A stretch of 64,000 nt of DNA from Candidatus Halobonum tyrrellensis G22 (GTDB lineage Archaea > Halobacteriota > Halobacteria > Halobacteriales > Haloferacaceae). A program made the translations under genes and the position numbers. Below are positions 1 to 64,000 of this stretch, one piece after another; the first letter of the stretch is position 1; the number at the start of each line of letters is the position of its first letter. The notes below the pieces were generated by a model. That model was not told where the DNA came from. It was given only the letters and a program-made list of their open reading frames with translations, and searched no databases. Location: the NCBI RefSeq assembly GCF_000495475.1, contig NZ_ASGZ01000005.1, forward strand, positions 124,001-188,000. The letters are read 5' to 3'.

Positions 1-313
1 AGCCGGCGGCGATCAGGTCCTGTTGCAGCGAGAACATCGCCACGTTCGAGGGGAGGATATCGAACTCGGCGTGTCGCAGGATGATGTCGGCGAGGTCGTA
101 CTCCGTCGGTTCGTTGAACGCATCCGCGAGGTTCGGCGACTGGGTGTTGTACTGGTCGGTGAACCCGAGCGTCCGAGTGCTGTACCCCTGGGGGTCGGCA
201 TCCACCAACAGGACGTCGTAGCCTCTGGACGCGAACGCCCCCGCGAGGTTCACCGAGTTCGACGACTTCCCGACGCCGCCCTTCTGGTTCGTCGAAGCTA
301 TCTTGACTGTCAT
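1..313 (-). CDS. parA: ParA/Soj-family partition ATPase (3' end outside window)
   Basis: The first 104 codons are visible; the gene runs off the left edge. The N-terminus holds the deviant Walker A motif KGGVGKS (residues 10-16) followed by SVNLAGAF, and then LLVDADPQG, the second ATPase motif. This is the classic ParA/Soj/MinD-type P-loop NTPase. ParA proteins bind DNA non-specifically with ATP and segregate plasmids or chromosomes. No ParB gene is visible, and the downstream side lies outside the window. The ATG at 313 is chosen because the motif starts at its usual distance from it and an A/T-rich TATA-like box (about 381-391) lies upstream. Family assignment is firm; a role in segregating this replicon is inferred. 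Confidence 0.93.
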   Translation of the reverse strand, partial: MTVKIASTNQKGGVGKSSNSVNLAGAFASRGYDVLLVDADPQGYSTRTLGFTDQYNTQSPNLADAFNEPTEYDLADIILRHAEFDILPSNVAMFSLQQDLIAAG

Positions 314-322
314 CTCTCTATT

Positions 323-359
323 TGACGCAGTACTCTTCTTTTCATGTAAACCTGCGTCA
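323..359. promoter_or_regulatory. Inverted repeat between TATA box and parA start
   Basis: TGACGCAG at 323-330 is repeated as CTGCGTCA at 352-359, giving perfect 8-bp arms with a 21-nt spacer. On the minus strand an AATATATTTG-like box (about 381-391) precedes it, and the parA ATG follows 10 nt after the inner arm. The repeat therefore covers the expected transcription start and leader. Partition genes are often autoregulated at such sites, so this may be an operator or a centromere-like site. Function is inferred. Confidence 0.5.
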
Positions 360-1210
360 GACATCTTTGCTCTCAAAGAGGACAAATATATTGGGCCGGT
401 GTGCTGAGACGATAGCGAGTCGACGGTGACCACGAACACAACCCCCTCCGCGTCCCTCGACGGAGAAGCCTCCCCACCGGCGGAACGTTCGACCGGGGCC
501 GACCGAACCATTCGCTCGGCCTCACGGGTGCTGTCGGCTTTTCGACGCACCAACAGACCGCTCTCCGGGCGAGGGGTCGTTTGGGGTCCGCGGTACGGAG
601 CCGATTCGCGCTCTCACCGACACGGACTGTCCGACCACCGAATCACAACCGAACGCACACCTCGTAAATCCCATGACGCGATATACCACGTTTACACCAA
701 GGGGGATGAGACGCCAGTAGGGGGGTAGATCGTGCTGCGTCGATTCGGGCGAGTCGACGAGTGGAACCCGCTTCGGATCGCTCTCCACACGGGCTAACTC
801 GGTGTACTGTCGACGGTATAGCCGAATGTGGCGACGTCTAAGGACACGCTTTCAACCGACTCGTGCCGGCCGTCTCCGAGCCAGGTCCGCGGGCTTGAAC
901 TAAGTCTGCGAGACGGGCCGGATATCGGACACCGACCCTCGTGCGACTTCGGTCGTACGAGGGTGGTACGTACACACTGGTCAGTCAGCGTGTGGTCGGT
1001 GAGCTATCTCCCGAAAGACCGTTTGGCGATGTTCACGAGTCGAAACCACTCGGACGCCGAACTCGACAGGGCGAAGAACTCGGGGTCGTCGCGATACACG
1101 GACGATGTCGCCTCCCCGCGTCGGTGTTCGGACCGTCCCGCGTGGGTCGATTCGACACCCGTTATCGGGGCTTGGGGGCATTTTTGTATACACTGTGCAT
1201 ACCAGAGTCA
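360..1210. other. Non-coding region between parA and the histidine kinase gene
   Basis: No convincing gene is seen. The short reading frames here have arginine-rich, low-complexity translations typical of shadow frames in GC-rich DNA. The stretch carries the outward-facing parA promoter, a strong stem-loop at 936-963 and a TTTTTGTATA-like box at about 1182-1191, about 25 nt before the kinase start. It could hold the origin-proximal or centromere DNA that accompanies parA, but no repeat array was recognised. Confidence 0.5.
936..963 (+). other. 12-bp stem-loop with UUCG tetraloop
   Basis: CCCTCGTGCGAC (936-947), loop TTCG (948-951) and GTCGTACGAGGG (952-963) form a 12-bp stem with one G-U pair. 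The loop is closed as C(UUCG)G, the most stable RNA tetraloop. It lies in non-coding DNA about 250 nt before the kinase gene. It may belong to a small RNA or a long leader. No poly-T tract follows, so a simple terminator is less likely. Confidence 0.45.
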
Positions 1211-2632
1211 ATGGAAGACAGTGGGACTCCCGAGAGGGATGATAAAAGGGGAGCTGACTGGTATCGGACGCTCGTCGAGGGAGTCAACGATCTTGTAACG
1301 GTCATCGACGCCGACGGGACGATAACCTACGTTAGCCCGGCCGTCACGCGCGTTCTTGGCTACGACCCCGAGGAGTTGATTGGCCAGGAGGGATACGAGT
1401 TCGTCCACCCCGACGACCGACACCGAAACGCCGAGGCGGTGGAGGCCGTCCTCTCGAACCCCTCCGAATCCGAGACTGTCGCCGTCCGGTTCCGGCACGC
1501 TGACGGGTCGTGGTACTGGCTCGAGGCCACGATGCGGAATCGACTCGACGACGACATCGTCGACGGGATCCTCCTGAGCAGTCGAGACGTCACCGAGCGA
1601 AAGGAGTACGAGGTCGAAACGCGCAGACTCGCCGAGGAGTACGAAGCCCTTTTGAACAACGTGGAGGACGCGATCTTTCTCATCGACGTCGAAGGGGTGG
1701 ACGACGACGCCAGATTCGAGTTCGAACGGCTCAGTCCGTCCTACGAGCGACAGACCGGCATCACGACCGAAGAAGTGCGGGGACGGACACCGCGAGACGT
1801 GTTCGGCGACGAGGAGGGCGCCGAACTCGACGCGAACTACCACCGCTGTCTCAACGCCGGTGAACCGATTTCGTATCAAGAGGAGTTGTGGGTCAGAGAG
1901 GACGCCTGGATCTGGGAGACCAAGCTAGCGCCGGTCGTCAGCGGCGGTGAGATAACTCGCCTCGTCGGGATCACCCGGAACGTGACTGAACGTGTCGAAC
2001 AGGAGCGACGGTTACGTCAGCAGAACGAGCGCCTCGACGAGTTCGCGAGTGTCATCTCACACGACTTGCGCAACCCGCTCAACGTCGCACAGGGCCGTGC
2101 GGCACTCCTCGCCGAGCAAACAGAGAGCGAACACCTCGAGCCGCTCGTGCGAGCGCTCGACCGGATGGGAGCGATCGTCGAGGACACGTTGACGCTCGCT
2201 CGCCAGGGCGACATGATAAGCGAAACGGAGTCGATCAGTTTGACTGACCTCGTCGGGAACTGCTGGGCGACAGTAGACACCGGCGAGGCGACGATCGAAG
2301 TCGTCGACGAGATGAGCTTCCAAGGCGACCCCGACCGATTACGGCACGTCTTCGAGAACCTGTTCCGGAACGCGGTCGAACACGGCGGGTCCGACGTGAC
2401 CGTCCGTGTCGGATGTCACGACGAACGAGGGATCTACGTCGAGGACGACGGACCGGGAATCCCGGCGGACGAGCGGGAAGCGGTGTTCGAACCGGGGCAC
2501 TCGTCGGCGCGCGGCGGCACCGGCTTCGGGCTGACCATCGTAAAACGAATCGTGGAAGCCCACGGCTGGGAACTGTCTCTGACCGAGGGGACAGACGGTG
2601 GAGCACGGTTCGAGTTCGAGATGGGGGAATAG
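1211..2632 (+). CDS. Cytoplasmic PAS-PAS sensor histidine kinase
   Basis: A 473-residue protein with no membrane segment. PAS domain 1 spans about residues 20-130 and ends with RDVTERKEYE; PAS 2 spans about 145-265 and ends with TRNVTERVEQ. The dimerisation/phosphoacceptor helix has the H-box SHDLRNPL (His284). The ATPase domain shows the N-box FENLFRNAVEHG (about 381-392), the G1 box EDDGPGIP (411-418) and the G2 stretch GGTGFGLTIVKRI (about 435-447). This matches the soluble haloarchaeal PAS kinases that sense redox state, oxygen or small ligands. A longer in-frame start upstream is rejected because its extra 90 residues look non-coding and a TATA-like box sits about 25 nt before this ATG, indicating a leaderless transcript. 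No response regulator gene is adjacent, so the partner is unknown. Confidence 0.93.
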   Translation: MEDSGTPERDDKRGADWYRTLVEGVNDLVTVIDADGTITYVSPAVTRVLGYDPEELIGQEGYEFVHPDDRHRNAEAVEAVLSNPSESETVAVRFRHADGSWYWLEATMRNRLDDDIVDGILLSSRDVTERKEYEVETRRLAEEYEALLNNVEDAIFLIDVEGVDDDARFEFERLSPSYERQTGITTEEVRGRTPRDVFGDEEGAELDANYHRCLNAGEPISYQEELWVREDAWIWETKLAPVVSGGEITRLVGITRNVTERVEQERRLRQQNERLDEFASVISHDLRNPLNVAQGRAALLAEQTESEHLEPLVRALDRMGAIVEDTLTLARQGDMISETESISLTDLVGNCWATVDTGEATIEVVDEMSFQGDPDRLRHVFENLFRNAVEHGGSDVTVRVGCHDERGIYVEDDGPGIPADEREAVFEPGHSSARGGTGFGLTIVKRIVEAHGWELSLTEGTDGGARFEFEMGE

Positions 2633-2754
2633 GGGGACCGACCACGAGTGCTCGGACACCGCTGTCGTCCACGTATCGAGTACACGGGTCTCGACTCGGG
2701 CGGCTCGCCACCGGATCGTGTCTTCCCAGTCCCCTCCACGTACGTCGCCGCCCG

Positions 2755-3110
2755 TCCAACCCCACTCCGGATCGCCGAGGAGAACGGCTCGGGGAAGACA
2801 GGCGGGGCACACATCCACCACACGCCGACAAGGACCTGGAGTACGGCACCATCGTCCAGTCCATCGTCGACCAGAGCGACGAGAAGCGCTACATCCTGAA
2901 AACACTCGCTCACCTGGACGACGCTCGACTCACGCCGGCGCGCACACGGACCACTCACGACACGTACGTGTGGGTGGTCCGCGCCTACGGAGCCGAGCGA
3001 GAGCGTGACCCGTTGACGGAGCGAGGCACGTTCAATCACCTCTCGAAGCTCGTGATGGTCGGGGTCGTGAACACGACCGACCACGACAGGGCGTCGCGGC
3101 GGGCAGTGGA
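2755..3110 (+). pseudogene. Remnant of an Orc1/Cdc6 initiator C-terminus
   Basis: Two frames carry pieces of an archaeal Orc1/Cdc6 C-terminal region. The first, LRIAEENG...GAHIHH (about 2765-2825), resembles the end of the AAA+ lid ('LRLAGELAEREGA..VTEEHV'). After a frame change it continues from about 2827 with IVQSIVDQSDEKRYILKTL, PARTRTTHDTYVWVVRAYG and RDPLTERGTFNHLSKLVM, the pattern of the winged-helix domain. The corresponding part of the intact gene in this window (residues about 340-405) has the same order of motifs. No Walker A or B region is visible upstream, so only the C-terminal quarter survives. Its position next to parA suggests an older replication module decayed here. Identification is by motif pattern only, without a database search. 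Confidence 0.65.
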
Positions 3111-3271
3111 ACGAACACGAGTTCAGCGACGGCCGGTTCTCGTCGACCCGCGAGCGGCAGGCGTTCGACGGCCGCCGGACCACGCCGGCGACTGTCCCCC
3201 CGTCGCGGAGTTCCACCGGTCCACGTCGAACGTCCCCGACGCGCGGTTCGGAGCGACCCCGAACGGAGGAG

Positions 3272-4873
3272 TCACCGGCGGCGGTACCACCAGTACCCGA
3301 GTCCCGCCGCGATGGCGAGACCGAGCCCCCCGATCGCGACCAGCGCGGTCGTCCCCGTCGACTCGGGGTCCTCGACGACCCGGACCAGCAGCCGGTAGGA
3401 CTCGCGCGTCGAAGCGCCGCCGTCGGCCGACTCCGACGTGACGTTCACCCCGAGCGCGTGGGTGCTCTCGACGGCGTCCTCGTCCACCGTCAGTTCGAAC
3501 GCGACGGGCCGGGACTCGCCGGGAGCCAACTCCGGGACGTACGCCTCGGGCGCGGCGCTCGTGAACGGGGGCGCGGGCGCGAGCGAGACGGTGACGTTCC
3601 GCCGCGTCGTCTCGCCGGCGTTCGTCACGTCGACGACGACCCGACCCGACTCGTCGGGCGCGAGCGTGTCGTTCCGGAGTTCGAGCCGGAAGCGGTCGCG
3701 GTCGGGTTCGACGCGCACGCGGACCGGATCGGGGTCGCTCGCGCGCGTCTCCCCCCCGCGAGTCCGGTACTCGAAGCGGACGTCGAACTGGTGGGGGCCG
3801 GCCTCCGCCCGGTCGGTGACCCGTATCGGGAACTCGGCGCGCGCAGACGCACCCGGTTCGAGCGTTCCGACCGCGTACTCCGAGCGGAGGGGGACGACCG
3901 CCTCCTCCGCCGCATCGAGTCGAACGACCGCGTCCCGCGCCGTCTCCGGCCCGGTGTTGACGACCGTGACGGTCACGCGTCCCCGCTCGCCGACGTACAG
4001 CGAGTCGGCGGCGGCTTCCACCCGGAACCGCTGTTCGGGCGACGGAACGACGCCCGTTATCAGAGGGGCGGACCGAGACTGGGACTGGGACTGGCTCGTC
4101 GTCGCGCCGTCGCCGTACTCCACCCGCGTCACGAGCGTGTGGTTCTGCCGTCGCGCGTCCGCGTCGACGGTCGCGGGAACCGCGACCGTCCGGTTCCCGC
4201 CGACCGGCCACGACCCGACGAACCGCGACTCCGACCCCGCCGACCCGACGTGGACCGCAGACGACCGCGACTCGACGGTCACGTGGGCGTCGCGCGCGGT
4301 CTCGGAGCCGACGTTTCGGAGCGTCAGCGTGACGTTGCCGGACCCGCCGACCGGGGCGTCCGTCTCCGCGCCGACGAGACGGAAGCGGGGTTCGGGCTCG
4401 ACTCGGACCGAGACGTACAGCGTGTCTCGAACCGGGCCGTCGTCGTGGACGCCGGAGTACTCGTCGATACGGTCGGTGTGTTCGTATCGGACCGAGACCG
4501 GGAGCCGGTACGTTCCGGGTTCCGCGTCGTCGTCGACGCTGACGGTCACCCCCATCGCGCCGACCCCGCCGTCCGGGATCGACCCGAGCGATACCCGTCC
4601 CGTCTCGACCGTGAGGGGTGCGCCGTCGGCTTCGAGTCGCGCCCGGACGCTCCGAGCCGTCGTCACCCGCTGTGCGTTCTGGGGGTTCGCTCCGGTCCCC
4701 TCGATCGATGCCGTGTTCGCGATCTGGACCCGCAGTTCGGTCGTCTCCCCCGGTACCACCCGCCCGTCCGGGAGCGTCGCCGACAGTTCGACGTCGCCCC
4801 TGACCGCGAGTGCGCCGACCGGCACGACCAGGAGGACGACGAGCAGACACGCGGCGACCGTTCGGGTCGTCAT
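3272..4873 (-). CDS. COG1361-like secreted, membrane-anchored protein
   Basis: A 533-residue surface protein. It has a Sec-type signal (VAACLLVVLLVVPVGALA, about residues 6-23), then repeated CARDB/NEW3-type beta-sandwich modules. Each begins with a pattern such as PGETTELRVQIANTAS, GGSGNVTLTLRNVGSETAR, VGERGRVTVTVVNTGPETAR or PDESGRVVVDVTNAGETTR (four copies). A single C-terminal membrane helix (about 508-529) ends in YWWYRRR. Such proteins face outside the cell and are common beside ABC-2 exporters. Here it is the last gene after an ABC-2 ATPase and permease, 97 nt downstream of the permease, so a role with that exporter is likely. The substrate is unknown. Several long reading frames on both strands over this gene are composition artefacts. 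Confidence 0.85.
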   Translation of the reverse strand: MTTRTVAACLLVVLLVVPVGALAVRGDVELSATLPDGRVVPGETTELRVQIANTASIEGTGANPQNAQRVTTARSVRARLEADGAPLTVETGRVSLGSIPDGGVGAMGVTVSVDDDAEPGTYRLPVSVRYEHTDRIDEYSGVHDDGPVRDTLYVSVRVEPEPRFRLVGAETDAPVGGSGNVTLTLRNVGSETARDAHVTVESRSSAVHVGSAGSESRFVGSWPVGGNRTVAVPATVDADARRQNHTLVTRVEYGDGATTSQSQSQSRSAPLITGVVPSPEQRFRVEAAADSLYVGERGRVTVTVVNTGPETARDAVVRLDAAEEAVVPLRSEYAVGTLEPGASARAEFPIRVTDRAEAGPHQFDVRFEYRTRGGETRASDPDPVRVRVEPDRDRFRLELRNDTLAPDESGRVVVDVTNAGETTRRNVTVSLAPAPPFTSAAPEAYVPELAPGESRPVAFELTVDEDAVESTHALGVNVTSESADGGASTRESYRLLVRVVEDPESTGTTALVAIGGLGLAIAAGLGYWWYRRR

Positions 4874-4970
4874 CGGGAGCGCCCCCGCGGTATCACGGAG
4901 TCGGCCGCCCGGTCGGGCCGTCCGGGGGTGGGTCTCGGTCGATGCGTCGCGTCGGCTTCGTGGCCGTCTG

Positions 4971-5756
4971 TCATATGTCCCTCCGTTGGAATCGAAGCGC
5001 GCTGGCGATCACCAGCAGTATCGCGGCCTCGAGGAGGATCACCCCTCCCGCGAGGTCGTACGTTCCCTCGACCAGGATCTCCGTCGGGTCGTAGTACCGC
5101 GTCGGGCTGAGCGCCCCGAGCCACTCGAAGTCGGTGTCCGTGACGACGGACTCGACCATGAACAGCCCGAAGACGAGGCCGATCCCGCCGCGTTGGGCCA
5201 GGCTACCCGAACTGACGAGGACGGAGACGAACAGTCCCAACCCAGCACACACCAGCAGGTACGGCACCGACAGGAGATGCGCCATCGCGACGTCGGCGAA
5301 CGCGAACGGTTCGTCGACGAGAGCCGACCCGACGTAGACGACCGACCCGACGACGACGTTCACGAGCAGCATCGGCGCCAGCAGCGAGAGGAACTTCCCG
5401 AGGAGGACCGACGTCCGCGAGACGGGACTCGCCAACAGCAGGTCGAGTCGACCGTGCTCGACGTTCCCCGCGACGAGCGCTCCGGCGCTGTACGCGAAGT
5501 AGAGACCCAACAGGAGGATCCAGCCGAACTGGTAGAGTTCGGTCGCGAACAACCCCTCGAGCGACCCGATCGCGTCGATGCCGAACGCGGACTGGAACGC
5601 GGGCGGGAACGCCTCGGCGTACGCCGCCAGGTCCACCTCGTCGACGATCGACGGCCCGATCGCGAAGAACAGCCCCGCGAACGCCGACAGACCCGCTGAG
5701 ACCGCGATCGCGGCCGGGAGGCGGCGCTCGGTCTCGTACCGGACGATCTCACGCAT
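4971..5756 (-). CDS. ABC-2 type transporter permease
   Basis: A 261-residue membrane protein with about six hydrophobic helices and the typical ABC-2 opening MREIVRYETERRLP, a cytoplasmic coupling segment. The motif GRLDLLLASPVSRTSVLLGKFLS lies in the middle; the 'LLASPVSR..LLGK' pattern is the conserved cytoplasmic loop of NatB/DrrB-like ABC-2 permeases. It overlaps the ATPase gene by 8 bp, indicating translational coupling, and is followed by the COG1361-like gene. It probably forms the membrane channel of an exporter whose substrate cannot be read from the sequence. Confidence 0.9.
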   Translation of the reverse strand: MREIVRYETERRLPAAIAVSAGLSAFAGLFFAIGPSIVDEVDLAAYAEAFPPAFQSAFGIDAIGSLEGLFATELYQFGWILLLGLYFAYSAGALVAGNVEHGRLDLLLASPVSRTSVLLGKFLSLLAPMLLVNVVVGSVVYVGSALVDEPFAFADVAMAHLLSVPYLLVCAGLGLFVSVLVSSGSLAQRGGIGLVFGLFMVESVVTDTDFEWLGALSPTRYYDPTEILVEGTYDLAGGVILLEAAILLVIASALRFQRRDI

Positions 5757-6708
5757 CGGACCCCTCGTGTTCGGCGTCGGTCGGTGACGCCGGGTCGCCG
5801 TAGAAGCGCAGGAACACCTCCTCCAACGGTGCCTCCTCGATCTCGACGTCGACGACGTCGTACCGGTTCAACTGGGCGAGCAGCGCGTTGTACTCGCCCG
5901 TAAACGCGAACGAGAGCACGGTGCCGGCGCGGTCGCCGTCGGAGCGTCCGACCCCGGTCCGGTCGGCGTCGACGCTCAGGTCGTGTACGCCGGACAGGGA
6001 GAACTCCTCGACGGTGACGCGGTCGGCCGTCCGGACCCTGACGATCTTCCCCGAGCGAGCCAGCAGGGTCTCGACGTCCTCCAGTTCGACCAGGCGCCCG
6101 TTGCGGATGATGCCGACCCGCTCGCAGACCTTCTGAACCTCGCTCAGGACGTGCGACGAGAAGAAGACGGTCTTCCCGCGGTCGCGTTCGTCGACGAGGA
6201 ACTCGAGGAACCGCTCCTGTTTGAGCGGGTCCAGCCCGCTCGTCGGCTCGTCCATGACCAACAGGGCCGGGTCGTGCATGAACGCGACCACGATCGCGAG
6301 CATCTGCTTGTTCCCCCGGGAGTAGCCGCCGATCTTCCGGTCGAGCGGCGGGTCGAACAGGTCGAGCAGGTGGTCGCTCCGTTCGTCCCCCCGCAGGGCG
6401 CCGTAGTAGTCGAGCGCTCGCTCGCCCGTCGTGTCCTCGTCGAAGACGGGTTCCGCGGGGAGGTAGCCCACGTCCCGGCGCGCCTCGATCAGTTCCCGCT
6501 CGTCGGTGACGTCGGCGCCGAGTACCTCGGCGGTGCCCGCGGTCGGCGACTGGAACCCGAGGAGCGTCCGGATCGCCGTCGTCTTCCCGGCGCCGTTCGG
6601 CCCGAGGAAGCCGAACACCTCGCCGTCGTCGACGGCGAACGTGAGGTCGTCGATACCCCGCGTCTCGCCGTAGTACTTGCTGAGCCCCTCGGTTCGGATC
6701 GCACTCAT
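5749..6708 (-). CDS. ABC-2 type transporter ATP-binding protein
   Basis: A 319-residue ATPase. Walker A is GPNGAGKTT (about residues 35-43), the signature region is GYSRGNKQML (a relaxed LSGGQ, normal for the NatA/CcmA class), and Walker B is LLVMDEPTSGLDP. The C-terminal 90 residues form the extra domain seen in NatA-type ATPases. First gene of a three-gene unit with the overlapping permease and the surface protein. The ATG at 6708 begins exactly at the family's usual N-terminus (MSAIRTEGLSKYYG). It powers export of an unknown substrate. Confidence 0.93.
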   Translation of the reverse strand: MSAIRTEGLSKYYGETRGIDDLTFAVDDGEVFGFLGPNGAGKTTAIRTLLGFQSPTAGTAEVLGADVTDERELIEARRDVGYLPAEPVFDEDTTGERALDYYGALRGDERSDHLLDLFDPPLDRKIGGYSRGNKQMLAIVVAFMHDPALLVMDEPTSGLDPLKQERFLEFLVDERDRGKTVFFSSHVLSEVQKVCERVGIIRNGRLVELEDVETLLARSGKIVRVRTADRVTVEEFSLSGVHDLSVDADRTGVGRSDGDRAGTVLSFAFTGEYNALLAQLNRYDVVDVEIEEAPLEEVFLRFYGDPASPTDAEHEGSDA

Positions 6709-7194
6709 CTACGTCGTCACCGACTACCGCACGGGTTATCAATGCATGGTCGTACCGTTTTTACAGTCCCCCTATCCGGGGTGCCCCCGGTCGCGTGCTC
6801 GCGTAGCCGTCTCACTCCCGACTCGCGTGCGGACCACTCGTCGTACGAACCCGTCCAATCCCGAATAGGGTACGTCGGGAGCTCCGAGCCGGTACCGTCG
6901 CCCACCGGGACCGTCGCCGGACGGAGGGGACGAGCCGACCTCCTACCGCTTCGTCGAGCCGTCGACTCCGATCCGCTCGAATCCGCCGACGATCCCACCG
7001 GGATCGACCGGGTCAGTAGCCGACGTTCGAGCACGCCGGCGTTCGAGTACGCCGACTTCATCTCAGGAGTGTACCATCGAGCGAGCGCCGCCCCTCACGA
7101 GTGAACGCGACGGGTTCGACCGGAAGTGTAGGTCGGCCGGAACTGCGGGTCGACCGAGCGGTGACACCGGAGACGAGGCGGCCGAGATCGGGGG
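6709..7194. other. Intergenic region upstream of the ABC-2 operon
   Basis: No credible gene. It separates the promoter side of the ABC-2 operon from the 3' end of the nucleoside transporter genes. A weak A/T-rich patch (TTATCAATGCAT, about 6737-6748) lies about 30 nt upstream of the ATPase ATG on the minus strand and is the likely promoter. The rest is GC-rich and featureless. Confidence 0.4.
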
Positions 7195-8262
7195 TCACTG
7201 CTCGGTGTCGTACGGCTCCCCGACCGCCGCGGGGACGCGCGTGTAGCCGACGAGCGTCAACACGACGAGGACGGCGACGTACGGGAACAGGCCGACGATG
7301 CTCCCGGGCAGCGAGACGCCGATCGTCTGGAACTGGATCTGGAGCATGTCCATCGCGCCGAACAGCAGCGAGGCGCCGAACGCGCCCAGCGGGTTGTAGT
7401 TGCCGAACAGGTACGCCACGATCGCGATCCACCCGCGGCCGTCGACCATCGTCACACCCGTACCCGTGAAGCCGCTCCCGATGCCGACCGACAGCACCGC
7501 GCCGCCGAGACCCGCGAGCGCTCCCGACACGACCACGGCGGCGTACCGGACGCGGTTCACGTCGACGCCCGCGGTGTCGAGTGCCTCGGGGTTCTCGCCC
7601 GCCGCCTGCACCCAGTAGCCGTAGCGGGTCCGGTAGAGGACGACCCACGCGACGACGACGACGAGCACCGTGATCCACAGCAGCGGCGACGTGTCGAAGA
7701 GGAGTTCTCCGACGACCGGCAGGTCCGCGAGCAGGGGAACGGTCACGTCGTCGACGTTCGGCAACGACGGACTGGAGACGCCGCCCCAGATCACCGTCGC
7801 CGTGAACGGCCCGAAGCCGAGTCCGAGGAACCAGACGGCGAGTCCGGCGACGATCTGGTCGGCCTCGAACGTGACCGTCAGGACGGCGAACCCGACGGTC
7901 AACAGCGTGCAGACGACCACCGCGGCGAGGATGCCGACCCAGAGGTCGGCCTGTCCCACCGAGTCGCCGCCGGAGGCGAGCCACGCGCCCGCCGCGCCCG
8001 TGAGCGCGCCGAAGATCATGAACCCCTCCAGCCCGATGTTGAACACGCCGCTCTTCTCGGCGTAGAGGCCGCCGACGGCCGCGAGCGCGATCGGCATCGC
8101 GGCCCGTAGCGACCGCTGGAGCGTCCCGACGGTCAGGAGGTCCGCGAGCGGAACGTCGAACGCGACGACGAACGCCGCGGCGACGACGACGAGGAGCGCG
8201 GCGCCGCCGACGGTGAGCGGGTTCCGCCGGGCGTAGTCGGCGGCGCTCGAACTCGCGCTCAC
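7195..8262 (-). CDS. Nucleoside-type ABC transporter permease (NupQ/BPL_transp_2 family)
   Basis: A 355-residue polytopic membrane protein. EKSGVFNIGLEGFMIFGAL (about residues 68-86) is the hallmark of permeases that work with BMP-family binding proteins (nucleoside and ribose-type importers such as NupPQ/YufPQ). It starts with GTG, overlapping the stop of the preceding permease gene as GTGA, so translation is coupled. Fourth and last gene of the order binding protein, ATPase, permease, permease. It forms half of the heteromeric membrane channel. The family predicts purine or pyrimidine nucleosides as substrate; this is not proven by the sequence. Confidence 0.93.
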   Translation of the reverse strand: MSASSSAADYARRNPLTVGGAALLVVVAAAFVVAFDVPLADLLTVGTLQRSLRAAMPIALAAVGGLYAEKSGVFNIGLEGFMIFGALTGAAGAWLASGGDSVGQADLWVGILAAVVVCTLLTVGFAVLTVTFEADQIVAGLAVWFLGLGFGPFTATVIWGGVSSPSLPNVDDVTVPLLADLPVVGELLFDTSPLLWITVLVVVVAWVVLYRTRYGYWVQAAGENPEALDTAGVDVNRVRYAAVVVSGALAGLGGAVLSVGIGSGFTGTGVTMVDGRGWIAIVAYLFGNYNPLGAFGASLLFGAMDMLQIQFQTIGVSLPGSIVGLFPYVAVLVVLTLVGYTRVPAAVGEPYDTEQ

Positions 8263-9389
8263 TCGCGACCACCCCCGAGACCGCCGAACCGGCCGGCTAT
8301 CCTGAACAGTTCCGGCGTCGCGACGAACAGGACGACGATGCCGACGATGCCGTCGATCAACTCGGCGGGCACGTCGAGCGTGAAGCCGATGTACTGCCCG
8401 CCGGCGTCGAGTCCGCCGAACAGCAGCCCCGCCGGTACGACGCCGAGCGGGTTGTTCGCCGCGAGCAGGCTGACCGCGATGGCGTCGAAGCCGAACCGGG
8501 GGAACGTCGCCGGGTCGGTGTAGTAGCCGAGGATCATGATCGCGAACAGCGCGCCGCAGACCCCCGCGATCATCCCCGAGAACGTCATCGTCGCCACGAC
8601 CATCCGTTTCGGGTCGACCCCCGAGTAGGCGGCCGCCGACTCCTGGTAGCCGCTCGTGACGAGGTCGTATCCGAACCCCGTCCGGGCCACGACGACGTAC
8701 ACGACGGCGACGGCGAGGAGCGCGACGCCGAGACCGATAACCGAGAAGGAACTGCTGCCGAACGCGAACGGCGGCAGCCCGACGTAGTCGGGGAACGACG
8801 GCGTGTTCGGCGACGACGTGCCCGGCGGGCGGAGGCTGCCGTCGATGAGGTAGAAGACGACGCCGTTGGCGATGAAGTTGAGCATGATCGTCGTGATGAC
8901 CTCGTTCGCGTCGGCGTACGCCTTCATCACGCCCGGGACCGCCGCGTACGCCCCGCCCGCGATCACGGCCGCGACGGTCCCGAACAGCATCAGGAGGACG
9001 CCACCGACGGTCCCGCGGGGGAGGTGCGGCGCGAGAAACAGTATCGTGAGCGTCGTGGCGAACCCGCCGACGACGAACTGCCCCTGCACGCCGATGTTGA
9101 ACACGCCCGCGCGGAACGCGACGGCGACGGCCACGCCCGCGAGCACGAGCATCGTCGACTGCCTGAGCGTGAACGCGACGTTCTGGAGGTTGCCGACCGC
9201 GCCGTACAGCAGCGCGCTCATGAACTCGACGGCGTCGTACCCCGACACCGCCACGACGACCGCCCCGAACGCCAGCGCGAGCGCCGTCGACGCGACCGCG
9301 ATGACGAACCGTTCGACCGCCGTCGCGTCGACCATCCGGTCGGCCGCGCGGTCGAGGGCCGCGCGCGCGCCGCCGGCGGTGCCGCTCAC
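8259..9389 (-). CDS. Nucleoside-type ABC transporter permease (NupP family)
   Basis: A 376-residue membrane protein with the related motif AFRAGVFNIGVQGQFVVGGF (about residues 92-111), typical of the second permease of BMP-dependent importers. About nine to ten hydrophobic helices are visible. The GTG start at 9389 overlaps the ATPase stop by 4 bp (GTGA) and the next permease overlaps its own stop in the same way. It pairs with the 355-residue permease to form the channel. Confidence 0.93.
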   Translation of the reverse strand: MSGTAGGARAALDRAADRMVDATAVERFVIAVASTALALAFGAVVVAVSGYDAVEFMSALLYGAVGNLQNVAFTLRQSTMLVLAGVAVAVAFRAGVFNIGVQGQFVVGGFATTLTILFLAPHLPRGTVGGVLLMLFGTVAAVIAGGAYAAVPGVMKAYADANEVITTIMLNFIANGVVFYLIDGSLRPPGTSSPNTPSFPDYVGLPPFAFGSSSFSVIGLGVALLAVAVVYVVVARTGFGYDLVTSGYQESAAAYSGVDPKRMVVATMTFSGMIAGVCGALFAIMILGYYTDPATFPRFGFDAIAVSLLAANNPLGVVPAGLLFGGLDAGGQYIGFTLDVPAELIDGIVGIVVLFVATPELFRIAGRFGGLGGGRE

Positions 9390-11098
9390 GGCTCGCCCTC
9401 CCCGTCGGTCTCGACCGCCCCGGGTTCGGTGTCCGACTCCGCTTCGGTCCCGCCGGACCCGGACGTCTCGCCGGCCATCATCAGCCCGAGTTGCTCCTCG
9501 GTCACGTCGTCGGGGTCGACCACGTCGACGAACTCCCCTTCGAACATCACCGCGGTGCGGTCCGAGAGCAGTTGGACCTCGTCGAGTTTCGACGAGACGA
9601 GCAGCACCGCCACCCCGGCGTCGCGCATCTCGCGGAGGCGGTCGTGGATGAACTCGATCGACCCGATGTCGACCCCGCGGGTCGGGTGGGAGGCGACGAG
9701 CAGCCGCGGCGCGCGTTCGAGTTCCCGCCCGACGATGAACTTCTGCTGGTTCCCCCCCGACAGCGACCGCGCCTCGGCCTCGCTATCGGCGGGTTGGACG
9801 TCGTACTCGTCGATGATCGCGTCGGCGTGCTCGCGGATGGCGCCCCAGTCGAGGAACCAGCCGTCCGCGTACGGTTCGATCGTCTGGTTACCCAGCGCGG
9901 CGTTGCGCACGAGGTCGTACTCGCCGACGATCCCGCGTTCCTGTCTGTCCTCGGGGACGTACGCGACCCCCGTCTCGATGCGCTCGCGCCGGCTCAGCCC
10001 GGCGATGTCGTCGCCGTCGAACTCGATGCCGCCGGACTCGGCCGCACGGAGCCCGGTGACCGCCTCGACGAGTTCCGACTGGCCGTTGCCCTCGACGCCG
10101 GCGACGCCGAACACCTCGCCCTCGCGGACGGTGAAGTCGACGCCGCGGACCTGTTCGAGCCCGCGGTCGTCGCGCACCCGGAGCGCCGAGACGCGGAGCG
10201 CCGGGTGGCCGGGCGCCGTCTCGCGCGGCCGGCGCTCGAACAGTACGTCGCGGCCGACCATCATCCGCGCCAGTTCGCCCCGCGTGGTCGCGTCCGCCTC
10301 GACGGTCCCGACCACCGCCCCGTCGCGGAGCACGGTCACGCGGTCTGCGACCTCCAGGGCCTCTTCGAGTTTGTGCGTGATGAACACGAGCGAGCGGCCC
10401 TGTTCGGTCAACTGGTTCATCACGTCGAACAGCGCCGTCACCTCGTTCGGCGTCAACACGGCGGTCGGTTCGTCCAAGATCAGCACGTCCGCGCCGCGGT
10501 AGAGGCTCTTGATGATCTCGACGCGCTGTTGGACGCCGACGCCGAGTTGCTCGACGCGCGTGTCGAGGTAGCGGTCGACGTCGAACCCGTACGTCGAACA
10601 GATCGACTCGATGTCAGCGCGGGCGCTCGCCTCGTCCACGAGGCCGCTCGCCGTCGGCTCGTGGCCGAGGACGACGTTCTGGGTGACGGTCATCGGGTCG
10701 ACCAACTGGAAGTGCTGGTGGATCATCCCGACGCCGGCGTCGATAGCGTCGCGGGGGGAGCCGAACCGGACGGGGTCGCCGTCGATCCTGACCTCGCCCT
10801 CGTCGGGCCGGTACAGCCCGTAGAGGACGCTCATCAGGGTCGTCTTGCCCGCGCCGTTCTCGCCGACGAGCGCGTGGACCGTGCCGCGTTCGACCGCCAT
10901 GTCGACCCCGTCGTTGGCGACCACGTCGCCGAACCGCTTGGTGATCCCGTCGAGTTCGACCGCGTACTCGGCGGCGTCTGTCGCGCCCTCGGACTCCCCG
11001 GGTGCGTCCGCGTTCGTCTCGGACGAGTTCGCCTTCGTCTCGGACGAGTTCGCGTTCGTCTCCGCCGCGTCCGCGTTCGTCTCGGTCGGCGGACTCAT
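9386..11098 (-). CDS. Nucleoside-type ABC transporter ATPase with two NBDs
   Basis: A 570-residue protein with two fused ABC ATPase domains, the RbsA/NupO arrangement. Domain 1 (about residues 45-275) has GENGAGKTT, a degenerate signature LGVGVQQRVEI and LILDEPTAVLTP. Domain 2 (about 295-540) has a degenerate P-loop GVEGNGQSE, LSGGNQQKFIVGRE and the Walker B region LLVASHPTRGVD. Such asymmetric sites are normal in this family. The first 40 residues are a low-complexity tract of repeated ETNA/ETKA units (about residues 6-32) and the tail is acidic; neither belongs to the catalytic core. It energises import through the two downstream permeases and overlaps the first of them. Confidence 0.94.
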   Translation of the reverse strand: MSPPTETNADAAETNANSSETKANSSETNADAPGESEGATDAAEYAVELDGITKRFGDVVANDGVDMAVERGTVHALVGENGAGKTTLMSVLYGLYRPDEGEVRIDGDPVRFGSPRDAIDAGVGMIHQHFQLVDPMTVTQNVVLGHEPTASGLVDEASARADIESICSTYGFDVDRYLDTRVEQLGVGVQQRVEIIKSLYRGADVLILDEPTAVLTPNEVTALFDVMNQLTEQGRSLVFITHKLEEALEVADRVTVLRDGAVVGTVEADATTRGELARMMVGRDVLFERRPRETAPGHPALRVSALRVRDDRGLEQVRGVDFTVREGEVFGVAGVEGNGQSELVEAVTGLRAAESGGIEFDGDDIAGLSRRERIETGVAYVPEDRQERGIVGEYDLVRNAALGNQTIEPYADGWFLDWGAIREHADAIIDEYDVQPADSEAEARSLSGGNQQKFIVGRELERAPRLLVASHPTRGVDIGSIEFIHDRLREMRDAGVAVLLVSSKLDEVQLLSDRTAVMFEGEFVDVVDPDDVTEEQLGLMMAGETSGSGGTEAESDTEPGAVETDGEGEP

Positions 11099-11140
11099 CG
11101 GCGCGCACCCGTCGCGGGGGACCAGCGTGCGCTCACGGGG

Positions 11141-12373
11141 TCAGTCCTGACAGCCGGAGGCGGTACACGGGACCGTGATCTCGCCGTCGATGATCGCCTC
11201 CTTGGTCTCCTGGAGGTTCTGCGTCACCTCGTCCGGTAGCTCCGGCCCGATGGCCTGCCCGAGGACGACGCTGACCGCGTCCTCCTCTAAGCCGACGACG
11301 TTCTGGCCCTGGACGCTCGACCAGTCGTCCTCGGCGACGGCGAGCGCCACCTCCCGGGTCCCCTCGTTGATGAGCTTCACCGCCGACGCCATGATCACGT
11401 CCTGGTAGTCGGGGAGCGTCGTCGACTGGTCGGCGTCGACGCCGATGGCGAACCGGTCGGCGTTCTGGGCCGCCTGGAAGACGCCCTGTCCGGCCGCCGC
11501 CGCGGCCTGATAGACGATGTCGGCGCCCGCGTCGTACTGGGAGCTCGCGATGTTGTTCGCCGTCTGGGTGTCGGTGTAGTTGCCGATGTACCCGACCCGT
11601 ACGTCGACGTCCTCGTTGACGTACTCCGCACCCGCGACGTACGCGCGCTCGAACGCGTTGATCAGCGCGCCGTCGACGCCGCCGACGAAGCCGACGGTCG
11701 CCGAGTCGGGCTCGGTCGCGTTGCCCTCGTGGCTGAACTCGCGGCTCGTCATGGTGCCGGCGACGACGCCCGCCTGGTAGGACATCTCGTGGTTCGCCCA
11801 CGTGTAGCCGGCGACGTTGGGCTGGTCGACGTAGTCGTTGATCAGCATCCAGTACTGGTCGGGGTAGTCGGCGGCGTTGCTCTCCAGCGCCTGGGTGTGC
11901 TGGTACCCGACCATCACGATCAGGTCGTAGTCGGGGTTCCCGCTCTCGGCCAGTCGCGACTGGACGGTCCCGTAGTTGGACTGGTTGGTCTCCTCGACCT
12001 CCTGAATCCGGACGTCGTACTCCTCGGCGGCGGTTTCGAGTCCCTCGAGCGCGAGGTCGTTGAACGCGCCGTCGCCGAACCCCGCGGGGCTGGAGACGAT
12101 GGCGACGTCGACCGTCTCGTCGCTCGCGGACCCCGTCGTCCCGTCGGTCTCCGTCGACTCGCCGTCGGTCGTGTCCGTCCCGTCTCCCTCGGTCGTCGTG
12201 TCCGTCCCGCCGCCGTCCGTCGTCGCTACGTCCCCGTCGTCGTCGCCGGTCAGACAGCCGGCTAGCGACCCGCCCGTCGCGAGGACGAGTCCGGACCGGA
12301 GGACGGCCCGTCGGTCGACGGCGGTCGTCCGGCCGTCAGTCCCGTCGCCACGGGCGTCGGTGTCTCGTGTCAT
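11141..12373 (-). CDS. BMP-family substrate-binding lipoprotein
   Basis: A 410-residue lipoprotein counted from the chosen ATG. A twin-arginine signal (DRRAVLRSG) leads to the lipobox GGSLAGC, so the mature protein is lipid-anchored outside the membrane. An acidic Thr/Gly/Asp linker follows, then the BMP (PnrA-like) fold: VDVAIVSSPAGFGDGAFNDLA, EVEETNQSNYGTVQSRLA and YQAAAAAGQGVFQAAQ, the segments that line the nucleoside pocket in this family. A second ATG lies six codons upstream. The later one is preferred because a TTTACATA box at 12400-12407 would put transcription start almost exactly there, giving a leaderless mRNA. First gene of the importer unit, 42 bp before the ATPase. Confidence 0.93.
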   Translation of the reverse strand: MTRDTDARGDGTDGRTTAVDRRAVLRSGLVLATGGSLAGCLTGDDDGDVATTDGGGTDTTTEGDGTDTTDGESTETDGTTGSASDETVDVAIVSSPAGFGDGAFNDLALEGLETAAEEYDVRIQEVEETNQSNYGTVQSRLAESGNPDYDLIVMVGYQHTQALESNAADYPDQYWMLINDYVDQPNVAGYTWANHEMSYQAGVVAGTMTSREFSHEGNATEPDSATVGFVGGVDGALINAFERAYVAGAEYVNEDVDVRVGYIGNYTDTQTANNIASSQYDAGADIVYQAAAAAGQGVFQAAQNADRFAIGVDADQSTTLPDYQDVIMASAVKLINEGTREVALAVAEDDWSSVQGQNVVGLEEDAVSVVLGQAIGPELPDEVTQNLQETKEAIIDGEITVPCTASGCQD

Positions 12374-12399
12374 GCCGTCCCTACTTGGCACCCAGTTCT

Positions 12400-12407
12400 A
12401 TGTAAAC
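12400..12407 (-). promoter_or_regulatory. TATA box of the nucleoside transporter operon
   Basis: TATGTAAA on the plus strand (TTTACATA on the minus strand) lies about 27 nt before the ATG at 12373, the normal haloarchaeal TATA-to-start distance for a leaderless transcript. It decides the start of the binding-protein gene. Confidence 0.55.
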
Positions 12408-12429
12408 ATTTGTGAAGAATACGCGCCGT

Positions 12430-12690
12430 CGGCGGGAGAACTGACCCACCCGTGGTTACGTGTTCGTACTGTTGTATTAATTATTATATTCTTTGCCCGA
12501 GTAGTTGGCGGTGTGTCGTGTCCTCGAACCGGACGGACGCGGGAGTCCGGCGGCGGGACGCGGCGGCGACTACCCGCTCCGTCCCGTCGACGGGACGGTG
12601 CGGACGGACGGCGAACGGGTACGTCTCGGGCCGACCGGCGGTCGGTGCTAGGCTAGGTGTCGCTCCCCGGAAGGGCCGCGGTAGCAGCGG
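12430..12690. other. Non-coding region with an AT-rich patch
   Basis: GC-rich non-coding DNA interrupted by one AT-rich patch (TATTAATTATTATATTC, about 12475-12491), the lowest-GC point between the divergent genes. It could be the promoter of the plus-strand DUF1080 gene; that mRNA would then have a leader of about 400 nt containing the G-rich repeats. Confidence 0.35.
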
Positions 12691-12890
12691 TGTGACGGTG
12701 TTGGCGGGCAGGGGTGCGGGCGGGCGGTGATGTTGGCGGGGCGGTGGTGCTGGCGGGGCGGTGGTGCTGGCGGGTGGGGTGCGGGCGGGCAGGGGTGCGG
12801 GCGGGCAGGGGTGCGGGCGGACGGTGATGTTGGCGGGGCGGTGATATTGGCGGGACGGTGGTGCTGGCGGGATGGTGGCGGTTGCGGTGC
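12691..12890 (+). repeat. G-rich tandem repeats upstream of the DUF1080 gene
   Basis: About 200 bp of short, imperfect tandem repeats with very strong strand asymmetry; the plus strand is nearly all G and T with little A. Two unit types alternate: about 17 bp of the form GTGNTGGCGGGGCGGTG (near 12727, 12744, 12761, 12823, 12840 and 12857) and about 16 bp of the form GGGTGCGGGCGGGCAG (near 12711, 12777, 12793 and 12809). Neither unit length is a multiple of three and the frame across it is not protein-like, so the array is non-coding. Runs of three to four G at short spacing could form G-quadruplexes in DNA or RNA. Confidence 0.85.
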
Positions 12891-12922
12891 CGATGGCGGT
12901 AACGGCGACGGTGGATCCAACC

Positions 12923-14671
12923 ATGAGTGACCGACAGAGAGCGGACGACGGGAGAACCGGCAGTCGAACGCGGTCGTTGAACCGGCGGGGCGTCCTCGCG
13001 GGTCTCGGCACCCTCGGACTCGGAGCGGCGTTCGCCGGGTCCGGCCGAGCGACCCCGGGACGCGCCGACCCCGAGGGCGGAGCGGTCAGCGCAGAGGTGG
13101 CGGACGAGTCGGAGTTCGTCTCGCTGTTCGACGGCGGGTCGCTCGCGGACTCGTACTGGCACCAGGTCAACGGCCAGGCGAACTACTCCGCGGAGGACGG
13201 CGTCATCGTCGGGTCGTCGGTGCCGGAGAGCCCGAACAGCTTCCTCACCCACTACAAGGTGTTCGACGACTTCGAGGTCCGGATGGAGGTCCACCTCGAC
13301 CAGGCGATGAACTCCGGGGTCCAGGTTCGCAGCAACCTGAGTCGGGAGAAGCCGGAGGTTCACGGCCCGCAAGTCGAGATCGAACTGTCGGGCGAGGGAA
13401 CCCAGCAGTTCCCCCCCGCGGAGTCGGGGTACGTCTACGGCGAGTCGCTAGACACCGGGTGGCTGAGCCAGGAGCGTCCCCCAACCGACGCGTTCGACAA
13501 CGACGGGTGGAACGACTATCGGATCCGGGTCGAGGGCGACACGATCCGGACGTGGATCAACGGTCGGGAGATCGAGACCCTCGACCTCGGCCAGTACGCC
13601 GACGTGCCGCACCTGGTCCCGATGGGCGTCCTCGGCTTACAGGTCCACGCCATCGACGCGGAGGGGTACACGGTCCGCTGGCGAAACGTCCGGATCAACG
13701 AACTCGACGCCGACGAGTGGACGCCGCTGTTCGACGGTCGGGGTACCGAAGGGTGGACGGGTCTCGCGGGCGAGGGCGACGTCGGCGTGTCGGACGACGT
13801 TCTCGAACTGCGCGGCGGCGAGTCGTTCTCGCTCCGTACCGAGGAGCGCTACGACGACTTCGTCTTCGAGACGTGGGTCGACGCCGACGCCGAGGGCGGA
13901 GTCCTGTTCCGGAACCCCGGCGAGGGCCGAGTCGACGGCTATCGAGTCGACGTCGACCCGACGGACGGGATGACCGGGAGTCTCTCCGACGCCGCCTCCG
14001 GAGAGTACCTGAAGGACACGTCGGGTGAAGCGGTGTCGGAGATGGCGTTCCACCCCGACCAGTGGAACTACCTGCGCGTTCTGGCCAACGGCGAGACGCT
14101 CCGAGTCTGGGTCAACGGGGTCACGACGGCGTGGCTCACCGACGGCGCCCACTCGTCGGGCTACCTCGGACTCCAGCATCTCGGCGGCGACGGCGCCCTC
14201 CGCTTCAGGGAGTTGTCGGTCAACCCGCTCGCGGGCGACGAGAGTCCCGTCGGCCCGCCGCCGGCGGTGCTCCCGTACCAGGTGGACCTCGTCGCCGGCG
14301 AACCGAACGAGGTCCTCGGCGAGAGCGAGGACGACTTCTACGGTCGGCAGGGGCGGCTGATCCAGTACGCCCACGGGAACGCCGACGGGGTGACGACCCG
14401 GGACACGTGGATCAACTCCCTCGACGCGGGGACGCGCGGCTGTGTCGACGCGGACCCGATCCAGGTGGACGACCGGACGGCGTCGGTGTCGGTCACGGTC
14501 GCCGACGGCTGTGAGCCAACCCTCTCGCTCGTCTCGTACACGCTCCCGGGCGGGGCGTTCTCCTTCGAGACGGCCGACGACCAGGAGTTGGTCGACGACG
14601 AGAGCGAGACGTTCGGTCCCGGCGACCACACCCTCGAAGTCGAACTCCCGGTCGGTCGGCCCGAGGAGTAA
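12923..14671 (+). CDS. Tat-exported protein with two DUF1080 (3-keto-glycoside hydrolase family) domains
   Basis: A 582-residue protein. The Tat signal NRRGVLAGLGTLGLGAAFAG lies at about residues 17-36. Two consecutive PF06439-like jelly-roll domains follow: FVSLFDGGSLADSYW (from about 70) to the first core ending near 265, and WTPLFDGRGTEGWTG (from about 270) ending near 440. Each has the family's opening 'LFDG', the 'F.DFE...E' strand and the 'W N.Y RI....G..I..W.NG' segment (domain 1: WNDYRIRVEGDTIRTWINGR). A third, unrecognised beta-rich domain fills the C-terminus. DUF1080 proteins cleave 3-keto-glycosides made by GMC-type glycoside 3-dehydrogenases; such a dehydrogenase pair is encoded at 21-23 kb. 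The ATG at 12923 is chosen because the Tat motif then sits close to the N-terminus. Substrate unknown. Confidence 0.85.
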   Translation: MSDRQRADDGRTGSRTRSLNRRGVLAGLGTLGLGAAFAGSGRATPGRADPEGGAVSAEVADESEFVSLFDGGSLADSYWHQVNGQANYSAEDGVIVGSSVPESPNSFLTHYKVFDDFEVRMEVHLDQAMNSGVQVRSNLSREKPEVHGPQVEIELSGEGTQQFPPAESGYVYGESLDTGWLSQERPPTDAFDNDGWNDYRIRVEGDTIRTWINGREIETLDLGQYADVPHLVPMGVLGLQVHAIDAEGYTVRWRNVRINELDADEWTPLFDGRGTEGWTGLAGEGDVGVSDDVLELRGGESFSLRTEERYDDFVFETWVDADAEGGVLFRNPGEGRVDGYRVDVDPTDGMTGSLSDAASGEYLKDTSGEAVSEMAFHPDQWNYLRVLANGETLRVWVNGVTTAWLTDGAHSSGYLGLQHLGGDGALRFRELSVNPLAGDESPVGPPPAVLPYQVDLVAGEPNEVLGESEDDFYGRQGRLIQYAHGNADGVTTRDTWINSLDAGTRGCVDADPIQVDDRTASVSVTVADGCEPTLSLVSYTLPGGAFSFETADDQELVDDESETFGPGDHTLEVELPVGRPEE

Positions 14672-14736
14672 CTCCCTCGGCGACGCGTCGGACCCTCTCG
14701 GCGACGCGACGGGTGCTCTCGACTGCCGACGGTTCC

Positions 14737-14763
14737 GGGGGCCCCCGGGGATGTCCGCAACTC
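14737..14763 (+). repeat. Origin repeat copy 1 (G/C string + GTCCGCAA)
   Basis: A GGGGGCCCCCGGGG string is followed by ATGTCCGCAACTC; the shared core GTCCGCAA is at 14753-14760. It has the same layout as the other copies flanking orc1/cdc6: a G/C string then GTCCGCAATT. Confidence 0.6.
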
Positions 14764-14937
14764 GACCGCGCTATCGTGCGTCACGATTCCGTGGTAGCCG
14801 ATCACGTGGGTGAAGTCTCGTGTGGCGTATTCTCGTGTGACTGGCTACTGCCGGAAGTGCGTCGGACGGGTTCCCCTCGTCCGGGTAACTCGCCCGTCAC
14901 GACGGCGGGTAGGTCACCGTCGGACCCCCGTGACCCG

Positions 14938-14961
14938 CCCCCCCGGGTGTGTCCGCAATTC
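14938..14961 (+). repeat. Origin repeat copy 2
   Basis: CCCCCCCGGGTGT followed by GTCCGCAATTC (core 14951-14960). It is followed at 14963-14976 by GCCGATCACGTGGG, which also occurs at 14797-14810 after copy 1, so the flanking unit is duplicated too. Confidence 0.62.
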
Positions 14962-15154
14962 TGCCGATCACGTGGGGGGAGGGTAGGGGATGTCCAGCGC
15001 GTGAGACAGCGGGATGAAACAGCAGACGGTCGGAGTAGAGCGACTAACGAGCCGATTTACGCCCGTTCCGAACCGATCGTGTCGTCCGTGCGACTGTCCT
15101 GTGTCGGCTCACGACCCGCGTTCGACGGGTGAGAGGCGAGTGGTTTCGGGGTAT

Positions 15155-15255
15155 ATAAGACGCGAAATTTCTACAGCGTGAGATGAGAATTCTGCATCTC
15201 GTATCGATCTACTCCTACCCTTACTACTACTAGTGGAAACAGTTTTGTTAGTAGT
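15155..15255. other. AT-rich stretch, candidate DNA unwinding element
   Basis: The lowest-GC part of the region upstream of orc1/cdc6. It contains GTATATAAG (about 15160), GAAATTTC, an inverted repeat GAGATG-9 nt-CATCTC (about 15180-15200), and CTAGTGGAAACAG (near 15229-15242), which resembles the core of the classical archaeal origin recognition box. It lies between origin repeat copies 2 and 3, where an unwinding element would be expected. Inferred from composition and position. Confidence 0.45.
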
Positions 15256-15261
15256 TAGTAC

Positions 15262-15275
15262 GGTGTCCGCAATCC
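15262..15275 (+). repeat. Origin repeat copy 3 (short)
   Basis: GGTGTCCGCAATCC: the GTCCGCAAT core (15265-15273) without the upstream G/C string. A GGGG stretch follows instead. Confidence 0.5.
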
Positions 15276-15342
15276 GGGGTGATTCCCCGAGTTCGAACGG
15301 AACCGACCGGGAGGACTCGTCTCGCCCCCACCCTCGGTTCGG

Positions 15343-15373
15343 GAATAATTGCGGACGCCCCCGGGCCCCCGGG
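15343..15373 (-). repeat. Origin repeat copy 4 (inverted)
   Basis: AATTGCGGAC (15347-15356) followed by GCCCCCGGGCCCCCGGG: the same element on the opposite strand, facing copies 1-3. Opposed elements around an AT-rich segment are the usual design of archaeal origins. Confidence 0.62.
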
Positions 15374-15410
15374 TGGGGAGGTGCCCGACACGCCGTTCGG
15401 GTAGATACCC

Positions 15411-15433
15411 GGAATTACGGACGTCCCGGGGGG
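15411..15433 (-). repeat. Origin repeat copy 5 (inverted, one mismatch)
   Basis: GGAATTACGGACGTCCCGGG and following Gs: the inverted core with one substitution (AATTACGGAC, 15413-15422) and the C/G string. It lies about 50 nt before the orc1/cdc6 TATA box, so initiator binding here could also affect orc transcription. Confidence 0.55.
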
Positions 15434-15477
15434 TGAAGAAGACGTGCCGGACGAGCCGGACATTCCGGACACGGGGG

Positions 15478-15483
15478 TTTATA
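15478..15483 (+). promoter_or_regulatory. TATA box of orc1/cdc6
   Basis: TTTATA centred about 28 nt before the ATG at 15509, consistent with a leaderless initiator mRNA and supporting that start codon. Confidence 0.55.
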
Positions 15484-15508
15484 CGAGTGGAGGTCACGAA
15501 CACGGGTA

Positions 15509-16876
15509 ATGGGGTCACCGTACTCGACCACCTCCGAGGTCTTCGCCGCGGGCGGGGAGGGGTATCTCAAGGAGGACCACACGCCGACGACCTTGCCCGA
15601 ACGGCGCGAGGAGATCCTCAAACTCCGCCGGGCGCTCAAGCCGGCAGCGCGCGGGGTCGGCGCGGAGAACGCGTTCCTCTCGGGGAAGGCGGGCCAGGGG
15701 AAGACCGCCGCAGCAAAGGCGGAACTGGGCGAACTGGAGTCGTTCGCGGCCGCCGAGGACCTCGAACTCACGGCCGTCCACTTCTCGTGTGAGGGTATCT
15801 CGTCGAGTTACACGCTGGCGTGCGGGCTGTGCGAGCGACTGTGTGACACCAACCCGAACGGCCACTCGATGCAGAAGGTGCTCGACCACCTCTGGCGGGC
15901 GATGAACGAGGTCGGCGGGACGATCATCGTCGTCCTCGATGAGATCGACAACCTCGGAACCGACGACAAGATCCTCTACTCGCTCCCGCGGGCGCGCGAT
16001 AAGGACTACGTCAACGACGACGTCTACCCGTCGATCATCGGCATCAGCAACGATCTCCAGTGGCGGGACAACCTCGACCCGGCCGCCAAGGACAGCCTCT
16101 ACGACGACTCCATCTTCTTCGCGCCCTACGACGCCAACGACCTCCGGGACATCCTCTCTCGGCGCGCCAGCAAGGCGTTCCGCGACACGAACCTCGTGTA
16201 CGAGGACGCCGAGGGGGAGGTCTTTACGGTTACCGTCGACCTTGACGGCGACGAGAACGACTCGCTCGACGCCGCGTTCGAATCGCGTTCCGTCGACCGA
16301 ACAGCCTGCTCGCTCGTCGGAATCGACTCCGCGGTCATCTCCGACGACGTGATCCCGATGTGTGCGGCGTACGCGGCCCAGGACAAGGGGAGCGCGCGAC
16401 AGGCGATCAAGTACCTCCGCAAAGCCGCGGCGATCGCGGAATCCGAGGACAGCGCCACCGTCGAGGGGAGACACGTCCGGCAGGCCAAAGACGAGTCCGA
16501 GCGGGAACTCATCATCGAGGGGATGGAGCAGTTGACCACGCAGGGGCACCTCGCGCTGGCCGCGGTCACGATCCTCGAGATGGCGAACGAGCCCGACCTG
16601 CGAACGCGGAAGGTGTACAACGTGTACAGGTCGCTCACGAACGACATCGACGCCGACCAACTCGCCCAGCGACGGATGCGGGACCACCTGGTCGAACTGG
16701 ACATGCTGAGCATCATCCGGGCGCGCAAGTCCGCCTCGGGATCCGTCGGCGGGGAGGCGTACACGTTCGAACTCCGCGTTGAGCCGTCGATGGCACTCGA
16801 CGTGCTGGAGGCAGTCTCCCGGTTCGACGGCGTGGACTTCAACACGATGACGAAGAACTGGCTCCGCGACCAGTAG
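15509..16876 (+). CDS. orc: Orc1/Cdc6-type replication initiator
   Basis: A 455-residue AAA+ initiator. Walker A is SGKAGQGKT (58-66), Walker B is VVLDEID (141-147), sensor 1 is GISN (178-181), sensor 2 is GSARQAIKYLR (294-304), and a winged helix occupies about residues 335-440 with DADQLAQRRMRDHLVELDML. Such proteins bind origin boxes beside their own gene and load the MCM helicase. The gene is flanked by at least seven copies of a GTCCGCAATT-type element, five upstream and two downstream, which supports an active cis origin. An odd point is a strongly acidic insertion at about residues 228-275 (LVYEDAEGEVF...DLDGDENDSLDAAFESR), between the lid helix that normally reads 'ADEAF..' and 'DDVIPMCAAYAAQ'. 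The family usually has only a short turn there. Confidence 0.95.
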   Translation: MGSPYSTTSEVFAAGGEGYLKEDHTPTTLPERREEILKLRRALKPAARGVGAENAFLSGKAGQGKTAAAKAELGELESFAAAEDLELTAVHFSCEGISSSYTLACGLCERLCDTNPNGHSMQKVLDHLWRAMNEVGGTIIVVLDEIDNLGTDDKILYSLPRARDKDYVNDDVYPSIIGISNDLQWRDNLDPAAKDSLYDDSIFFAPYDANDLRDILSRRASKAFRDTNLVYEDAEGEVFTVTVDLDGDENDSLDAAFESRSVDRTACSLVGIDSAVISDDVIPMCAAYAAQDKGSARQAIKYLRKAAAIAESEDSATVEGRHVRQAKDESERELIIEGMEQLTTQGHLALAAVTILEMANEPDLRTRKVYNVYRSLTNDIDADQLAQRRMRDHLVELDMLSIIRARKSASGSVGGEAYTFELRVEPSMALDVLEAVSRFDGVDFNTMTKNWLRDQ

Positions 16877-17005
16877 CCGGAGGACGCCGTCCACCGTTCC
16901 GCCACTCGGCAGCGGGAGGTCCGATCCCGCTCCGTCTCCCCCTCGTTCGTCGTATTGTGTTACTGAGTTATTTCGAGTCGTATCAGTATACGTATCTGTT
17001 CCCTA

Positions 17006-17032
17006 CCCCCGGGGGCGTCCGCAATTCTTCGG
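17006..17032 (+). repeat. Origin repeat copy 6 (downstream of orc)
   Basis: CCCCCGGGGGC followed by GTCCGCAATTC (core 17017-17026), the best match to the shared element and the first copy on the 3' side of orc1/cdc6. Confidence 0.65.
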
Positions 17033-17328
17033 CCGAACCGTGGCGTCGAGTGAACGACCCGTACCGGCCCGAAACGCCGGTAACAACCCCGTTCCGCCGG
17101 GATAACTTCCGTTTAGGGGGCACCTCACCTCCACCCGACGTGTTCCGCCGAACCGCACAGGCGATCGTACCGTCCCGTTCGCCCGAACCGACGGCGTCAC
17201 CCACGCCCGTCCGACGAATCCTCTCCCGAGTGGGCCGCTAGCGATATTCAGTACGATGATACGTACTAGCGACTGTAAAACCCGTCACACGGAACGATCG
17301 ACCCACGGTTTCGTGTGTATTATCAACA

Positions 17329-17346
17329 CGTTCCGCAATTGGAGCG
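17329..17346 (+). repeat. Origin repeat copy 7 (partial)
   Basis: TTCCGCAATT at 17331-17340 keeps nine of the ten core bases but has no G/C string. It lies 85 bp before the 28-bp palindrome. Confidence 0.4.
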
Positions 17347-17424
17347 GATTCTGCCTCCGCGGTAGCAGGGGTAGTACGATAAGGGGGAGGTGCCGATCTC
17401 GTACGCCGTGTCACAGTTCACTTA

Positions 17425-17452
17425 ACTTCGGGACGACCGGTCGTCCCGAAGT
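17425..17452. repeat. 28-bp perfect palindrome downstream of orc
   Basis: ACTTCGGGACGACC (17425-17438) is followed immediately by its exact reverse complement (17439-17452), with no spacer. It is non-coding and sits at the right end of the origin region. A gapless palindrome of this size fits a dimeric DNA-binding protein site (partition, termination or copy control) or a transcription terminator without U-tract. Role inferred. Confidence 0.75.
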
Positions 17453-17615
17453 CGAGACTGCCACCCTCGGTGCACGAACCGAGGAACGGGTCTTCGGGAG
17501 CAGGTGGCCGAAGCACATCGTATCGCTAAACTAGTAGTAATGCGATATATGACACATTGGAAATGTACGGGGAGGGGTACGTCTCGTCTGTCCAGAGCCG
17601 GGAGTCGGAGTCCAG

Positions 17616-17765
17616 TTAGATGATCTGGCGGGTGACGAACAGCAACACGCCGACGATGAGGAAGCCGATTCCCCAGTAGAAGGATGGATACGGCGCGTAC
17701 GTAAGCGCGAGCGTCAGAACACCTGAAGTGATCAGCGACCAGCCGGCGGTTGTACGATAGCTCAC
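17616..17765 (-). CDS. Small two-helix membrane protein (49 aa)
   Basis: GTG start, 49 residues: MSYRTTAGWSLITSGVLTLA, then a short loop with APYPSFYWG and a second helix GFLIVGVLLFVT ending in RQII. Two membrane helices are clear and the third-position codon pattern is strongly G/C, as in real genes here. A TTTATAC box lies about 27 nt before the GTG, so the mRNA should be leaderless; this fixes the unusual start. Longer reading frames on the same DNA are out of phase and lack such a promoter. Function unknown. Similar tiny membrane proteins are common and mostly uncharacterised in haloarchaea. Confidence 0.65.
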   Translation of the reverse strand: MSYRTTAGWSLITSGVLTLALTYAPYPSFYWGIGFLIVGVLLFVTRQII

Positions 17766-18241
17766 GTGCGTACACGGTGGCTGAAGTATAAAGGTGGTAC
17801 GGCAGTTCCGCTCCGAGTGTTTGTCATCCTATCACAACGTCCTGTAGCATTTCTGAGTGTTCTACCCAGGACTAGTACGGGACAGTGTGAGCGTCCGTGA
17901 TCCCAACTGGACCTGTCCGCCGTAGTCGAACCCCCACTTCCGGTCTGGAGTTATGATATTATATACGACAGTAACTGAGGATTATCTCTCAACTGTACGT
18001 TCTTGCGTCCTACTCTCTCCCCGAGCCGAGGACCGAAGAGCTATCTGATGAACCAGCGAGCGGGCGGCTCGTCAATTGGTCGTTGGTTATGCCGAATATC
18101 GGCAGAAGAGCGGTTGATATACCTCCTATCGTGCCATTCATCCGGATCGAATATCGACGGGTACGTGGATGAAGTTCACGAACCGAGTTCGAATCTCACT
18201 ACATCCCGCTCGCGAGAGTCGACCGAGGGGGGGCCGGTAGT
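17766..18241. other. Intergenic region before the phosphate permease
   Basis: It carries the minus-strand promoter of the 49-residue protein (TATA at about 17790-17796), AT-rich spots near 17955-17970, and no gene I can support. A purine-rich GAGGGGGGGCC stretch about 8 nt before the permease ATG may act as ribosome binding site. Confidence 0.4.
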
Positions 18242-19456
18242 ATGCCCGCCGTCGTTTTTCTCGTCGCTATCGCACTCGTAGCCGCGTTGTTCATGTCGTT
18301 CACCGTCGGGGCGAATAGCAACTCCGCTCCCGTCGCTCCCGCCGTCGGCGCGAACGCACTGTCGGTCCTTCGAGCGGCGCTGCTCGTCGGCGTCGTCGCC
18401 GGCCTCGGAGCGATTCTACAGGGAGGGAGCATCTCCGAGACGATCGGTAAAGACCTCATCACGGGCGTCTCTATCACGCCGCTCGCCGCCGCCACGGCGC
18501 TTCTCACCGCGGCGACGCTCATCACGGTCGGTAACTCGTACGGCTACCCGATCCCGTCCGCGTTCACGGTTACCGGAGCGATGATCGGTGCTGGCATCGC
18601 CCTCGGCGGCGGATTCGCGACCCACGAGTATCTGGTCATCTTGGGGTTCTGGTTCGCGATTCCGGTCGTCGAGGCGGTGCTCGCGTACGGCCTCGCGCGG
18701 GGACTCCGGAGCGACTCGATTCCGGAGACGCTCGGCGTCCCACTGCTCGCCGGTACGGTCGGGTACGCGCTCGCAAACATCCAGTTGACTGTCATTCCGA
18801 CGGAGACGGAGGGCCAGGGGTCGATCGCCGCGTTCGCCGCCCACTCGTCGCATCTACTCTCGATCGACCTCGTCGGCTCGTACACCGTCGGCATGGTGCT
18901 GGTGAGTGCCGCCGTCGGGCTCGCGGCGTTCGGGGTGACACGCCTCCTGCTCGAACGAGACGAGTCCGCCGGGATCGATCAGTTCCTGATCGCGCTCGGT
19001 CTCGTCGTCGTGTTCACCAGCGGCGGGACGCAGGTCGGCTTGGCGACCGGACCGTTGGAAGCGATCTTCGAGTCCGAACTCCACCTCGCGTCGATCTACT
19101 TGCTCGCACTCGGCGGGGTCGGGATTCTCGCGGGTGCCTGGATACGGGCGCCGCGGCTGATTCAAGCGGTCTCGAACGAGTACGCCTCGCTCGGTCCCCG
19201 TCGGTCGATCGCCGCGCTGGTTCCGGCGTTCCTCGTCGCACAGGCGGCGATCGTGTTCGGGATCCCGATCTCGTTCAACAAAGTGATGATCGCGAGTATC
19301 GTCGGGAGCGGACTCGCCGCTGGGGGCTCCGGGGATGGAGTGTCGGCGCGGAAAGCCGGCTACACGGTCGGGTCGTGGGTCGCGTCGATGGTCGGCGCAG
19401 GGGTCGTCAGCTTCGGGCTCTACTCCGCCCTCCACGCGATCCCCGGGCTGGCCTGA
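18242..19456 (+). CDS. PiT-family inorganic phosphate permease
   Basis: A 404-residue polytopic membrane protein with about ten to eleven helices. VGANSNSAPVAPAVGA (about residues 22-37) is the haloarchaeal form of the PiT signature (GANDVANA in bacteria). The two repeated halves show PIPSAFTVTGAMIGAGIALGG and GIPISFNKVMIASIVGSGL, the paired 'PIS...GSI.G' motifs of the family. PiT proteins import phosphate, or metal-phosphate, driven by Na+ or H+. The gene stands alone between an origin region and non-coding DNA. No PhoU/DUF47 partner is next to it, which is somewhat unusual. Substrate by family. Confidence 0.92.
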   Translation: MPAVVFLVAIALVAALFMSFTVGANSNSAPVAPAVGANALSVLRAALLVGVVAGLGAILQGGSISETIGKDLITGVSITPLAAATALLTAATLITVGNSYGYPIPSAFTVTGAMIGAGIALGGGFATHEYLVILGFWFAIPVVEAVLAYGLARGLRSDSIPETLGVPLLAGTVGYALANIQLTVIPTETEGQGSIAAFAAHSSHLLSIDLVGSYTVGMVLVSAAVGLAAFGVTRLLLERDESAGIDQFLIALGLVVVFTSGGTQVGLATGPLEAIFESELHLASIYLLALGGVGILAGAWIRAPRLIQAVSNEYASLGPRRSIAALVPAFLVAQAAIVFGIPISFNKVMIASIVGSGLAAGGSGDGVSARKAGYTVGSWVASMVGAGVVSFGLYSALHAIPGLA

Positions 19457-20572
19457 GCGACGATCTCCTCGCCGGCGGCTCGGGTGTCTATCCCTCTCGA
19501 CGTATATATATCGGGAGATTATATATTATATATTTGGCTGGATTTTCTGGACGGTATCGATACACAGACGTACCGAACCGTCTGACTGCCCTTCCACCCT
19601 AGTCGACTTCGTCTCTCAAAGCGGCCCGTCCACATCTAGTGATTACACCAGTACGGCTGTAACGATACTCGCTCGGCGTACGAGCGTTCGACGTTCTCGG
19701 TTCGATAGCTGAGTCTCCTGTGGGCTGGAACGGGAACTCGAAGTTACTCTCACCGGGTGTGACCTCGCCACCGACTAGCCTACTCGTTCGAACTCCTCGA
19801 ACGCTCGCGTAGCTATCGACCCGCGGGGTGGTATTCTGCCCGTCCGAAGACACGTAGCTCGACCAGGACGCTCGGCACGCAGGCGGAGCGTCTTCTCGAC
19901 TGCCCGCGAGGCGGACCACGGTGGGTGAGCCCCGTCGATCCCCCGCCGGCCCTGCCCTGATCGCTTCACCGCCGGCAAGCCACCGGTCGGGAGTCCTACG
20001 CGCCGAGCGCCGCCCCGTCGACTCACCCGTCCCGATCCCGGCTCGACCGACCGGGATCGTACTCCGGTCGTTTCGGGACACGTAGTGATTTCCGCCGACG
20101 GCATCCATCCCCGTCTCTACTGTGCGGCTCGAACGCCACTCGGTAAGTATCGAGCCAGTACACTCGGTCGAACACTGGCAGTAGATCGTCTCTGTACCCG
20201 GCGTGTGACTCGTGAACTCTCCGTCACTATACGGAGTCGAACGTATAGCGGCCGGGAGTTTCGAGGGATCGGCTACTGGCTGGCAGGTGAGTGACCGAGC
20301 CATATATCAATTAAATCTAAATATTTGATATCTTGAGTATTCAGTAGAATAGATATGATCCGGGATACCGCGCTGAGTAGCCGTCGTCGAGCGTTCCGAT
20401 TTGAAGCCGAAGATCGGTGAATACAGTACAGAAGTCCGTCCAGTCACGGAGGCGTTTGGGAAATTCGAGAAACAACGAATATATCGGCCGATCAATGTTC
20501 ATACCGTTCCATCAGTCGATCTACCACCAAATGAAGAACGGCAGTGAGGATCCTTCCCCTCGATCACTTTGC
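19457..20572. other. 1.1-kb region without a supported gene
   Basis: Just after the permease stop is an AT-rich block (TATATATCGGG...ATATATTATATATTTGG, about 19503-19535). A minus-strand frame of 234 codons exists (19599-20303), but its composition is Arg/Ser/Thr-rich without recognisable motifs and I do not support it as a gene. A 23-bp element at 19642-19664 recurs at 55575-55597. A second AT-rich block lies at 20300-20360. The stretch may be a relic of a lost mobile element; no transposase motif was recognised. Confidence 0.4.
19642..19664 (+). repeat. 23-bp dispersed repeat, copy A
   Basis: Begins ATTACAC and ends GCTGTAACG, with TTACA/TGTAA as internal inverted ends. It matches 55575-55597 in 21 of 23 positions. 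Both copies are in non-coding DNA about 36 kb apart. It could be the end of a degraded mobile element or a protein-binding site. Confidence 0.5.
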
Positions 20573-20602
20573 TATATAGGGAGGAAATATTCACCTGAAT
20601 AT
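20573..20602 (+). promoter_or_regulatory. Promoter with palindromic operator (ATATTCA-CC-TGAATAT)
   Basis: A TATATAG box (20573-20579) is followed by the perfect 7-2-7 palindrome ATATTCACCTGAATAT at 20587-20602. Transcription is expected to start around 20600, inside the palindrome, so a bound dimer would block it. The 55-codon membrane protein gene starts 47 nt downstream. Confidence 0.5.
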
Positions 20603-20648
20603 GGTACGATGAATAGCCTTATCACCGTTCTTTTCTTTCGGATACGCT

Positions 20649-20816
20649 ATGGTCTCCCGTGAAAATCAGGTGATCGTCGCGTTCGGGGTGGTGGCCATCG
20701 TCCTCCTCTACGTACTGACAGCTCTTACGGACCTGCCAACGTGGGTGAACATAGCTGTCGTTATCGTCGTCGGCGTCATTATCCCGCAACTCGTCAACGG
20801 TTCGGTTGGTGAGTAG
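20649..20816 (+). CDS. Small two-helix membrane protein (55 aa)
   Basis: ATG to TAG, 55 residues: MVSRENQVIVAFGVVAIVLL, then a short loop TALTDLPTWV and a second helix rich in Ile/Val, ending IPQLVNGSVGE. Two membrane helices with a short polar loop. Codon third positions and the promoter/operator just upstream support a real gene. The stop is followed at once by the 12-bp palindrome GGAGGTACCTCC (20817-20828). Function unknown; it resembles many short haloarchaeal membrane proteins. Confidence 0.7.
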   Translation: MVSRENQVIVAFGVVAIVLLYVLTALTDLPTWVNIAVVIVVGVIIPQLVNGSVGE

Positions 20817-20878
20817 GGAGGTACCTCCGTACCGATCACCGTGTACGTCCTACCGATCGGCTGATTCCCCGAGAAGCG

Positions 20879-21118
20879 GTGAAAAGAAGTGCCCGTGAGG
20901 AGGTGTACTACGACACTCGGTGGTACACGAGCGGCGACGTCGAGATCCACCATCGAGAGAACTACACCGGGAGCCGCGAGTGGCCGCGGCGGTGGGACAA
21001 CCATTCCCGCGCACAACGCCCCACCGAACGGCCCGACTCGATCGGGATGCCAGCCGGTCGATTCGACGAACTCCTCGACGTACCCAGCCGGGTTCGGAGA
21101 CCAAACACTCTTGTTTAG
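20879..21118 (+). CDS. Doubtful 79-codon reading frame, possible gene fragment
   Basis: A GTG-initiated frame reads EEVYYDTRWYTSGDVEIHHR and later REWPRRWDNHSRAQRPTERP. The mixture of aromatic, acidic and His residues is more protein-like than nearby shadow frames, and the W-RWDNH part recalls the C-terminal segment of small haloarchaeal TumE-like (DUF6516) proteins. The frame runs into the iron box of the next gene and lacks a clear domain, so it is more likely a fragment than an intact gene. Low confidence. Confidence 0.25.
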   Translation: MKRSAREEVYYDTRWYTSGDVEIHHRENYTGSREWPRRWDNHSRAQRPTERPDSIGMPAGRFDELLDVPSRVRRPNTLV

Positions 21119-21128
21119 GCCGGCCAAA
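21114..21128 (+). promoter_or_regulatory. Iron-box-like operator before the GMC dehydrogenase genes
   Basis: TTTAGGCCGGCCAAA, one base shorter than the TTTAGGCNNGCCTAAA palindromes at 23.3 and 31.6 kb. It lies 14 nt before the small-subunit ATG, overlapping the expected transcription start. DtxR-family Idr repressors of haloarchaea bind palindromes of this kind when Fe(II) is plentiful. Confidence 0.55.
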
Positions 21129-21142
21129 TCGGCGTACAGCCG

Positions 21143-21670
21143 ATGGAACTGGACCGTCGCGACCTGCTCACGGCGCTGGCCGCTACCGGAGCAGGTTCGA
21201 CAGCCGGCTGCTCCAGTACTCGGAGACAGGCGACCGATGGAGGGGACGTTTCCGACCACGACGCCGACACGCTCGTCGCACTCGCCGAGGTCCTCTACCC
21301 GTCGTCGGTGAGCAACGTCGGGGAGTTCGTCCGCGAGTACTCGCTCGAACGGGTCGCTGCCGACGCGGAGTACGCCGCCGGGGTCGCGGAGGCGGTGGGG
21401 AGTCTCGACGAGTACGTCTCGGAGTGGCACGACGTTCCGTACGCCGAACTCCCGACCGTCGAACGCGGGGAGATCCTCCGTCACATGACGGTCGACACCG
21501 CCGACCCCGACCCCGACGGGGTCGCGCGCGAGCGGATCCGATACTACCTCGTGAACGAACTGCTCTACGCCTTCTACACGACGCCCACGGGGGCGGGGCT
21601 CGTCGGACTGGAGAACCCGCCCGGCCACCCCGGCGGGACACGGTCGTACCGTCGGGGGCCGGACTCGTGA
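21143..21670 (+). CDS. Gluconate 2-dehydrogenase subunit 3-like Tat lipoprotein
   Basis: A 175-residue protein. The start LDRRDLLTALAATGAGSTAGC is a Tat signal with lipobox (Cys about 24), so the mature protein is anchored outside. The rest matches the PF13618 pattern: early 'LVALAEVLYPS', central 'YAAGVAEAVGSLDEYV', and a C-terminal 'R.RYYLVNELLYAFYTTPTG..LVG...PP.HPGG'. This small subunit exports and supports a GMC-type large subunit in membrane sugar dehydrogenases. It overlaps the large-subunit gene by 4 bp (GTGA) and has an iron-box-like operator before it. Electrons would go to an outside acceptor; no cytochrome subunit is adjacent. Confidence 0.85.
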   Translation: MELDRRDLLTALAATGAGSTAGCSSTRRQATDGGDVSDHDADTLVALAEVLYPSSVSNVGEFVREYSLERVAADAEYAAGVAEAVGSLDEYVSEWHDVPYAELPTVERGEILRHMTVDTADPDPDGVARERIRYYLVNELLYAFYTTPTGAGLVGLENPPGHPGGTRSYRRGPDS

Positions 21671-23265
21671 ACGGGGGGGTCGACCGAACCCCCTCGGGCC
21701 GGGTCGACGCCTGCGTCGTCGGCGCCGGGCCCGCGGGTGCGCTCGTCGCCGCCGAACTCGCGTCGGCAGGGTACGACGTAGTCGTCCTCGACGCCGGGCC
21801 TCGGTTCGACCCCGCGGACCGCGAGGCACGGATGGAACGGCACCTCCGGCCCGGCGACCGCGAACCGGTGTGGGACATGGGCGGCGAACGCGACGCGTAC
21901 AGCGCGACCGGCGCGCGGGAGTATCCGCTCAACGCCGCGCGCGTGAAGGGGGTGGGCGGGAGCACGCTCCACTGGCAGGGCATGGTGATGCGCCTCCACG
22001 AGCAGGACTTCCGGCTCGACTCGGAGCTCGGGGTGGCGACCGACTGGCCGCTCTCGTACGACGACCTCAGACCGTACTACGCGGCCGCAGAGGAGGAGCT
22101 GTCGGTGGCGGGCGCGTCCGACAACCCGTTCGCGCCGCCGCGAGAGACCCCCCATCCGCTGCCGGCGTTCCCGCCCTCCTACAGCGACTCGCTGTTCGCC
22201 GAGGCGTGCGAGGAACTCGGGATCGCGACCCACTCGGTGCCGAACGCGCGCAACTCGGAGCCGACCGACGAGGGGGGAGCGTGCGTCGGCTACGGCACCT
22301 GCAAGCCGGTGTGTCCCTCCGGCGCGAAGTACGACGCCACCCGTCACGTCGCCCGCGCGGAGGCCGACGGCGCGCGCGTGGTCGACCGCGCGCCGGTTCA
22401 GCGACTCGTCCACGACGACGCCGGCGACCGAGTCACCGCCGCGGTGTACGCGACTCCCGACGGGACCGAACACCGCCAGGAGGCCCGGGAGTTCGTCGTC
22501 GCGGCCGGCGGGGTGGAGACGCCGCGGCTCCTGCTGCTCTCGAAGTCGGAGCGCTATCCCGACGGCCTCGCCAACTCCTCGGGGCTCGTGGGGCGGTACT
22601 TCACCGACCACCTGTTCGCCGGCGTCGGCGGCACACTCGACGAGCCGACCCGGCAGAAACACGTCGGATTCAACACGACCGAGAGCCACCAGTTCTACGA
22701 CCGTTCGGACGGCGCCCGGGGAGCGATCAAACTCGAGTTCCTCAACTACGCCGGCCCGGCTCCCGCGGACGTCGCAACGGGAGCGGAGACGTTCGGAGAC
22801 GACCTGCTCGCGGAGATACGCGGGGCGTACGGGAACCGGATCGCGGTCGGGGGGTTGGTCGAACAGTACCCCCGCGCGGAGAACCGGGTCCGACTCGACC
22901 CGTCCCGGACCGACGCCCACGGCAACCCCGTCCCGGACGTGGTGTGGAGCCTCGACCGGCGAACGAGAGCGACGATCGAACGCGCGAACGAGATCCAGCG
23001 GTCGATCCTCGAGGAGATGGGCACCGACGTCGACTGGACCGTCGGGCCGGAGAACACGGGGCCGGCGTTCCACCACATGGGGACGACCCGGATGGGGACC
23101 GACCCCGACGAGAGCGTCGTCGCGCCGACCCTCCGGACGCACGACCTGGCGAACCTCTCCGTGGTGGGTAGCTCCGCGTTCGTCACGGGCGGCGCGATGA
23201 ACCCCACGCTCACGATCGCGGCGCTCGCGCTGAAGGCGTCCGACCACGTCGCCGAACGCCTCTGA
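21667..23265 (+). CDS. GMC-family FAD oxidoreductase (sugar dehydrogenase large subunit)
   Basis: A 532-residue protein from the GTG at 21667, which overlaps the small-subunit stop; earlier in-frame codons are out of context. The FAD motif VVGAGPAGALVAAELASAG lies near residue 18, and GVGGSTLHWQGM (about 98) is the second GMC signature. GYGTCKPVCPSGAKYD (about 212-227) is the Cys-rich patch seen in gluconate/glucoside dehydrogenases. The catalytic C-terminal part is FHHMGTTRMG with VTGGAMNPTLTIAALALKAS. With subunit 3 it oxidises a sugar hydroxyl outside the membrane; close relatives include gluconate 2-dehydrogenase and glucoside 3-dehydrogenase. It lacks its own signal and would travel with the Tat partner. 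Iron-regulated by context (inferred). Confidence 0.92.
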   Translation: MNGGVDRTPSGRVDACVVGAGPAGALVAAELASAGYDVVVLDAGPRFDPADREARMERHLRPGDREPVWDMGGERDAYSATGAREYPLNAARVKGVGGSTLHWQGMVMRLHEQDFRLDSELGVATDWPLSYDDLRPYYAAAEEELSVAGASDNPFAPPRETPHPLPAFPPSYSDSLFAEACEELGIATHSVPNARNSEPTDEGGACVGYGTCKPVCPSGAKYDATRHVARAEADGARVVDRAPVQRLVHDDAGDRVTAAVYATPDGTEHRQEAREFVVAAGGVETPRLLLLSKSERYPDGLANSSGLVGRYFTDHLFAGVGGTLDEPTRQKHVGFNTTESHQFYDRSDGARGAIKLEFLNYAGPAPADVATGAETFGDDLLAEIRGAYGNRIAVGGLVEQYPRAENRVRLDPSRTDAHGNPVPDVVWSLDRRTRATIERANEIQRSILEEMGTDVDWTVGPENTGPAFHHMGTTRMGTDPDESVVAPTLRTHDLANLSVVGSSAFVTGGAMNPTLTIAALALKASDHVAERL

Positions 23266-23295
23266 CGCGTTTTGGCTGTCCGAAAACCGTCAGGC

Positions 23296-23311
23296 TTTAG
23301 GATAGCCTAAA
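23296..23311 (+). promoter_or_regulatory. Iron-box-like operator of the Fe transporter operon
   Basis: TTTAGGATAGCCTAAA, a 16-bp palindrome with 6-bp perfect arms, 17 nt before the ATG at 23329. It closely resembles the operators at 31.6 kb and fits the recognition pattern of DtxR/Idr-type iron repressors. The Fe(III) importer encoded downstream supports this. Confidence 0.72.
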
Positions 23312-23328
23312 CGCAGACCGGCCAACGC

Positions 23329-24501
23329 ATGAACGCTCGCGCCAGTCACGATATCTGCGTCGTGGTCCCGACGGTTCGGAACCACGAGTGCGTCCGCGAG
23401 TACGTCGACAACGCCCGCGAACACGGGTTCGACGTCGACCGACTCTTCGTCGTCCTCGTCACCGAGGACTTCTGTGACGCCGACGCGATGGAGGGAACGC
23501 TCGCCGAGGCGGGGGTCGCCGGCGCCGTCTTCGACGCGAGCGCACGGCGGCGGTGGTTCGACGCACACGGCCTCTCGGCGTACGACCACCTCGTCCCCGC
23601 GGCGAGTCACGCACAGACCTCGTTCGGCCTGCTCTACCTCTGGGCGAACGAGCGGTTCGAGTACGGCGTCTTCCTCGACGACGACACCCGACCGCACCCC
23701 GGGACGGACTTCTTCGGGACCCACCTGTCGAACCTCCACCACGACGGCCCCGTCGAGACGGTCCGGACCGACAGTTCGTGGGTGAACGTGCTCTACCAGA
23801 CCGACGACGACCTCTACCCCCGAGGGTACCCGTACGGGGCGATGGACGAGACGGTCGAGACGACGACCGAACGCGTCGACTCCGTCGTCGCCTCCCAGGG
23901 GCTGTGGACCAACGTGCCCGACCTCGACGCGGTTCGAATCCTGATGGACGGCGACCTGCGGGGGCAGTCGCGAACGCGGACCGACGCCGACGACTTCGGC
24001 CGCGACTTCGTCGCCGCCGAGGGGGAGTACCTCACCGTCTGTTCGATGAACCTCGCGTTCCGCCGGGAGGTCGTCCCGGCGTTCTACCAGTTGCCGATGG
24101 ACGACAACGAGTGGGACGTCGGCCGGTTCGACGACATCTGGTCGGGGGTGTTCCTCAAGCGGGCGTGCGACGTGCTCGGCAAACGGGTGTACACCGGCGC
24201 GCCGCTGTGTCGACACGACAAGGCGCCACGGTCGACGTTCGACGACCTGACGAACGAGGTGGCGGGACTCGAACTCAACGAACACCTCTGGGAGGTCGTC
24301 GACGACACCGCCGGGGACGCCGACTCGTTCCGCGAGGCGTTCGCCGCCATGGCCGACACGCTTGCGGAGGGTGAGTTCGACGAGTTGAACAACGGCGGAT
24401 TCCTCAACCACTGCGGGGAGTACATGCGCGACTGGCTCGACTGCCTCGCCGACATCGACGCCGCGGAGATGGGGGCCGAGGCGGTGGTCGCGGATGACTG
24501 A
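23329..24501 (+). CDS. RGP / alpha-1,4-glucan-protein synthase-like glycosyltransferase
   Basis: A 390-residue soluble protein resembling the reversibly glycosylated polypeptide family (PF03214; plant members are UDP-arabinopyranose mutases). Seen: the opening ICVVVPTVRNHECVREYV (9-26), the sugar-nucleotide DxD-like motif FLDDDTRP (115-122), and the late segment SMNLAFRREVVPAFYQLPM followed by RFDDIWSGVFLKRACDVLG, which parallels 'N.CF.R...P..Y...M....YDD.W.G...K.ICD.L' of RGPs. It is the first gene after an iron box and overlaps the Fe-binding-protein gene by 8 bp, so its synthesis is tied to iron uptake. The product might be a sugar-nucleotide mutase or a transferase making a cell-surface or secreted glycan. 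Family call is fairly good; role in iron metabolism is inferred. Confidence 0.75.
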   Translation: MNARASHDICVVVPTVRNHECVREYVDNAREHGFDVDRLFVVLVTEDFCDADAMEGTLAEAGVAGAVFDASARRRWFDAHGLSAYDHLVPAASHAQTSFGLLYLWANERFEYGVFLDDDTRPHPGTDFFGTHLSNLHHDGPVETVRTDSSWVNVLYQTDDDLYPRGYPYGAMDETVETTTERVDSVVASQGLWTNVPDLDAVRILMDGDLRGQSRTRTDADDFGRDFVAAEGEYLTVCSMNLAFRREVVPAFYQLPMDDNEWDVGRFDDIWSGVFLKRACDVLGKRVYTGAPLCRHDKAPRSTFDDLTNEVAGLELNEHLWEVVDDTAGDADSFREAFAAMADTLAEGEFDELNNGGFLNHCGEYMRDWLDCLADIDAAEMGAEAVVADD

Positions 24502-25660
24502 CCCGACCGGCGACCGGCGGCGGTTCCTCGCGGCCGTCGGCGCCGCCGGGGCGGCGGGGCTGGCCGGCTGTAGTGGGTTCGGGGGCCTCGACGGCTCGGA
24601 CGCCGGCACCGACGCTGCGGCGAACGCGAGCGGGTCGACCGCCGGGTTCACCGAGTTCCGCGGCTCCGGCCCGCTCGCGGAGGGGCGCGGCGAGTTCGGC
24701 GGGACCCGGATCGCGGATCTGCCCGACCTGTCGGGCGAGTTGACGGTCTACCTCGGCGGCGGCGAGGGCGGACTCTACCGCGACCTCGTGTCGATCCTCC
24801 AGGAGATCTACCCCGACTTCCGGGTCAACCTCCGCGAGTCGGGCACCGCCGACGCGGCGAACACGATCATCGGCGAGGGGGAGGCGACGCCCGCCGACGT
24901 GTTCTGGTCGGTCGACGCCGGGTCGCTCGCGGCGGTCGCGAACGAGGGGCTGACCGCGACGCTCCCCGCGGCGGTGGTCGACCCAGTGCCCCAGACGTTC
25001 CACCCGGACGACGAGTGGGTCGGTGTCGCGGGGCGCGCGCGGTCGATCCCGTACAACACGGACGCGCTGTCGGCCGAGGGCGTCCCCGAGAGCGTGATGA
25101 CGATCCCCGACCGGCCGGACCTCGCGGGGTCGATGGGGTGGGCGCCGACGTACGGCGCGTTCCAGGCGTTCGTCACGGCGATGCGCATCCTCGAAGGCGA
25201 GGGGACAACCCGTGAGTGGCTCTCCGCGATGGTCGAAGCGGGCGTCACCGAGTACAGCAACGAGTTCCTCGTCTCGAACGCGGTGGCCGACGGCGAGATC
25301 GACGCCGGGTTCGCCAACCACTACTACGCGCTCCGCGTGCAGGCGTCCCGGCCCGACGCACCGGTCGACCTGGCGTTCACGAGCGGCGACGCGGGCGGGC
25401 TGATAAACGCCGCGGGCGCGGCCGTCCTCGCGCCGACCGACGCCCAGCAACTGGCCAACACGTTCGTCCGCCACCTGCTGTCGGCGGAGGCGCAGGAGTT
25501 CTTCGCCACCCGGACGTACGCGTACCCGATGGTCGAGGGGATCCCGCCGGTCGGCGGACTGCCCTCCATCGACGAGTTGAACCCGCCGGATATCGACCTC
25601 GGGCGACTGTCGAATCTCCAGCCGACGCTCGAACTCATGCGCGAGGTGGGCGTGCTCTGA
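24494..25660 (+). CDS. Fe(III)-type ABC substrate-binding lipoprotein (FbpA-like)
   Basis: A 388-residue protein with a Tat signal (DRRRFLAAVGAAGAAGLAGC, lipobox Cys about 27), a Gly/Ala/Asp linker and a class II binding fold starting GELTVYLGGGEGGLYRDLV. The sequence NHYYALR (about residues 275-281) contains the adjacent tyrosine pair that ligates Fe(III) in FbpA-type proteins. It overlaps the upstream RGP gene by 8 bp and the permease by one base (TGATG). It captures ferric iron or a ferric chelate outside the cell and delivers it to the permease. Substrate rests on family, tyrosines and iron box together. Confidence 0.9.
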   Translation: MTDPTGDRRRFLAAVGAAGAAGLAGCSGFGGLDGSDAGTDAAANASGSTAGFTEFRGSGPLAEGRGEFGGTRIADLPDLSGELTVYLGGGEGGLYRDLVSILQEIYPDFRVNLRESGTADAANTIIGEGEATPADVFWSVDAGSLAAVANEGLTATLPAAVVDPVPQTFHPDDEWVGVAGRARSIPYNTDALSAEGVPESVMTIPDRPDLAGSMGWAPTYGAFQAFVTAMRILEGEGTTREWLSAMVEAGVTEYSNEFLVSNAVADGEIDAGFANHYYALRVQASRPDAPVDLAFTSGDAGGLINAAGAAVLAPTDAQQLANTFVRHLLSAEAQEFFATRTYAYPMVEGIPPVGGLPSIDELNPPDIDLGRLSNLQPTLELMREVGVL

Positions 25661-27285
25661 TGTCCGCCGAGGAACCCGGCCGGGTGCGCGCCGCGGTCGG
25701 ACTCGGCGGCGACGACGGCGACGAGGTCGGCCCCGGCGTCGCCGCCCTCGCCGGCGCGGTGGCCGCCGCCGTGCTCTCGCCGCTCGCGTGGCTGCTGTTG
25801 CGTGCCACGGAGATCGACCCCGCGGCGGCGCTGTCGCTCGTCACCTCGCCGACGGCGACCGAGGTGCTCGCAAACAGCCTGCTGCTCGTCGGCGTGGTCA
25901 CGTCGGCGTCCGTCCTCCTCGGCGTCCCGCTGGCGGTGTTGACCGTCCAGACCGACCTCCCCTTCCGTCGGCTGTGGACGGTGCTCGTCGCCCTGCCGTT
26001 GGTCGTCCCGAGCTACATCGGGGCGTTCGCGTACGTCTCCGCGTTCGGACCCAACGGCGAACTCGCCGACCTCCTCGGGCCGTTCGGGGTGTCGGTGCCG
26101 ACGGTGTACGGCCTCCCGGGAACCGCGCTCGTGTTGACGCTGTTCGTCTACCCGTACGTGTTCCTCACGACGCGCGCGTCGCTGCTGTCGTTCGACGACA
26201 GCCAGTTGGAGGCCGCAAGAACCCTGAACGACGGCTACCTCGCCGCCTTCCGGCGGGTGATCCTCCCGCAGATAACCTCGGGCGTCACGGCGGGCGCGCT
26301 GTTGGTCGCACTCTACGTGCTCTCGGACTTCGGGACGCCGGCGATCATGCGCTTCGACGTGTTCACGCGGGTCATCTACGTCGAACTCAACAGCTTCGGC
26401 GTCGGGCGGGCGAACGCCACGCTCCTGTCGCTGGAACTCCTCGCGGTGACGGCGGTCGTGCTCGCGCTCGAGTCGCGGGTCGGCGGCGATGAGACCGCCG
26501 GGTACGGCACGCCCGCCTCCGCGACGCCCGTGGTCTCGCTCGGGCGGTACCGGTGGGTCGCGGCGGCACTCCCCGCGCTCGTGACGCTGTTCACGCTCGC
26601 GCTCCCGGTCGGCGTGCTCGCGATGTGGCTCGTCCGCTCGGGGCCGGGGTACGCCGGCGGCGGCCTCGCGTTCCGTCCGGCGTTCGCCGCCAACTCGGTG
26701 TACGTCGCCGCGGTCGCGGCGGGAGCGACGGTCGTGTTGGCGCTCCCGGTGGCGTACTACGCCGGCCGGTCGGACTCGTGGTTCGCTCGGGCGACCGAAC
26801 GGGCGACGTACCTCGGCTACGCGATGCCGGGCGTCGTCCTCGGGTTGGCGCTGGTCTTCTTCGGCATCCGGTACGCGCCGGCGCTCTACCAGACGCTCCC
26901 GCTGCTCGTCTTCGCGTACGTCGTCCGCTTTCTCCCGCAGGCGGTCGGCTCGACCCGCTCGTCGGTGCTCGGGGTCGACCGGCAACTCCTCGGCGCGGCG
27001 CGCGTCCTCGGGGCGTCCCGCCGGCGGACGTTCCGACGGGTGACGCTCCCGCTGGTCGCGCCGGGACTACTCGCGGGCGCGGCGCTCGTCTTCCTCACGA
27101 CGATGAAGGAACTCGACACGACGCTGATCCTCCATCCCACAGGGTTCACGACGCTCGTGACGTACATCTGGCGTGTACAGGAGGCCGGCTACTACGGGCG
27201 GGCGGCGCTCCCCGCGCTCGTGTTGGTCGTCGTGTCGGGGCTGTCGATGATCCCGCTGTTGCGTCAGGGGGGTGACGATGCGTAA
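25660..27285 (+). CDS. Fe(III)-type ABC permease (FbpB-like, fused two-domain)
   Basis: A 541-residue membrane protein with about twelve helices and two MetI-type halves. Each half has its own EAA loop: EAARTLNDGYLAAFRRVILP in the first and GAARVLGASRRRTFRRVTLP in the second. This duplicated architecture is typical of FbpB/AfuB/SfuB ferric importers. The ATG at 25660 shares one base with the stop of the binding-protein gene; longer frames extending upstream are out of register with that gene. It overlaps the ATPase gene by 8 bp. It forms the complete channel for the importer. Confidence 0.93.
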   Translation: MSAEEPGRVRAAVGLGGDDGDEVGPGVAALAGAVAAAVLSPLAWLLLRATEIDPAAALSLVTSPTATEVLANSLLLVGVVTSASVLLGVPLAVLTVQTDLPFRRLWTVLVALPLVVPSYIGAFAYVSAFGPNGELADLLGPFGVSVPTVYGLPGTALVLTLFVYPYVFLTTRASLLSFDDSQLEAARTLNDGYLAAFRRVILPQITSGVTAGALLVALYVLSDFGTPAIMRFDVFTRVIYVELNSFGVGRANATLLSLELLAVTAVVLALESRVGGDETAGYGTPASATPVVSLGRYRWVAAALPALVTLFTLALPVGVLAMWLVRSGPGYAGGGLAFRPAFAANSVYVAAVAAGATVVLALPVAYYAGRSDSWFARATERATYLGYAMPGVVLGLALVFFGIRYAPALYQTLPLLVFAYVVRFLPQAVGSTRSSVLGVDRQLLGAARVLGASRRRTFRRVTLPLVAPGLLAGAALVFLTTMKELDTTLILHPTGFTTLVTYIWRVQEAGYYGRAALPALVLVVVSGLSMIPLLRQGGDDA

Positions 27286-28402
27286 CGCGGGGTCCGAGGA
27301 GGCGACGCGGTCGCCCCCGCGGACCGACGACGACACCGGCGCCGAGACGGTGCTCGAACTCTCGGGGGTCCGGAAGGCGTACCGCTCGGAGACGGCGGTC
27401 TCGGGGGTCGACCTGGCGGTCGAGCGGGGCGAACTACTCACCCTGCTCGGGCCGTCGGGCTGCGGGAAGACGACGACTCTCCGGCTGATCGCGGGGCTCG
27501 ACGCGCCGACCGAGGGGACGGTGACCGTCGGCGGCGAGACGGTCGCGGGCGACGGGGCGGTCACCCCGCCGGAGGAGCGCGACGTGGGGATGGTGTTCCA
27601 GGAGTTCGCGCTGTTCCCTCACCTCACCGTAGCCGAGAACGTCGCGTTCGGACTCGACGACCTCGACGACGCGGCCACGGACGCGCGCGTGGACGAACTG
27701 CTCGACTTGGTCGGCCTCGCGGCGTACGGCGACCGGGCGCCGGGCGACCTCTCGGGCGGCCAGCGTCAGCGGGTCGCGCTCGCCCGCTCGCTCGCGCCCG
27801 AACCCGACGTGCTCCTCCTCGACGAACCGTTCTCGAACCTCGACGTCCGCCTCCGCGTCGAGATGCGCGAGGAGGTCAAGCGGATCCTCGACGAGGCGGG
27901 CGTCACCGCCGTCTCCGTCACCCACGACCAGGAGGAGGCGCTCTCCATCTCCGACCGGGTGGCGGTGATGCACGACGGCCGGATCGAACAGGTCGGCGCG
28001 CCCGGCGACGTGTTCGAACACCCCGAGTCGCGGTTCGTCGCCTCCTTCCTCGGGCAGGCCGACTTCCTGCCCGCCCGGGTCGGCGAGTCGGCCGTCGAGA
28101 CGCCGCTCGGGTCGTACGCCCGCGCCCGGCTGAAGGGGGTCACCGACGACTACCGCGGCGCCACGGTGGACGCGCTCGTCCGCCCGGACGACCTCCGGGC
28201 GACGCCGACGGCCGACGCGGACGCCGACGGCCGCGTCGTCGGTCGACGGTACGCCGGCCCCTCGTTCGTCTACCGGGTCGAACTTGCCGACGGAACCGTC
28301 GTGAGCTGCCTTCACAACCACACCGAGGAGTTCGCGGTCGGCACCCCCGTCACGGTCGAACTCGTCGCGGACCACCCGCTCGCGTGGTACCCCGACCGAT
28401 AG
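27278..28402 (+). CDS. Fe(III)-type ABC ATPase (FbpC-like)
   Basis: A 374-residue ATPase. Walker A is GPSGCGKTT, the signature LSGGQRQRVALARSL, Walker B VLLLDEPFSNLD and the H-loop VSVTHDQEEAL. About 130 further residues contain TOBE-like segments (VDALVRPDDLRATP). A GTG two codons upstream is also possible; the ATG is preferred because GGGGGGTGA ends 3 nt before it, a plausible Shine-Dalgarno within the permease gene. It overlaps the permease and touches the following glycosyltransferase gene. It powers the importer. Confidence 0.92.
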   Translation: MRNAGSEEATRSPPRTDDDTGAETVLELSGVRKAYRSETAVSGVDLAVERGELLTLLGPSGCGKTTTLRLIAGLDAPTEGTVTVGGETVAGDGAVTPPEERDVGMVFQEFALFPHLTVAENVAFGLDDLDDAATDARVDELLDLVGLAAYGDRAPGDLSGGQRQRVALARSLAPEPDVLLLDEPFSNLDVRLRVEMREEVKRILDEAGVTAVSVTHDQEEALSISDRVAVMHDGRIEQVGAPGDVFEHPESRFVASFLGQADFLPARVGESAVETPLGSYARARLKGVTDDYRGATVDALVRPDDLRATPTADADADGRVVGRRYAGPSFVYRVELADGTVVSCLHNHTEEFAVGTPVTVELVADHPLAWYPDR

Positions 28403-30481
28403 ATGCGCCGCGGCTGGTCGTCCCGACTCGACGCCCCGCGGACGGCGACGCTCGCGCTCTGTGCGCTCGCCGGGGCCGTCGCGCTCGCCGTCGCGACGCT
28501 CGTCTTCCCGTACCGGTCGATCAACCACGACGAGGCGGTCTACCTCCAGCAGGCGGCGCTCCTCCTCGACGGGCGACTGTTCCTCCGCCCGCCGGTCGAG
28601 GACGCGTTCCGGCCGTGGTTCTTCGTCGGGGAGGGCGACCGCCTGTACCCGAAGTACGCCCCGATTCCCGCCGCGGTGTTCGCGCTCGGACGGCTCGCCG
28701 GCGGCTACCCGCTCGCGCTCGCGGCCGTCGCCGCGACGACCGTCGGCCTGACGGCGGCGCTTGGGCGGGAACTGTTCGACGCCCGCGTCGGACTCCTCGC
28801 CGGCGTCATGCTCGTCGCGTCGCCGCTGTTCCTCGTCCAGTCGGGGGTGTTCCTCCCGTACGCGACGACGACGGCGCTGAACCTCGGGTTCGCGCTCGCG
28901 TACCTCCGCGCCGAGCGCCGGGGGAGTCTCGCGGCCGCCGCGGCCGCAGGCGCCGTGGTCGGTCTCGCCTTCTTCGCACGGCCGTACACCGCCCTGTTGT
29001 TCGCGCTCCCGTTCGTCGCGCACGCCTGCTGGACGCTCGGCCGGTCGGGGGCGCACCGCGCCGTCCTCCCGCGTACGGACGACGCCTCCGGGACGCCCGA
29101 CCGGGCACTCGTCGTGCGCCGACTCGCCACCGCGGGGCTCGGAACCGCGGGCGTGGCGACGGCGCTCGGCTACAACCTGCTCGTCACCGGCGATCCGCTC
29201 GTGTTCCCCTACCAGGCGTTCGCCCCGCGCGACGGCGTCGGCTTCGGCGCCCGCGAGATACTAGGCCACCAGGTGGAGTACACCGTCCGGCTGGCGCTCC
29301 GCTCGAACGTGCTGGTCCTGCGGCGGCTGTTCGCCGACTGGGTCGTCGCCGGGCCGGTCGGGACGGCCCTGGCCGTCGTCGGCGTCGCCGCGTCGGCCCG
29401 GCGGACCCGCGAGCGCCCCCGCCGCGCGCTCCTCGCGGCGCTGTTCCTCACGGTCCCGCTCGGCAACGTCGCCTTCTGGGGCAACTTCAACCTCCTCGGG
29501 AGCCTCGCCTCACCGACCGACGGGCTGATACACTACCTCGGCCCGTACTACCACTACGACCTGCTCGTCCCGGTCGCCGTCTTCGGCGCTAACGGGGCAC
29601 TCCTCGTCGGCGGCCGGGTCCGGCACGCGGTCGGCAGTCGGGCACCGCCGGCTCACGCCCGGCGGGTCGCGCTCGCCGCCCTGGTCGTGAGCGCGACAGC
29701 CTTCGGCGCCGTCGCGGCGACGACCGCCGCGGAACCGCTCGCGCGCAACGACCGCGCGAGCGACGAACTCGCCGCGGCCTACGCGCCCGTCGCCGACGGC
29801 GGGTCCGACGACGCGGTGGTGTTCCTCCCCACGCCGTACGGCCCGTGGCTCAACCACCCGTTCCAGGCGCTCCGGAACGACCCCGGGTTCGACGGCCCGA
29901 CGGTGTACGCGCTCGGGGGGACGAACGAACTCGCCGTCGCCGAGGCGTACCCGTCCCGGTCGCTCTTCCGCTACGTCTACGCCGGGACGTGGGCGCCGAC
30001 CGACGACTCGACCGTCGAGGCCGCCGTCGTCCCCGTCGACCGGGTCGCCGGCGAGCGTCTCGAACTCGACGCGACCGTCCCGGTTCCGTCGGGCGCGCGC
30101 GACGTGACGCTCCGCGTGGCGACCGACGGCGGCGCCGCCTACTACGTGGCGTCCCCGGAGGCGGGCGCCCTCCCGGTGACGCTCGTCGTCGACGACGGTG
30201 CGGTCCGGGCGTCGGGCGCCGGCGTCTCCCCCGTCGCGAACGGGACCGACCGACTCACCGTCGGCGGACGCGACGAGGTGACCGTCGAGATACACGTCAC
30301 CACCGGGGCGAGCGCGGGCGTCACGTACCGGCTGGCGCTCCCCGTCGAACGCGAGGGGGGGACGCTCCGCGCGCTCTCGCCGACACGCGAGCGCTGTGCG
30401 GTCCCGACGCGGTGCGTCCCGGTCGGCGTCGGCGGAGGAGCGGGCGGCTTCGAGGCGACTCTCTCGAACGGGACTGCCTGA
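28403..30481 (+). CDS. GT-C (ArnT/PMT-like) membrane glycosyltransferase
   Basis: A 692-residue protein whose ATG directly follows the ATPase stop with no gap. The N-terminal half has about ten membrane helices. The first outer loop reads SINHDEAVYLQQA, where the acidic pair matches the catalytic Asp/Glu site of GT39/ArnT enzymes; later comes FFARPYTALLFALPF. The last 250 residues are an extracytoplasmic beta-rich domain (for example GARDVTLRVATDGGAAYYVA). Such enzymes move a sugar from a polyprenyl-phosphate carrier onto a lipid, protein or glycan outside the membrane. As the last gene of the iron-box unit it implies that a surface glycan is changed during iron limitation (inferred). Confidence 0.8.
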   Translation: MRRGWSSRLDAPRTATLALCALAGAVALAVATLVFPYRSINHDEAVYLQQAALLLDGRLFLRPPVEDAFRPWFFVGEGDRLYPKYAPIPAAVFALGRLAGGYPLALAAVAATTVGLTAALGRELFDARVGLLAGVMLVASPLFLVQSGVFLPYATTTALNLGFALAYLRAERRGSLAAAAAAGAVVGLAFFARPYTALLFALPFVAHACWTLGRSGAHRAVLPRTDDASGTPDRALVVRRLATAGLGTAGVATALGYNLLVTGDPLVFPYQAFAPRDGVGFGAREILGHQVEYTVRLALRSNVLVLRRLFADWVVAGPVGTALAVVGVAASARRTRERPRRALLAALFLTVPLGNVAFWGNFNLLGSLASPTDGLIHYLGPYYHYDLLVPVAVFGANGALLVGGRVRHAVGSRAPPAHARRVALAALVVSATAFGAVAATTAAEPLARNDRASDELAAAYAPVADGGSDDAVVFLPTPYGPWLNHPFQALRNDPGFDGPTVYALGGTNELAVAEAYPSRSLFRYVYAGTWAPTDDSTVEAAVVPVDRVAGERLELDATVPVPSGARDVTLRVATDGGAAYYVASPEAGALPVTLVVDDGAVRASGAGVSPVANGTDRLTVGGRDEVTVEIHVTTGASAGVTYRLALPVEREGGTLRALSPTRERCAVPTRCVPVGVGGGAGGFEATLSNGTA

Positions 30482-30495
30482 GGCGCGCCGGCCGC

Positions 30496-31197
30496 TCACC
30501 CGCGCCGGAACCGCTCGTCGAGACAGACGCGGACTATCGACCCCGCGATGGCCGCACCCCCCGACAACGGGTCGAGCGTCGTCTCGCCGAGGCGCTCGTC
30601 GTAGTCGATGGGTTCCTCGCGGACGCGGTAGCCGCGCATCGACGGGCGGAGGAGCAGTTCGGCCGACAGGCCGGTGTTCTCCGTCCACTCGATCCCCTCG
30701 ATCAGGTCGGCCCGGTACGCCCGCATCCCGGTCGTCACGTCGTGGAGTCGTCGGCCCGCAAGCGCGCTCGCGAGGCCCGCGAACGCGCGGTTCCCGTGGC
30801 GGTTCAGCGTCGGCATCGTCGCGGCGCCGCGGTAGAGGCGGTCGCCGCTCACCACGTCGTACCCCTCGTTGATCAGGTCGAGGAAGTCCGGGATGCGTTC
30901 GAGCGGGTAGGTGCCGTCGCAGTCGGTCGTCACCCGGACCGGACGGGACGCCGACAGCAGTGCCTCGCGGACGGCGACGCCGTACCCCCGCGGCGGCTGG
31001 CTGATCACCTTCACGCCGCGCTCTCGGGCGATCGCGGGCGTCCCGTCGGTCGACCCGTCCACGACGACGACCTCCGCCCGCCCGTCGGTCGCGGCGTCGA
31101 TCCCGTCGAGGACCGGGCCGATCGCCTCCTCCTCGTTGTACGTCCCCATGACGACGCTCACGTCGTCGAGAGTGAACGGCTCCGGTTGAGCGGACAT
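30496..31197 (-). CDS. Family 2 glycosyltransferase, DPM1-like
   Basis: A 233-residue GT2 enzyme: VVMGTYNEEEAIGPVLDGID, VVVVDGSTDGT, then VTTDCDGTYPLERIPDFL with the DxD-type metal site, and GMRAYRADLIEGIEW near the acceptor site. No membrane segments. It fits soluble dolichol-phosphate mannose/glucose synthases, which load a sugar on the polyprenyl carrier used by GT-C enzymes. It converges on the GT-C gene (15 bp between the two stops), so the pair may supply and use the same lipid-linked sugar. It is on the other strand and not under the 23.3-kb iron box. Confidence 0.88.
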   Translation of the reverse strand: MSAQPEPFTLDDVSVVMGTYNEEEAIGPVLDGIDAATDGRAEVVVVDGSTDGTPAIARERGVKVISQPPRGYGVAVREALLSASRPVRVTTDCDGTYPLERIPDFLDLINEGYDVVSGDRLYRGAATMPTLNRHGNRAFAGLASALAGRRLHDVTTGMRAYRADLIEGIEWTENTGLSAELLLRPSMRGYRVREEPIDYDERLGETTLDPLSGGAAIAGSIVRVCLDERFRRG

Positions 31198-31614
31198 CGG
31201 CCGAGGGGTCGGGTCGGGTGCACTTGAGGGTTACAGACCGCACTCGCCATCGGCGGAGCTACTTCGCTCCCCCTCGCGGTGGGAACGGGACCGTCACGCT
31301 CGCCGGATCCGGTGAACGGACCGAAGCCCGTTCTCGTGGCTGTGGCCGCGACGGGCGTCGACTCGCTCACGAGGCTCCGCTCCGTTCGGAAGTCACCGGG
31401 TCACGCCCCCGAGACGGGTCGTGTCGGTCCCACCAGCGGTCGTTCGACAGCGGAGCCCGGTTCAACGAGACGGGGACGGTCGACCCGTCAGTCGGGGTGT
31501 CTCGGCGAACACCAGATCGTCCGGGTCCGTACCGAACGGTTTCGTTTCGGTCACCACACCGCTGACTGAACAACTTTATACACCACGGGCTGTCAGATCG
31601 AGGGAGCCGACGGC
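31198..31614. other. Non-coding region upstream of the cupredoxin gene
   Basis: No gene supported; the short frames here are Arg/Thr/Ser-rich. An ACTTTATAC box (about 31573-31581) lies 90 nt before the next ATG and could be its promoter or an upstream one. It ends in a pair of iron-box-like operators. Confidence 0.4.
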
Positions 31615-31629
31615 TTTGGCCGACCTAAA
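31615..31629 (+). promoter_or_regulatory. Iron-box-like operator, weaker upstream copy
   Basis: TTTGGCCGACCTAAA, a diverged form of the palindrome 20 bp upstream of the near-perfect one. Tandem boxes are common at strongly regulated iron genes. Confidence 0.45.
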
Positions 31630-31648
31630 ATCGGAACTGTTATGGATA

Positions 31649-31664
31649 TTTAGGCTGGCCTAAA
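31649..31664 (+). promoter_or_regulatory. Iron-box-like operator of the cupredoxin gene
   Basis: TTTAGGCTGGCCTAAA, perfect 7-bp arms around TG, ending 5 nt before the ATG at 31670. It is the clearest of the four boxes. So close to the start, a bound repressor would cover the transcription start of a leaderless mRNA. Confidence 0.75.
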
Positions 31665-31669
31665 GACAG

Positions 31670-34171
31670 ATGCAGCAAACCAGACGCAACCTGCTGTCGA
31701 CGAGTGCAGCGGCCATCGCGGCCGGTCTCGCCGGTTGCAACGCGGTGGGCGAAGACAGTGGCACCGACGGCAACGCCAGCACGGGGTCCGGGGAGTCGAC
31801 CGGGACACCGACTGCGGACCCGACTGATACGGAGCCCGCTTCCGTCGACGTCTCCGCGGAGACGGCTCTCGCCGCCGAGTGGAACGTCATGCGGGCACGA
31901 CTCCACGACGCGGTGACCCTCGGTCGGATCGGTCAGAACGCCGCGGCGGCGTCGCTGGTCGGAGACGTCTTCGCACGCTTCGAACGGGCCACGGGGGAGT
32001 TCGGCGCCCACGAAGGGCTCGAAGCCACCAGCGAGGAACTGTACGAATCCTTCGAAGGGAACCTCGAAACGGCGCGTTCGGCGTTCGAGGAGGGAGCAAC
32101 CGACGAAGCGATCGGGGCCATCGACGGTGCAGGGGACGACCTACTGGCCGCCCAGCAGGAGCGAACCTCCGACGCCGTCGCGGACGCGTTCACGCTGTTC
32201 GTCGTCGGCTCGCGGGTGCGGAATATCGACGCCGTTGCGGCCGCCGGCGCGACGGACGCGGCGGCGACCGTCGGCGAGCGCGTCGTCGCCGATTTCGAGC
32301 GGATTCCCGCCCACGACACGCTCGAATCCGCGGGTGAGGAGAACTACGAAGCGTTCGAAGGGGCGCTCGGCGACGCCGTCGAGGCGGCGAACTCCGGCGA
32401 CGCCGCCGCCGTGCACGAGGCGGCGCTCTCCTCGAGTTCGGCGATCGTGGGTGCCGCCTACGAACTCGTCCCCGAGGCGGTCGCGGGCGTCGGTCACCTC
32501 TCGCTGATGGGGGCCGTCGGCTTCGACGCGGAGATGGCCGGCAACGTGGGTGGACCCGGTCTCGGCCTCGCACACGCGGCCGGTCTCGACGGCTACCGGG
32601 CTCGCGTTCGGGACGCCGCGTGGCTCTACGAAGCCGGAGATACCGAGGCCGCGAAAGCTGCCGCGCAGTCGATCTTCCAGCACTTCGAGGGCGCTCGGGC
32701 CCACGAAGCCCTCGAAGAGGCCGACCACGACGCCTACGAAACCTTCGAGCACGAGGGGCTGGAGTCGCTCGTCTCGGCCATCGAGAACGGGGACGACGCG
32801 GCCGTCGACGACGCGGTGACGGCCGTCCACGACGGTCTCACCTCGGGGATCGACACCCTGGCTGGCGAGGACGCGCCCGTCCTCGAATCGGGGTTCTTCC
32901 GCGCCCGTCTCGGCGACGCCCGCGAGCGCTACGGTCGGGGCGAGCGCGAGGTGGCCGCGACGACAGCGGAGAGCCTCTTCGCTCGCTTCGAGCAGAACGA
33001 GGCGGAGTTCCACGAGACGCTCGAATCGACGAGCGAGGACCTCTATCACTCCTTCGAGGAGGAACACCTGACCGCTCTCCCCGACGCCTTCCGGGCGGGC
33101 GACGACGAAGCCGTCGACACGCATCTCACCGGCGCGATGGACACCCTCGTCGAGTTCGAGGCGACCGCCGGGTCGACGCCGGTCGCGAGCGCCGCGGCGG
33201 CGACCTACATGACCGGTCGGGCCTGCGACGCGGGCGTCCTCGCGACGCTCGGTTCGACCGACCGGGCCGAGACGGTCGCGAGTGATGCCTTCGCCTACTT
33301 CGAAGCCGGTGCCAACGGCTTCCACGAGGCGGTCGAATCCGCCAGCGAGGACCGGTATCACGCCTTCGAGGAGGCGCTCGGGAGCGTGCGCACCGCCGCG
33401 ACGGGCGACGCCGACGCCTACGACGCCGCGACGACGTTCGCGGACGAGGCGACCGCCGCGGTCTACGCTGTCGTCGAGAGTGGGGGGTCCGCCGGTACCA
33501 ACTCCGGCGACGCCGGCATCGGCCTCTCGACGCTCGTGAGCGACGTGTTCGCCACCTTCGAGAACGCGCGTGTCCACGAGATACTCGAAGAGGGGGACCA
33601 CGAGGCCTACGAGACGTTCGAGAGCGCGCTCTCGGACTACGTCTCCGCGCTCGACGGTGGCGAGGGCGTCGACACCGCGACGGAGCGGTTCGCCCAAGCG
33701 ACCCGGAACGCGGCGTTCGCGGTCGCCGGGGCCATCGACGAGGCCCCCGAAATCTCCGGCGGCGAGAGTGGGGGCGAGAACGGTGGCGGCGGGGAGAGCG
33801 ACCTACAGGGTGGCCCGAACGTGGTCGAAGGCGTGCCGGAGGACGCCGACCACGTCGTCACCATGAACGCCGTCTCGTACGACCCCGTCGAACTGACTGT
33901 CTCGGCCGGGGACACGGTCGCCTGGGAGTGGGCCGCCGGCGAGGGGCACACTGTCACCGCCTACGAGGCGGAGATGCCGGACGGAGCGACCTACTGGGCC
34001 TCCGGTGGCTTCGAATCCGAGGAGGCGGCCAGAAGCGGCTGGGAGAACGGCGAGGGTGTCGTCCAGTCGGGACAGTCGTACGTTCACACGTTCGAGACGA
34101 CCGGCACACACGAGTACTTCTGCGTCCCTCACGAGGCCGCTGGAATGACCGGAACTGTGACCGTCGAATAG
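31670..34171 (+). CDS. Repeat-cupredoxin Tat lipoprotein (DUF5059-like)
   Basis: An 833-residue surface protein. The Tat signal TRRNLLSTSAAAIAAGLAGC gives a lipid anchor at about Cys23. A Thr/Ser/Asp linker follows, then about six helical repeats of roughly 95-120 residues sharing the pattern F..FE......HE.LE.....Y..FE (for example VFARFERATGEFGAHEGLEA, LFARFEQNEAEFHETLESTS, VFATFENARVHEILEEGDHE). These resemble the haloarchaeal DUF5059 module. The last 110 residues form a plastocyanin/halocyanin domain with a complete type 1 copper set: His760, Cys818, His821, Met826. Two iron boxes precede it. EfeO and P19-type iron-uptake proteins also combine cupredoxin-like domains with helical parts, so a role in periplasmic-side iron oxidation or delivery is plausible but unproven. 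Confidence 0.85.
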   Translation: MQQTRRNLLSTSAAAIAAGLAGCNAVGEDSGTDGNASTGSGESTGTPTADPTDTEPASVDVSAETALAAEWNVMRARLHDAVTLGRIGQNAAAASLVGDVFARFERATGEFGAHEGLEATSEELYESFEGNLETARSAFEEGATDEAIGAIDGAGDDLLAAQQERTSDAVADAFTLFVVGSRVRNIDAVAAAGATDAAATVGERVVADFERIPAHDTLESAGEENYEAFEGALGDAVEAANSGDAAAVHEAALSSSSAIVGAAYELVPEAVAGVGHLSLMGAVGFDAEMAGNVGGPGLGLAHAAGLDGYRARVRDAAWLYEAGDTEAAKAAAQSIFQHFEGARAHEALEEADHDAYETFEHEGLESLVSAIENGDDAAVDDAVTAVHDGLTSGIDTLAGEDAPVLESGFFRARLGDARERYGRGEREVAATTAESLFARFEQNEAEFHETLESTSEDLYHSFEEEHLTALPDAFRAGDDEAVDTHLTGAMDTLVEFEATAGSTPVASAAAATYMTGRACDAGVLATLGSTDRAETVASDAFAYFEAGANGFHEAVESASEDRYHAFEEALGSVRTAATGDADAYDAATTFADEATAAVYAVVESGGSAGTNSGDAGIGLSTLVSDVFATFENARVHEILEEGDHEAYETFESALSDYVSALDGGEGVDTATERFAQATRNAAFAVAGAIDEAPEISGGESGGENGGGGESDLQGGPNVVEGVPEDADHVVTMNAVSYDPVELTVSAGDTVAWEWAAGEGHTVTAYEAEMPDGATYWASGGFESEEAARSGWENGEGVVQSGQSYVHTFETTGTHEYFCVPHEAAGMTGTVTVE

Positions 34172-34200
34172 CGGTGATATCGTAGGCCAGATACTGCTGT

Positions 34201-34371
34201 CGTGAGGTCGCCGTCTACGGCCTTCTCGGTCCAGACGGCGTCGACAAGACGACCACGAGGCGCCTCCCGACCATCGGGCGGATCCGGACCGGCGCGAGCC
34301 TCCCCCTCCCGCTCGGCATCCTGCTCCTGTTACCAGTCGCTCAGTGGCGAGCGAACGACCCGTACTGGTGA
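34201..34371 (+). pseudogene. Remnant of an ABC transporter (ATPase start joined to permease end)
   Basis: A 57-codon frame reads REVAVYGLLGPDGVDKTTTR, a decayed ABC Walker A (intact: GLLGPNGAGKTTT; here the Gly-Ala pair is Val-Asp), and ends in PLPLGILLLLPVAQWRANDP then YW-stop, which looks like the last helix and tail of an ABC-2 permease. No start codon fits. About 500 codons of a typical ATPase-permease pair are missing between the parts, so this is a deletion scar. Confidence 0.5.
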
Positions 34372-34432
34372 TTACGATTCGCGTACGAAATACGACCGCT
34401 TATGTGGTGAGAACCGGAGCGTCGGATGACCG

Positions 34433-35476
34433 ATGTCCCTCTCGAACTCGTCGCTCCGTTCGGTCGCACTCGTCGGCCTCCTCGTGGTCGGCGTCGTCTG
34501 TAGTTTCGCGTTTCACGCTGCACTGACCAGCATGGACATCACGTACACCGCGACTGCCGTCCAGCCCGGCGAGAACCCGGATCGAGTGGCTCGCGCATCT
34601 TCGGACGTGGTCGATCTCGACGAGCGCCTGTCCGGGACACCAGAGGCGGCGCGTCGGCCCGTCGAACGTGCGGCGGTGAACGGCTCGTTCGCCGGGAACG
34701 TCGCGCCGGAACTCAGTATCACGCTCGACGACCTCGAGGCACCGAGCTACGCCGTGTACGACGGGCAGTACTACGACTGGAACCTCACCGCGAGCGAGGA
34801 GACGACCTACGTCCGTATCGAGATGGTTCCGGTCGACGCAGAAACGGTCGTCGCGAACATCTCCTCGTCGTACGACGGCGCTTCGCCCGAGGTCCAGACA
34901 GCCGTCGACTCCGGATCCGTGGCTGGCTGGTCGGTCGGGAAGGGAGTCTATCGACGGGGAGGCACTTACTACGCCGTCGCGCCCGAGAGCGATACGGCTC
35001 TGGCCGAACGACTCCTCGGCGGGTTCGTCGGCTTCGTCCTCACCCCGGTCGGCCGCGGGTACATCGCCGTCGCACTCGGAGTACTCGGACTCCGATACCG
35101 TGGCCCGCTCGCGGACCGACCGCTCACCGTCCGCCGGGCGATCGGCGTCGCCGCACTCGCCGTTCCGGTCTCGCTCGTCGGCACGCTGTTGTTCGAGAGC
35201 GGGTCCGCGAGTCGGTTCGTCACTGGGCCGGCGAGCGCGACGCTCGTCGCTTCGGGCGTCGTCGCTGGTGTCCTCGCCCACCAGCGGCGGTGGCTCGCAC
35301 TCGTCGGGTTCACCGTGCTGATAGCGGTCCTCACCGTCGTCGCGATCTCGATCGCACTCGGACTCGTCGGGGTCCTCCTCGGCGGAGTGATGCTGTTCGT
35401 CGGTTTCGGGGCTGGACTGGTTCCGTTCGCATACGGCGCGGGTTTCGGGCGGGACCGGTCGACACGGTCCGCGTAG
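34433..35476 (+). CDS. Membrane protein of unknown function
   Basis: A 347-residue protein. One N-terminal helix (SVALVGLLVVGVVCSFAFHA, residues 10-29) precedes an outside domain of about 170 residues (DITYTATAVQPGENPD through YYAVAPES). Then come about five to six membrane helices (VGFVLTPVGRGYIAVALGVL onward). The outside part holds LDDLEAPSYAVYDGQYYDWN and has no known active-site pattern. The gene is followed 36 bp later by a DUF6498-like gene and the two may be co-transcribed. Function not recognised. Confidence 0.8.
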   Translation: MSLSNSSLRSVALVGLLVVGVVCSFAFHAALTSMDITYTATAVQPGENPDRVARASSDVVDLDERLSGTPEAARRPVERAAVNGSFAGNVAPELSITLDDLEAPSYAVYDGQYYDWNLTASEETTYVRIEMVPVDAETVVANISSSYDGASPEVQTAVDSGSVAGWSVGKGVYRRGGTYYAVAPESDTALAERLLGGFVGFVLTPVGRGYIAVALGVLGLRYRGPLADRPLTVRRAIGVAALAVPVSLVGTLLFESGSASRFVTGPASATLVASGVVAGVLAHQRRWLALVGFTVLIAVLTVVAISIALGLVGVLLGGVMLFVGFGAGLVPFAYGAGFGRDRSTRSA

Positions 35477-35512
35477 AGATCACACGACGTTCCCTCTCGA
35501 TTCAGAACAACG

Positions 35513-36724
35513 ATGCTCTCGACGTACTTCACCGCCGGTGAGAGGCGACGGTTGAAGCTGCTCGCAGTGGCGATGCTCAATGCGACCCCGCTCGTCGGCG
35601 TCCTCGTCCTCGACTGGTCGCTGGTGGCGCTCCTGCTGGTCTACTGGATGGAACTCGGTGCGCGTCTCGGATTCGCCGCCCTCGAGGGACTGTTCGCGGA
35701 GGGTAAACCCGAGTACGACGCCGCCGGCTTTTCGTGGCTGGTGGTCGGTGCCCTCTCGGAGAAACGCGGGCGAACTCCTCTCCCTCGCCTCCCGCTGTCG
35801 ATCCAACTCGCGAACCTTCCAGCGATCGTGGTGACGATCGTCGTTGGGAGTGTCGTGTGGCTCCTACTCGGTGGGTTCGGCGTTGGGAGTGTCGGTGAGA
35901 CCACGGGAGCGACCGCGAGCGAGTCCGCCTCCGTCTCGGCCGGACTGGGGGTCGTTGCGGTCGTCGTCGGCCGAGCCGTCGAAGCCGGCAGCTACTTCCT
36001 CACCGGGGAGTACGAGTCCGTGTCGGTCCAGCAGCCGCTCCGGGCGGCACTCATGTCCGCGGTGGGTACCGGTTCGGCGCTGTTCTTCGGCGGCAGTTTG
36101 GTCATCGCCGGCGCTCCGACTTCGTCCGTCTTGGTCGCCGTGTTCGTCGTGAAACTTCTCGCGGATATCGTCGACGTCTATCGCGACCGATTGGAGGCGT
36201 TCGACGAGGGCACCTCGGTCGAACTCGGATTTACCCTCGGGGGTTCCCAGTGGGAGTCGATCGACACGGAGTTGGATGGCTCTTCGGACACCGAGTACCC
36301 GAACCGGCTCGCGGTTCTCGTGGGTGGTGTAGTCCGCGGCGCTCGATCGCCGGTAGTGCTGCTAGGGGGAGCACTGTTGGGTCTGGTTGGACTTCTCGAC
36401 GTCGCGAGTACCGGCGGAGTACCGCTCGAACTCCTCGGTGGTGGGGCGGTGGTGGCTGGGATGTTCGTCGGGTTCGGCGTGATCGATCGGGCGTACCGTT
36501 ATCTCTGGATGGAGTATCGAATCGCCGACGACCTCGTGGGGTACGACCGACTGTTCGGTCCACAGTGGCGGCTCTCCGGCGACCAACTCGCGGAGGCAGA
36601 GCGCGTACGGACGGTCACCGATCGGCTCTTCGGAACCGAGACGGTGCTGGTCGATTACGGTGACCGGACGATCAGACTCCCCCACCTCTCACCGGACGCA
36701 CTCACCAGTCGAGAGCGACAGTAA
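35513..36724 (+). CDS. DUF6498-like polytopic membrane protein
   Basis: A 403-residue membrane protein. The N-terminus TPLVGVLVLDWSLVALLLVY is followed by WMELGARLGFAALEGLF, matching the 'W.....LLYW.E' opening characteristic of DUF6498 proteins. About eight hydrophobic helices are visible. The C-terminus is soluble and rich in Arg/Asp (YDRLFGPQWRLSGDQLAEAE). Members are widespread in haloarchaea without a known role. It follows the 347-residue membrane protein in the same direction. Confidence 0.75.
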   Translation: MLSTYFTAGERRRLKLLAVAMLNATPLVGVLVLDWSLVALLLVYWMELGARLGFAALEGLFAEGKPEYDAAGFSWLVVGALSEKRGRTPLPRLPLSIQLANLPAIVVTIVVGSVVWLLLGGFGVGSVGETTGATASESASVSAGLGVVAVVVGRAVEAGSYFLTGEYESVSVQQPLRAALMSAVGTGSALFFGGSLVIAGAPTSSVLVAVFVVKLLADIVDVYRDRLEAFDEGTSVELGFTLGGSQWESIDTELDGSSDTEYPNRLAVLVGGVVRGARSPVVLLGGALLGLVGLLDVASTGGVPLELLGGGAVVAGMFVGFGVIDRAYRYLWMEYRIADDLVGYDRLFGPQWRLSGDQLAEAERVRTVTDRLFGTETVLVDYGDRTIRLPHLSPDALTSRERQ

Positions 36725-36798
36725 TCAGATACGACTCGCTCGGATGGGTTTCGTCGAGAGGGAGACGTCCCCCGCGATTCGCCCGCTCGACCCCTCGT

Positions 36799-38487
36799 TC
36801 AGAGCGGAGCGCGCACCCGCTCTGTCGACGCGTTGGCCGTCGTACCCGTCGTACTCCCCGACCCGTTCGGGTTGGTCTCGATCCGGACGGACTCGTTGCC
36901 GTAGATCTCCATCGTTTCGATCACGGTCCCGTTTTCGCCGACACGCTGGACGACGACGGTCGGTGTCTCTTCGCCGCCTCCACCCGACTGGTCGGGTGAC
37001 TCGGTCGGTGTCTCGCCGGCGAGGAACCGTTCGATCGCCTCGGTCTCCTCGAACTCCTCGACGTCACTCGTCCGGGCGTCGACGAACGCGACGTACGCGA
37101 TACCGCTGTTGTCCTCCGGGACGATGCGCACCTGCCAGTACTCGCGGTCGTCGATCACCGTCAGGATCGGTTCGGCGGGCGAGAACCGGTTCCAGTCGGT
37201 CTGCGGGGCGGACTGTCTGACCAGGTCGGCCGCCTTCTGGGGGCCGAACAGCGACTCGGTCGGGCGATACACTTCGAACGCGCCGGTCTGGCCGTCGATC
37301 GTCCACACTTCACGGAGGCCCTGTGCCTCGCCGTACGGTTCGACCGCGACCACGTACTGCGGCCCCGACTCCGAGAGGACGAAGAACGGCTGGTCGTTGT
37401 CGTCGCCGGGTACCGGCGCGATCTCGATCTCGTCCTCGTGGCTGGTGTACGTGTTGAGGATGCCGTTGCGGTACTTCGTCGACGCGACCTTTCGCCGCGC
37501 GAGGTCCTCCGGATACAGCTGCTGGTTCGCGAGTGTCGGGCTCTGAGCGGCTTCCTCCGGCGAGAGCATCTCGACCGTCCCCGACGAGTCGATGACCGCC
37601 ACGCCGCCCCACTCGGGTGTCGAGTGGGGAAGTGGCGTGAGGTGGAACGTCGGCGTCGAGTACGGCACGACGATGTACTGTGCGCCGTCGTTCACCACCA
37701 TCTTCGGGTCGCCGTAGTCGACGAGGTACTCGTGGTTCTTCAGCAGGTGCCAGCGGTAGCTCTCGAAGAAGACCGTCCCGATTCCTTTGTTCAGTTCGCC
37801 GTCGACGACCCGAACGTTCGCCTGCTGGGTGGTCATGTCGACGAGGACCGTCCCCGCTTGGCGTTTCGTGAGCCTGTTGAACAGGCCGTCGGGCGAGAGG
37901 GGAGCCGCCCAGTAGGGCGTCCCGTTGGCGACGCTGATGTCGGTCTCGCCCACGCGGTACTGCGGCCGGTTGAGCGTGTTCGAGGCGTATCGGCCCGCCA
38001 CAGCCCGTGTGACGATCCGTGGTTTCTCCGCGTCGGCGTTGTCGAGTCGCTCGACAGCTGTTGTGTCGGCCATCGTCCGGTCGCTGAGCGTCGCCCCGGC
38101 GACGGTGTTGACGACCGGCGTGAGCGCGACTAATCCGACGATAAAGACGACCGCCGCAACCCGCAGTGGGGTGAGTTCCCGTTCCTCGCCGTCACCGACC
38201 GAGTACGTCGTCGATGCGTCGGTTTGCTCGTACCGGTAGTACATCCATCCAGCGACGAGACCGGCGACGAGCGCGACGAGGAAGAGCGGTGTCGTGTACA
38301 GGGCGTAGACGAGCCCCTGGAGCCACGGTCGGACGAACCACCCAACGAGAGCGACGACTACGACTCCGACTAGGGGTATCTTCCACGGAAGCCCGCCGCC
38401 TCGACTGTCCGACCCGTCGGGGGGCCAGTCGGTCGTGGTCTCGCTGTTCGCCTGGTCGTCCGTGTTATCGGAGGGAGGTGCTGACAT
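36799..38487 (-). CDS. Large membrane-associated protein of unknown function
   Basis: A 562-residue protein. An acidic N-terminal tail (about 30 residues) is followed by three membrane helices (IPLVGVVVVALVGWF, TTPLFLVALVAGLVAGW, LRVAAVVFIVGLVALTPVV). Then comes an outside domain of about 380 residues with paired repeats of the kind seen in peptidase-propeptide (PepSY-like) folds: PQYVVAVEPYGEAQGLREVW with IDGQTGAFEVYRPT, and REYWQVRIVPEDNSGIAYVA with FVDARTSDVEEFE. The tail is Ser/Thr/Gly-rich. No catalytic motif is seen. It is the only gene on its strand before the DUF5518-like gene upstream. Function unknown. Confidence 0.8.
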   Translation of the reverse strand: MSAPPSDNTDDQANSETTTDWPPDGSDSRGGGLPWKIPLVGVVVVALVGWFVRPWLQGLVYALYTTPLFLVALVAGLVAGWMYYRYEQTDASTTYSVGDGEERELTPLRVAAVVFIVGLVALTPVVNTVAGATLSDRTMADTTAVERLDNADAEKPRIVTRAVAGRYASNTLNRPQYRVGETDISVANGTPYWAAPLSPDGLFNRLTKRQAGTVLVDMTTQQANVRVVDGELNKGIGTVFFESYRWHLLKNHEYLVDYGDPKMVVNDGAQYIVVPYSTPTFHLTPLPHSTPEWGGVAVIDSSGTVEMLSPEEAAQSPTLANQQLYPEDLARRKVASTKYRNGILNTYTSHEDEIEIAPVPGDDNDQPFFVLSESGPQYVVAVEPYGEAQGLREVWTIDGQTGAFEVYRPTESLFGPQKAADLVRQSAPQTDWNRFSPAEPILTVIDDREYWQVRIVPEDNSGIAYVAFVDARTSDVEEFEETEAIERFLAGETPTESPDQSGGGGEETPTVVVQRVGENGTVIETMEIYGNESVRIETNPNGSGSTTGTTANASTERVRAPL

Positions 38488-38567
38488 TGAGCGTACGCGT
38501 GAGGGTGCTGATTCGCGTCATCGCGACGCGTGTGATTTCCGGGGCAGATGGCGCATCGTGAGTGGGT

Positions 38568-39017
38568 TCATCGAGCGGCACTGGGCGGTTGGCGTGGACC
38601 GGTCGACTCCGCCACCCACGCGCCGACTCTCGCACCGACAGCGCCGACGAGGGCGGCGAGTCCCAGTCCGAGTATCGCGAAGGCGATACCCGCCACGACG
38701 GCGAAGACGGTCCCCGCCGCGATGAACCACGCTGGACCGCCCAAGCCGGACGTCGCCGCGACGACGTCGGCGAGCAGCCAGAGAGCCGGTAGTCCACCGA
38801 CCACTCCCGCTCTGGCTCCGACTCCAGTAGCGGACCCCGTCTTTCGTTTGGCGAGGTAGCCCGCGAGGAGACTCCCGAAGAGGACGGGTGAGAGCGAGAG
38901 CTCGGAGCCCGTCTGCCAGTAGCTCGCCGTCGTGAACGGGACCGATAGGAGGCCGCCGACGAGCGCGTACCGCCATCTGTCACCTAGACTGCCGAGGGAG
39001 GGACCAATTCGCGACAC
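38568..39017 (-). CDS. DUF5518-like small membrane protein
   Basis: 149 residues from the GTG at 39017; a longer frame begins at 39098, but its extra 27 residues are Arg-rich and unlike a membrane protein N-terminus. Four helices alternate with Gly-rich turns: RWRYALVGGLLSVPFTT, LSPVLFGSLLAGYLAKRK, GVGARAGVVGGLPALWLLAD and AAGTVFAVVAGIAFAILGLG. The motif 'P.LFGGLLAGYL..R....G..AG..AG..GG' fits the DUF5518 family of haloarchaea. Function unknown. Confidence 0.72.
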   Translation of the reverse strand: MSRIGPSLGSLGDRWRYALVGGLLSVPFTTASYWQTGSELSLSPVLFGSLLAGYLAKRKTGSATGVGARAGVVGGLPALWLLADVVAATSGLGGPAWFIAAGTVFAVVAGIAFAILGLGLAALVGAVGARVGAWVAESTGPRQPPSAAR

Positions 39018-39866
39018 ACCGTGGACTGGTCGGCCTCGTTGGATAACTGTTACTCTCTGCCGGGCACCGAGTCGTTCGCTCCGTTTCGCCGTCCACATCG
39101 AGCGCTAGCCGCCGTTCTCCCTCAGCAGTACGATTTCGTTCGGAATCACGCAGTAGTGACCACTACGAAGTCCGTGCCCCCGAGAACTCGATTCGACGTG
39201 AACACGTCGAACGCCCTTCGTAGCTATCCCTTGTGACCAGAACTACTTAAACGGCGAAGCGACAGAGCCGGCTACCGAGGACTCACGACCAGGTTGGGAG
39301 AGAGACGTGAAACGTGATTCGACACGCTGGCCCACTTCCGGCTATTCAACGGCTGTCGCAACGATCGTCTTGTCGGTCGAACTGACCCGCTTCAGCCGAT
39401 CCTGGGCCGTCTCTGCGTCGTCGCCTGCCAGGCGGCGAGGTAGACGCAGAGCCGTTCGTATCGGGCCCGAAGTAGCGTGTCACTCCGGGCCGATCGTCGC
39501 CGCCGAACTCGGCTCTCGCGGGTCGGTTGTGCCGTGAGTCGCGCTCGCGATGGTCGACGTGGGCACCGAACTCTTCGAGCGAGGGTTCGAGAGACAGGCG
39601 TCGTCCGCCGGTTCACGCTCGACAACGACGCGCCCGTCGAGTTCGACGTGACGCTGCTGTCGGACGCGGCCTAGTCGCCGACGCTCGGCGAGGCGGCGTT
39701 CGCGCTCACGTGCGTCCAGTGTGGCAACGCGGTCGACAGCGAGGGGACCGCCACCCGCCGATGGAATAGATCGCTACCGGGGTTTGGATCCCACAGTATC
39801 CCCCGCGCTGTCGCTGTGGTATCTAAAGGACAAGTCGGGTGAATAGGGAGCGCGTACGGTACAGTG
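39018..39866. other. Degenerate region before the copA remnant
   Basis: No intact gene. Traces of former coding DNA are visible on the plus strand. One frame reads RRFTLDNDAPVEFDVTLLSD and A-A-stop (ending about 39674); another nearby reads LGEAAFALTCVQCGNAVDSE (about 39690-39750), with a CxxC pair like a zinc ribbon or metal-binding module. Stops and frame changes separate them, so they look like pieces of one or two inactivated genes. Confidence 0.4.
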
Positions 39867-40317
39867 ATGAGTCAGCACCGAAGCCGCATCGACATCCCGG
39901 GGATGAGCTGCGCGAACTGCTCGCAGACGGTCAGTGAGGCCGCAGAACCCCTCGACGGCGTCTCGGAGGCGAACGTCGACCTCGCCACCGACGAAGGAAC
40001 CGTCGAGTACGACCCGAACGTCGTCTCGCCGGGTGAGATCTACGCCGCGATCGAGGCGGCGGACGTGACGCTGATGCGTGACGACCCCGTCGACGTGGTG
40101 AAAGCGATCCGGATCAGCGAGGGGACGCTCGCGAAGTCCAAGCAGAACCCGTTCTGGGCGCTCGGCTACGACACCGCTCGCGTCGCTCGGGCTGCTCCAG
40201 CCGGTACTCGCGGCGAGTTCGATGGCGTCCTCCAGCGGCTCGGTGCTCACGAACAGCCTGCTGTTCCGGCGGTACGCGCTCGACCACGGCTACGAACTGC
40301 TCGGCCGACTCCGTTGA
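39867..40317 (+). pseudogene. copA: Gutted copper P-type ATPase (CopA) remnant
   Basis: The N-terminal heavy-metal domain is intact: IDIPGMSCANCSQTVSEAAE with the CxxC copper site. Immediately after VTLMRDDPVDVVKAI the sequence jumps to what is normally the C-terminal end of CopA (IRISEGTLAKSKQNPFWALG). The transmembrane helices 1-6, the CPC ion site, the DKTGT phosphorylation loop and the ATP-binding domain are all absent, roughly 550 residues. A frameshift then follows; the true CopA ending (LASLGLLQPVLAA, then NSLLFRRYALDHGYELLGRL and R-stop) is readable in another frame to 40317. The protein cannot pump copper. A short HMA-containing peptide could still be made from the intact first 75 codons. 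Confidence 0.85.
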
Positions 40318-40330
40318 GCCTCTTTCCCTC

Positions 40331-40555
40331 ATGAGTTCCATTACACGCCAAGACGTTCGGCGACATCTCGTCGCGGTAGCGAACAGCGAGCCGACCTACC
40401 TCGGGGGACACGAGATCGCGGACGAACGCGGTGGGTCGCCGAAGCCGGTCGGTCACCACCGCCGGCAGTTGGAAGCCGACCTCACCGACCGCTCGGTCGA
40501 GCGGTGGGGCCGTTCGAAGAGTACGACTTGGTGTGTCGAGGTGACCGACTCGTGA
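40331..40555 (+). CDS. Small winged-helix-like protein (DUF7123-like)
   Basis: 74 residues: a short helix (TRQDVRRHLVAVANSE), then PTYLGGHEIADERGGSPKPV, GHHRRQLEADLTD, RSVERWGRSKSTTWCVEVTD. The order 'Y..s..IA.e.g.s...VG..l..Le......e.WgrS.sTTW.V' fits the compact winged-helix proteins annotated as DUF7123 in haloarchaea. It overlaps the next gene by 4 bp (GTGA), so the two are coupled. It may act as a local regulator of the metal genes. It may itself be somewhat degenerate (Arg- and Gly-rich helix). Confidence 0.55.
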   Translation: MSSITRQDVRRHLVAVANSEPTYLGGHEIADERGGSPKPVGHHRRQLEADLTDRSVERWGRSKSTTWCVEVTDS

Positions 40556-40998
40556 ACGCGACCGACGCGACTACCCGCCAGTACGGGGCGGCGATCGCGC
40601 TCGTGTCGGGTCTCTACTCGCTCGTCTCGGCGACCGGGGGCGGTGGAATGATGGGAGTGGGATCGAGCGGTGGACTCCTCATGGCCCTGCTCGGTGTCGT
40701 CGTCGTCGCCCACGGCGTCGTCCTGTTGACGCCGTACGCCGACCGACTCGGGGGCGCGAGCGGCCCGCTGATGGTCGGGTACGCGCTACTGATGCTCCTC
40801 AACCAGGCGCTCGTCGGTGCCACGGGGAGCACGAACTGGGGGATGGGCGGCGGTATGGGGCCCGGAATGGACGGCGGAATGGGTTCCGGCATGACCGCCG
40901 GGATGGGCTGGGACCTCGGAATGGTCGCGCTCGCCATCCTGATGCTGATCAGCGGTATCATCATGACGAACCGGCAGGGTGAGGAGGGCGGGATATGA
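40552..40998 (+). CDS. Four-helix membrane protein with Met/Gly-rich loop
   Basis: 148 residues from a GTG overlapping the upstream stop; an earlier GTG/ATG in the same frame would read through the regulator gene. Four membrane helices: AAIALVSGLYSLVSATGG, GLLMALLGVVVVAHGVVLL, GPLMVGYALLMLLNQALVG and LGMVALAILMLISGIIM. The loop before the last helix is an unusual Met/Gly tract (GMGGGMGPGMDGGMGSGM, about residues 103-120). Methionine-rich outside loops often bind Cu(I) or Ag(I). Next to a copA remnant this suggests copper handling (inferred). Confidence 0.7.
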   Translation: MNATDATTRQYGAAIALVSGLYSLVSATGGGGMMGVGSSGGLLMALLGVVVVAHGVVLLTPYADRLGGASGPLMVGYALLMLLNQALVGATGSTNWGMGGGMGPGMDGGMGSGMTAGMGWDLGMVALAILMLISGIIMTNRQGEEGGI

Positions 40999-41308
40999 GG
41001 CCGTCCTGTCCTCGCGCGAAGGCTGTCACGGGAACCCAGGTGTGTCGCATCCGGGTTCCGATCGGCGAGCGCCCGGGTTCGCGGGTGGAGAGACCACGGC
41101 GGGAACGGGGTACTCGGGCGGGCAGGACTCCGGGTGGCACATTCAAGCAGGCGAGTAAAGACACCCCCCACTGTCTTTCGGGAGTACCATCTCGATCCAG
41201 GAGCCGGCCGGGCTACCACCGTCCGACGGCGTCTCGGGGACCGCATCAGGTGTTCCGAGCAAGCATGATACGTACACACCCTCGCACCATCCGTCGTCAG
41301 CACCCACG
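40999..41308. other. Non-coding spacer
   Basis: 310 bp of GC-rich DNA without a supported gene or a recognisable TATA box. AGCATGATACG (about 41262-41272) is the only AT-leaning spot close to the next ATG. Confidence 0.35.
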
Positions 41309-43099
41309 ATGAGCCTCCGGAAGAACCTCGCCGTCGTCGTCGCCGGCCTACTCGTCGTCGTCGTCGCGGCACAACCCCTCTACGTGGTCGCGTTGACCCT
41401 GTTCGACTACGGGCACCAGCCGGGGGGAGCCTACGCGACGATGCAGACCAAGGACACGACCCGATTTCCCGCGAGCGATCCCGACGAGTTGAGCGCCGCC
41501 ACCGCTCGGGCCGCCAGACCCCCGAACGCGAACGTCTCGTACGACACCGTCGTCCGCGTGCCCGAGGGCGACTGGCGGACGGCGCTCGCGGCGTCCGGGC
41601 TTCGCGCGGCGGCCGACGCCATCGTCCTCTACGGCGACGCGCCCGTGCCGGGAGCGGGGAACGGGAGTTCCGCGGCGCGAACCGCGTCGACGGTCGAATT
41701 GTCGGGCGGAAACTCGGCAGCGATCGCGGCCCGGATCGCCACCAGGGGGAACACGAGCGACGAGGTGAGTCCGAACAACGTCGTCCTCGTCGGTAACGAA
41801 TCACCGGAGTGGGCGCTCCCCGCCGCCGCGTGGAGCGCGTACAGCGGCGACCCGATCCTCTACGTCGACCGCAACGGCGTTCCCGACGCGACGCGGCAGG
41901 CTATCGCCGAACTGAACGCGACGCACGCGTACGTCCTCGCCCCGCCGCGACTCGTCGGGCGGGACGCCCTCTCCGCGTTGGACACCGAGTGGACGCGCGT
42001 CGCCGGGTCGACGCCGCAGGACCACGCCGTCGAGATCGCGAAGTTCCGCGACGAGTCCCGCGACTTCGGCTGGGGCATCGACGACCGCGACAAGGTCGGC
42101 TACTACAACACGATGCTCGTCAACCCCGACCGACCCGAACACGCCGTCGCCAGTACGAACCTCCAGTGGGGCAAGGCCGGACCGGTGCTCCTCGTCCACG
42201 ACGACGGGACGCTCCCCGCTATCACCGAGAACTTCCTCTGGCGGACACAGTCCGGTTGGTTCTCGACGCCAGCCGAGGGACCGTTCAACCACGTGTTCGT
42301 ACTAGGGTCGCTCGACGACGTCTCGTGGGTGTCACAGACCCGGAGCGACTACGCCGTCGAGGTCACCCCGTATCGACTCCAGGGCGCGGGCATGAGCCCG
42401 CTCGACGCGCTCTCGGCGGTCTGGGCGGCGTTCAGCCTGCTCGGGGCGACGTTCGTGTACACCCACTCGCGACACCGGATCCCGGAGATGGGCGACTGGA
42501 CGAAACTGGTGTGGCCACTGTTCACCTTACTGCTCGGACCGATCGGATTGGGGTTCTACTGGTTCGCCTATCGGAGCAGGGAGACGGTCGAACGCGACGG
42601 GCGGAAGCACGTGGTCCGGCCGTACTGGCTCCAGGCGGCGTCGGCCACGGCGATGGGCGTCGGCTTCGCCGCGAGTACGATGGTCGCGGTCGCGTTCCTG
42701 CTCACCTACTTCGGGATGCCGCTCGTCGTCTTCGATGGGCCGCTGTTCGCCCTCGGGAGTTCGATGGTTCTCACCATGGCCATCGTCTACGTCGTCGCCC
42801 TGCTCGTCTCCTGGCAGGTGTTCCACGTCCCGATGTTCGAGGAGTCGATGGGTCTCGACCGAGGGGCGGCGACCCGACAGAGCCTTCTGGCTGTCGTGGT
42901 CAGCATGACGAGCGTCTCGGTCGGGATGATGACGATGATGTGGGTGCTGATGATGCTCAACCTACCGATGATGCCCGGCGACGACAACGTCCTCTGGTTC
43001 GGCGTGATGGTGTTCTCGACCCTGGTCGGGTTCCTGATCGCGTGGCCGGTGAACGGACTGCTGGTTCGGCGAAACGTCAAGCCGGGAGGTGCGCTATGA
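41309..43099 (+). CDS. Membrane protein: outside cell-wall-binding-2-like domain plus DUF4396
   Basis: A 596-residue protein. A signal anchor (LAVVVAGLLVVVVAAQPLYV, residues 7-26) leads to an outside domain of about 330 residues with alternating 'AIVLYGDA', 'NVVLVGNES', 'PILYVDRNGVP', 'AYVLAPP' strands, resembling cell wall binding repeat 2 (PF04122). The C-terminal 240 residues carry about seven helices including YWLQAASATAMGVGFAASTM and QSLLAVVVSMTSVSVGMMTM, which resembles DUF4396, a Met/His-containing membrane domain. Its stop overlaps the next gene as ATGA. The outside domain is paralogous to that next protein. Role unknown; the metal-gene setting and Met-rich helices suggest metal tolerance or envelope stress. 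Confidence 0.75.
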   Translation: MSLRKNLAVVVAGLLVVVVAAQPLYVVALTLFDYGHQPGGAYATMQTKDTTRFPASDPDELSAATARAARPPNANVSYDTVVRVPEGDWRTALAASGLRAAADAIVLYGDAPVPGAGNGSSAARTASTVELSGGNSAAIAARIATRGNTSDEVSPNNVVLVGNESPEWALPAAAWSAYSGDPILYVDRNGVPDATRQAIAELNATHAYVLAPPRLVGRDALSALDTEWTRVAGSTPQDHAVEIAKFRDESRDFGWGIDDRDKVGYYNTMLVNPDRPEHAVASTNLQWGKAGPVLLVHDDGTLPAITENFLWRTQSGWFSTPAEGPFNHVFVLGSLDDVSWVSQTRSDYAVEVTPYRLQGAGMSPLDALSAVWAAFSLLGATFVYTHSRHRIPEMGDWTKLVWPLFTLLLGPIGLGFYWFAYRSRETVERDGRKHVVRPYWLQAASATAMGVGFAASTMVAVAFLLTYFGMPLVVFDGPLFALGSSMVLTMAIVYVVALLVSWQVFHVPMFEESMGLDRGAATRQSLLAVVVSMTSVSVGMMTMMWVLMMLNLPMMPGDDNVLWFGVMVFSTLVGFLIAWPVNGLLVRRNVKPGGAL

Positions 43100-44334
43100 C
43101 CGATCAGAGTCGCCGGGAGTTCCTGCGGGACCTGGCGACGGTACCCGCCCTCGCGGGTCTCGGCGGCGCGGCGCTCTCGGTCGACAGCAACCTCTTCGCG
43201 GGCGGCGGCGGAGAGGAGTCGGGAGGGCCGGCGACCGCCGACGTCGACGAGTGGACGGCCACGACGATGACGACCCGTCTCGCCGGCGAGAACGTGTACG
43301 AGACGGCCGCCGCCTACTGCCAGAGCGTCTACACCGCGATCAACGAACACACCCGTCCCGGCGCCGTGACCCTCGTCAACGACAGCGTCCTCGAGGCGGC
43401 GCTCCCGGGCGTCGGCATGATCCACCACCCCATCGACGGTGCGGTGCTGCTCACACGGCAGGACGAACTCCCACGGGCCACCCGCGACGAGATCGAACGC
43501 GCCCACCCCGAGGGCGTCGGCATGGACGGCAACGTCCAAGTCTACCTGATCGGGGGGGAGCGGTACATCGGGGAGAGCGTTCGACGGGAGGTCGAGTCGA
43601 TGGGGATGAGCGTCCGTCGTATCCCCGGGGACGACCCCGTGCGCGTCGCGGCCAACGTCGACCAGTACGTGAGTTCGATGCACGGTAACCACGAGGACGA
43701 GGTGATCGTCGCCAGCCTCGACGCGCCACGGCGTGCCGTTCCGATTCAGTCGTGGAACGCCCACGGCGGCGACGGCTTCCTCTGGGTCGACGGCGACTCC
43801 ATCCCGGCGGAGACCGCCGAACAACTCGAAGCGCGATACGACTACGCGTACATGTACCTCCTCGGCGACGAGGACGCAATCAGTTCCGAGGTGTCACGCG
43901 ATCTCGGGGCCTACGGCCACGTCACGCGCGTCCCCGACGCCGGCGATCCCTACAGTATCAGCGCCGCGTGGGCGGGGTACAAGGACATCGGGCGCAACCA
44001 GGGCTGGTGGTTCGGCGAGTGGGCACGGAACATCGGCTGGGGGCTCGCCGACCCCGGCCACAACTTCATCTTCGCCAACCCGGACGACTGGCGGACCGCG
44101 ATCCCCGCGAGCGTCGAGAGCCACCGCGGGAAGCACGGCCCGATGCTCGCCGTCCGACGTGACGAACTCCCGACGCCCGTCGAGAACTACCTCCGGAAGT
44201 TCTTCGACCCGACCGACGCGGCACCGTACGACCGCAAGTACAACCACGGGTGGATCGCGGGGCCGCCCGAGACGATCAGCCGGGACGTCCAAGCGGAGGT
44301 CCACGGGATCCTCGAAGGGGGTGGGCCGCCGTGA
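43096..44334 (+). CDS. Tat-exported cell-wall-binding-2-like protein
   Basis: A 412-residue protein. The Tat signal (QSRREFLRDLATVPALAGLG, residues 4-23) lacks a lipobox Cys. The mature part repeats the fold of the upstream protein: 'VQVYLIGGERYIG', 'GFLWVDGDSIPAET', 'YMYLLGDEDAIS'. The final third (RNIGWGLADPGHNFIFANPD, KHGPMLAVRRDELPTPVENY) aligns with RDFGWGIDDRDKVGYYNTML and KAGPVLLVHDDGTLPAITEN of its neighbour. The gene begins with ATG overlapping the previous stop and ends overlapping the next GTG. A soluble and a membrane-fused paralogue made from one message suggests a complex. Confidence 0.8.
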   Translation: MTDQSRREFLRDLATVPALAGLGGAALSVDSNLFAGGGGEESGGPATADVDEWTATTMTTRLAGENVYETAAAYCQSVYTAINEHTRPGAVTLVNDSVLEAALPGVGMIHHPIDGAVLLTRQDELPRATRDEIERAHPEGVGMDGNVQVYLIGGERYIGESVRREVESMGMSVRRIPGDDPVRVAANVDQYVSSMHGNHEDEVIVASLDAPRRAVPIQSWNAHGGDGFLWVDGDSIPAETAEQLEARYDYAYMYLLGDEDAISSEVSRDLGAYGHVTRVPDAGDPYSISAAWAGYKDIGRNQGWWFGEWARNIGWGLADPGHNFIFANPDDWRTAIPASVESHRGKHGPMLAVRRDELPTPVENYLRKFFDPTDAAPYDRKYNHGWIAGPPETISRDVQAEVHGILEGGGPP

Positions 44335-44801
44335 GACGCGTCGTCGCTCGGTACGACGACGAGGGTGACGCGGCCGACGCCGAGGCCGACCTCCGCCAAG
44401 CCGGCCTCGACCCCGAGCGCCCCGACATCGAGAACCCCTTCTTCGACCCCTCGGCGCGGCCGCCGGAAGCGCGTGGACTGCTGTGGGGTGGGCTCGTCGG
44501 TGGAGTCGTCGGCGCGGCGATCCTGTTGGCGATGGCCGTGGACGTGCTCTGGGTCCCGCGGTTGAGCCCGATCATGTCCGCCGGCCGTCTCGCACTCGTC
44601 ACCTTCGGATTCGGTCTCGGCGCTGCCGTCGGCGGGTTCGTCGGCGGTATCTGGGGAACTCTCGGGGAACTTTCCGACCCGGAAGGCCCCCGAGTTGCCG
44701 TCAGAGTGTCCGACGCCGAAGTCGGCGACGTGAAAGAACGTCTCCGCACTCACGACGCCGTCGTCGTCGACGACGGGGCCACGTCGTACGAGACGCGTTG
44801 A
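44331..44801 (+). CDS. Small membrane protein with two-helix core
   Basis: 156 residues from a GTG that overlaps the upstream stop (GTGA). A soluble N-terminal part (VVARYDDEGDAADAEADLRQ) has the beta-alpha start seen in stress proteins that read 'ViArf.d...A..a...L...G'. Two helices follow (LWGGLVGGVVGAAILLAMAV and LALVTFGFGLGAAVGGFVGG), then a C-terminal segment VRVSDAEVGDVKERLRTHDA. The pattern recalls general-stress/DUF1269-like proteins, where a ferredoxin-like fold brackets a glycine-rich membrane hairpin. Third gene of a tightly overlapping trio. Function unknown. Confidence 0.7.
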   Translation: MRRVVARYDDEGDAADAEADLRQAGLDPERPDIENPFFDPSARPPEARGLLWGGLVGGVVGAAILLAMAVDVLWVPRLSPIMSAGRLALVTFGFGLGAAVGGFVGGIWGTLGELSDPEGPRVAVRVSDAEVGDVKERLRTHDAVVVDDGATSYETR

Positions 44802-44864
44802 GAGGGGTTTCGACGGGCACGGCACAGATAGAGACGGCGCGACGGGAGGCCGTATTCCGGGGGC

Positions 44865-46202
44865 TCAATCCATCGCGTGACCGTGTTCCCCGTGGCCCCC
44901 CTCGCCCTCACCCTCGGCGGCACCCGAGCGGTGGAGCCAGTAGAGGAACAGGAACACCCCCGTCGCGAGTACGTTCAGCACCATCTTGTAGTTCAACTCG
45001 ATCGAGATCTCGGTGATCGTGACGCTCGACGGGTCGGGAATGAACCCCAACCCCAGGAAGACGAAGTGGATGATAAAGCCCGTCACGACCGCCGAGACGA
45101 AGATCATCCCCGAGAGGATCGCCGCGAACGTCGTCCCGTAGTACTCCCGATAGGCGTCCATGATCGGCGGGACGATCAGGTCGGCGTAGATGTACGAGAG
45201 GACGGATCCGAACGGGAGACCGTTCGAGAACAACACCGCCGCGAACGGGACGTTCCCGACCGAACAGACGAACGTCGCGATCCCGATCACCGCGCCGAGG
45301 ACGGCCGTCCAGAAGACGTACACCGGGAGGCCGAACGTCTGTCCCGAGAACACCGAGGTCCACACCTGCTCGGGAATGAACCCCGCGATCAGCCCCGCGA
45401 AGACGAACCCGATCGCGATCTCGTCCCAGAGCATCCCCCACTCCTTCCACTGCTTGTCCGCGAGCGCGCGCCACCCCGACATCGAGGTGGCCTGTTCGGT
45501 GATGGTCGTGTCCGCCTCCTCGGGGTCGAAGCTGTTCTGACACGACTCCGAGCAGAAGTAGTAGGTCTGCCCGTCCACCTCGGTCGAGAAGTCGGTCTCG
45601 TCGGGGTCGACCTCCATCCCGCAGACGGGGTCTTGGACCACATCCGACCCTTCGTCTTCGATGTTCTCTCTGGCCTGTTCGACCACCTCGTCGGGGACGA
45701 CGTAGGTGAGCCCCACCGCCATCATCCCGATGAGGATGAACCCGCCGACGATATCGGCCAGAAGGAACTCCCAGCCCAACAGGATCCACATGACGGCGCC
45801 GATCTCGATGACGAGGTTGGTGGAGGCGAACATGAACGCGCCGAGGGTCGCCGCCGCCGACCCGCCCTTCTTGAAGAGGTTCTTCGCCGTGGCGATCGCC
45901 GAGTAGGAACACGACGAGGAGACGAACCCGAACAGCGAGCCGTACCCGATCTCGCGGAGGCCGTGGCCCTCCAGCAGGTCGGCGACCTGTTCGTCGGAGG
46001 TCCACGCCTCCACCCCGCCCGCGATGGCGAACCCGACGACGAGCGCCCACCACGTGATCCACGCCATCGCGGCGGTGGTCGTCACGAACTGCCGGGTGCT
46101 CTCGACGAAGAACTGTCCGAGCGGCTGGGTGGTCGTGAACACGCCGATCCCGACCGTGATCGCCGCGATGACCGACAGGATCGCGTACTCCGTTTTCTCC
46201 AT
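44865..46202 (-). CDS. ArsP/DUF318-type permease with an internal YHS metal domain
   Basis: A 445-residue membrane protein. Two permease halves (about residues 1-180 and 245-425) show paired motifs GFVSSSCSYSAIATAKNLFK and TFVCSVGNVPFAAVLFSNGL, the 'SC.....' and 'C..G..P.A..L' signatures of PF03773 permeases such as ArsP. Between them sits a cytosolic YHS/TRASH-like domain: DPVCGMEVDPDE then YYFCSESCQNSFD, with the C-x24-C-x3-C metal-binding cysteines. The tail is His/Gly-rich (GEGGHGEHGHAMD). ArsP moves organoarsenicals; YHS domains bind soft metals such as Cu(I). The fusion suggests a metal or metalloid efflux system. It converges on the envelope trio. Confidence 0.88.
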   Translation of the reverse strand: MEKTEYAILSVIAAITVGIGVFTTTQPLGQFFVESTRQFVTTTAAMAWITWWALVVGFAIAGGVEAWTSDEQVADLLEGHGLREIGYGSLFGFVSSSCSYSAIATAKNLFKKGGSAAATLGAFMFASTNLVIEIGAVMWILLGWEFLLADIVGGFILIGMMAVGLTYVVPDEVVEQARENIEDEGSDVVQDPVCGMEVDPDETDFSTEVDGQTYYFCSESCQNSFDPEEADTTITEQATSMSGWRALADKQWKEWGMLWDEIAIGFVFAGLIAGFIPEQVWTSVFSGQTFGLPVYVFWTAVLGAVIGIATFVCSVGNVPFAAVLFSNGLPFGSVLSYIYADLIVPPIMDAYREYYGTTFAAILSGMIFVSAVVTGFIIHFVFLGLGFIPDPSSVTITEISIELNYKMVLNVLATGVFLFLYWLHRSGAAEGEGEGGHGEHGHAMD

Positions 46203-46434
46203 GGGGTCGGGGAGTACGCGCTCCTCGCCTAACGTGGTTGTGACTAGGGTCTCGGGGCTTCGGCGGCCGTCGTCCTTTCGAACGTTAACCCTCGCTCCTC
46301 GCTCCGGCGCTCTACCGCTCCGGGTGTGGCGTCATCGGCGTCGTCGACCCCGGTGTCCGCGACACCCGTCCGGACGAGCGTTTTGTGATCGTAGCCACAA
46401 ACGGGGAAAACCGGGCGTCCCAACTAGGGGCGCA

Positions 46435-46521
46435 GTGTCCCTCGAAGACACGCTGTCGACCATCGAGCACTTGGACGAAGCGAGCCGCGAGTGCGCCGAG
46501 CGCTGTCGGAACACGATCTGA
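46435..46521 (+). pseudogene. Fragment resembling a four-helix copper-binding protein
   Basis: A 28-residue frame with GTG start: SLEDTLSTIEHLDEASREC, AERCRNTI, stop. The spacing of the two Cys (CAERC) after an amphipathic helix resembles the N-terminus of Csp-like four-helix bundle copper-storage proteins, which go on with several more CxxxC helices. Those are not found in any frame downstream, so only the first helix remains. Tentative. Confidence 0.35.
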
Positions 46522-46668
46522 GCGGTCAGAGGGCGTTCCTCTCCGCCGGCTTCCGGAGGCTAGTGCCAGGTACCCGTGTTTCACTCCGGTGGCCAGGAAT
46601 CGGAGAGGAAGCGGCCATAGCACAGACGTTCGACCAGTTCCTCCGGGAACACGGACACGAGACCACCG

Positions 46669-47211
46669 ATGACAGGACTACCGAGGATACTCGACATCAG
46701 AGACGATCTTCGGCGGGCGCAGGACGCATCGGAGATGGACATCAGCGACGAGCGAGCGACCGTCCTCCGGTTGCTCGGCGAGTACGACGCCCACGACGTA
46801 GACAGTGCCGCGGACGGCGACGAAGGCAAACTCGACGAGGCCGACGAGGAACTCCTCCGCCTCCAAGAGCAGGGAGGCGACGAAGCGGAGGAGTACTTCC
46901 AGTCGGCGCGGAACCGGATCCGTCTCTTCCGGGAGGCGCTCGACGGCGAGCGCGAGGGGTTCGTCGTCGTCACCACGCGTCCCGGCTCCGACGGCGACGA
47001 GACGCTCGACGTCACCGTCGTCAACAACACCGGCGAGCCCACGAGCGGACGCGTGACGGTCACGTTCTACGACGCCGACGGGAACGAACTCGAGACGACG
47101 GCGTCGGAGACGGCCGCGTTCGACCCGGACGAACAGCGGACGGTTTCGGTGCCGATCGAACGTCTCGAAGCGGGTGAGCGGTACGTGGCGTCCGCCGAGC
47201 GAGCCTCCTGA
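46669..47211 (+). CDS. Acidic haloarchaeal protein (DUF7553-like)
   Basis: 180 residues, strongly acidic. The N-terminal half is helical with coiled-coil character (IRDDLRRAQDASEMDISDER, DEADEELLRLQEQGGDEAEE, YFQSARNRIRLFREAL). The C-terminal half is a single beta-sandwich of the FxLYD/CARDB type (LDVTVVNNTGEPTSGRVTVT, FYDADGNELETTASE). The opening resembles proteins listed as DUF7553 in haloarchaea. No signal peptide. An A/T-poor promoter region gives no clear TATA box. Function unknown. Confidence 0.75.
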   Translation: MTGLPRILDIRDDLRRAQDASEMDISDERATVLRLLGEYDAHDVDSAADGDEGKLDEADEELLRLQEQGGDEAEEYFQSARNRIRLFREALDGEREGFVVVTTRPGSDGDETLDVTVVNNTGEPTSGRVTVTFYDADGNELETTASETAAFDPDEQRTVSVPIERLEAGERYVASAERAS

Positions 47212-47416
47212 GTTCCGGCTCCCAAGGGAGGATCTCCCTGCTAGGGAACCCGTGCGCCGCCCGTTGTACTATCGGGTGGAATCGCTCGGAGCGGTCGGAG
47301 CAAGGTTCTAAATCCCGGTCGATCCCACCACTCGCGATGTTCGGTGAGCGTCGAGCGCGTACTGGTTCGACGCGGTACGTCGGGCCGTGGACCGTTCCCG
47401 TCTCCGCGAGGTCGCT

Positions 47417-47850
47417 CCATCCACCAGTATCGACGATTTCGAACAGTTTGTGCCAGTTCTCGTCGTCCTCGCTCTCGGGGAGTGAGCCACGCAGTTGCCG
47501 GAAGTCCGACTCCGGGACCAGCGTGTGGACCAGGTCGACGATGACGCGCGCGTGGTAGGCTACGTCGGCCGGGTCGGCCTCCTCGGTCTCGCTGACGCGT
47601 GAGACGAACTCCTGCCAGTCGAAGCGCCGACCGTGTTCGTGAACCGCCCCAGTCAGGACCACTCGGCCCCCATCGGAAGCGAGGCGGCACGATCCTCGGC
47701 GTTGCCCTCGGGGAGACGCTGGCCCAACGTCGGCAGTGTCGCCCGGATCGCTCGTACCGTCTCGCCGGTACCGGGCAGTTCGAGTCGGTACTGGACTTCG
47801 CCGCTGAATTCGTCGAACTGCATCCGATCCGCGTTGGTCGGGACCGACAT
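47417..47850 (-). pseudogene. DUF2267 gene broken by a one-base deletion
   Basis: Frame 1 from the ATG at 47850 gives MQFDEFSGEVQYRLELPGTG, ETVRAIRATLPTLGQRLPEG, NAEDRAASLPMGAEW, then Ser-stop at 47653. One base later the next domain continues in the second frame: LTGAVHEHGRRFDWQEFVSR, ADPADVAYHARVIVDLVHTL and FEIVDTGGW. Restoring one base near 47656-47660 would join them as ...EWyLTGAVHEHG, the expected link between two DUF2267 modules. After about 47417 no normal stop follows in frame, so the 3' end is also lost. Natural decay and a sequencing error are both possible for the single-base change; the missing end favours decay. Confidence 0.8.
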
Positions 47851-47923
47851 CGATCGAACTGTCCTTTCTCACCGCTCGAAACGGGCGAACACTCTTTTAT
47901 CCCACGATCGTGAACCACACGGT

Positions 47924-48856
47924 ATGAGCGTCGGTCACGAAGAGCGTTGGAACGTCATCCAAGAGCGGTGTGCGACCCTGGAACCGGGAACCGAACTGGT
48001 GACCCCGCTCTCGAACCGACCGTTTCGAGTCAGGGAAATTTCGACCGACCGGCTCCAGATCCGCTTCGACGACAGTAGCGAGAAGCGTCCGCTCTGGCGC
48101 GAGCAGTTCGAGGTTCTCACCGACCGCCTGGCGGAGCAACGACTCGCCGTGGCCGAACTCCCGCCCGGAGTCGAACCGTACGCGACGATCCTGACACTGT
48201 TGGCCGACTTCGGCGTCGAGGACGGCGAACTCGCCTACGTCTCCGACCCGGAGATGGGCGGGGGGAGTCCGTATCTAGTCTCGCCGGCGGACGCTCGTAC
48301 TCGCCCGGAGCGTCTTCACGACGACGCGATCCTGTTGGCCGATCTGCTCGACACGAGCGAGCCCGTCGACCCGGAGACGCTCGATACAGGCACGCTGACC
48401 GATCTGTACGTCCTCCTCTCGGACGTGCAACACGAGGCGGACCGTCTCCGACAGACCGCTCGCGAGTCGCTGTTGAGCCGTCTCGGTGCGGACCAGGAAC
48501 TCCACGGTCGGTTCGGGACCGTACGCCGGACGACCCGCGAGCGCCGGCGACCGAAGGACGACGAGACGATCTTCGACGTCCTGAGCGAACACGAGATTCC
48601 CCGCGAGTGGGTGCTCGGGGTAGACCCCGACAAACTCGACGTCGTCTTGACCGCGACTGGGCTCGAGGAAGACGACGTGTACGACGTCGAGGAACAGGTC
48701 TACGTCCAGAAGACGGAGGTCGAAGAGGACGAGAAGTACTCGCGATTCCGAGGCCTCGCCGAGCGAATCGAGGAGGTAGATGGCGAGGAGGGCGAGGAAC
48801 TGCGTGCGGATCTACGGGACTTGGAGGCGCGACTGGACGAGGCGCTGTCGGCCTGA
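47924..48856 (+). CDS. Haloarchaeal protein of unknown function with coiled-coil end
   Basis: 310 residues, cytoplasmic, acidic. The N-terminus (ERWNVIQERCATLEPGTELV, RPFRVREISTDRLQIRFDDS, then PLWREQFEVLTDRL) has the shape of a small beta-barrel plus helix that reads like a nucleic-acid or ligand-binding wrapper. The middle is helical (DDAILLADLLD, LYVLLSDVQHEADRLRQTAR). The C-terminal 60 residues are a charged coiled coil (FRGLAERIEEVDGEEGEELR). A CTTTTATCC box about 27 nt upstream fixes the ATG at 47924 as leaderless; an in-frame extension far upstream is composition noise. Related proteins seem to occur on haloarchaeal plasmids and prophages, but I do not recognise the family. Confidence 0.7.
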   Translation: MSVGHEERWNVIQERCATLEPGTELVTPLSNRPFRVREISTDRLQIRFDDSSEKRPLWREQFEVLTDRLAEQRLAVAELPPGVEPYATILTLLADFGVEDGELAYVSDPEMGGGSPYLVSPADARTRPERLHDDAILLADLLDTSEPVDPETLDTGTLTDLYVLLSDVQHEADRLRQTARESLLSRLGADQELHGRFGTVRRTTRERRRPKDDETIFDVLSEHEIPREWVLGVDPDKLDVVLTATGLEEDDVYDVEEQVYVQKTEVEEDEKYSRFRGLAERIEEVDGEEGEELRADLRDLEARLDEALSA

Positions 48857-49312
48857 CGGAGACGGCAGTTGACTCCACGTCTTCGACCGGGGATGGACGG
48901 TACCCCCGGTCGATCGGCACTCACTGACGTTGACACCCTCCGGGGGCAGTATCCACACGGTCTTCAGGGGTCGTGAGAACAGCCACCTGTTACAGGCCGC
49001 TGCGGCATCTCCCTCCTATCGAGGACGCGTGTCAGACTCCCCCCGATTCGAAGATCGTACTGAGGCGGGACCGGAACTCGGAGAAGTGCTCCGAGAGCGG
49101 GAGGTCGACGTGGATATCGTGCCTGAAGTAGGCGGTCGCCACACCTGAACCGAGACGTTCGTCCGTCATCAGTACCGCCGCCCGTTACCAAGCGTCACCC
49201 GTCCGAACGACGCGTTCTGACCCCGAATCCGATTGGGGCTTCTCAGTGCGTAGGAATCGGCTGACGTGTTTTTTCTCACCGTAGCCCGTACTCTACACCG
49301 AAGAGCGTCCCT
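48857..49312. other. Non-coding stretch with a possible relic
   Basis: A 40-codon tail on the plus strand (about 49030-49148) reads SDSPRFEDRTEAGPELGEVL and EREVDVDIVPEVGG before a stop, which could be the end of a lost protein. Otherwise no gene. A GTGTTTTTTCTC stretch near 49266-49277 is the AT-richest part and may be the promoter for the next gene. Confidence 0.35.
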
Positions 49313-49762
49313 ATGAGCTATCCATCTCCTTCGTTCGGGTTCGACTCGTCCGAACGGCGACGGCGGGTATGGCTCCACGTCGCTCTCGTCGTACTCGGCG
49401 GGTGGGTTACCCTCCCGTCAGCGGTGTTCGAACCCGCGCGTCGTCCGGAATCCCACGTCGTGGTGGGTGTTGCTGTCGTAGTGATCGCCGGGCTCTGTGC
49501 GGTCCGGTTGCTGTTGGGGGGAGACATCTCCTGCGGGAGCGGATACCGGAGTGACCTATCGGGGACCTCCGCCGTCGGAGCGGCGCTCGCGGGGGGGTTC
49601 GGCGTGGGAGGGCGTATCCGGAGCGACGCAGTCGCTGGAACCCTCACAACGATTACTGCGGGGTACATGAGCCCGGCGTACCCGAGCGGACGTGACACCG
49701 AAGCGAGGAACGAAAACGAACGAGGGGGATTCGAGAGATGTCGACCGAGAATCTCGGACTGA
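49313..49762 (+). CDS. Possible small membrane protein upstream of APC transporter
   Basis: 149 codons. Two helices are visible (LHVALVVLGGWVTLPSAVF and VVVGVAVVVIAGLCAVRLLL), followed by a Gly/Ser-rich and then charged tail that runs 25 bp into the transporter gene. The helices, a TATA-like region about 40 nt upstream and the ATG after GCGTCCCT make it plausible. The last 50 residues look less natural, so a truncated or frameshifted gene is possible. Confidence 0.45.
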   Translation: MSYPSPSFGFDSSERRRRVWLHVALVVLGGWVTLPSAVFEPARRPESHVVVGVAVVVIAGLCAVRLLLGGDISCGSGYRSDLSGTSAVGAALAGGFGVGGRIRSDAVAGTLTTITAGYMSPAYPSGRDTEARNENERGGFERCRPRISD

Positions 49763-51066
49763 AAGAGGCAGTCTCGTTCGCGCTAGGGGGAATCATTGGC
49801 GGCGGGATCTTCGCCGTGCTCGGCGTCGTCGCGGAGATCGCGGGGCCGACGGCGTGGATCGCGTACCTGATCGCCGGCATCGTCGTACTGGCCACCGGCT
49901 ACTCGTACGTCACGCTCAACGAGCGGAGCGACCGTAACGGGGGGTCCGTAACGTTCGTCGAGGAGTTCCTCGACCGACCGACGCTGGCAGGAATGCTCGG
50001 GTGGACGCTCATCGTCGGGTACGTGGGCACGATCGCCATGTACGGGTACGCTTTCGGGGCGTATTTCGGGGCGATCTTCGGTCTCAGCCGGATCCCGGTT
50101 CTCGGCGTCCCATCGCGGCCACTCCTGTCCGCACTCGTCATCGTCGGCTTCGTCGGACTCAACCTCGTCGGCCTCCGCGAGTCGGGCGTGATAGAGGATC
50201 TCCTCGTCGCGCTCAAACTCCTCGTCGTCGTCGGATTCGGGGTCGTGGGTGTCTGGTTCGGATACACCCACGACCAGTTGCAGTATGGCGTGGTCGAGGT
50301 GACGCGGACTCCAACGGGGCCGTTTCTCGCTGCCGCCGTCGCGTTCGTCTCGTTCGAGGGCTGGCAACTCCTCTTTTACGACCAAGAGCGGATCGAGAAT
50401 CCCGTCGAGACGCTCCGGAAGGTGGTTTACGTCTCCATCCCCGTATCGACGCTCGCGTACGTCATCGTGGCATTCGTCACGCTGAGTCTCGTGAGCGGCC
50501 AACAGGTCGTCGCTCATCCGGACTTGGCGCTCGCTATCGCGGCACGACAGTTCGCCGGTCGGGTCGGCTACCTCGCGATCGGAGTTGCCGCGGTGGCGTC
50601 TACGGCGAGTGCGATCAACGCGACGTTGATGAGTACGGCCCTGTTCGCGAAGCGGATGAGTTCCGACCGTCTGATCCCCGATCGGGTCGCGGGCTCGCAA
50701 ACGGAGGGAGTCCCGACCCGTGCCCTGTTGGGTATCGGGGCGCTCACGATCGGCTTTACGGTCTACGGGAGCCTGCAGGCGATCACGGAGTTCGCCTCGA
50801 TGGCGTTCATCGTCGTCTTCGGCGCCATGAACTACGTCGCAGTTCGTCAGGTCGAGTGGAGTGGGCCGAGGGTCTGGATTCCCGTGATCGGGCTGGCAGG
50901 GACTGTCGTGTTTCTCCCGCTCTTCTGTTGGCATCTCTACAGCGAGCAGTTCGATATCTTTGTGTTGGTGGTGGGGATCGCTGTGGCTCTCCTGCTCGTC
51001 GAGGGACTGTACTTCGAGCGGAGACTCGTCAGTGAAGGAGTCCACAGCATCAGAAAGCGGCTCTGA
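49738..51066 (+). CDS. APC-superfamily amino acid transporter
   Basis: A 442-residue transporter with about twelve helices. It opens with LKEAVSFALGGIIGGGIFAV, the 'G.GIGGGIF' substrate-backbone site of helix 1 in APC proteins. FVSFEGWQLLFYDQERIENP is the helix 6 gate segment and AAVASTASAINATLMSTALF the helix 8 region. Import of amino acids or polyamines is the family role; specificity cannot be read. It lies upstream of a universal stress protein gene, a common pairing for archaeal APC permeases, whose regulatory domains are often UspA-like. Confidence 0.92.
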   Translation: MSTENLGLKEAVSFALGGIIGGGIFAVLGVVAEIAGPTAWIAYLIAGIVVLATGYSYVTLNERSDRNGGSVTFVEEFLDRPTLAGMLGWTLIVGYVGTIAMYGYAFGAYFGAIFGLSRIPVLGVPSRPLLSALVIVGFVGLNLVGLRESGVIEDLLVALKLLVVVGFGVVGVWFGYTHDQLQYGVVEVTRTPTGPFLAAAVAFVSFEGWQLLFYDQERIENPVETLRKVVYVSIPVSTLAYVIVAFVTLSLVSGQQVVAHPDLALAIAARQFAGRVGYLAIGVAAVASTASAINATLMSTALFAKRMSSDRLIPDRVAGSQTEGVPTRALLGIGALTIGFTVYGSLQAITEFASMAFIVVFGAMNYVAVRQVEWSGPRVWIPVIGLAGTVVFLPLFCWHLYSEQFDIFVLVVGIAVALLLVEGLYFERRLVSEGVHSIRKRL

Positions 51067-51547
51067 CACGGTCGCCCCGGTTCACGAGTACCTGGTGAGC
51101 CAGCGAATCGGGCGCCACGGTCGACGTGGCACCTCCACGGCGAATTCGAGGGTAAACGTGGTGCTGAGCGTGCGGTTGGGTGCCGGAGATACGGTCGTGG
51201 CGGTGAACGAACCGACGGACGCCGATAGTTCCGAGCGCTGGCGCCGGAAGGGGAGTACGGCTACCACGACCGTAGTTCCCCTTCGTCCATCCACGTCGAC
51301 ACCGTACTACTCCTATCAGATAGATACCACGGTGCTCTTCGAGAGACCCCGATAGTCCGGGAGAGAGCCGAAGACGGGAGGGGCTACGAGTGAACTATCG
51401 AGACGATCCGAGAGTTACAGGCGAACGATCGAGCCAGTTGACCGTCGAACCGGCGGCCGCCATCACCCCCCGCTCGACGATTTCACGAGGCGAGAACCGA
51501 CTCCGGGGTTGAAGCCGAGTCGAAGCCAAGGATCCGTCGAGAGCCCC
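51067..51547. other. Non-coding stretch between APC and UspA genes
   Basis: No gene supported. A plus-strand frame over 51080-51290 has mixed composition (SQRIGRHGRRGTSTANSRVN) but no domain. No clear TATA box precedes the UspA ATG; the spacing leaves room for a leader. Confidence 0.35.
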
Positions 51548-52414
51548 ATGCACGATCGTATCTTACTTCCAACCGACGGGAGCGACGTCGCCCGGGCCGC
51601 GACCGAAGCGGCCATTACAATCGCCGACCAGTTCGACGCCGAACTACACGTGGTTCACGCCCTCGAACTCGGCGAACTCCCTCCCGGATTCGAAGACGAC
51701 GATGCCGACGAGTTCGCCCATCGCGGCGAGGAGGCGGTAACGACGGCGACGGAGATGGCAGCCGAAGCCGGCGTCGATGCGACGGGCACGATTCTCGAGG
51801 ACGGCCAACCTACCCATCGTGCCATCCTCGCCTATGCCGACGACCACGACGTGGACTGTATCGTGATCGGAACCTACGGTCGAACCGGACTCGATCGGTT
51901 CGTCCTCGGAAGCGTCGCGGAGCGAACGTTGCGCGAATCGCCGGTCCCGGTCGTGACCGTCCACGAGGAGACGGCCGTCGATTCGACGTTCGATTCGGTG
52001 CTCGTGCCGACCGACGGCAGCGACTGCGCTTCGGCGGCCGCCGACCACGCCGTCGATCTGGCGACGACGACCGACGCAGCACTTCACGTCGTTAACGTCG
52101 TCGACCCCGGCATCCTCGGAGAGGGTAGCGATCCTGCCACGCTCCTCGATGCGCTCGAGAAGACGGGTGAGCGTGCGATCGAACGGGTCATCGACCGTGC
52201 GGACGAATCGGGGGTCCCGACGGTCGAGGCGACCGTCCTGAACGGGGCGCCGTACCGTGCTATCGTCGACTACGCCGACGAACGCGATGTGGGCTGTATC
52301 GTCATGGGCACTCACGGTCGGACTGGCTGGGACCGATACCTCCTGGGGAGTGTGACCGAGCGGGTGGTCCGACTGACCGACGTGCCCGTGATCTCGGTCA
52401 AAGACCGGTCGTAG
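51548..52414 (+). CDS. Double-domain universal stress protein (UspA)
   Basis: 288 residues from the ATG at 51548; codons before it read as spacer. Two tandem Usp domains: residues 1-138 (ILLPTDGSDVARAATEAAIT ... IVIGTYGRTGLDRFVLGSVA) and 146-288 (SVLVPTDGSDCASAAADHAV ... IVMGTHGRTGWDRYLLGSVT). Both have the ATP-binding motif G-2x-G-9x-G(S/T), so both can bind nucleotide. A self-contained pseudo-dimer. Its place between two APC transporter genes suggests control of transporters or stress protection. Confidence 0.95.
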   Translation: MHDRILLPTDGSDVARAATEAAITIADQFDAELHVVHALELGELPPGFEDDDADEFAHRGEEAVTTATEMAAEAGVDATGTILEDGQPTHRAILAYADDHDVDCIVIGTYGRTGLDRFVLGSVAERTLRESPVPVVTVHEETAVDSTFDSVLVPTDGSDCASAAADHAVDLATTTDAALHVVNVVDPGILGEGSDPATLLDALEKTGERAIERVIDRADESGVPTVEATVLNGAPYRAIVDYADERDVGCIVMGTHGRTGWDRYLLGSVTERVVRLTDVPVISVKDRS

Positions 52415-52700
52415 GTGTGGTTGCTGGCAGACTTCCACGTACAGGGAAGTACCCTGAGGTGTCCGAATTAGCTCATCTCGACCTGCGCGCCCCGCGTCGC
52501 CGGTTCGCTCTCGGACAGGCAGACCGTCGGACACCACTGCTTCATCTTGGGACGAACGGTCTCGTCTCCCTATTGGGGCTGAAAGACGACCCGCGGTGAG
52601 GGTCCACGAGTCGGTGCGTGGCTCGGAGGCGTCCCCGGTCGAGCATTGCGCGAAAAGAATCACGGGTCAGACTTCTTCCGTCCTCCCGGATGCTGTGCTC

Positions 52701-53090
52701 TCACTGATATTCGTTAGTCGACGTATCGTTCACCGCGTACCAGCCAGTAGCGGCGAAGACTGCACCGGCCAAACCGGCGAGGACGTCCATCGGCTCGAAG
52801 GCCCGTCCGGGAACTCGTTTCTGGAGCCTACCGGTGAGGAGGCTGTGCGTGGTCGAAATACACACCGCGAGGACGGCAGCGTCCACGTCGGTACGTCGAC
52901 CACTGCCGAACGCGTTCGCGAGCGTCACGGCGTACCCCGCGTGGCCGATAAAATGCAGGAGCTTGTCCGGACCCACCCATTTCCACCCCGGATGACGTCT
53001 GAGAGGGGAGGGGAGAACTGATGCAACGAGAAGAACGACCGTGCTAACGACGACCGCCAGCCAACGAGAACTCGGGGACCGACTGCGCAT
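52701..53090 (-). CDS. VanZ-like membrane protein
   Basis: 129 residues from the ATG at 53090; a frame extending further upstream is Arg/Pro-rich and unlikely. Four helices. WVGPDKLLHFIGHAGYAVTL (about residues 33-52) has the DK..H...Y motif of VanZ-like proteins, and GRAFEPMDVLAGLAGAVFAA (about 93-112) matches their 'R..d..D...N..G...G' segment. Members are linked to envelope or glycopeptide tolerance in bacteria; in archaea the role is unknown. Transcribed away from the second APC gene. Confidence 0.85.
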   Translation of the reverse strand: MRSRSPSSRWLAVVVSTVVLLVASVLPSPLRRHPGWKWVGPDKLLHFIGHAGYAVTLANAFGSGRRTDVDAAVLAVCISTTHSLLTGRLQKRVPGRAFEPMDVLAGLAGAVFAATGWYAVNDTSTNEYQ

Positions 53091-53439
53091 ACGTACCCTA
53101 CGCCCCGTAGCTCTTTGATGTCGTTGATACGCGATCGGATCCCCGATTTCTCGAAGAAACGGGATTCCCCAATACGAACGTGGGAACCCATCCGTCTTGG
53201 GAGTCGATCGGGAGTTCTGAACAGCAGTTGGACCCGCTCCAGCCGCCCTCGATTGCGGATCATCAGGAGTGTCGCAATTCGCTGGAATCCACACACGGTC
53301 GTTTCGCGTCCACCCGGTCCTGACGTTCGCTCGTCGCTCCGGTCACGACTGGTGGCCGCCTCGTCCCCGGCGCTGTGATCAGCCCCCGTGCGTCAAACCC
53401 GCAAACATCGTGTTTTTATGCCGACTACGAGACGGAGTG
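53091..53439. other. Divergent promoter region (VanZ-like / APC)
   Basis: 350 bp without a gene. A GTTTTTATG stretch (about 53411-53419) lies about 25 nt before the APC start at 53440 and is its likely TATA region. The VanZ-like gene reads out on the left. Confidence 0.45.
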
Positions 53440-54651
53440 ATGCCGGAACTGCGTCGAGAACTCGGGCTCCTCGAAGCCGTCGTCTACGGCGTTGGCCTGA
53501 TCCTCGGCGCCGGAATCTACGCGATTCTCGGCGAAGCGACCGGCGTGACCGGCGGTTCGATCGTGATCTCGTTCCTGCTGGCCGCCTTGATCGCGTCACT
53601 CACGGGACTGAGCTACGCCGAACTCGTGTCGCTCTTCCCCGCGGCGGAAGGTGACTACATCTACGTTCGCGAGGCGTTCGATCGGGAGATCATCTCGGAC
53701 GTGACGGCACTCGGCCGGCTATTCATGGACGTCATCTCGTCGGCGGCAGTGGCACTGGCCTTCTCGGGCTACCTCTCGTCGTTCGTCGACGTGCCGTCGC
53801 TCCCGATCGCCGTGCTTCTCGTCGTCGTCACGACCGGCGTCAACTACTGGGGGATCGAACTGTCCACCAAGATAAACGTCCTCTTTACCGGTATCGAGGT
53901 CGCCGGCTTGGTGATAGTTATCTCGATCGCGGGTGGCTCCTGGGGGAACGCCGACATCCTCCACGCTCCGAACGGCGCGTTCGGCGTCATCCACGCGGGG
54001 TTCCTGATCTTCTTCGCCTATCTCGGCTTCGGATCGATCGTCAACCTCTCCGAGGAGACGGAGGACGCGAGCGTGACGATCCCGCGTGCGATCCTCCTTT
54101 CTATCGGTGTTACGACGCTCCTGTACGTACTGGTCGGGTTATCGGCGGTCGCGCTGGTCGACTGGCGCGTTCTGAGCCGTTCGGCGTCGCCGCTGGCGGA
54201 GGTTGCCCGGGCCGGCTGGGGACCACTCGGGTCGACAGTGCTCGCCGCGATCGCCCTCTTCTCGACGACGAACACCGTCCTCATCCTCCAGATTTCGACT
54301 TCGCGCCTGTTCTACGGCGTGTCGAAATCGGAGTACCACGTGTTTCCCGAACTCTTCTCTCGCGTTCACTCGACCCGGCAGACGCCCCACTATGCAGTAG
54401 TGGTAGTCGGACTCGTCACGATTCCCTTCGTTTTTCTCGGCGATATCGGACTCGTGGCGGGGTTGGCTAACCTCATGCTGTTACTCGTCTTCGTGCTGGT
54501 GAACGCCGCGTTGGTGAAGCTCCGGTACTCTCGGCCGGAGCTGAACCGCGGATTTCGAGCGCCGTTCAACGTCGGTCAACTGTCGATCACGGCGGTTGCA
54601 GGACTCCTCTCGAGTCTCGGGCTGATCGCGTTCTACGTGCTCACGTGGTAG
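53440..54651 (+). CDS. APC-superfamily amino acid transporter
   Basis: 403 residues from the ATG at 53440; an in-frame region further upstream lacks membrane character and contains the TATA-like box. Helix 1 reads LGLLEAVVYGVGLILGAGIY with the GAGIY substrate site. FFAYLGFGSIVNLSEETEDA is the helix 6-7 region with the 'E.....P' loop (SVTIPRAILLS). ALFSTTNTVLILQISTSRLF is helix 8. Similar to haloarchaeal cationic amino acid transporters, but without the C-terminal Usp domains those often carry; a separate UspA gene lies 1 kb upstream. Confidence 0.92.
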   Translation: MPELRRELGLLEAVVYGVGLILGAGIYAILGEATGVTGGSIVISFLLAALIASLTGLSYAELVSLFPAAEGDYIYVREAFDREIISDVTALGRLFMDVISSAAVALAFSGYLSSFVDVPSLPIAVLLVVVTTGVNYWGIELSTKINVLFTGIEVAGLVIVISIAGGSWGNADILHAPNGAFGVIHAGFLIFFAYLGFGSIVNLSEETEDASVTIPRAILLSIGVTTLLYVLVGLSAVALVDWRVLSRSASPLAEVARAGWGPLGSTVLAAIALFSTTNTVLILQISTSRLFYGVSKSEYHVFPELFSRVHSTRQTPHYAVVVVGLVTIPFVFLGDIGLVAGLANLMLLLVFVLVNAALVKLRYSRPELNRGFRAPFNVGQLSITAVAGLLSSLGLIAFYVLTW

Positions 54652-54771
54652 CGTGATCTACGGTTCGGACGAACACCCCGGAGATGGTGTCCGCTACGGG
54701 ACCCGTGTCAGTGTTCGGAGCGTCGCGAGAGCGAGAAACGCTCCGCCATCGATCCGCGGATCGCGAACGCG

Positions 54772-54909
54772 ATGAAAACAACGCTGGTGGGGTGCGGAGA
54801 GTCGACGGTGCTCACGAGTTCACTCGAAGACATCGACCCGCGATTCGTCTACAGGGAGGAGACAAACGGACGGTACGTCCTCGAGGACGGGTTCTCGGGG
54901 CTCGCTTAG
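54772..54909 (+). pseudogene. Short relic reading frame
   Basis: 45 residues: MKTTLVGCGESTVLTSSLED, IDPRFVYREETNGRYVLE, DGFSGLA, stop. The middle (DPRFVYREETNGRYVLEDG) looks like real protein sequence, but no family is recognised and the frame starts without promoter or ribosome binding site. Probably the tail of a lost gene. Confidence 0.25.
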
Positions 54910-55574
54910 AGTGTCTACCCCCGATGAGAGGTGCTCTACTCGGACGTCCGGTCGAGATTGTCCTCGATCATCCGCCGCAGGGACCCCGATACGTGCGCTG
55001 GGAGGACAGCGAATCCATCTCGCGGCTGAATAGTTTCAGCGATGGCGATCGGATCGCCACCAGTGAGAGTATCCCCGAATCCGACTCCTGCTCGTAGACA
55101 CTTTCGAATCCGATCCCTTCCGCAGCGTCTACTGTCAGCTGAAGCGGCTAATAGCACAGTGTATTCACGAATATACTAGCATAAGCGAGATGATATCGAT
55201 TATCGTCTTTCCCCTTTCTGAGTCCGGAAGCTTACTGTACGTCTCTTCCGCTCTCTTCATATACTGTACAAACCGTACAATCAATCGAACCACTATACTG
55301 TTTTGAATACTGATGTTTATTCTGATGACCTGCTTTCACTCGATACCCGTTCCGTTCCCGTGACGCGAACAGTACTGCTCGGATCTACCGGAATCGAACA
55401 CCGAAAACGAGGACAGTGAGGGGTCAACGCGATGAATACGTGCATTCCCCTATGCCGAAACGATACACATTCCCGTCTCCCCACACCCGCGGAGGGTGAC
55501 GGACCCCGATCGGTCGGGAGGTCCTTCCCGATACCCTCGGCGTCGGCCGTTCTCCCACTGCAACGCCAGCTCGA

Positions 55575-55597
55575 ATTACACAAGTACCGCTGTAACG
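55575..55597 (+). repeat. 23-bp dispersed repeat, copy B
   Basis: Matches 19642-19664 in 21 of 23 positions, including ATTACAC at one end and GCTGTAACG at the other, with TTACA/TGTAA as inverted ends. Non-coding surroundings. Confidence 0.5.
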
Positions 55598-55976
55598 TTC
55601 CGGGAAACAGCTCGTCTCATCGGATAGCTAGGTGCACCCGGCGGACTACCGAGAGGGTTCGACCGGGTGAAAATCGAGAGAGTTCAGTTTGGCTCTCGGG
55701 AATGCAGGCTCCGTGTCGGAGCGAGCGACCCACCCCGGGCCGCCCCGACCCCACCCGGCGTCCGAAAGAGCGCCTACCACCGAGCCATCGTCCGATCGAG
55801 TCACCGGCGGAGGTGGGTCTTTCCGCGGTCGGTCACCGCGCTTCCGGTCCTTAGACGACCGAGGTGGCCCGTCGTGCGTTCGCGATACCCGAACAGCCCC
55901 TCCGGCGTGCATGCGTTCTCGATTCGAGCGCGTCCACACCCTCCTGATAGAAAACGATCACGGTGAACGCCGTGCG

Positions 55977-56003
55977 ACGAACGTCGCCGTGAACGACGTT
56001 CGT
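55977..56003. promoter_or_regulatory. Inverted repeat upstream of the uronate cluster
   Basis: ACGAACGTCG (55977-55986) and CGACGTTCGT (55994-56003) are perfect 10-bp arms around CCGTGAA. The repeat lies 216 bp before the mannonate dehydratase ATG. It may be an operator for the sugar cluster or an RNA stem-loop; the distance makes direct control of that promoter uncertain. Confidence 0.4.
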
Positions 56004-56219
56004 GGTACGGATATCTCGACGACGCCCCCGTTCGGTCTCGTTCCGCAGTCCGGTGTCGTCGAAGACGTACTCGGTACAGCCACGTTGGGAACGTGCGCGG
56101 ACGTCCTCGGCTCGATGACCACACCGCGTGTCCGTAGACTCCCGTACGGTAGTCCGGGGCGGCCGTACCGCATCTCCAGTATCAGTACAGATTTACGAGT
56201 AGGGACCCGAACGGTGGAT

Positions 56220-57284
56220 ATGGACAGTACTCCAGCGGTGAAACGCGCGGGTGAGACGGGTGTCCGTGTCGGGGTCCGAACGCGGAGTCTCGCGGCGGAC
56301 CGGCTTCGATTCGTCCGTCAACTCGGCGCGACCGACCTGTTCGTCGACCACGCCGACGTCGAAGAGGAACCCGACGAGTTCAACGACCAAGACGGTGACG
56401 CGACCCTCGCCGTCGGTCGAGACTCGATCCCGACGGTCGCCGAGTTGGAGGCGGCGCGCGCGCGCGTCGAGGAGGCTGGCCTCCGACTCACGGGGATTCA
56501 GTCGCTGCCCTACTCGCTGTACGGCGACATCATGTTCGACCGTGACGGGGCCGACGAGGCGCTCGACCGGATCACGACTCTCGTTCGTAACCTCGGCGAG
56601 GCGGGCGTCCCCATCCTCGGCTACCAGTGGAACCCCCGCGGGGTCGTCCCCATGCGGACGACGCCCGTCGACTTACGCGGCGGCGCGGTCGGAACCGCGT
56701 TCGACCTCGACGAGATAGACGACCCGGACGGGCTCGCACCCGGGATCGACCGCGCGTACACCGAGGCGGAGTTCTGGGAGAACTACGAGCGCTTCCTCGA
56801 AACCGTCCTGCCGGTCGCGGAGGAGGCGGGCGTCCGTCTCGCGCTTCACCCGGTCGACCCGCCCGTGTTGGAGTCGCTCGGGGGTATCCCCCGTCTGTTC
56901 CGGAACGTCGAGAACTTCGAGCGCGCGATGGATCTCGTCCCCAGCGAGAACCACGGGTTGAAACTCTGCTTGGGGTGTTTCTCGCAGATGGGCGAGGACG
57001 TCACGGAGGTTCTCCGCCGGTTCGGCGAGCGGGACCAGATCGTGTTCGTCCACTTCAGGGACGTCGTGGGGACGATGCCGAAGTTCCACGAGACGTTCGT
57101 CGACGAGGGGAACTTCGACACCCCCGAGGCGATTCGGACGCTCCAAGACGTCGGCTTCGACGGCGTCGTCATCCCGGACCACGTCCCCGAGATGGAGGGC
57201 GACGACGACTGGCGCCACCGGGCGCGCGGGTTCACCGTCGGCTACCTCCGCGGGGTCGTCGACGCCGTCCGCTCGGAACGGTGA
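56220..57284 (+). CDS. uxuA: Mannonate dehydratase-like TIM-barrel enzyme
   Basis: 354 residues. The sequence follows UxuA (PF03786): LTGIQSLPYSLYGDIMFDRD, VRLALHPVDPPVLESLGGIP (His210), NHGLKLCLGCFSQMGEDV (Cys250/Cys253), IVFVHFRDVVGTMPKFHETF (His278), VVIPDHVPEM (Asp320). These His/Cys/His/Asp positions are the metal ligands of mannonate dehydratase, which converts D-mannonate to 2-keto-3-deoxygluconate in uronate breakdown. The ATG at 56220 follows a GATTTACGAG promoter-like box by about 25 nt; a much longer frame upstream is not coding-like. The other cluster genes (sugar importer, SDR, GH4) fit the same pathway. Exact substrate may differ within this epimerase-like superfamily. Confidence 0.85.
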   Translation: MDSTPAVKRAGETGVRVGVRTRSLAADRLRFVRQLGATDLFVDHADVEEEPDEFNDQDGDATLAVGRDSIPTVAELEAARARVEEAGLRLTGIQSLPYSLYGDIMFDRDGADEALDRITTLVRNLGEAGVPILGYQWNPRGVVPMRTTPVDLRGGAVGTAFDLDEIDDPDGLAPGIDRAYTEAEFWENYERFLETVLPVAEEAGVRLALHPVDPPVLESLGGIPRLFRNVENFERAMDLVPSENHGLKLCLGCFSQMGEDVTEVLRRFGERDQIVFVHFRDVVGTMPKFHETFVDEGNFDTPEAIRTLQDVGFDGVVIPDHVPEMEGDDDWRHRARGFTVGYLRGVVDAVRSER

Positions 57285-57380
57285 GGGGACGGGGGACGTT
57301 CGCCTACCGGATCCGGGACCGATAGATCCCGGCCGGGCGAGGGGCGACAGTCGGAACGCCGGCAGTCGAGACCGGGGTGC

Positions 57381-57827
57381 TCAGGGCGTTCCGACGGCGT
57401 GGTGGCGACGGTAGAGGTAGACGGCCGAGACGCCCCCCGATACGACGACGAGCACGAACGGCAGTACGACCGGAGCCGCTCCGCCCGCACCGCCGCTCGT
57501 GCGGACGGCTCCGTACGCGAGGAACGTGACGCCGAACCCCGCCGCGAAGTACCACCACCACCGGGGTCGCCACTCCGACCCGGTCCGGTTGACGTAGACC
57601 GCGTCCTGAAAGAGGGAGGGATAGACGGCGACGCCGAGGAGGGCGCCCACGGCGAGAACGACGCCGGTCAGCAGGTCGCCGAGCGTGACAACCGCGCCGG
57701 TCGCGGCGACGGCGACGTACAGCGTCACGACGCCGGCGCTCACGAGTTGGGCGGCGAGGACGTACCAGTACCACGGTCCCGACCGGGACCGCCCCGTCAC
57801 GCTCGGGCTCTCCGCTCGTCGGCTCAT
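57381..57827 (-). CDS. Small four-helix membrane protein
   Basis: 148 residues from the ATG at 57827; a longer frame upstream overlaps the 3' end of the sugar-binding-protein gene in another phase. Helices: WYVLAAQLVSAGVVTLYVAV, LGDLLTGVVLAVGALLGVAV, WWYFAAGFGVTFLAYGAV and VVLPFVLVVVSGGVSAVYLY. Aromatic-rich loops (RPRWWWYF). It follows the sugar-binding-protein gene on the same strand, 107 bp later, and may be co-transcribed with it. No family recognised. Confidence 0.65.
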   Translation of the reverse strand: MSRRAESPSVTGRSRSGPWYWYVLAAQLVSAGVVTLYVAVAATGAVVTLGDLLTGVVLAVGALLGVAVYPSLFQDAVYVNRTGSEWRPRWWWYFAAGFGVTFLAYGAVRTSGGAGGAAPVVLPFVLVVVSGGVSAVYLYRRHHAVGTP

Positions 57828-57934
57828 ACCCGGCGTAACGGAACACGCTCGTAAATCAGTTCCCTCTCGGGTCGGGTCCGTTGCCGGCCGCGACCCGCCG
57901 CCGGCGGCGGGTCGGGAACCCCGTCCGGTTGGGA

Positions 57935-59296
57935 TCAGATACTGCTCGCCTTCGACGACCAGGCCTCGTGGAGCTGTTTGCCCGCCTCCATCGGGTCGGT
58001 CCGGTCGTAGATAACCCCCTGGCTCAGGTCGAAGAACGAACTCGACACCTGACTCACGCTCCAGAAGCCGTACGACTTCCCGCTCTCGAACACCTCCTCG
58101 AACCCCGCCCACTCGGGGTTGTCAGTCGACTCGGGCACGTTCCACTCGACGTCCTCGTGTGCGGGGAGGTTCCCCGGGTAGTCTTCGAGGAAGGCGCTGA
58201 TGCCTTCGGGGCTGGTCCCCGTCTTGATGGTCTGCCACGCCGCGTCCTTGTTCTCCGAGTACGCGTTCATGAAGATGGGCTTGATCTCCGCGTACGTCCC
58301 GATCTCCCCGCCCTCGATCCGGGGGTTGTGGGTCGCCGTACTCTTCCTGTAGTTCTGCATCGCCTCGCTGTTCGAGTTGTCGGAGTTCTGCGCGACGCCC
58401 GGGATCCACGGGCCGGTGGAGATCGACGCGTAGTTACCGTTCACGTACGAGATGTCGTGTTCGAGCGACCCGATCCCCTTGGCGTCGGGGTTGGTCGCCG
58501 GCGGGTCGTGCTTGTAGAACGGGTCCCAGTAGTACTGCTTGAACACCTGCCCGAGGTCGTCCTCGCCGACCGCCAGACTCCAGCCGTCGCCGTCGGGTTC
58601 GAACACGCGGTCGACGCGCTGAAAGAGGAACGAGAGGAACTCCTGGAGCATCCGCGTGTTCCCCTTCTGGCTCGTGAGCGTGAACCCGTGCATGTCGTCG
58701 CGGTCCTTCGAGATGGCGGACGCGATCTCGAGGAACGACGACCAGTCGTCGGGGATCTCCCCGTACTCGCTGAGGATGTCCTCGCGGTAGACGAACCCGC
58801 GCCCGTTGCCGATGTACGGGAGCGCCCAGATATCGTCCTGGAACCTCATCGTGTCTAGGCCGATGTAGCCGTCGGTGTAGTCGAGTTCCTCGACGCGGTC
58901 GGTCAGCGGTTCGATCAGTTCGGCGGTGACGTAGTCCCCACGCTGGTTCGGCGTGGCTTCGACCACGTCCGGGGTACCGGTGTCGCCCCCCGTCAGAAAC
59001 TTCTGTTTGATGTTGTCGTACCGCATGTCGGTGAACACCACCTCCGCGTCGGTGTTCTCCTTGATGAGACTCTGGAGTTTCGGCGCATCGGAGTCCCACG
59101 CGTCCGACCAGACGTCGATAGTTCCGCTCCCGCCTCCGCCGGAATCGCTCCCGCTCCCGTCCGACCCGCTTGAATCGTTCGACCCCGACCCGCTTCCGTC
59201 GCCCCCGCCTCCGCCGACGCACCCGGCGATACCGGTCGCTGCGAGGGTCGTCGCGGCAGTCACGTACTTCCGACGGCTGTAGCTTTCGTCACCCAT
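57935..59296 (-). CDS. CUT1-type sugar ABC substrate-binding lipoprotein
   Basis: 453 residues from the ATG at 59296, which places the Tat motif SRRKYVTAATTLAATGIAGC near the N-terminus; a start ten codons earlier would bury it. The lipobox Cys is about residue 26, then a Gly/Ser/Asp linker, then a family 1 sugar-binding fold (TIDVWSDAWDSDAPKLQSLI; DDIWALPYIGNGRGFVYRED; TDRVEELDYTDGYIGLD). It binds a mono- or oligosaccharide outside the membrane and feeds the permeases upstream on the same strand. A uronide or uronic-acid oligomer is likely from the neighbouring enzymes. Confidence 0.9.
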   Translation of the reverse strand: MGDESYSRRKYVTAATTLAATGIAGCVGGGGGDGSGSGSNDSSGSDGSGSDSGGGGSGTIDVWSDAWDSDAPKLQSLIKENTDAEVVFTDMRYDNIKQKFLTGGDTGTPDVVEATPNQRGDYVTAELIEPLTDRVEELDYTDGYIGLDTMRFQDDIWALPYIGNGRGFVYREDILSEYGEIPDDWSSFLEIASAISKDRDDMHGFTLTSQKGNTRMLQEFLSFLFQRVDRVFEPDGDGWSLAVGEDDLGQVFKQYYWDPFYKHDPPATNPDAKGIGSLEHDISYVNGNYASISTGPWIPGVAQNSDNSNSEAMQNYRKSTATHNPRIEGGEIGTYAEIKPIFMNAYSENKDAAWQTIKTGTSPEGISAFLEDYPGNLPAHEDVEWNVPESTDNPEWAGFEEVFESGKSYGFWSVSQVSSSFFDLSQGVIYDRTDPMEAGKQLHEAWSSKASSI

Positions 59297-59457
59297 GACA
59301 GTAGGTGGCAAGAGGGTCTCCCACATAAATGTACTGGTCGATGATTATAGTCGGGAGCGGGTGACATCGCTCACCCCGCGCCGGTACTGCCCGGGGCGAA
59401 CCGGCGGACGGGAACGCGGCGGGAGGGGGGTGCGACGGGAAGGGACGCGCGGGCGGA

Positions 59458-60378
59458 TCAGGAGCCGTGCATTCCGCCGCTCGCGAGTCCCTCGACGATC
59501 TCGTTTTGAACGAGCGCGAACAACACGATCGACGGGACGGCGGTGATCGTCGCCGCGGTGATCGTGGCGCCCCAGTTGATGCTCGTCTGACTCTGGAACA
59601 TGTAGAGGCCGTACGGGAGCGTCCGCGTCCCCCCGCCCTGTGAGAGCACGGAGACGAACAGGAAGTCGTTCCAGGAGGTCACGAACGTGTAAAAGCCCGC
59701 CACCGCGATACCGGGGAGCGCGAGCGGGATGATGATGTGATACAGCACCCGGAAGTGCGAACAGCCGTCGATCCGAGCGGACTCGTCGAGCGCCTTCGGG
59801 ATGTCGTCGAAGAACCCCTTGAGGAACCACAGCGCGAGCGGGAGCGCCCGGATCGAGTGGGCGAGGATGATCCCGAGGTAGGTGTCGACCAGACTGTACG
59901 AGTACATCATCAGGAAGAACGGCACGATGATGAGTGCGGGCGGCAGCATCTTGGTCGCCATGAAACTCACGAGGAGCGTCGAACGGCCGGGGTAGTCGAA
60001 CCGGCTCAGCGAGTACGCCCCGAGGATCCCCAAGAACAGGGTCAACGCGACCGTACTGAAGGCGATGATGGTCGAGTTGACGAACAACTGCCGGAACTGC
60101 GGGTCGGTCAACACCTGCTCGAAGTGACCCAGCGTGAAGTTCTCCCCCATCGGGATGATGATCAGTCGCTGCGCTTGGATGATCTCCCCCGACTTGATCG
60201 TCGAGAGCGCGAGCCAGACGACCGGCACCAGGAACCAGAGGAAGTAGACGAACAGCCCCCCGTACACCAACAGCGCCTTCCTGAGGCTGGTGTCCTCCCC
60301 GAAGAGCCGGTCGGTGTCGAGGTACTTGCTCGGTCCGTCGTCCGATGCCTGCCGTACGGTGGTGTTCTCACTTGCCAT
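59458..60378 (-). CDS. Sugar ABC permease (MalG/UgpE-like)
   Basis: 306 residues, six helices. The EAA loop ALDESARIDGCSHFRVLYHI with IIPLALPG is the coupling site to the ATPase. The periplasmic loop 'GENFTLGHFEQVL' and C-terminal 'LVQNEIVEGLASGGMHGS' are usual for MalG-type permeases. It follows the MalF-type gene by 78 bp and precedes the binding-protein gene by 161 bp, the standard CUT1 set on one strand. Confidence 0.93.
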   Translation of the reverse strand: MASENTTVRQASDDGPSKYLDTDRLFGEDTSLRKALLVYGGLFVYFLWFLVPVVWLALSTIKSGEIIQAQRLIIIPMGENFTLGHFEQVLTDPQFRQLFVNSTIIAFSTVALTLFLGILGAYSLSRFDYPGRSTLLVSFMATKMLPPALIIVPFFLMMYSYSLVDTYLGIILAHSIRALPLALWFLKGFFDDIPKALDESARIDGCSHFRVLYHIIIPLALPGIAVAGFYTFVTSWNDFLFVSVLSQGGGTRTLPYGLYMFQSQTSINWGATITAATITAVPSIVLFALVQNEIVEGLASGGMHGS

Positions 60379-60456
60379 TGGTGTCTCCCGTCGTCGAAGT
60401 CGCCGCTCGGTTCGCCGTCGTCCGCCGGACCCGGCGTCGAACGTGTCGTGGGCACT

Positions 60457-61380
60457 TCATTCCGTGTTCTCCACTTTGATGTACACCGCGGTGAACAGCG
60501 TGAGGAGCGCGAGCATCACGATCCCGACCGCGGCGGCGTACCCGAGCATGTACTCGCCGAACGCCTGTTGGTAGACGTACGTCCCCAGCACCTCGGTCTG
60601 GTTGACGGGACCGCCGCCGGTCGCGATGTAGATCATCTGGAAGGAGTTGAACGCCGCGATGACCTCGGTCACGATCATCACCATCGAGATATACGAGATG
60701 TTGGGGAGGGTGATGTGGCGGAACTGCTGGACCGCGCCGGCGCCGTCGATCTTCGCCGCCTCGTAGTACTCCGGCGGTATCGACTGCATGCTCGCGAGCA
60801 ACGCGATCGCGACGAACGGGGTGTCCTTCCACACCCGGAGCATCATCACCAGCGGGAGCGCGAGGTCGTAGTCGCCGAACCAGTACTTGTTCGGTCCGCC
60901 GAACTGCTGGGAGATGAGGTTGACCAGCCCGTAGTCCACCTGGAACATCCACGTCCAGATGATCACGATGACGACGGGGGGGATCACCCACGGTACCATC
61001 GAGAGGCTCCGGAGATACCCCACCCCCGGGAGGTTGTTCCGGAGCAAGAGCGCGAGGCCGAGACCGAGGACGTACATCGCGACCACCGCACCGACGGTGA
61101 AGATGATGGTGTGGACGAACGCCTGCGTGAACACCGGGTCTTCGAGCAGCGCCTCGTAGTTGGCTATCCCGACCCACGTCGACTCCTCCGGACTGAGAAA
61201 CGAGCGCTGGTGGAAGCTCATCCAGACCGCTCGGACGGTCGGATAGACGATGATGAGGAGCATCAGAAGCGTCGCCGGGATCACGAGGCCGTAGCCGACC
61301 CACGTTTCCCGGGAGTACCAGTCGGCCTCCCGGGAGAACCGAGTTACTCTGTCTTTCAGTGTCGCTTCTGTAGACGCCAT
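60457..61380 (-). CDS. Sugar ABC permease (MalF/UgpA-like)
   Basis: 307 residues, six helices. The EAA loop PPEYYEAAKIDGAGAVQQFR with HITLPNIS, plus the N-terminal GLVIPATLLMLLIIVYPTVR, are typical for CUT1 permeases of the MalF/UgpA type. First gene of the minus-strand unit; it shares a 114-bp divergent promoter region with the ATPase gene. It forms the channel with the MalG-like permease. Confidence 0.93.
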   Translation of the reverse strand: MASTEATLKDRVTRFSREADWYSRETWVGYGLVIPATLLMLLIIVYPTVRAVWMSFHQRSFLSPEESTWVGIANYEALLEDPVFTQAFVHTIIFTVGAVVAMYVLGLGLALLLRNNLPGVGYLRSLSMVPWVIPPVVIVIIWTWMFQVDYGLVNLISQQFGGPNKYWFGDYDLALPLVMMLRVWKDTPFVAIALLASMQSIPPEYYEAAKIDGAGAVQQFRHITLPNISYISMVMIVTEVIAAFNSFQMIYIATGGGPVNQTEVLGTYVYQQAFGEYMLGYAAAVGIVMLALLTLFTAVYIKVENTE

Positions 61381-61494
61381 CGGTGTGGCTGTCTCACATG
61401 GTACAGTTAAATCCTTCGCAAATGCGACGGTCGATAATGTGGGTCTCGGGGAGGCAAAGTATTTTATAATGTATTATACTCATGTACACCCGAG
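61381..61494. promoter_or_regulatory. Divergent promoter of the sugar transporter genes
   Basis: 114 bp between the permease start (61380, minus) and the ATPase start (61495, plus). TATTTTATAATG (about 61459-61470) lies about 28 nt before the ATPase ATG, so that mRNA should be leaderless. On the minus side ATTTAACTGTACC (reverse of 61400-61412) lies about 25 nt before the permease start. A shared regulator could control both directions. Confidence 0.6.
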
Positions 61495-62652
61495 ATGGCC
61501 GACCTGCACATCGAGAACCTCACGAAGGTGTACAACGTCCACTCCGACCCCGTCGTCGGGGTCGACGACGTGAATATCGAACTCGACGAGGGGAACTTCC
61601 TCGTCCTCGTGGGGCCATCCGGCTGCGGGAAATCGACCACGCTCCGAACCGTCGCGGGGTTGGAGTCCGCGACCGAGGGGAACATCCGGATCGGCGGCGA
61701 GGTGGTCAACAACCAGAAGCCCAAGGACAGGGACATCGCGATGGTGTTCCAGAACTACGCGCTGTACCCCCACATGACCGCACGCCAGAACATGGGGTTC
61801 GGGCTGAAGATGATGACCGACCTCTCGAAGTCGGAGGTCGACGAGCGCGTCGAAGACGTCGCGGAGACGATGGGGATTCGAGACCTCTTGGAGGATAAAC
61901 CGGACGAGCTCTCGGGGGGCCAACAACAGCGGGTCGCGCTCGGGCGCGCGATCGTCCGCGAACCGCAGGTGTTCCTCCTCGACGAACCGCTGTCGAACCT
62001 CGACGCCAAACTCCGCGCCCACATGCGCACGGAGATCAAGGAACTCCAACAGAAGCTCGATATCACGACGGTGTACGTCACCCACGACCAGACCGAAGCG
62101 ATGACCATGGGGGACAAGATAGCCGTGTTGAACAACGGCGAACTCCAACAGCTCGGCTCGCCGCTGGAGTGTTACCACCAGCCGGCGAACCGATTCGTCG
62201 CCGGGTTCATCGGCGAACCGTCGATGAACTTCTTCGACGTCGAATACGAGGGCGGGCGGCTCGTCAACGAGTCGCTCGACTACCCACTCTCCGACTCCCT
62301 TCAGTCGGATATCGGGAACGCGGACCGCCTCGTGCTCGGGATCCGCCCCGAGGACGCCGTCGTCGCGAATGCCCCCGACGACCACTCCGTCGTGGGGTCG
62401 GTGACCGTCGTCGAACCGCTCGGCTCGGTCAACTACGTTCACACCGACGTCGAAGGCGAAGAGCAGATCATCGAGGTCGACGGGAATCAGTACGCGGACG
62501 AGGGGCAACGGATCGCCATCCGTCTGCCCGAAGAGAACATCCACCTCTTCGACGCGGACACCGGTGACGCGCTCCACAATCCCGACGTCACCGACGAGAC
62601 TATCGGCCACTCGGAGTTCGAGGGAGGGTTCGGGGAAGCCACGAGCGATTGA
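61495..62652 (+). CDS. Sugar ABC ATPase (UgpC/MsmK-like)
   Basis: 385 residues. Walker A is GPSGCGKST, Q-loop MVFQNYALYPHMT, signature LSGGQQQRVALGRAI, Walker B VFLLDEPLSNLD and switch VTHDQTEAMTM. About 140 C-terminal residues form the TOBE/MalK-type regulatory domain (LGIRPEDAVV, EQIIEVDGNQY). Transcribed opposite to its permeases and binding protein and together with the SDR gene. It powers the CUT1 importer. Confidence 0.94.
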   Translation: MADLHIENLTKVYNVHSDPVVGVDDVNIELDEGNFLVLVGPSGCGKSTTLRTVAGLESATEGNIRIGGEVVNNQKPKDRDIAMVFQNYALYPHMTARQNMGFGLKMMTDLSKSEVDERVEDVAETMGIRDLLEDKPDELSGGQQQRVALGRAIVREPQVFLLDEPLSNLDAKLRAHMRTEIKELQQKLDITTVYVTHDQTEAMTMGDKIAVLNNGELQQLGSPLECYHQPANRFVAGFIGEPSMNFFDVEYEGGRLVNESLDYPLSDSLQSDIGNADRLVLGIRPEDAVVANAPDDHSVVGSVTVVEPLGSVNYVHTDVEGEEQIIEVDGNQYADEGQRIAIRLPEENIHLFDADTGDALHNPDVTDETIGHSEFEGGFGEATSD

Positions 62653-62824
62653 GTCGTCACATTGCGGTCGGCCGTTCCACCTCACCCCCTTCGTCGATCC
62701 TGCCCGACCCCACCCGAGCGGACCATCTCCAGTCCGGCGGCGACAGCCGACGGACGGCTCGTGTCGCATCACGTACCCGACCGGTTACACTTATCACACT
62801 CGTCGTCCAACTCCCGTCCGTCTC

Positions 62825-63715
62825 ATGAGCGACGTGTTAGTGACGGGCGGCCTCGGTCGGCTCGGCCGGTGGACGGTGGACTACCTTCTCGACGCTGGCT
62901 GGACGGTGACGTGCGTCGACGTCGACCACCCCGGGTTCGGCCGGTCGACCCGACCGGGAGTGGAGTTCCGCGCGGTCGACCTGACGAACCCGGGCGAGAC
63001 GCGCGAAGTGATCGAACAGACCGACCCCGAGTGGGTGGTGCACCTCGCGGCCATCCCCAACCCCGAAGTGTACGCCGGCTCCCACGTCCTCGAGAACAAC
63101 GTCATGAGTACGTACACCGTCCTGACGAGCGCTGGCCGCGAGGGGGTGCCGGTCACGTGGGCGTCGAGCGAGTCGGCCTACGGGTTCCCGTTCGCGGCCG
63201 AGCCTCGCCTCCCCGATTACCTCCCCATCGACGAGGCACACCCCCTACGGCCGGAGGACCCCTACGGCACCTCGAAGATCCTCGGGGAGGACCTCGCGGA
63301 GATGGTCGTTCGGAAGTTCGAGGTTCCGGTCGTCTCACTCCGGATATCGAACGTCCAGTACCCCGGGAACTACGGCGTGGTCGACCACCAGTCCGACCTC
63401 GCGGCGGGCGTCGGCAACTTCTGGTCGTACGTCGACGGTCGGGACGTCGCGTCCGCGGTCGAAGCCACGTTCGACGCCGGCCTCGACGGCCACGAACCGG
63501 TCGTCGTCGCGGCCGACGACAACTATCTCGACCGGCCGACCGTCGAGGCGGTCGAGGAGATGTTCGGCGACCTCCCCGAGCGGTGTGACCTCGACGGCGA
63601 ACAGTCCGCCCTCTCGAACGCGAAGGCGGCCGACCGGCTCGGCTGGACGCCGTCCCACACGTGGCGGTCGGCGGCGAACGAAGCGGTCGCCGGACCGACG
63701 CTCGTCACCGACTGA
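62825..63715 (+). CDS. NAD-dependent epimerase/dehydratase-family SDR (uronate dehydrogenase-like)
   Basis: 296 residues from the ATG at 62825; the frame further upstream is spacer. The Rossmann motif is TGGLGRLGRWTV (GxxGxxG), followed by VVHLAAIPNP, WASSESAYGFPF, and the catalytic YGTSK (YxxxK) with RISNVQYPGNYG. It fits extended SDRs such as UDP-glucose 4-epimerase and uronate dehydrogenase; its shortness and the cluster make uronate dehydrogenase or a related sugar oxidoreductase attractive. It follows the ATPase gene by about 170 bp and precedes a GH4 gene. Confidence 0.82.
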   Translation: MSDVLVTGGLGRLGRWTVDYLLDAGWTVTCVDVDHPGFGRSTRPGVEFRAVDLTNPGETREVIEQTDPEWVVHLAAIPNPEVYAGSHVLENNVMSTYTVLTSAGREGVPVTWASSESAYGFPFAAEPRLPDYLPIDEAHPLRPEDPYGTSKILGEDLAEMVVRKFEVPVVSLRISNVQYPGNYGVVDHQSDLAAGVGNFWSYVDGRDVASAVEATFDAGLDGHEPVVVAADDNYLDRPTVEAVEEMFGDLPERCDLDGEQSALSNAKAADRLGWTPSHTWRSAANEAVAGPTLVTD

Positions 63716-63796
63716 GACCCGAACGGAGTGGCCCGAAGTCGCGGAGATTCCCTCCGCTTTCGGAGTTTGTTTACTCCGAAGCCGTGTCTCGTCTCC

Positions 63797-64000
63797 ATGG
63801 CAGTCAGCGAAGCGAAACGTGGTGAGAGGGTCGACTCCGACGACATGACTATCGCCTACGTGGGCGGGGGGAGCCGCGAGTGGCTACCGAACCTCGCGCA
63901 GGACCTCGCGCTCGCCGATCTCGACGGGACGATCCGGCTGTACGACGTGAACCCGGAGAGCGCCGAACTCAACGCCGACTTCGGCAACTGGGTCCAGGAC
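63797..64000 (+). CDS. GH4-family glycosidase (3' end outside window)
   Basis: The first 68 codons are visible. After a 16-residue lead comes MTIAYVGGGSREWLPNLAQD, LALADLDGTIRLYDVNPESA and ELNADFGN, the NAD-binding start of glycoside hydrolase family 4 ('YIGGGS.......L..D......G.I.LYDI....A..N..'). GH4 enzymes need NAD+ and Mn2+ and cleave alpha- or beta-glycosides through a 3-keto intermediate; one branch acts on alpha-galacturonides and glucuronides. This suits the uronate genes upstream. The specific branch cannot be judged from this part. Confidence 0.85.
   Translation, partial: MAVSEAKRGERVDSDDMTIAYVGGGSREWLPNLAQDLALADLDGTIRLYDVNPESAELNADFGNWVQD

Follow-up and report, generated by a model that had tools for sequence, protein, structure and literature searches.

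A haloarchaeal DUF5059 lipoprotein with helical repeats and a type 1 copper domain as a candidate surface protein of iron starvation

We propose that the DUF5059 gene in the 64,000-nt stretch of haloarchaeal DNA analysed here (the window) encodes a surface protein that is induced by iron starvation and serves iron acquisition, its helical bundles binding iron, its copper domain moving one electron and ABC importers taking the iron. Our confidence in this reading comes close to even but falls a little below it. Among the evidence for it are a repeated cluster of conserved His, Glu and Tyr residues, an intact type 1 copper site and a pair of iron boxes that accompanies the gene across its family. 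Judged from its sequence, the gene is a member of the catalogued DUF5059 halocyanin-domain family, part of whose regulation can already be read from published tables. Where the literature names DUF5059 proteins it labels them as halocyanin or as a domain of unknown function; in the literature searched we found neither a function nor metal binding ascribed to the family, and a prior listing in an iron regulon is possible.

The question is of interest for several reasons. Haloarchaeal iron uptake is largely open, EfeUO is absent, and the gene behind the iron uptake measured in Halobacterium is unidentified (PMC11349517). Members of the family can be tested in model strains, that is, in Haloferax volcanii (HVO_1228) and in Halobacterium salinarum. 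If the repeats do bind iron, they would represent a new type of iron site and a new link of copper redox chemistry to iron capture.

Domain plan, helical repeats and copper site

The gene is real (table 1), and the N-terminus of its product, MQQTRRNLL...GLAGC23, is of the Tat/lipobox type, with like starts in 81 of 82 unique homologues. The DUF5059 profile (PF16502) is matched over its entire length (model positions 1-619 of 619, E 5.6e-227, 755.8 bits against a gathering cut-off of 25), and residues 730-833 match Copper-bind (PF00127; E 2.8e-16, 60.2 bits, cut-off 21.2). The open reading frame, the lipobox and the Pfam domains together bear out the large lipoprotein of repeats joined to a cupredoxin that had been predicted from the letters of the window. 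Its closest named homologue in our collection is that of Haloplanus ruber (70% by tblastn, 75% in the alignment). The same domain plan is found in the family members HVO_1228 of H. volcanii (hcpE in PMC9051519) and HFX_RS06015 of H. mediterranei (hcpG in PMC9240420), from which the window protein has no essential difference.

Table 1. Features of the DUF5059 gene, its product and the boxed operon nearby (window positions)
Feature	Position	Strand	Basis
Second perfect iron box of the window, before transporter operon	23296..23311	+	box scan
Boxed neighbouring operon: RGP-like glycosyltransferase, ABC substrate-binding protein (SBP_bac_6/8), permease, ATPase; putative iron substrate from family and box	23329..28402	+	profiles
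Distal DtxR-type iron box CTTTGGCCGACCTAAA, 2 mismatches, -56 from ATG	31614..31629	+	box scan
Putative BRE/TATA-like core promoter between boxes	31630..31648	+	sequence
Proximal DtxR-type iron box TTTAGGCTGGCCTAAA, perfect, -21 from ATG	31649..31664	+	box scan
DUF5059-cupredoxin Tat lipoprotein, 833 aa	31670..34171	+	ORF and Pfam profiles
Tat signal with lipobox GLAGC, predicted lipidated Cys23	31670..31738	+	sequence; homologues
DUF5059 domain, residues 66-693	31865..33748	+	Pfam
Repeat 1 motif, residues 94-136: E105, H114, E118, Y125, E129	31949..32077	+	alignment, profile, regex
Repeat 2 motif, residues 199-237: E210, H215, E219, Y226, E230; intact here, decayed in some lineages	32264..32380	+	regex, lineage comparison
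Orphan helix A, residues 269-291, conserved D286	32474..32542	+	paralogue alignment, model
Repeat 3 motif, residues 329-367: E340, H345, E349, Y356, E360	32654..32770	+	alignment, profile, regex
Repeat 4 motif, residues 430-472: E441, H448, E452, Y459, E463	32957..33085	+	alignment, profile, regex
Repeat 5 motif, residues 534-575: E545, H552, E556, Y563, E567	33269..33394	+	alignment, profile, regex
Repeat 6 motif, residues 620-659: E631, H636, E640, Y647, E651	33527..33646	+	alignment, profile, regex
Flexible Gly/Glu-rich linker, residues 698-712	33761..33805	+	low pLDDT
Plastocyanin-type cupredoxin, residues 728-833; Cu ligands H760, C818, H821, M826	33851..34168	+	Pfam, alignment, structure comparison

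The original prediction counted about six helical repeats, and both a profile derived from the units and a motif regex (FE.{3,9}H...E.{6}Y..[FYL]E, with the core form FE..H...E......Y..FE) give exactly six in the window protein, the regex as against a mean of 0.0 matches in 100 shuffles of each protein. The extent of the repeat needs to be redrawn, for the motif that had been noticed covers only about one third of each unit, which is a four-helix bundle of about 100 residues. Across 82 homologues the unit profile finds six units in 63 and five in ten more, and three units in the paralogues L093-L098.

Conserved acidic and His residues had been predicted in each repeat. In units 1, 3, 4, 5 and 6 none of the 54 aligned homologues departs from the Glu of FE, the His, the Glu four residues on, the Tyr or the final Glu, and the window protein keeps the motif whole in each of its six units. 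Thus, the mapping of conserved residues, which had been set beforehand as a test that could refute the prediction, found residues of ligand type to be conserved. Furthermore, a helix-A Asp is near-invariant at five places (53 or 54 of 54). The helix-A Arg is near-invariant too, and the bundle of repeat 4 also holds the conserved residues H466, H485 and D416.

Unit 2 behaves differently across the homologues. Its His alone was lost several times, and its His, Glu, Tyr and Glu were lost jointly in two separate lineages in which both Phe residues are mostly kept. Such joint loss is the pattern expected if these four residues formed one functional site, and it is suggestive: Fisher P values for the co-loss reach 3e-9, but on the tree the co-loss comes down to two full losses, a number too small to yield significance. 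Where the other four residues of the motif are lost its first Glu persists, and therefore not all of the conserved residues need be ligands. We lean slightly towards the repeat motif binding a metal, and we regard the chance that this metal is iron as evenly balanced.

The structure prediction that had been suggested as a check was run and gave confident four-helix bundles. An AlphaFold2 model of residues 60-833, made with 54 homologues, has a mean pLDDT of 92.8, with low confidence limited to one short loop and to the linker (about residues 698-709) that leads to the copper domain. Given the low pLDDT of this linker, the copper domain is probably flexibly tethered. A second model, of two units (residues 397-606; pLDDT 96.1, pTM 0.91), shows one four-helix unit following another, and in both the His and Glu sit on a short additional helix. 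Among the Foldseek matches of two units none is significant (the best is alpha-catenin, at E 0.31), and matches to the full model, by Foldseek or VIA, were dominated by plastocyanin. With VIA-align, single units match PsbQ, designed bundles, cytochrome c' and SmbP with a best Z of 12.4, a value that is usual for helical bundles and under the level of kinship, so that these matches prove nothing. The repeat profile found chance matches only among PDB sequences.

The copper domain had been predicted to be a cupredoxin with its four ligands (table 1) intact, and the alignment and the fold agree: the ligands are invariant in 54 of 54 aligned homologues, and the predicted domain superposes on plastocyanin 2plt with a Z of 15.0 and an rmsd of 1.0 over 91 residues. 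By fold and ligand set it is a predicted type 1 copper protein of the plastocyanin/azurin family (PF00127). E758, E809, H814 and E822, which lie near the ligands in the sequence, are almost invariant as well; in the small halocyanins seen, the position of H814 is Tyr or Phe, and therefore H814 may be a hallmark of the DUF5059 copper domain. The axial Met is replaced in four of the six three-unit paralogues, by Gln in L095 and L098 and by His in L093 and L097, which should alter the redox potential. The window protein shares with plastocyanin and with the halocyanins (TIGR03102) the cupredoxin fold, the H-C-H-M ligands and the nature of a Tat lipoprotein. It differs from halocyanins, however, in its large extra helical domain and in the insertion YWASGGFES...GWENG, and its score against the TIGR03102 profile (43.1 bits) is below the cut-off of 93.8.

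Iron boxes and published expression

The two iron boxes that the original prediction placed before the gene are indeed present, one of them perfect with respect to the palindromic DtxR-type consensus TTTAGGNNNNCCTAAA (table 1). The window holds five box sites at two or fewer mismatches, as against 0.10 expected. Perfect boxes number only four in the 3.7-Mb genome, and a reversed control pattern gives none: two lie in a siderophore-type binding-protein/transporter cluster, one at window position 23296, before the neighbouring operon with its Fe3+-type ABC transporter, and one at the DUF5059 gene. When one mismatch is allowed there are 13 sites, six of them in the siderophore-type cluster, one member of which has a match to Peripla_BP_2 that falls short of the curated cut-off (E 9.2e-5), its other members being assigned by reading the sequence.

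Two further loci of the window deserve mention. At 23296-24501 the perfect box is followed first by the RGP-like glycosyltransferase (PF03214), which is odd for an iron operon. At 21114-23262 a box-like site with two mismatches is followed by genes for a lipoprotein resembling gluconate-2-dehydrogenase subunit 3 and for a GMC oxidoreductase; the two may be a further redox pair under iron control.

The paired boxes are a property of the family. With a threshold of at least 10 of 12 half-site matches, the proximal box occurs in 81, the distal box in 76 and both in 75 of the 82 unique homologues. The spacing of the two is 33-37 bp throughout, and between them lies a core promoter that resembles TCGAA...TTTAT; the best score in a control stretch is 7 of 12. 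The sole homologue that fails at the proximal box is the broken short copy of Natrinema gelatinilyticum, a two-unit remnant with a decayed promoter box. The six three-unit paralogues likewise carry a perfect proximal box. The DUF5059 gene of Natrinema hispanicum (L044) is surrounded by FecCD and Peripla_BP_2 genes that have boxes, and that of Halobellus clavatus (L055) has a boxed Peripla_BP_2 gene nearby.

Boxes were also seen at other genes. Perfect ones adjoin DUF7551/DUF7552 proteins at G000:C2:54072 (L117:14073) and L034:712, the protein of L034 being fused to PAS and histidine kinase domains; these proteins are possible iron-linked regulators. A boxed CARDB protein (L044:1316-2527, L048:15352-16563) may resemble HVO_A0466, whose partner HVO_A0467 is an RND permease of iron starvation. 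Several Haloarcula loci, among them L053:12516, L054:12517 and L071:12527, have a perfect box about 50 bp past the DUF5059 stop, with no obvious gene start nearby.

Published data on HVO_1228 bear on whether expression follows iron. In a splicing-endonuclease knock-down of H. volcanii it rises along with iucA, iucB, iucD and iron-binding proteins, by 4.2 log2 units (PMC7714728), and in a cas1/fen1 deletion it changes by -2.92 together with iucA, bdb, dat and an iron-binding protein (PMC9051519); its behaviour is not discussed in the accessible part of either article. Together with the boxes, this co-variation with siderophore genes strongly supports DtxR-type iron control of the DUF5059 gene. 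The predicted response to iron thus has the double box and two data sets on its side, and against it stands the absence of HVO_1228 from the proteins changed 10-fold or more under iron starvation in the available portion of a proteome study (PMC11349517). IucA/IucC is absent from the genome of the window and from many other genomes that carry DUF5059, and therefore the protein is independent of that type of home-made siderophore.

Proposed function and competing explanations

Under the proposed mechanism, a DtxR-family repressor would leave both boxes straddling the core promoter when iron is scarce, and the gene would then be expressed. The protein would exit by the Tat route and, as its signal suggests, be held to the outer face of the membrane by the lipid on Cys23. 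In each four-helix bundle the His/Glu/Tyr/Glu cluster (HxxxE followed by Y..FE), with the Glu that precedes it, would bind iron, giving up to six sites. The copper domain on its linker would exchange one electron with the bound iron or with a chelate of iron; in capture it would oxidise Fe(II), or in release reduce Fe(III), and the iron would be passed on to the co-regulated ABC importers. By a separate design, the protein would thus fill a role comparable to that of EfeO or P19, and this in archaea with neither EfeU nor EfeO. We advance the coupling of copper redox to iron capture tentatively, at somewhat below even confidence. More doubtful still is the broader claim that DUF5059 constitutes a novel class of multi-iron proteins outside the cell. 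On this view up to six bundles in a lipid-anchored chain would each hold an iron site of a new His/Glu/Tyr/Glu type and be electrically connected to the tethered blue-copper domain, and the protein would stand in haloarchaea where EfeO/P19 stands elsewhere.

The main rival, which we nevertheless consider unlikely, is a copper electron carrier made to spare iron: a respiratory carrier synthesised at low iron in place of iron-rich carriers, in which the helical array would be a spacer or docking scaffold that holds no iron. In its favour are the type 1 site, intact in nearly all full-length forms, the small halocyanins with the same insertion in the same genomes and the drop of respiratory iron proteins under iron starvation that a Haloferax study reports (PMC11349517). 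Yet a spacer needs no invariant Glu/His/Glu/Tyr/Glu in each unit, and haloarchaeal halocyanins already carry electrons without such a helical domain.

A somewhat less probable alternative is a reductase or receptor for ferric siderophores or chelates, whose bundles would hold the iron chelate and whose copper domain would reduce it before ABC importers receive the iron. The boxed FecCD and Peripla_BP_2 genes in the regulon, sometimes in the neighbourhood, would fit this function, as would the co-expression with siderophore genes in the two expression studies and a weak co-occurrence with IucA/IucC (31 of 76 carriers of DUF5059 against 45 of 216 other genomes, a comparison that ignores ancestry). 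However, many carriers, including the genome of the window, have no IucA/IucC, and small sites repeated six times are better suited to ions than to chelates. The potential of type 1 copper is usually high, a poor property for the reduction of strong ferric chelates, and so argues against such a reductase.

Two further explanations are improbable, and equally so. The array could be a metal buffer or protectant that sequesters copper, zinc or iron at the surface, limiting mis-metallation or Fenton damage; there are several sites per chain, and one bundle resembles the small metal-binding protein SmbP in fold, though SmbP is just one of numerous generic bundles that it resembles. A gene repressed through an iron-type box is expected to be switched on at low iron, which is the wrong time for an iron buffer. 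Alternatively, the conserved residues could be structural, as buried salt bridges or caps, and the array mechanical or protein-binding in the manner of catenin/vinculin-type bundles. Two units find their closest folds, without significance, in alpha-catenin, PsbQ and vinculin, and the near-invariance of the helix-A Arg and Asp is in keeping with this idea; His, two Glu and Tyr at fixed spacing, lost jointly where Phe stays, would be unusual for mere packing.

Returning to iron acquisition, the window protein recalls the cupredoxin-fold proteins P19/FtrB by analogy. We know of no helical repeat array in these cupredoxin-type proteins, and their FTR1-type permease partner (EfeU family) is absent from all 292 haloarchaeal genomes in a search whose controls worked. 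EfeO of the EfeUOB system is likewise iron-regulated and extracytoplasmic and combines helical bundles that have a His/Glu motif with a cupredoxin. In EfeO, however, the cupredoxin is N-terminal and the imelysin domain consists of two bundles with GxHxxE at their interface (PMC3143127, PMC9174327), whereas the window protein has a C-terminal cupredoxin and up to six bundles, each with its own HxxxE then Y..FE motif in place of GxHxxE. The M75 profile (PF09375) has no match in the window protein at E 1 or below and none in the 292 haloarchaeal genomes, carriers of DUF5059 included, again with working controls. Thus, the original suggestion of an EfeO or P19 logic in another architecture is apt as an analogy, to which neither an M75 sequence match nor a significant fold match nor any haloarchaeal M75 or FTR1 adds kinship; the protein is EfeO-like in logic and may work alike. 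That DUF5059 is a highly diverged EfeO/imelysin (M75) repeat protein is very improbable: both are four-helix-bundle proteins with a His/Glu motif and links to a cupredoxin and iron control, and the EfeO-like Algp7 (5y4c) is in the Foldseek list for two units (E 2.0, TM 0.30, not significant), but the blank M75 searches, the placement of the motif inside each unit and the reversed domain order speak against descent from M75.

Distribution of the family and growth of the array

At E 0.001, DUF5059 is found in 77 of 292 haloarchaeal genomes, about a quarter of those sampled, and all nine matches among 247 genomes of the phylum fall in the order of the window organism. Some copies (L085, L086 and L092) are apparently broken, with frame changes in Haloferax massiliensis and in a Halobacteriales MAG and with the remnant in N. 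gelatinilyticum. Beyond close relatives, we found no conserved gene partner adjoining the DUF5059 gene across the family; the three-unit paralogues have a small halocyanin and a THI4-like gene in their vicinity, an association of little weight.

These paralogues fit the six-unit profile up to the orphan helix (residues 269-291) and then again from just before helix B of unit 6. Therefore, the six-unit form corresponds to the three-unit form with a three-unit block placed between helices A and B of the last bundle; alternatively, the three-unit form would have arisen by deletion of that block. The orphan helix is probably helix A of the last bundle, parted from its partners by the inserted block.

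Follow-up and report, generated by a model that had tools for sequence, protein, structure and literature searches.

Three overlapping genes of Candidatus Halobonum tyrrellensis G22, here called A, B, and C, probably make up a mobile module that handles copper at the cell surface, a reading to which we assign a probability of roughly 0.55. They lie in a window of 64,000 nucleotides, which is the whole stretch of DNA that was analysed. The observed base of this reading consists of a domain and fold shared by A and B, the co-conservation and overlaps of the three genes, their copper-related neighbourhood, and a small set of conserved residues; from these sequences we infer metal binding, docking, and a direction of transport. 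The original prediction had left the genes as a surface complex of unknown purpose, which is too weak a description, as the genomic context points to copper.

Table 1. Features of the trio and its surroundings in the window
Feature	Position	Strand	Description
Broken CopA-type ATPase gene	39867..40314	+	Upstream of the trio; HMA start followed directly by the final portion
Small membrane protein with Met/Gly-rich loop	40504..40998	+	Just upstream of the trio
Gene A	41309..43099	+	596 aa; N-terminal TM anchor, exoplasmic CWB2 region, multi-TM DUF4396 domain
Outside CWB2-type region of A	41441..42367	+	aa 45-353; PF04122 and profile matches
DUF4396 domain of A	42626..43081	+	aa 440-591; PF14342, 1e-21; divergent, Met-rich type
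Met cluster of A	42905..42973	+	aa 533-555
A/B stop/start overlap, ATGA	43096..43099	+	Read from the sequence
Gene B	43096..44334	+	412 aa; Tat signal and three CWB2 repeats
His110 of B, repeat 1	43423..43425	+	Invariant in 18/18 B
His223 of B, repeat 2	43762..43764	+	Invariant in 18/18 B
His322 of B	44059..44061	+	Invariant in 18/18 B
His343 (repeat 3) and His347 of B (HxGKH)	44122..44136	+	Invariant in 18/18 B
B/C overlap, GTGA	44331..44334	+	Read from the sequence
Gene C	44331..44801	+	156 aa; two hydrophobic, Gly-rich segments
ArsP_1-family permease with YHS metal domain	44865..46202	-	Pfam/NCBIfam profiles

The three genes follow each other directly (Table 1), with exactly the coordinates and the two stop/start overlaps that had been predicted. 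The proposed fusion of A to a DUF4396 domain is borne out by the Pfam profile PF14342 (78.2 bits against a cut-off of 27), and the proposed Tat export of B by a Tat-signal model that B passes at 17.1 bits (cut-off 16.7). C had been called a stress-type membrane protein. Its membrane character stands, given its two hydrophobic segments, but 'stress-type' is a resemblance only, because C exceeds no family cut-off in Pfam and NCBIfam profile searches.

By its sequence profiles, the outside domain common to A and B belongs to CWB2 (PF04122), a known fold for surface anchoring. The two proteins find each other by BLASTP (57 bits, E 4e-13, over 243 aa) and by profile-profile comparison (probability 99.8%, E 1.4e-29, 303 columns), in agreement with the shared domain originally proposed, and the residues of the predicted GWG...NPD...K.GP.L.V...LP...EN motif occur in both, though with different spacing. 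The PF04122 cut-off of 24.9 bits is exceeded by B (37.2 bits) and A (27.6 bits), as well as by the two Bacillota B proteins that were tested; A and B of one Pontibacter locus (L087) fall slightly under it. Both profiles also match the solved CWB2 proteins SlpA, Cwp6, and Cwp8 of Clostridioides difficile, with best E-values of 8.9e-12 for B and 3.3e-10 for A. Like these proteins, B has three tandem repeats, which align pairwise with 96-98% probability. AlphaFold models of A and B, built from six-row alignments only, have a pLDDT of 38-42, and the fold assignment rests on the profiles.

The trio is kept together. Among 243 genomes of the order, B was flagged in five and is full length in four, and full-length A occurs in the same four; PF04122 rises above its cut-off only in these four genomes of the sample, and DUF4396 is present in 62 of the 243. 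A wider search of the order flagged 10 of 392 genomes, nine of which were counted, and a phylum-wide search flagged two of 246, namely that of the window itself and G495, a genome outside the order that encodes an A-B pair. There, A matches DUF4396, B matches no Pfam family, the overlap is unlike that of the trio, and C was not found beside the pair. The G495 locus (L123, 8497-11651) belongs to a non-haloarchaeal member of the same phylum with a GC content of 44%, and its B-A pair sits beside PRC-barrel genes and a symporter gene. Further copies of the trio occur in Halosimplex aquaticum and Haloarcula amylovorans, and plasmid-borne copies in Halomicrobium urmianum, Halobaculum roseum, and, twice, Pontibacter actiniarum (Bacteroidota). 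This survey covered one archaeal phylum, a plasmid collection, and one scan of close relatives in a species genome collection; the range seen in bacteria is therefore a minimum. Two candidates were left out of the trio count: a distant sequence of 84 aa with a stop (G047) and a distant one (29%) on a 3.7-kb contig (G345). One further locus (L117) duplicates another on the same plasmid (L085) and was counted once.

All 13 haloarchaeal loci (about 12 independent ones, because L005 and L086 are near-identical) have the full trio with 4-nt overlaps at both junctions; in Pontibacter, the A-B junction has this overlap in both loci and the B-C junction in one of the two. The tandem arrangement of a free and an anchored paralogue is thus maintained as a set in the 13 haloarchaeal and the two Pontibacter loci. 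Pairwise distances among A, B, and C proteins are correlated (r 0.97, 0.91, and 0.87, each reached in none of 2000 permutations). The B proteins of Haloarcula and Halobaculum are 100% identical despite the placement of these genera in different families, and one genome (G265) has two copies that are 62% alike. The trio moves as one unit. A search for it in other genomes had been set beforehand as one of two tests that could refute the original prediction; the genes turned out to be co-conserved, and the prediction was not refuted.

The neighbours of the trio point to copper. A copper marker (CopA, CopZ, or Csp) lies near each of the 13 haloarchaeal trio loci, in the window via the broken CopA only, and a Csp-type gene is found directly upstream in 9 of them. 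None of a modest set of 20 control stretches, each 100 kb away on DUF4396-bearing contigs, has any such marker (Fisher 2e-9), a contrast that is somewhat favourable because the marker queries (CopA, CopZ, Csp, multicopper oxidase (MCO), and regulator) were at least partly drawn from trio loci and the controls come from DUF4396 genomes. Among the bacterial copies, one Pontibacter trio adjoins Csp, MCO, and CopA genes; no copper marker was found within the stretches examined around the other Pontibacter trio (L087) and the G495 pair. B also occurs without A or C. Four Bacillota plasmids carry such a lone B in the vicinity of metal-exporting ATPases: in Alkalihalophilus it lies directly 3′ of copZ-copA; in Paenibacillus cellulositrophicus its neighbours are genes for a heavy-metal ATPase and for a regulator of the ArsR/SmtB type; in Paenibacillus Cedars, MCO, Csp, and metal ATPase genes are no more than about 10 kb away; and in Geobacillus a CopA-like gene is nearby.

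In the window itself, the copper-related neighbour that had been predicted is real, but it is a remnant of CopA that lacks about 700 aa and is also frameshifted. The arsenic-related neighbour, in turn, is the ArsP_1/YHS permease; its best NCBIfam match is a Cu/Zn efflux model, below cut-off, so the arsenic assignment is not supported. Elsewhere in this genome, CopA, CopZ, and a stand-alone DUF4396 gene lie together on another contig (L051). A homologue of the small membrane protein just upstream of the trio adjoins DUF4396 and CopR-like genes at another locus (L152). The trio has the same neighbours as known copper-resistance islands (CopA, CopZ, Csp); the trio itself was not found in the literature searched on DUF4396, on CWB2/PF04122, and on cell wall binding with copper. 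Counting against the copper reading, mobile resistance islands collect unrelated genes.

The residues conserved in B point in the same direction as its neighbours. We compared 18 B proteins (13 haloarchaeal, two from Pontibacter, one from G495, and two from Bacillota). Apart from the start, the only invariant His, Met, or Cys columns are H110, H223, H322, H343, and H347, and three of these (H110, H223, and H343) occupy, to within one residue, the equivalent loop of the three CWB2 repeats. None of the five was seen at the aligned places of SlpA, or in the aligned repeats of CWB2 proteins from Clostridioides sp. and Embleya. Bacterial B proteins have a lipobox-like Cys, read from their sequences, and we take them to be lipoproteins; those of Bacillota also contain Met/His-rich stretches. 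B differs from SlpA, Cwp6, and Cwp8 in its five His, in its location in copper loci, and in its Tat or lipoprotein signals in place of a reliance on wall polymer. In C. difficile, the three CWB2 repeats of SlpA build a pseudo-threefold prism to whose core each contributes one helix (PMC8881574), which makes a shared threefold site in B possible.

These observations bear on the first alternative, in which the trio is a surface-anchoring or S-layer-associated set whose CWB2 domains attach to a glycan of the surface or tile with one another, with the copper genes as mere fellow travellers on mobile islands. CWB2 is indeed an S-layer anchoring fold, in C. difficile it anchors via PSII (PMC8881574), and several trio loci are on plasmids. 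Nevertheless, we consider this alternative unlikely: close copper neighbours recur across haloarchaea, Bacteroidota, and Bacillota in differing combinations (Csp, CopA-CopZ, MCO), the invariant His are not seen at the aligned places of SlpA or in the aligned repeats of the Clostridioides sp. and Embleya proteins, PF04122 is confined to the trio genomes of the order sample, and B as an apparent lipoprotein in bacteria would not need to bind the wall.

The membrane domain of A departs from its own family as well. It scores above the DUF4396 cut-off, but it differs from other DUF4396 proteins in being fused to CWB2, in having a Met cluster, and in lacking two family motifs. These motifs, HC..GC...E and E..SI..ME......D, are present in all 33 stand-alone haloarchaeal DUF4396 proteins examined and in none of six aligned A rows, placing A outside the canonical haloarchaeal subtype. 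Across the two motif segments (34 and 25 residues), four of the six A rows have no H, C, D, or E at all, and the Pontibacter rows have one His each, outside the motif. Six Met residues are invariant in this alignment (M533, M540, M541, M549, M554, and M555), and a 50-residue stretch of A has 8-10 Met in 15 trio loci and four in the more distant A of G495. A residue-level equation of a Cys with M449 was dropped, as the register differs by five residues in a second DUF4396 alignment; the absence of both motifs from the six A rows holds in either register.

Intermediates between the two types exist in Hymenobacter and Deinococcus, where DUF4396 proteins combine an HC motif with Met-rich helices. 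Two of these, from Hymenobacter plasmids (L176, 7042-8004, and L177, 6962-7939), are encoded in CopA-cupredoxin-DUF305 clusters and also bear a Met/His-rich tail; around the Deinococcus aetherius gene, no copper gene was found within the stretch examined. Among the stand-alone haloarchaeal DUF4396 loci, 12 of 33 have a copper marker (0/20 controls, Fisher 0.002), hinting that the whole family may handle copper. Such a stand-alone gene adjoins Csp and CopZ genes in four loci (L130, L132, L140, and L154) and is near CopA-CopZ in L051.

A second alternative keeps the metal but changes its identity or use: the trio would serve another soft metal (silver or mercury), or would act in redox chemistry or sensing and not in copper handling as such. 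Met-rich Cu(I) sites suit Ag(I) as well, no copper neighbour was seen at the non-haloarchaeal G495 pair, and the trio of the window lies next to the ArsP_1/YHS permease. Against this, most loci specifically have CopA, CopZ, Csp, or multicopper oxidase neighbours, and we regard such a role as rather improbable. That A and B merely resemble each other by chance, or that B is an annotation artefact, can be dismissed despite the modest PF04122 scores, refuted as it is by the BLASTP and profile matches and by reading frames and overlaps conserved at 13 of 13 loci.

The copper-handling module that we favour might operate as follows. B would be exported as a protein with the CWB2 trimer fold, by the Tat route in haloarchaea and apparently as a lipoprotein in bacteria, and its conserved His (one in each CWB2 repeat and two others) could bind copper outside the membrane. 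The second CWB2 domain, in A and without those His, would then dock B, and the DUF4396 part of A, in which the Met cluster replaces the His/Cys/Glu/Asp motifs of the family, would pass or sense Cu(I), with C as a small Gly-rich membrane partner. Inside the cell, the neighbouring gene products would take over, with CopA exporting, CopZ carrying, and Csp storing copper. A more specific version, which is possible but which we hold only tentatively, is that the three repeat His of B come together close to the pseudo-threefold axis and make up a His3 copper site, from which copper would be handed to a Met-lined DUF4396 channel in A, whose metal-free CWB2 copy would act as a docking plate.

A comparable layout is found in the YcnI/YcnJ and CopC/CopD copper uptake systems, described for Bacillus subtilis (PMC12362106), in which a separate outside copper protein and a membrane protein with a fused outside domain are encoded in one operon. 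The likeness to B and A is one of layout and not of descent: the folds differ, and neither A nor B matches the Pfam families CopC, CopD, or DUF1775 at E<1.

If the copper reading is correct, DUF4396, an uncharacterised family of membrane proteins, would gain a purpose and the S-layer anchoring fold a new use, and a cross-domain mobile copper module would join those already known. If the His3 site and the Met-lined channel are also as proposed, this would be a form of copper transport or sequestration that is unrelated to CopC/CopD, Cus, and Ctr and has spread between archaea and bacteria. With the exact residues named (H110, H223, H343, H322, and H347 of B and the Met cluster of A), the idea is testable.
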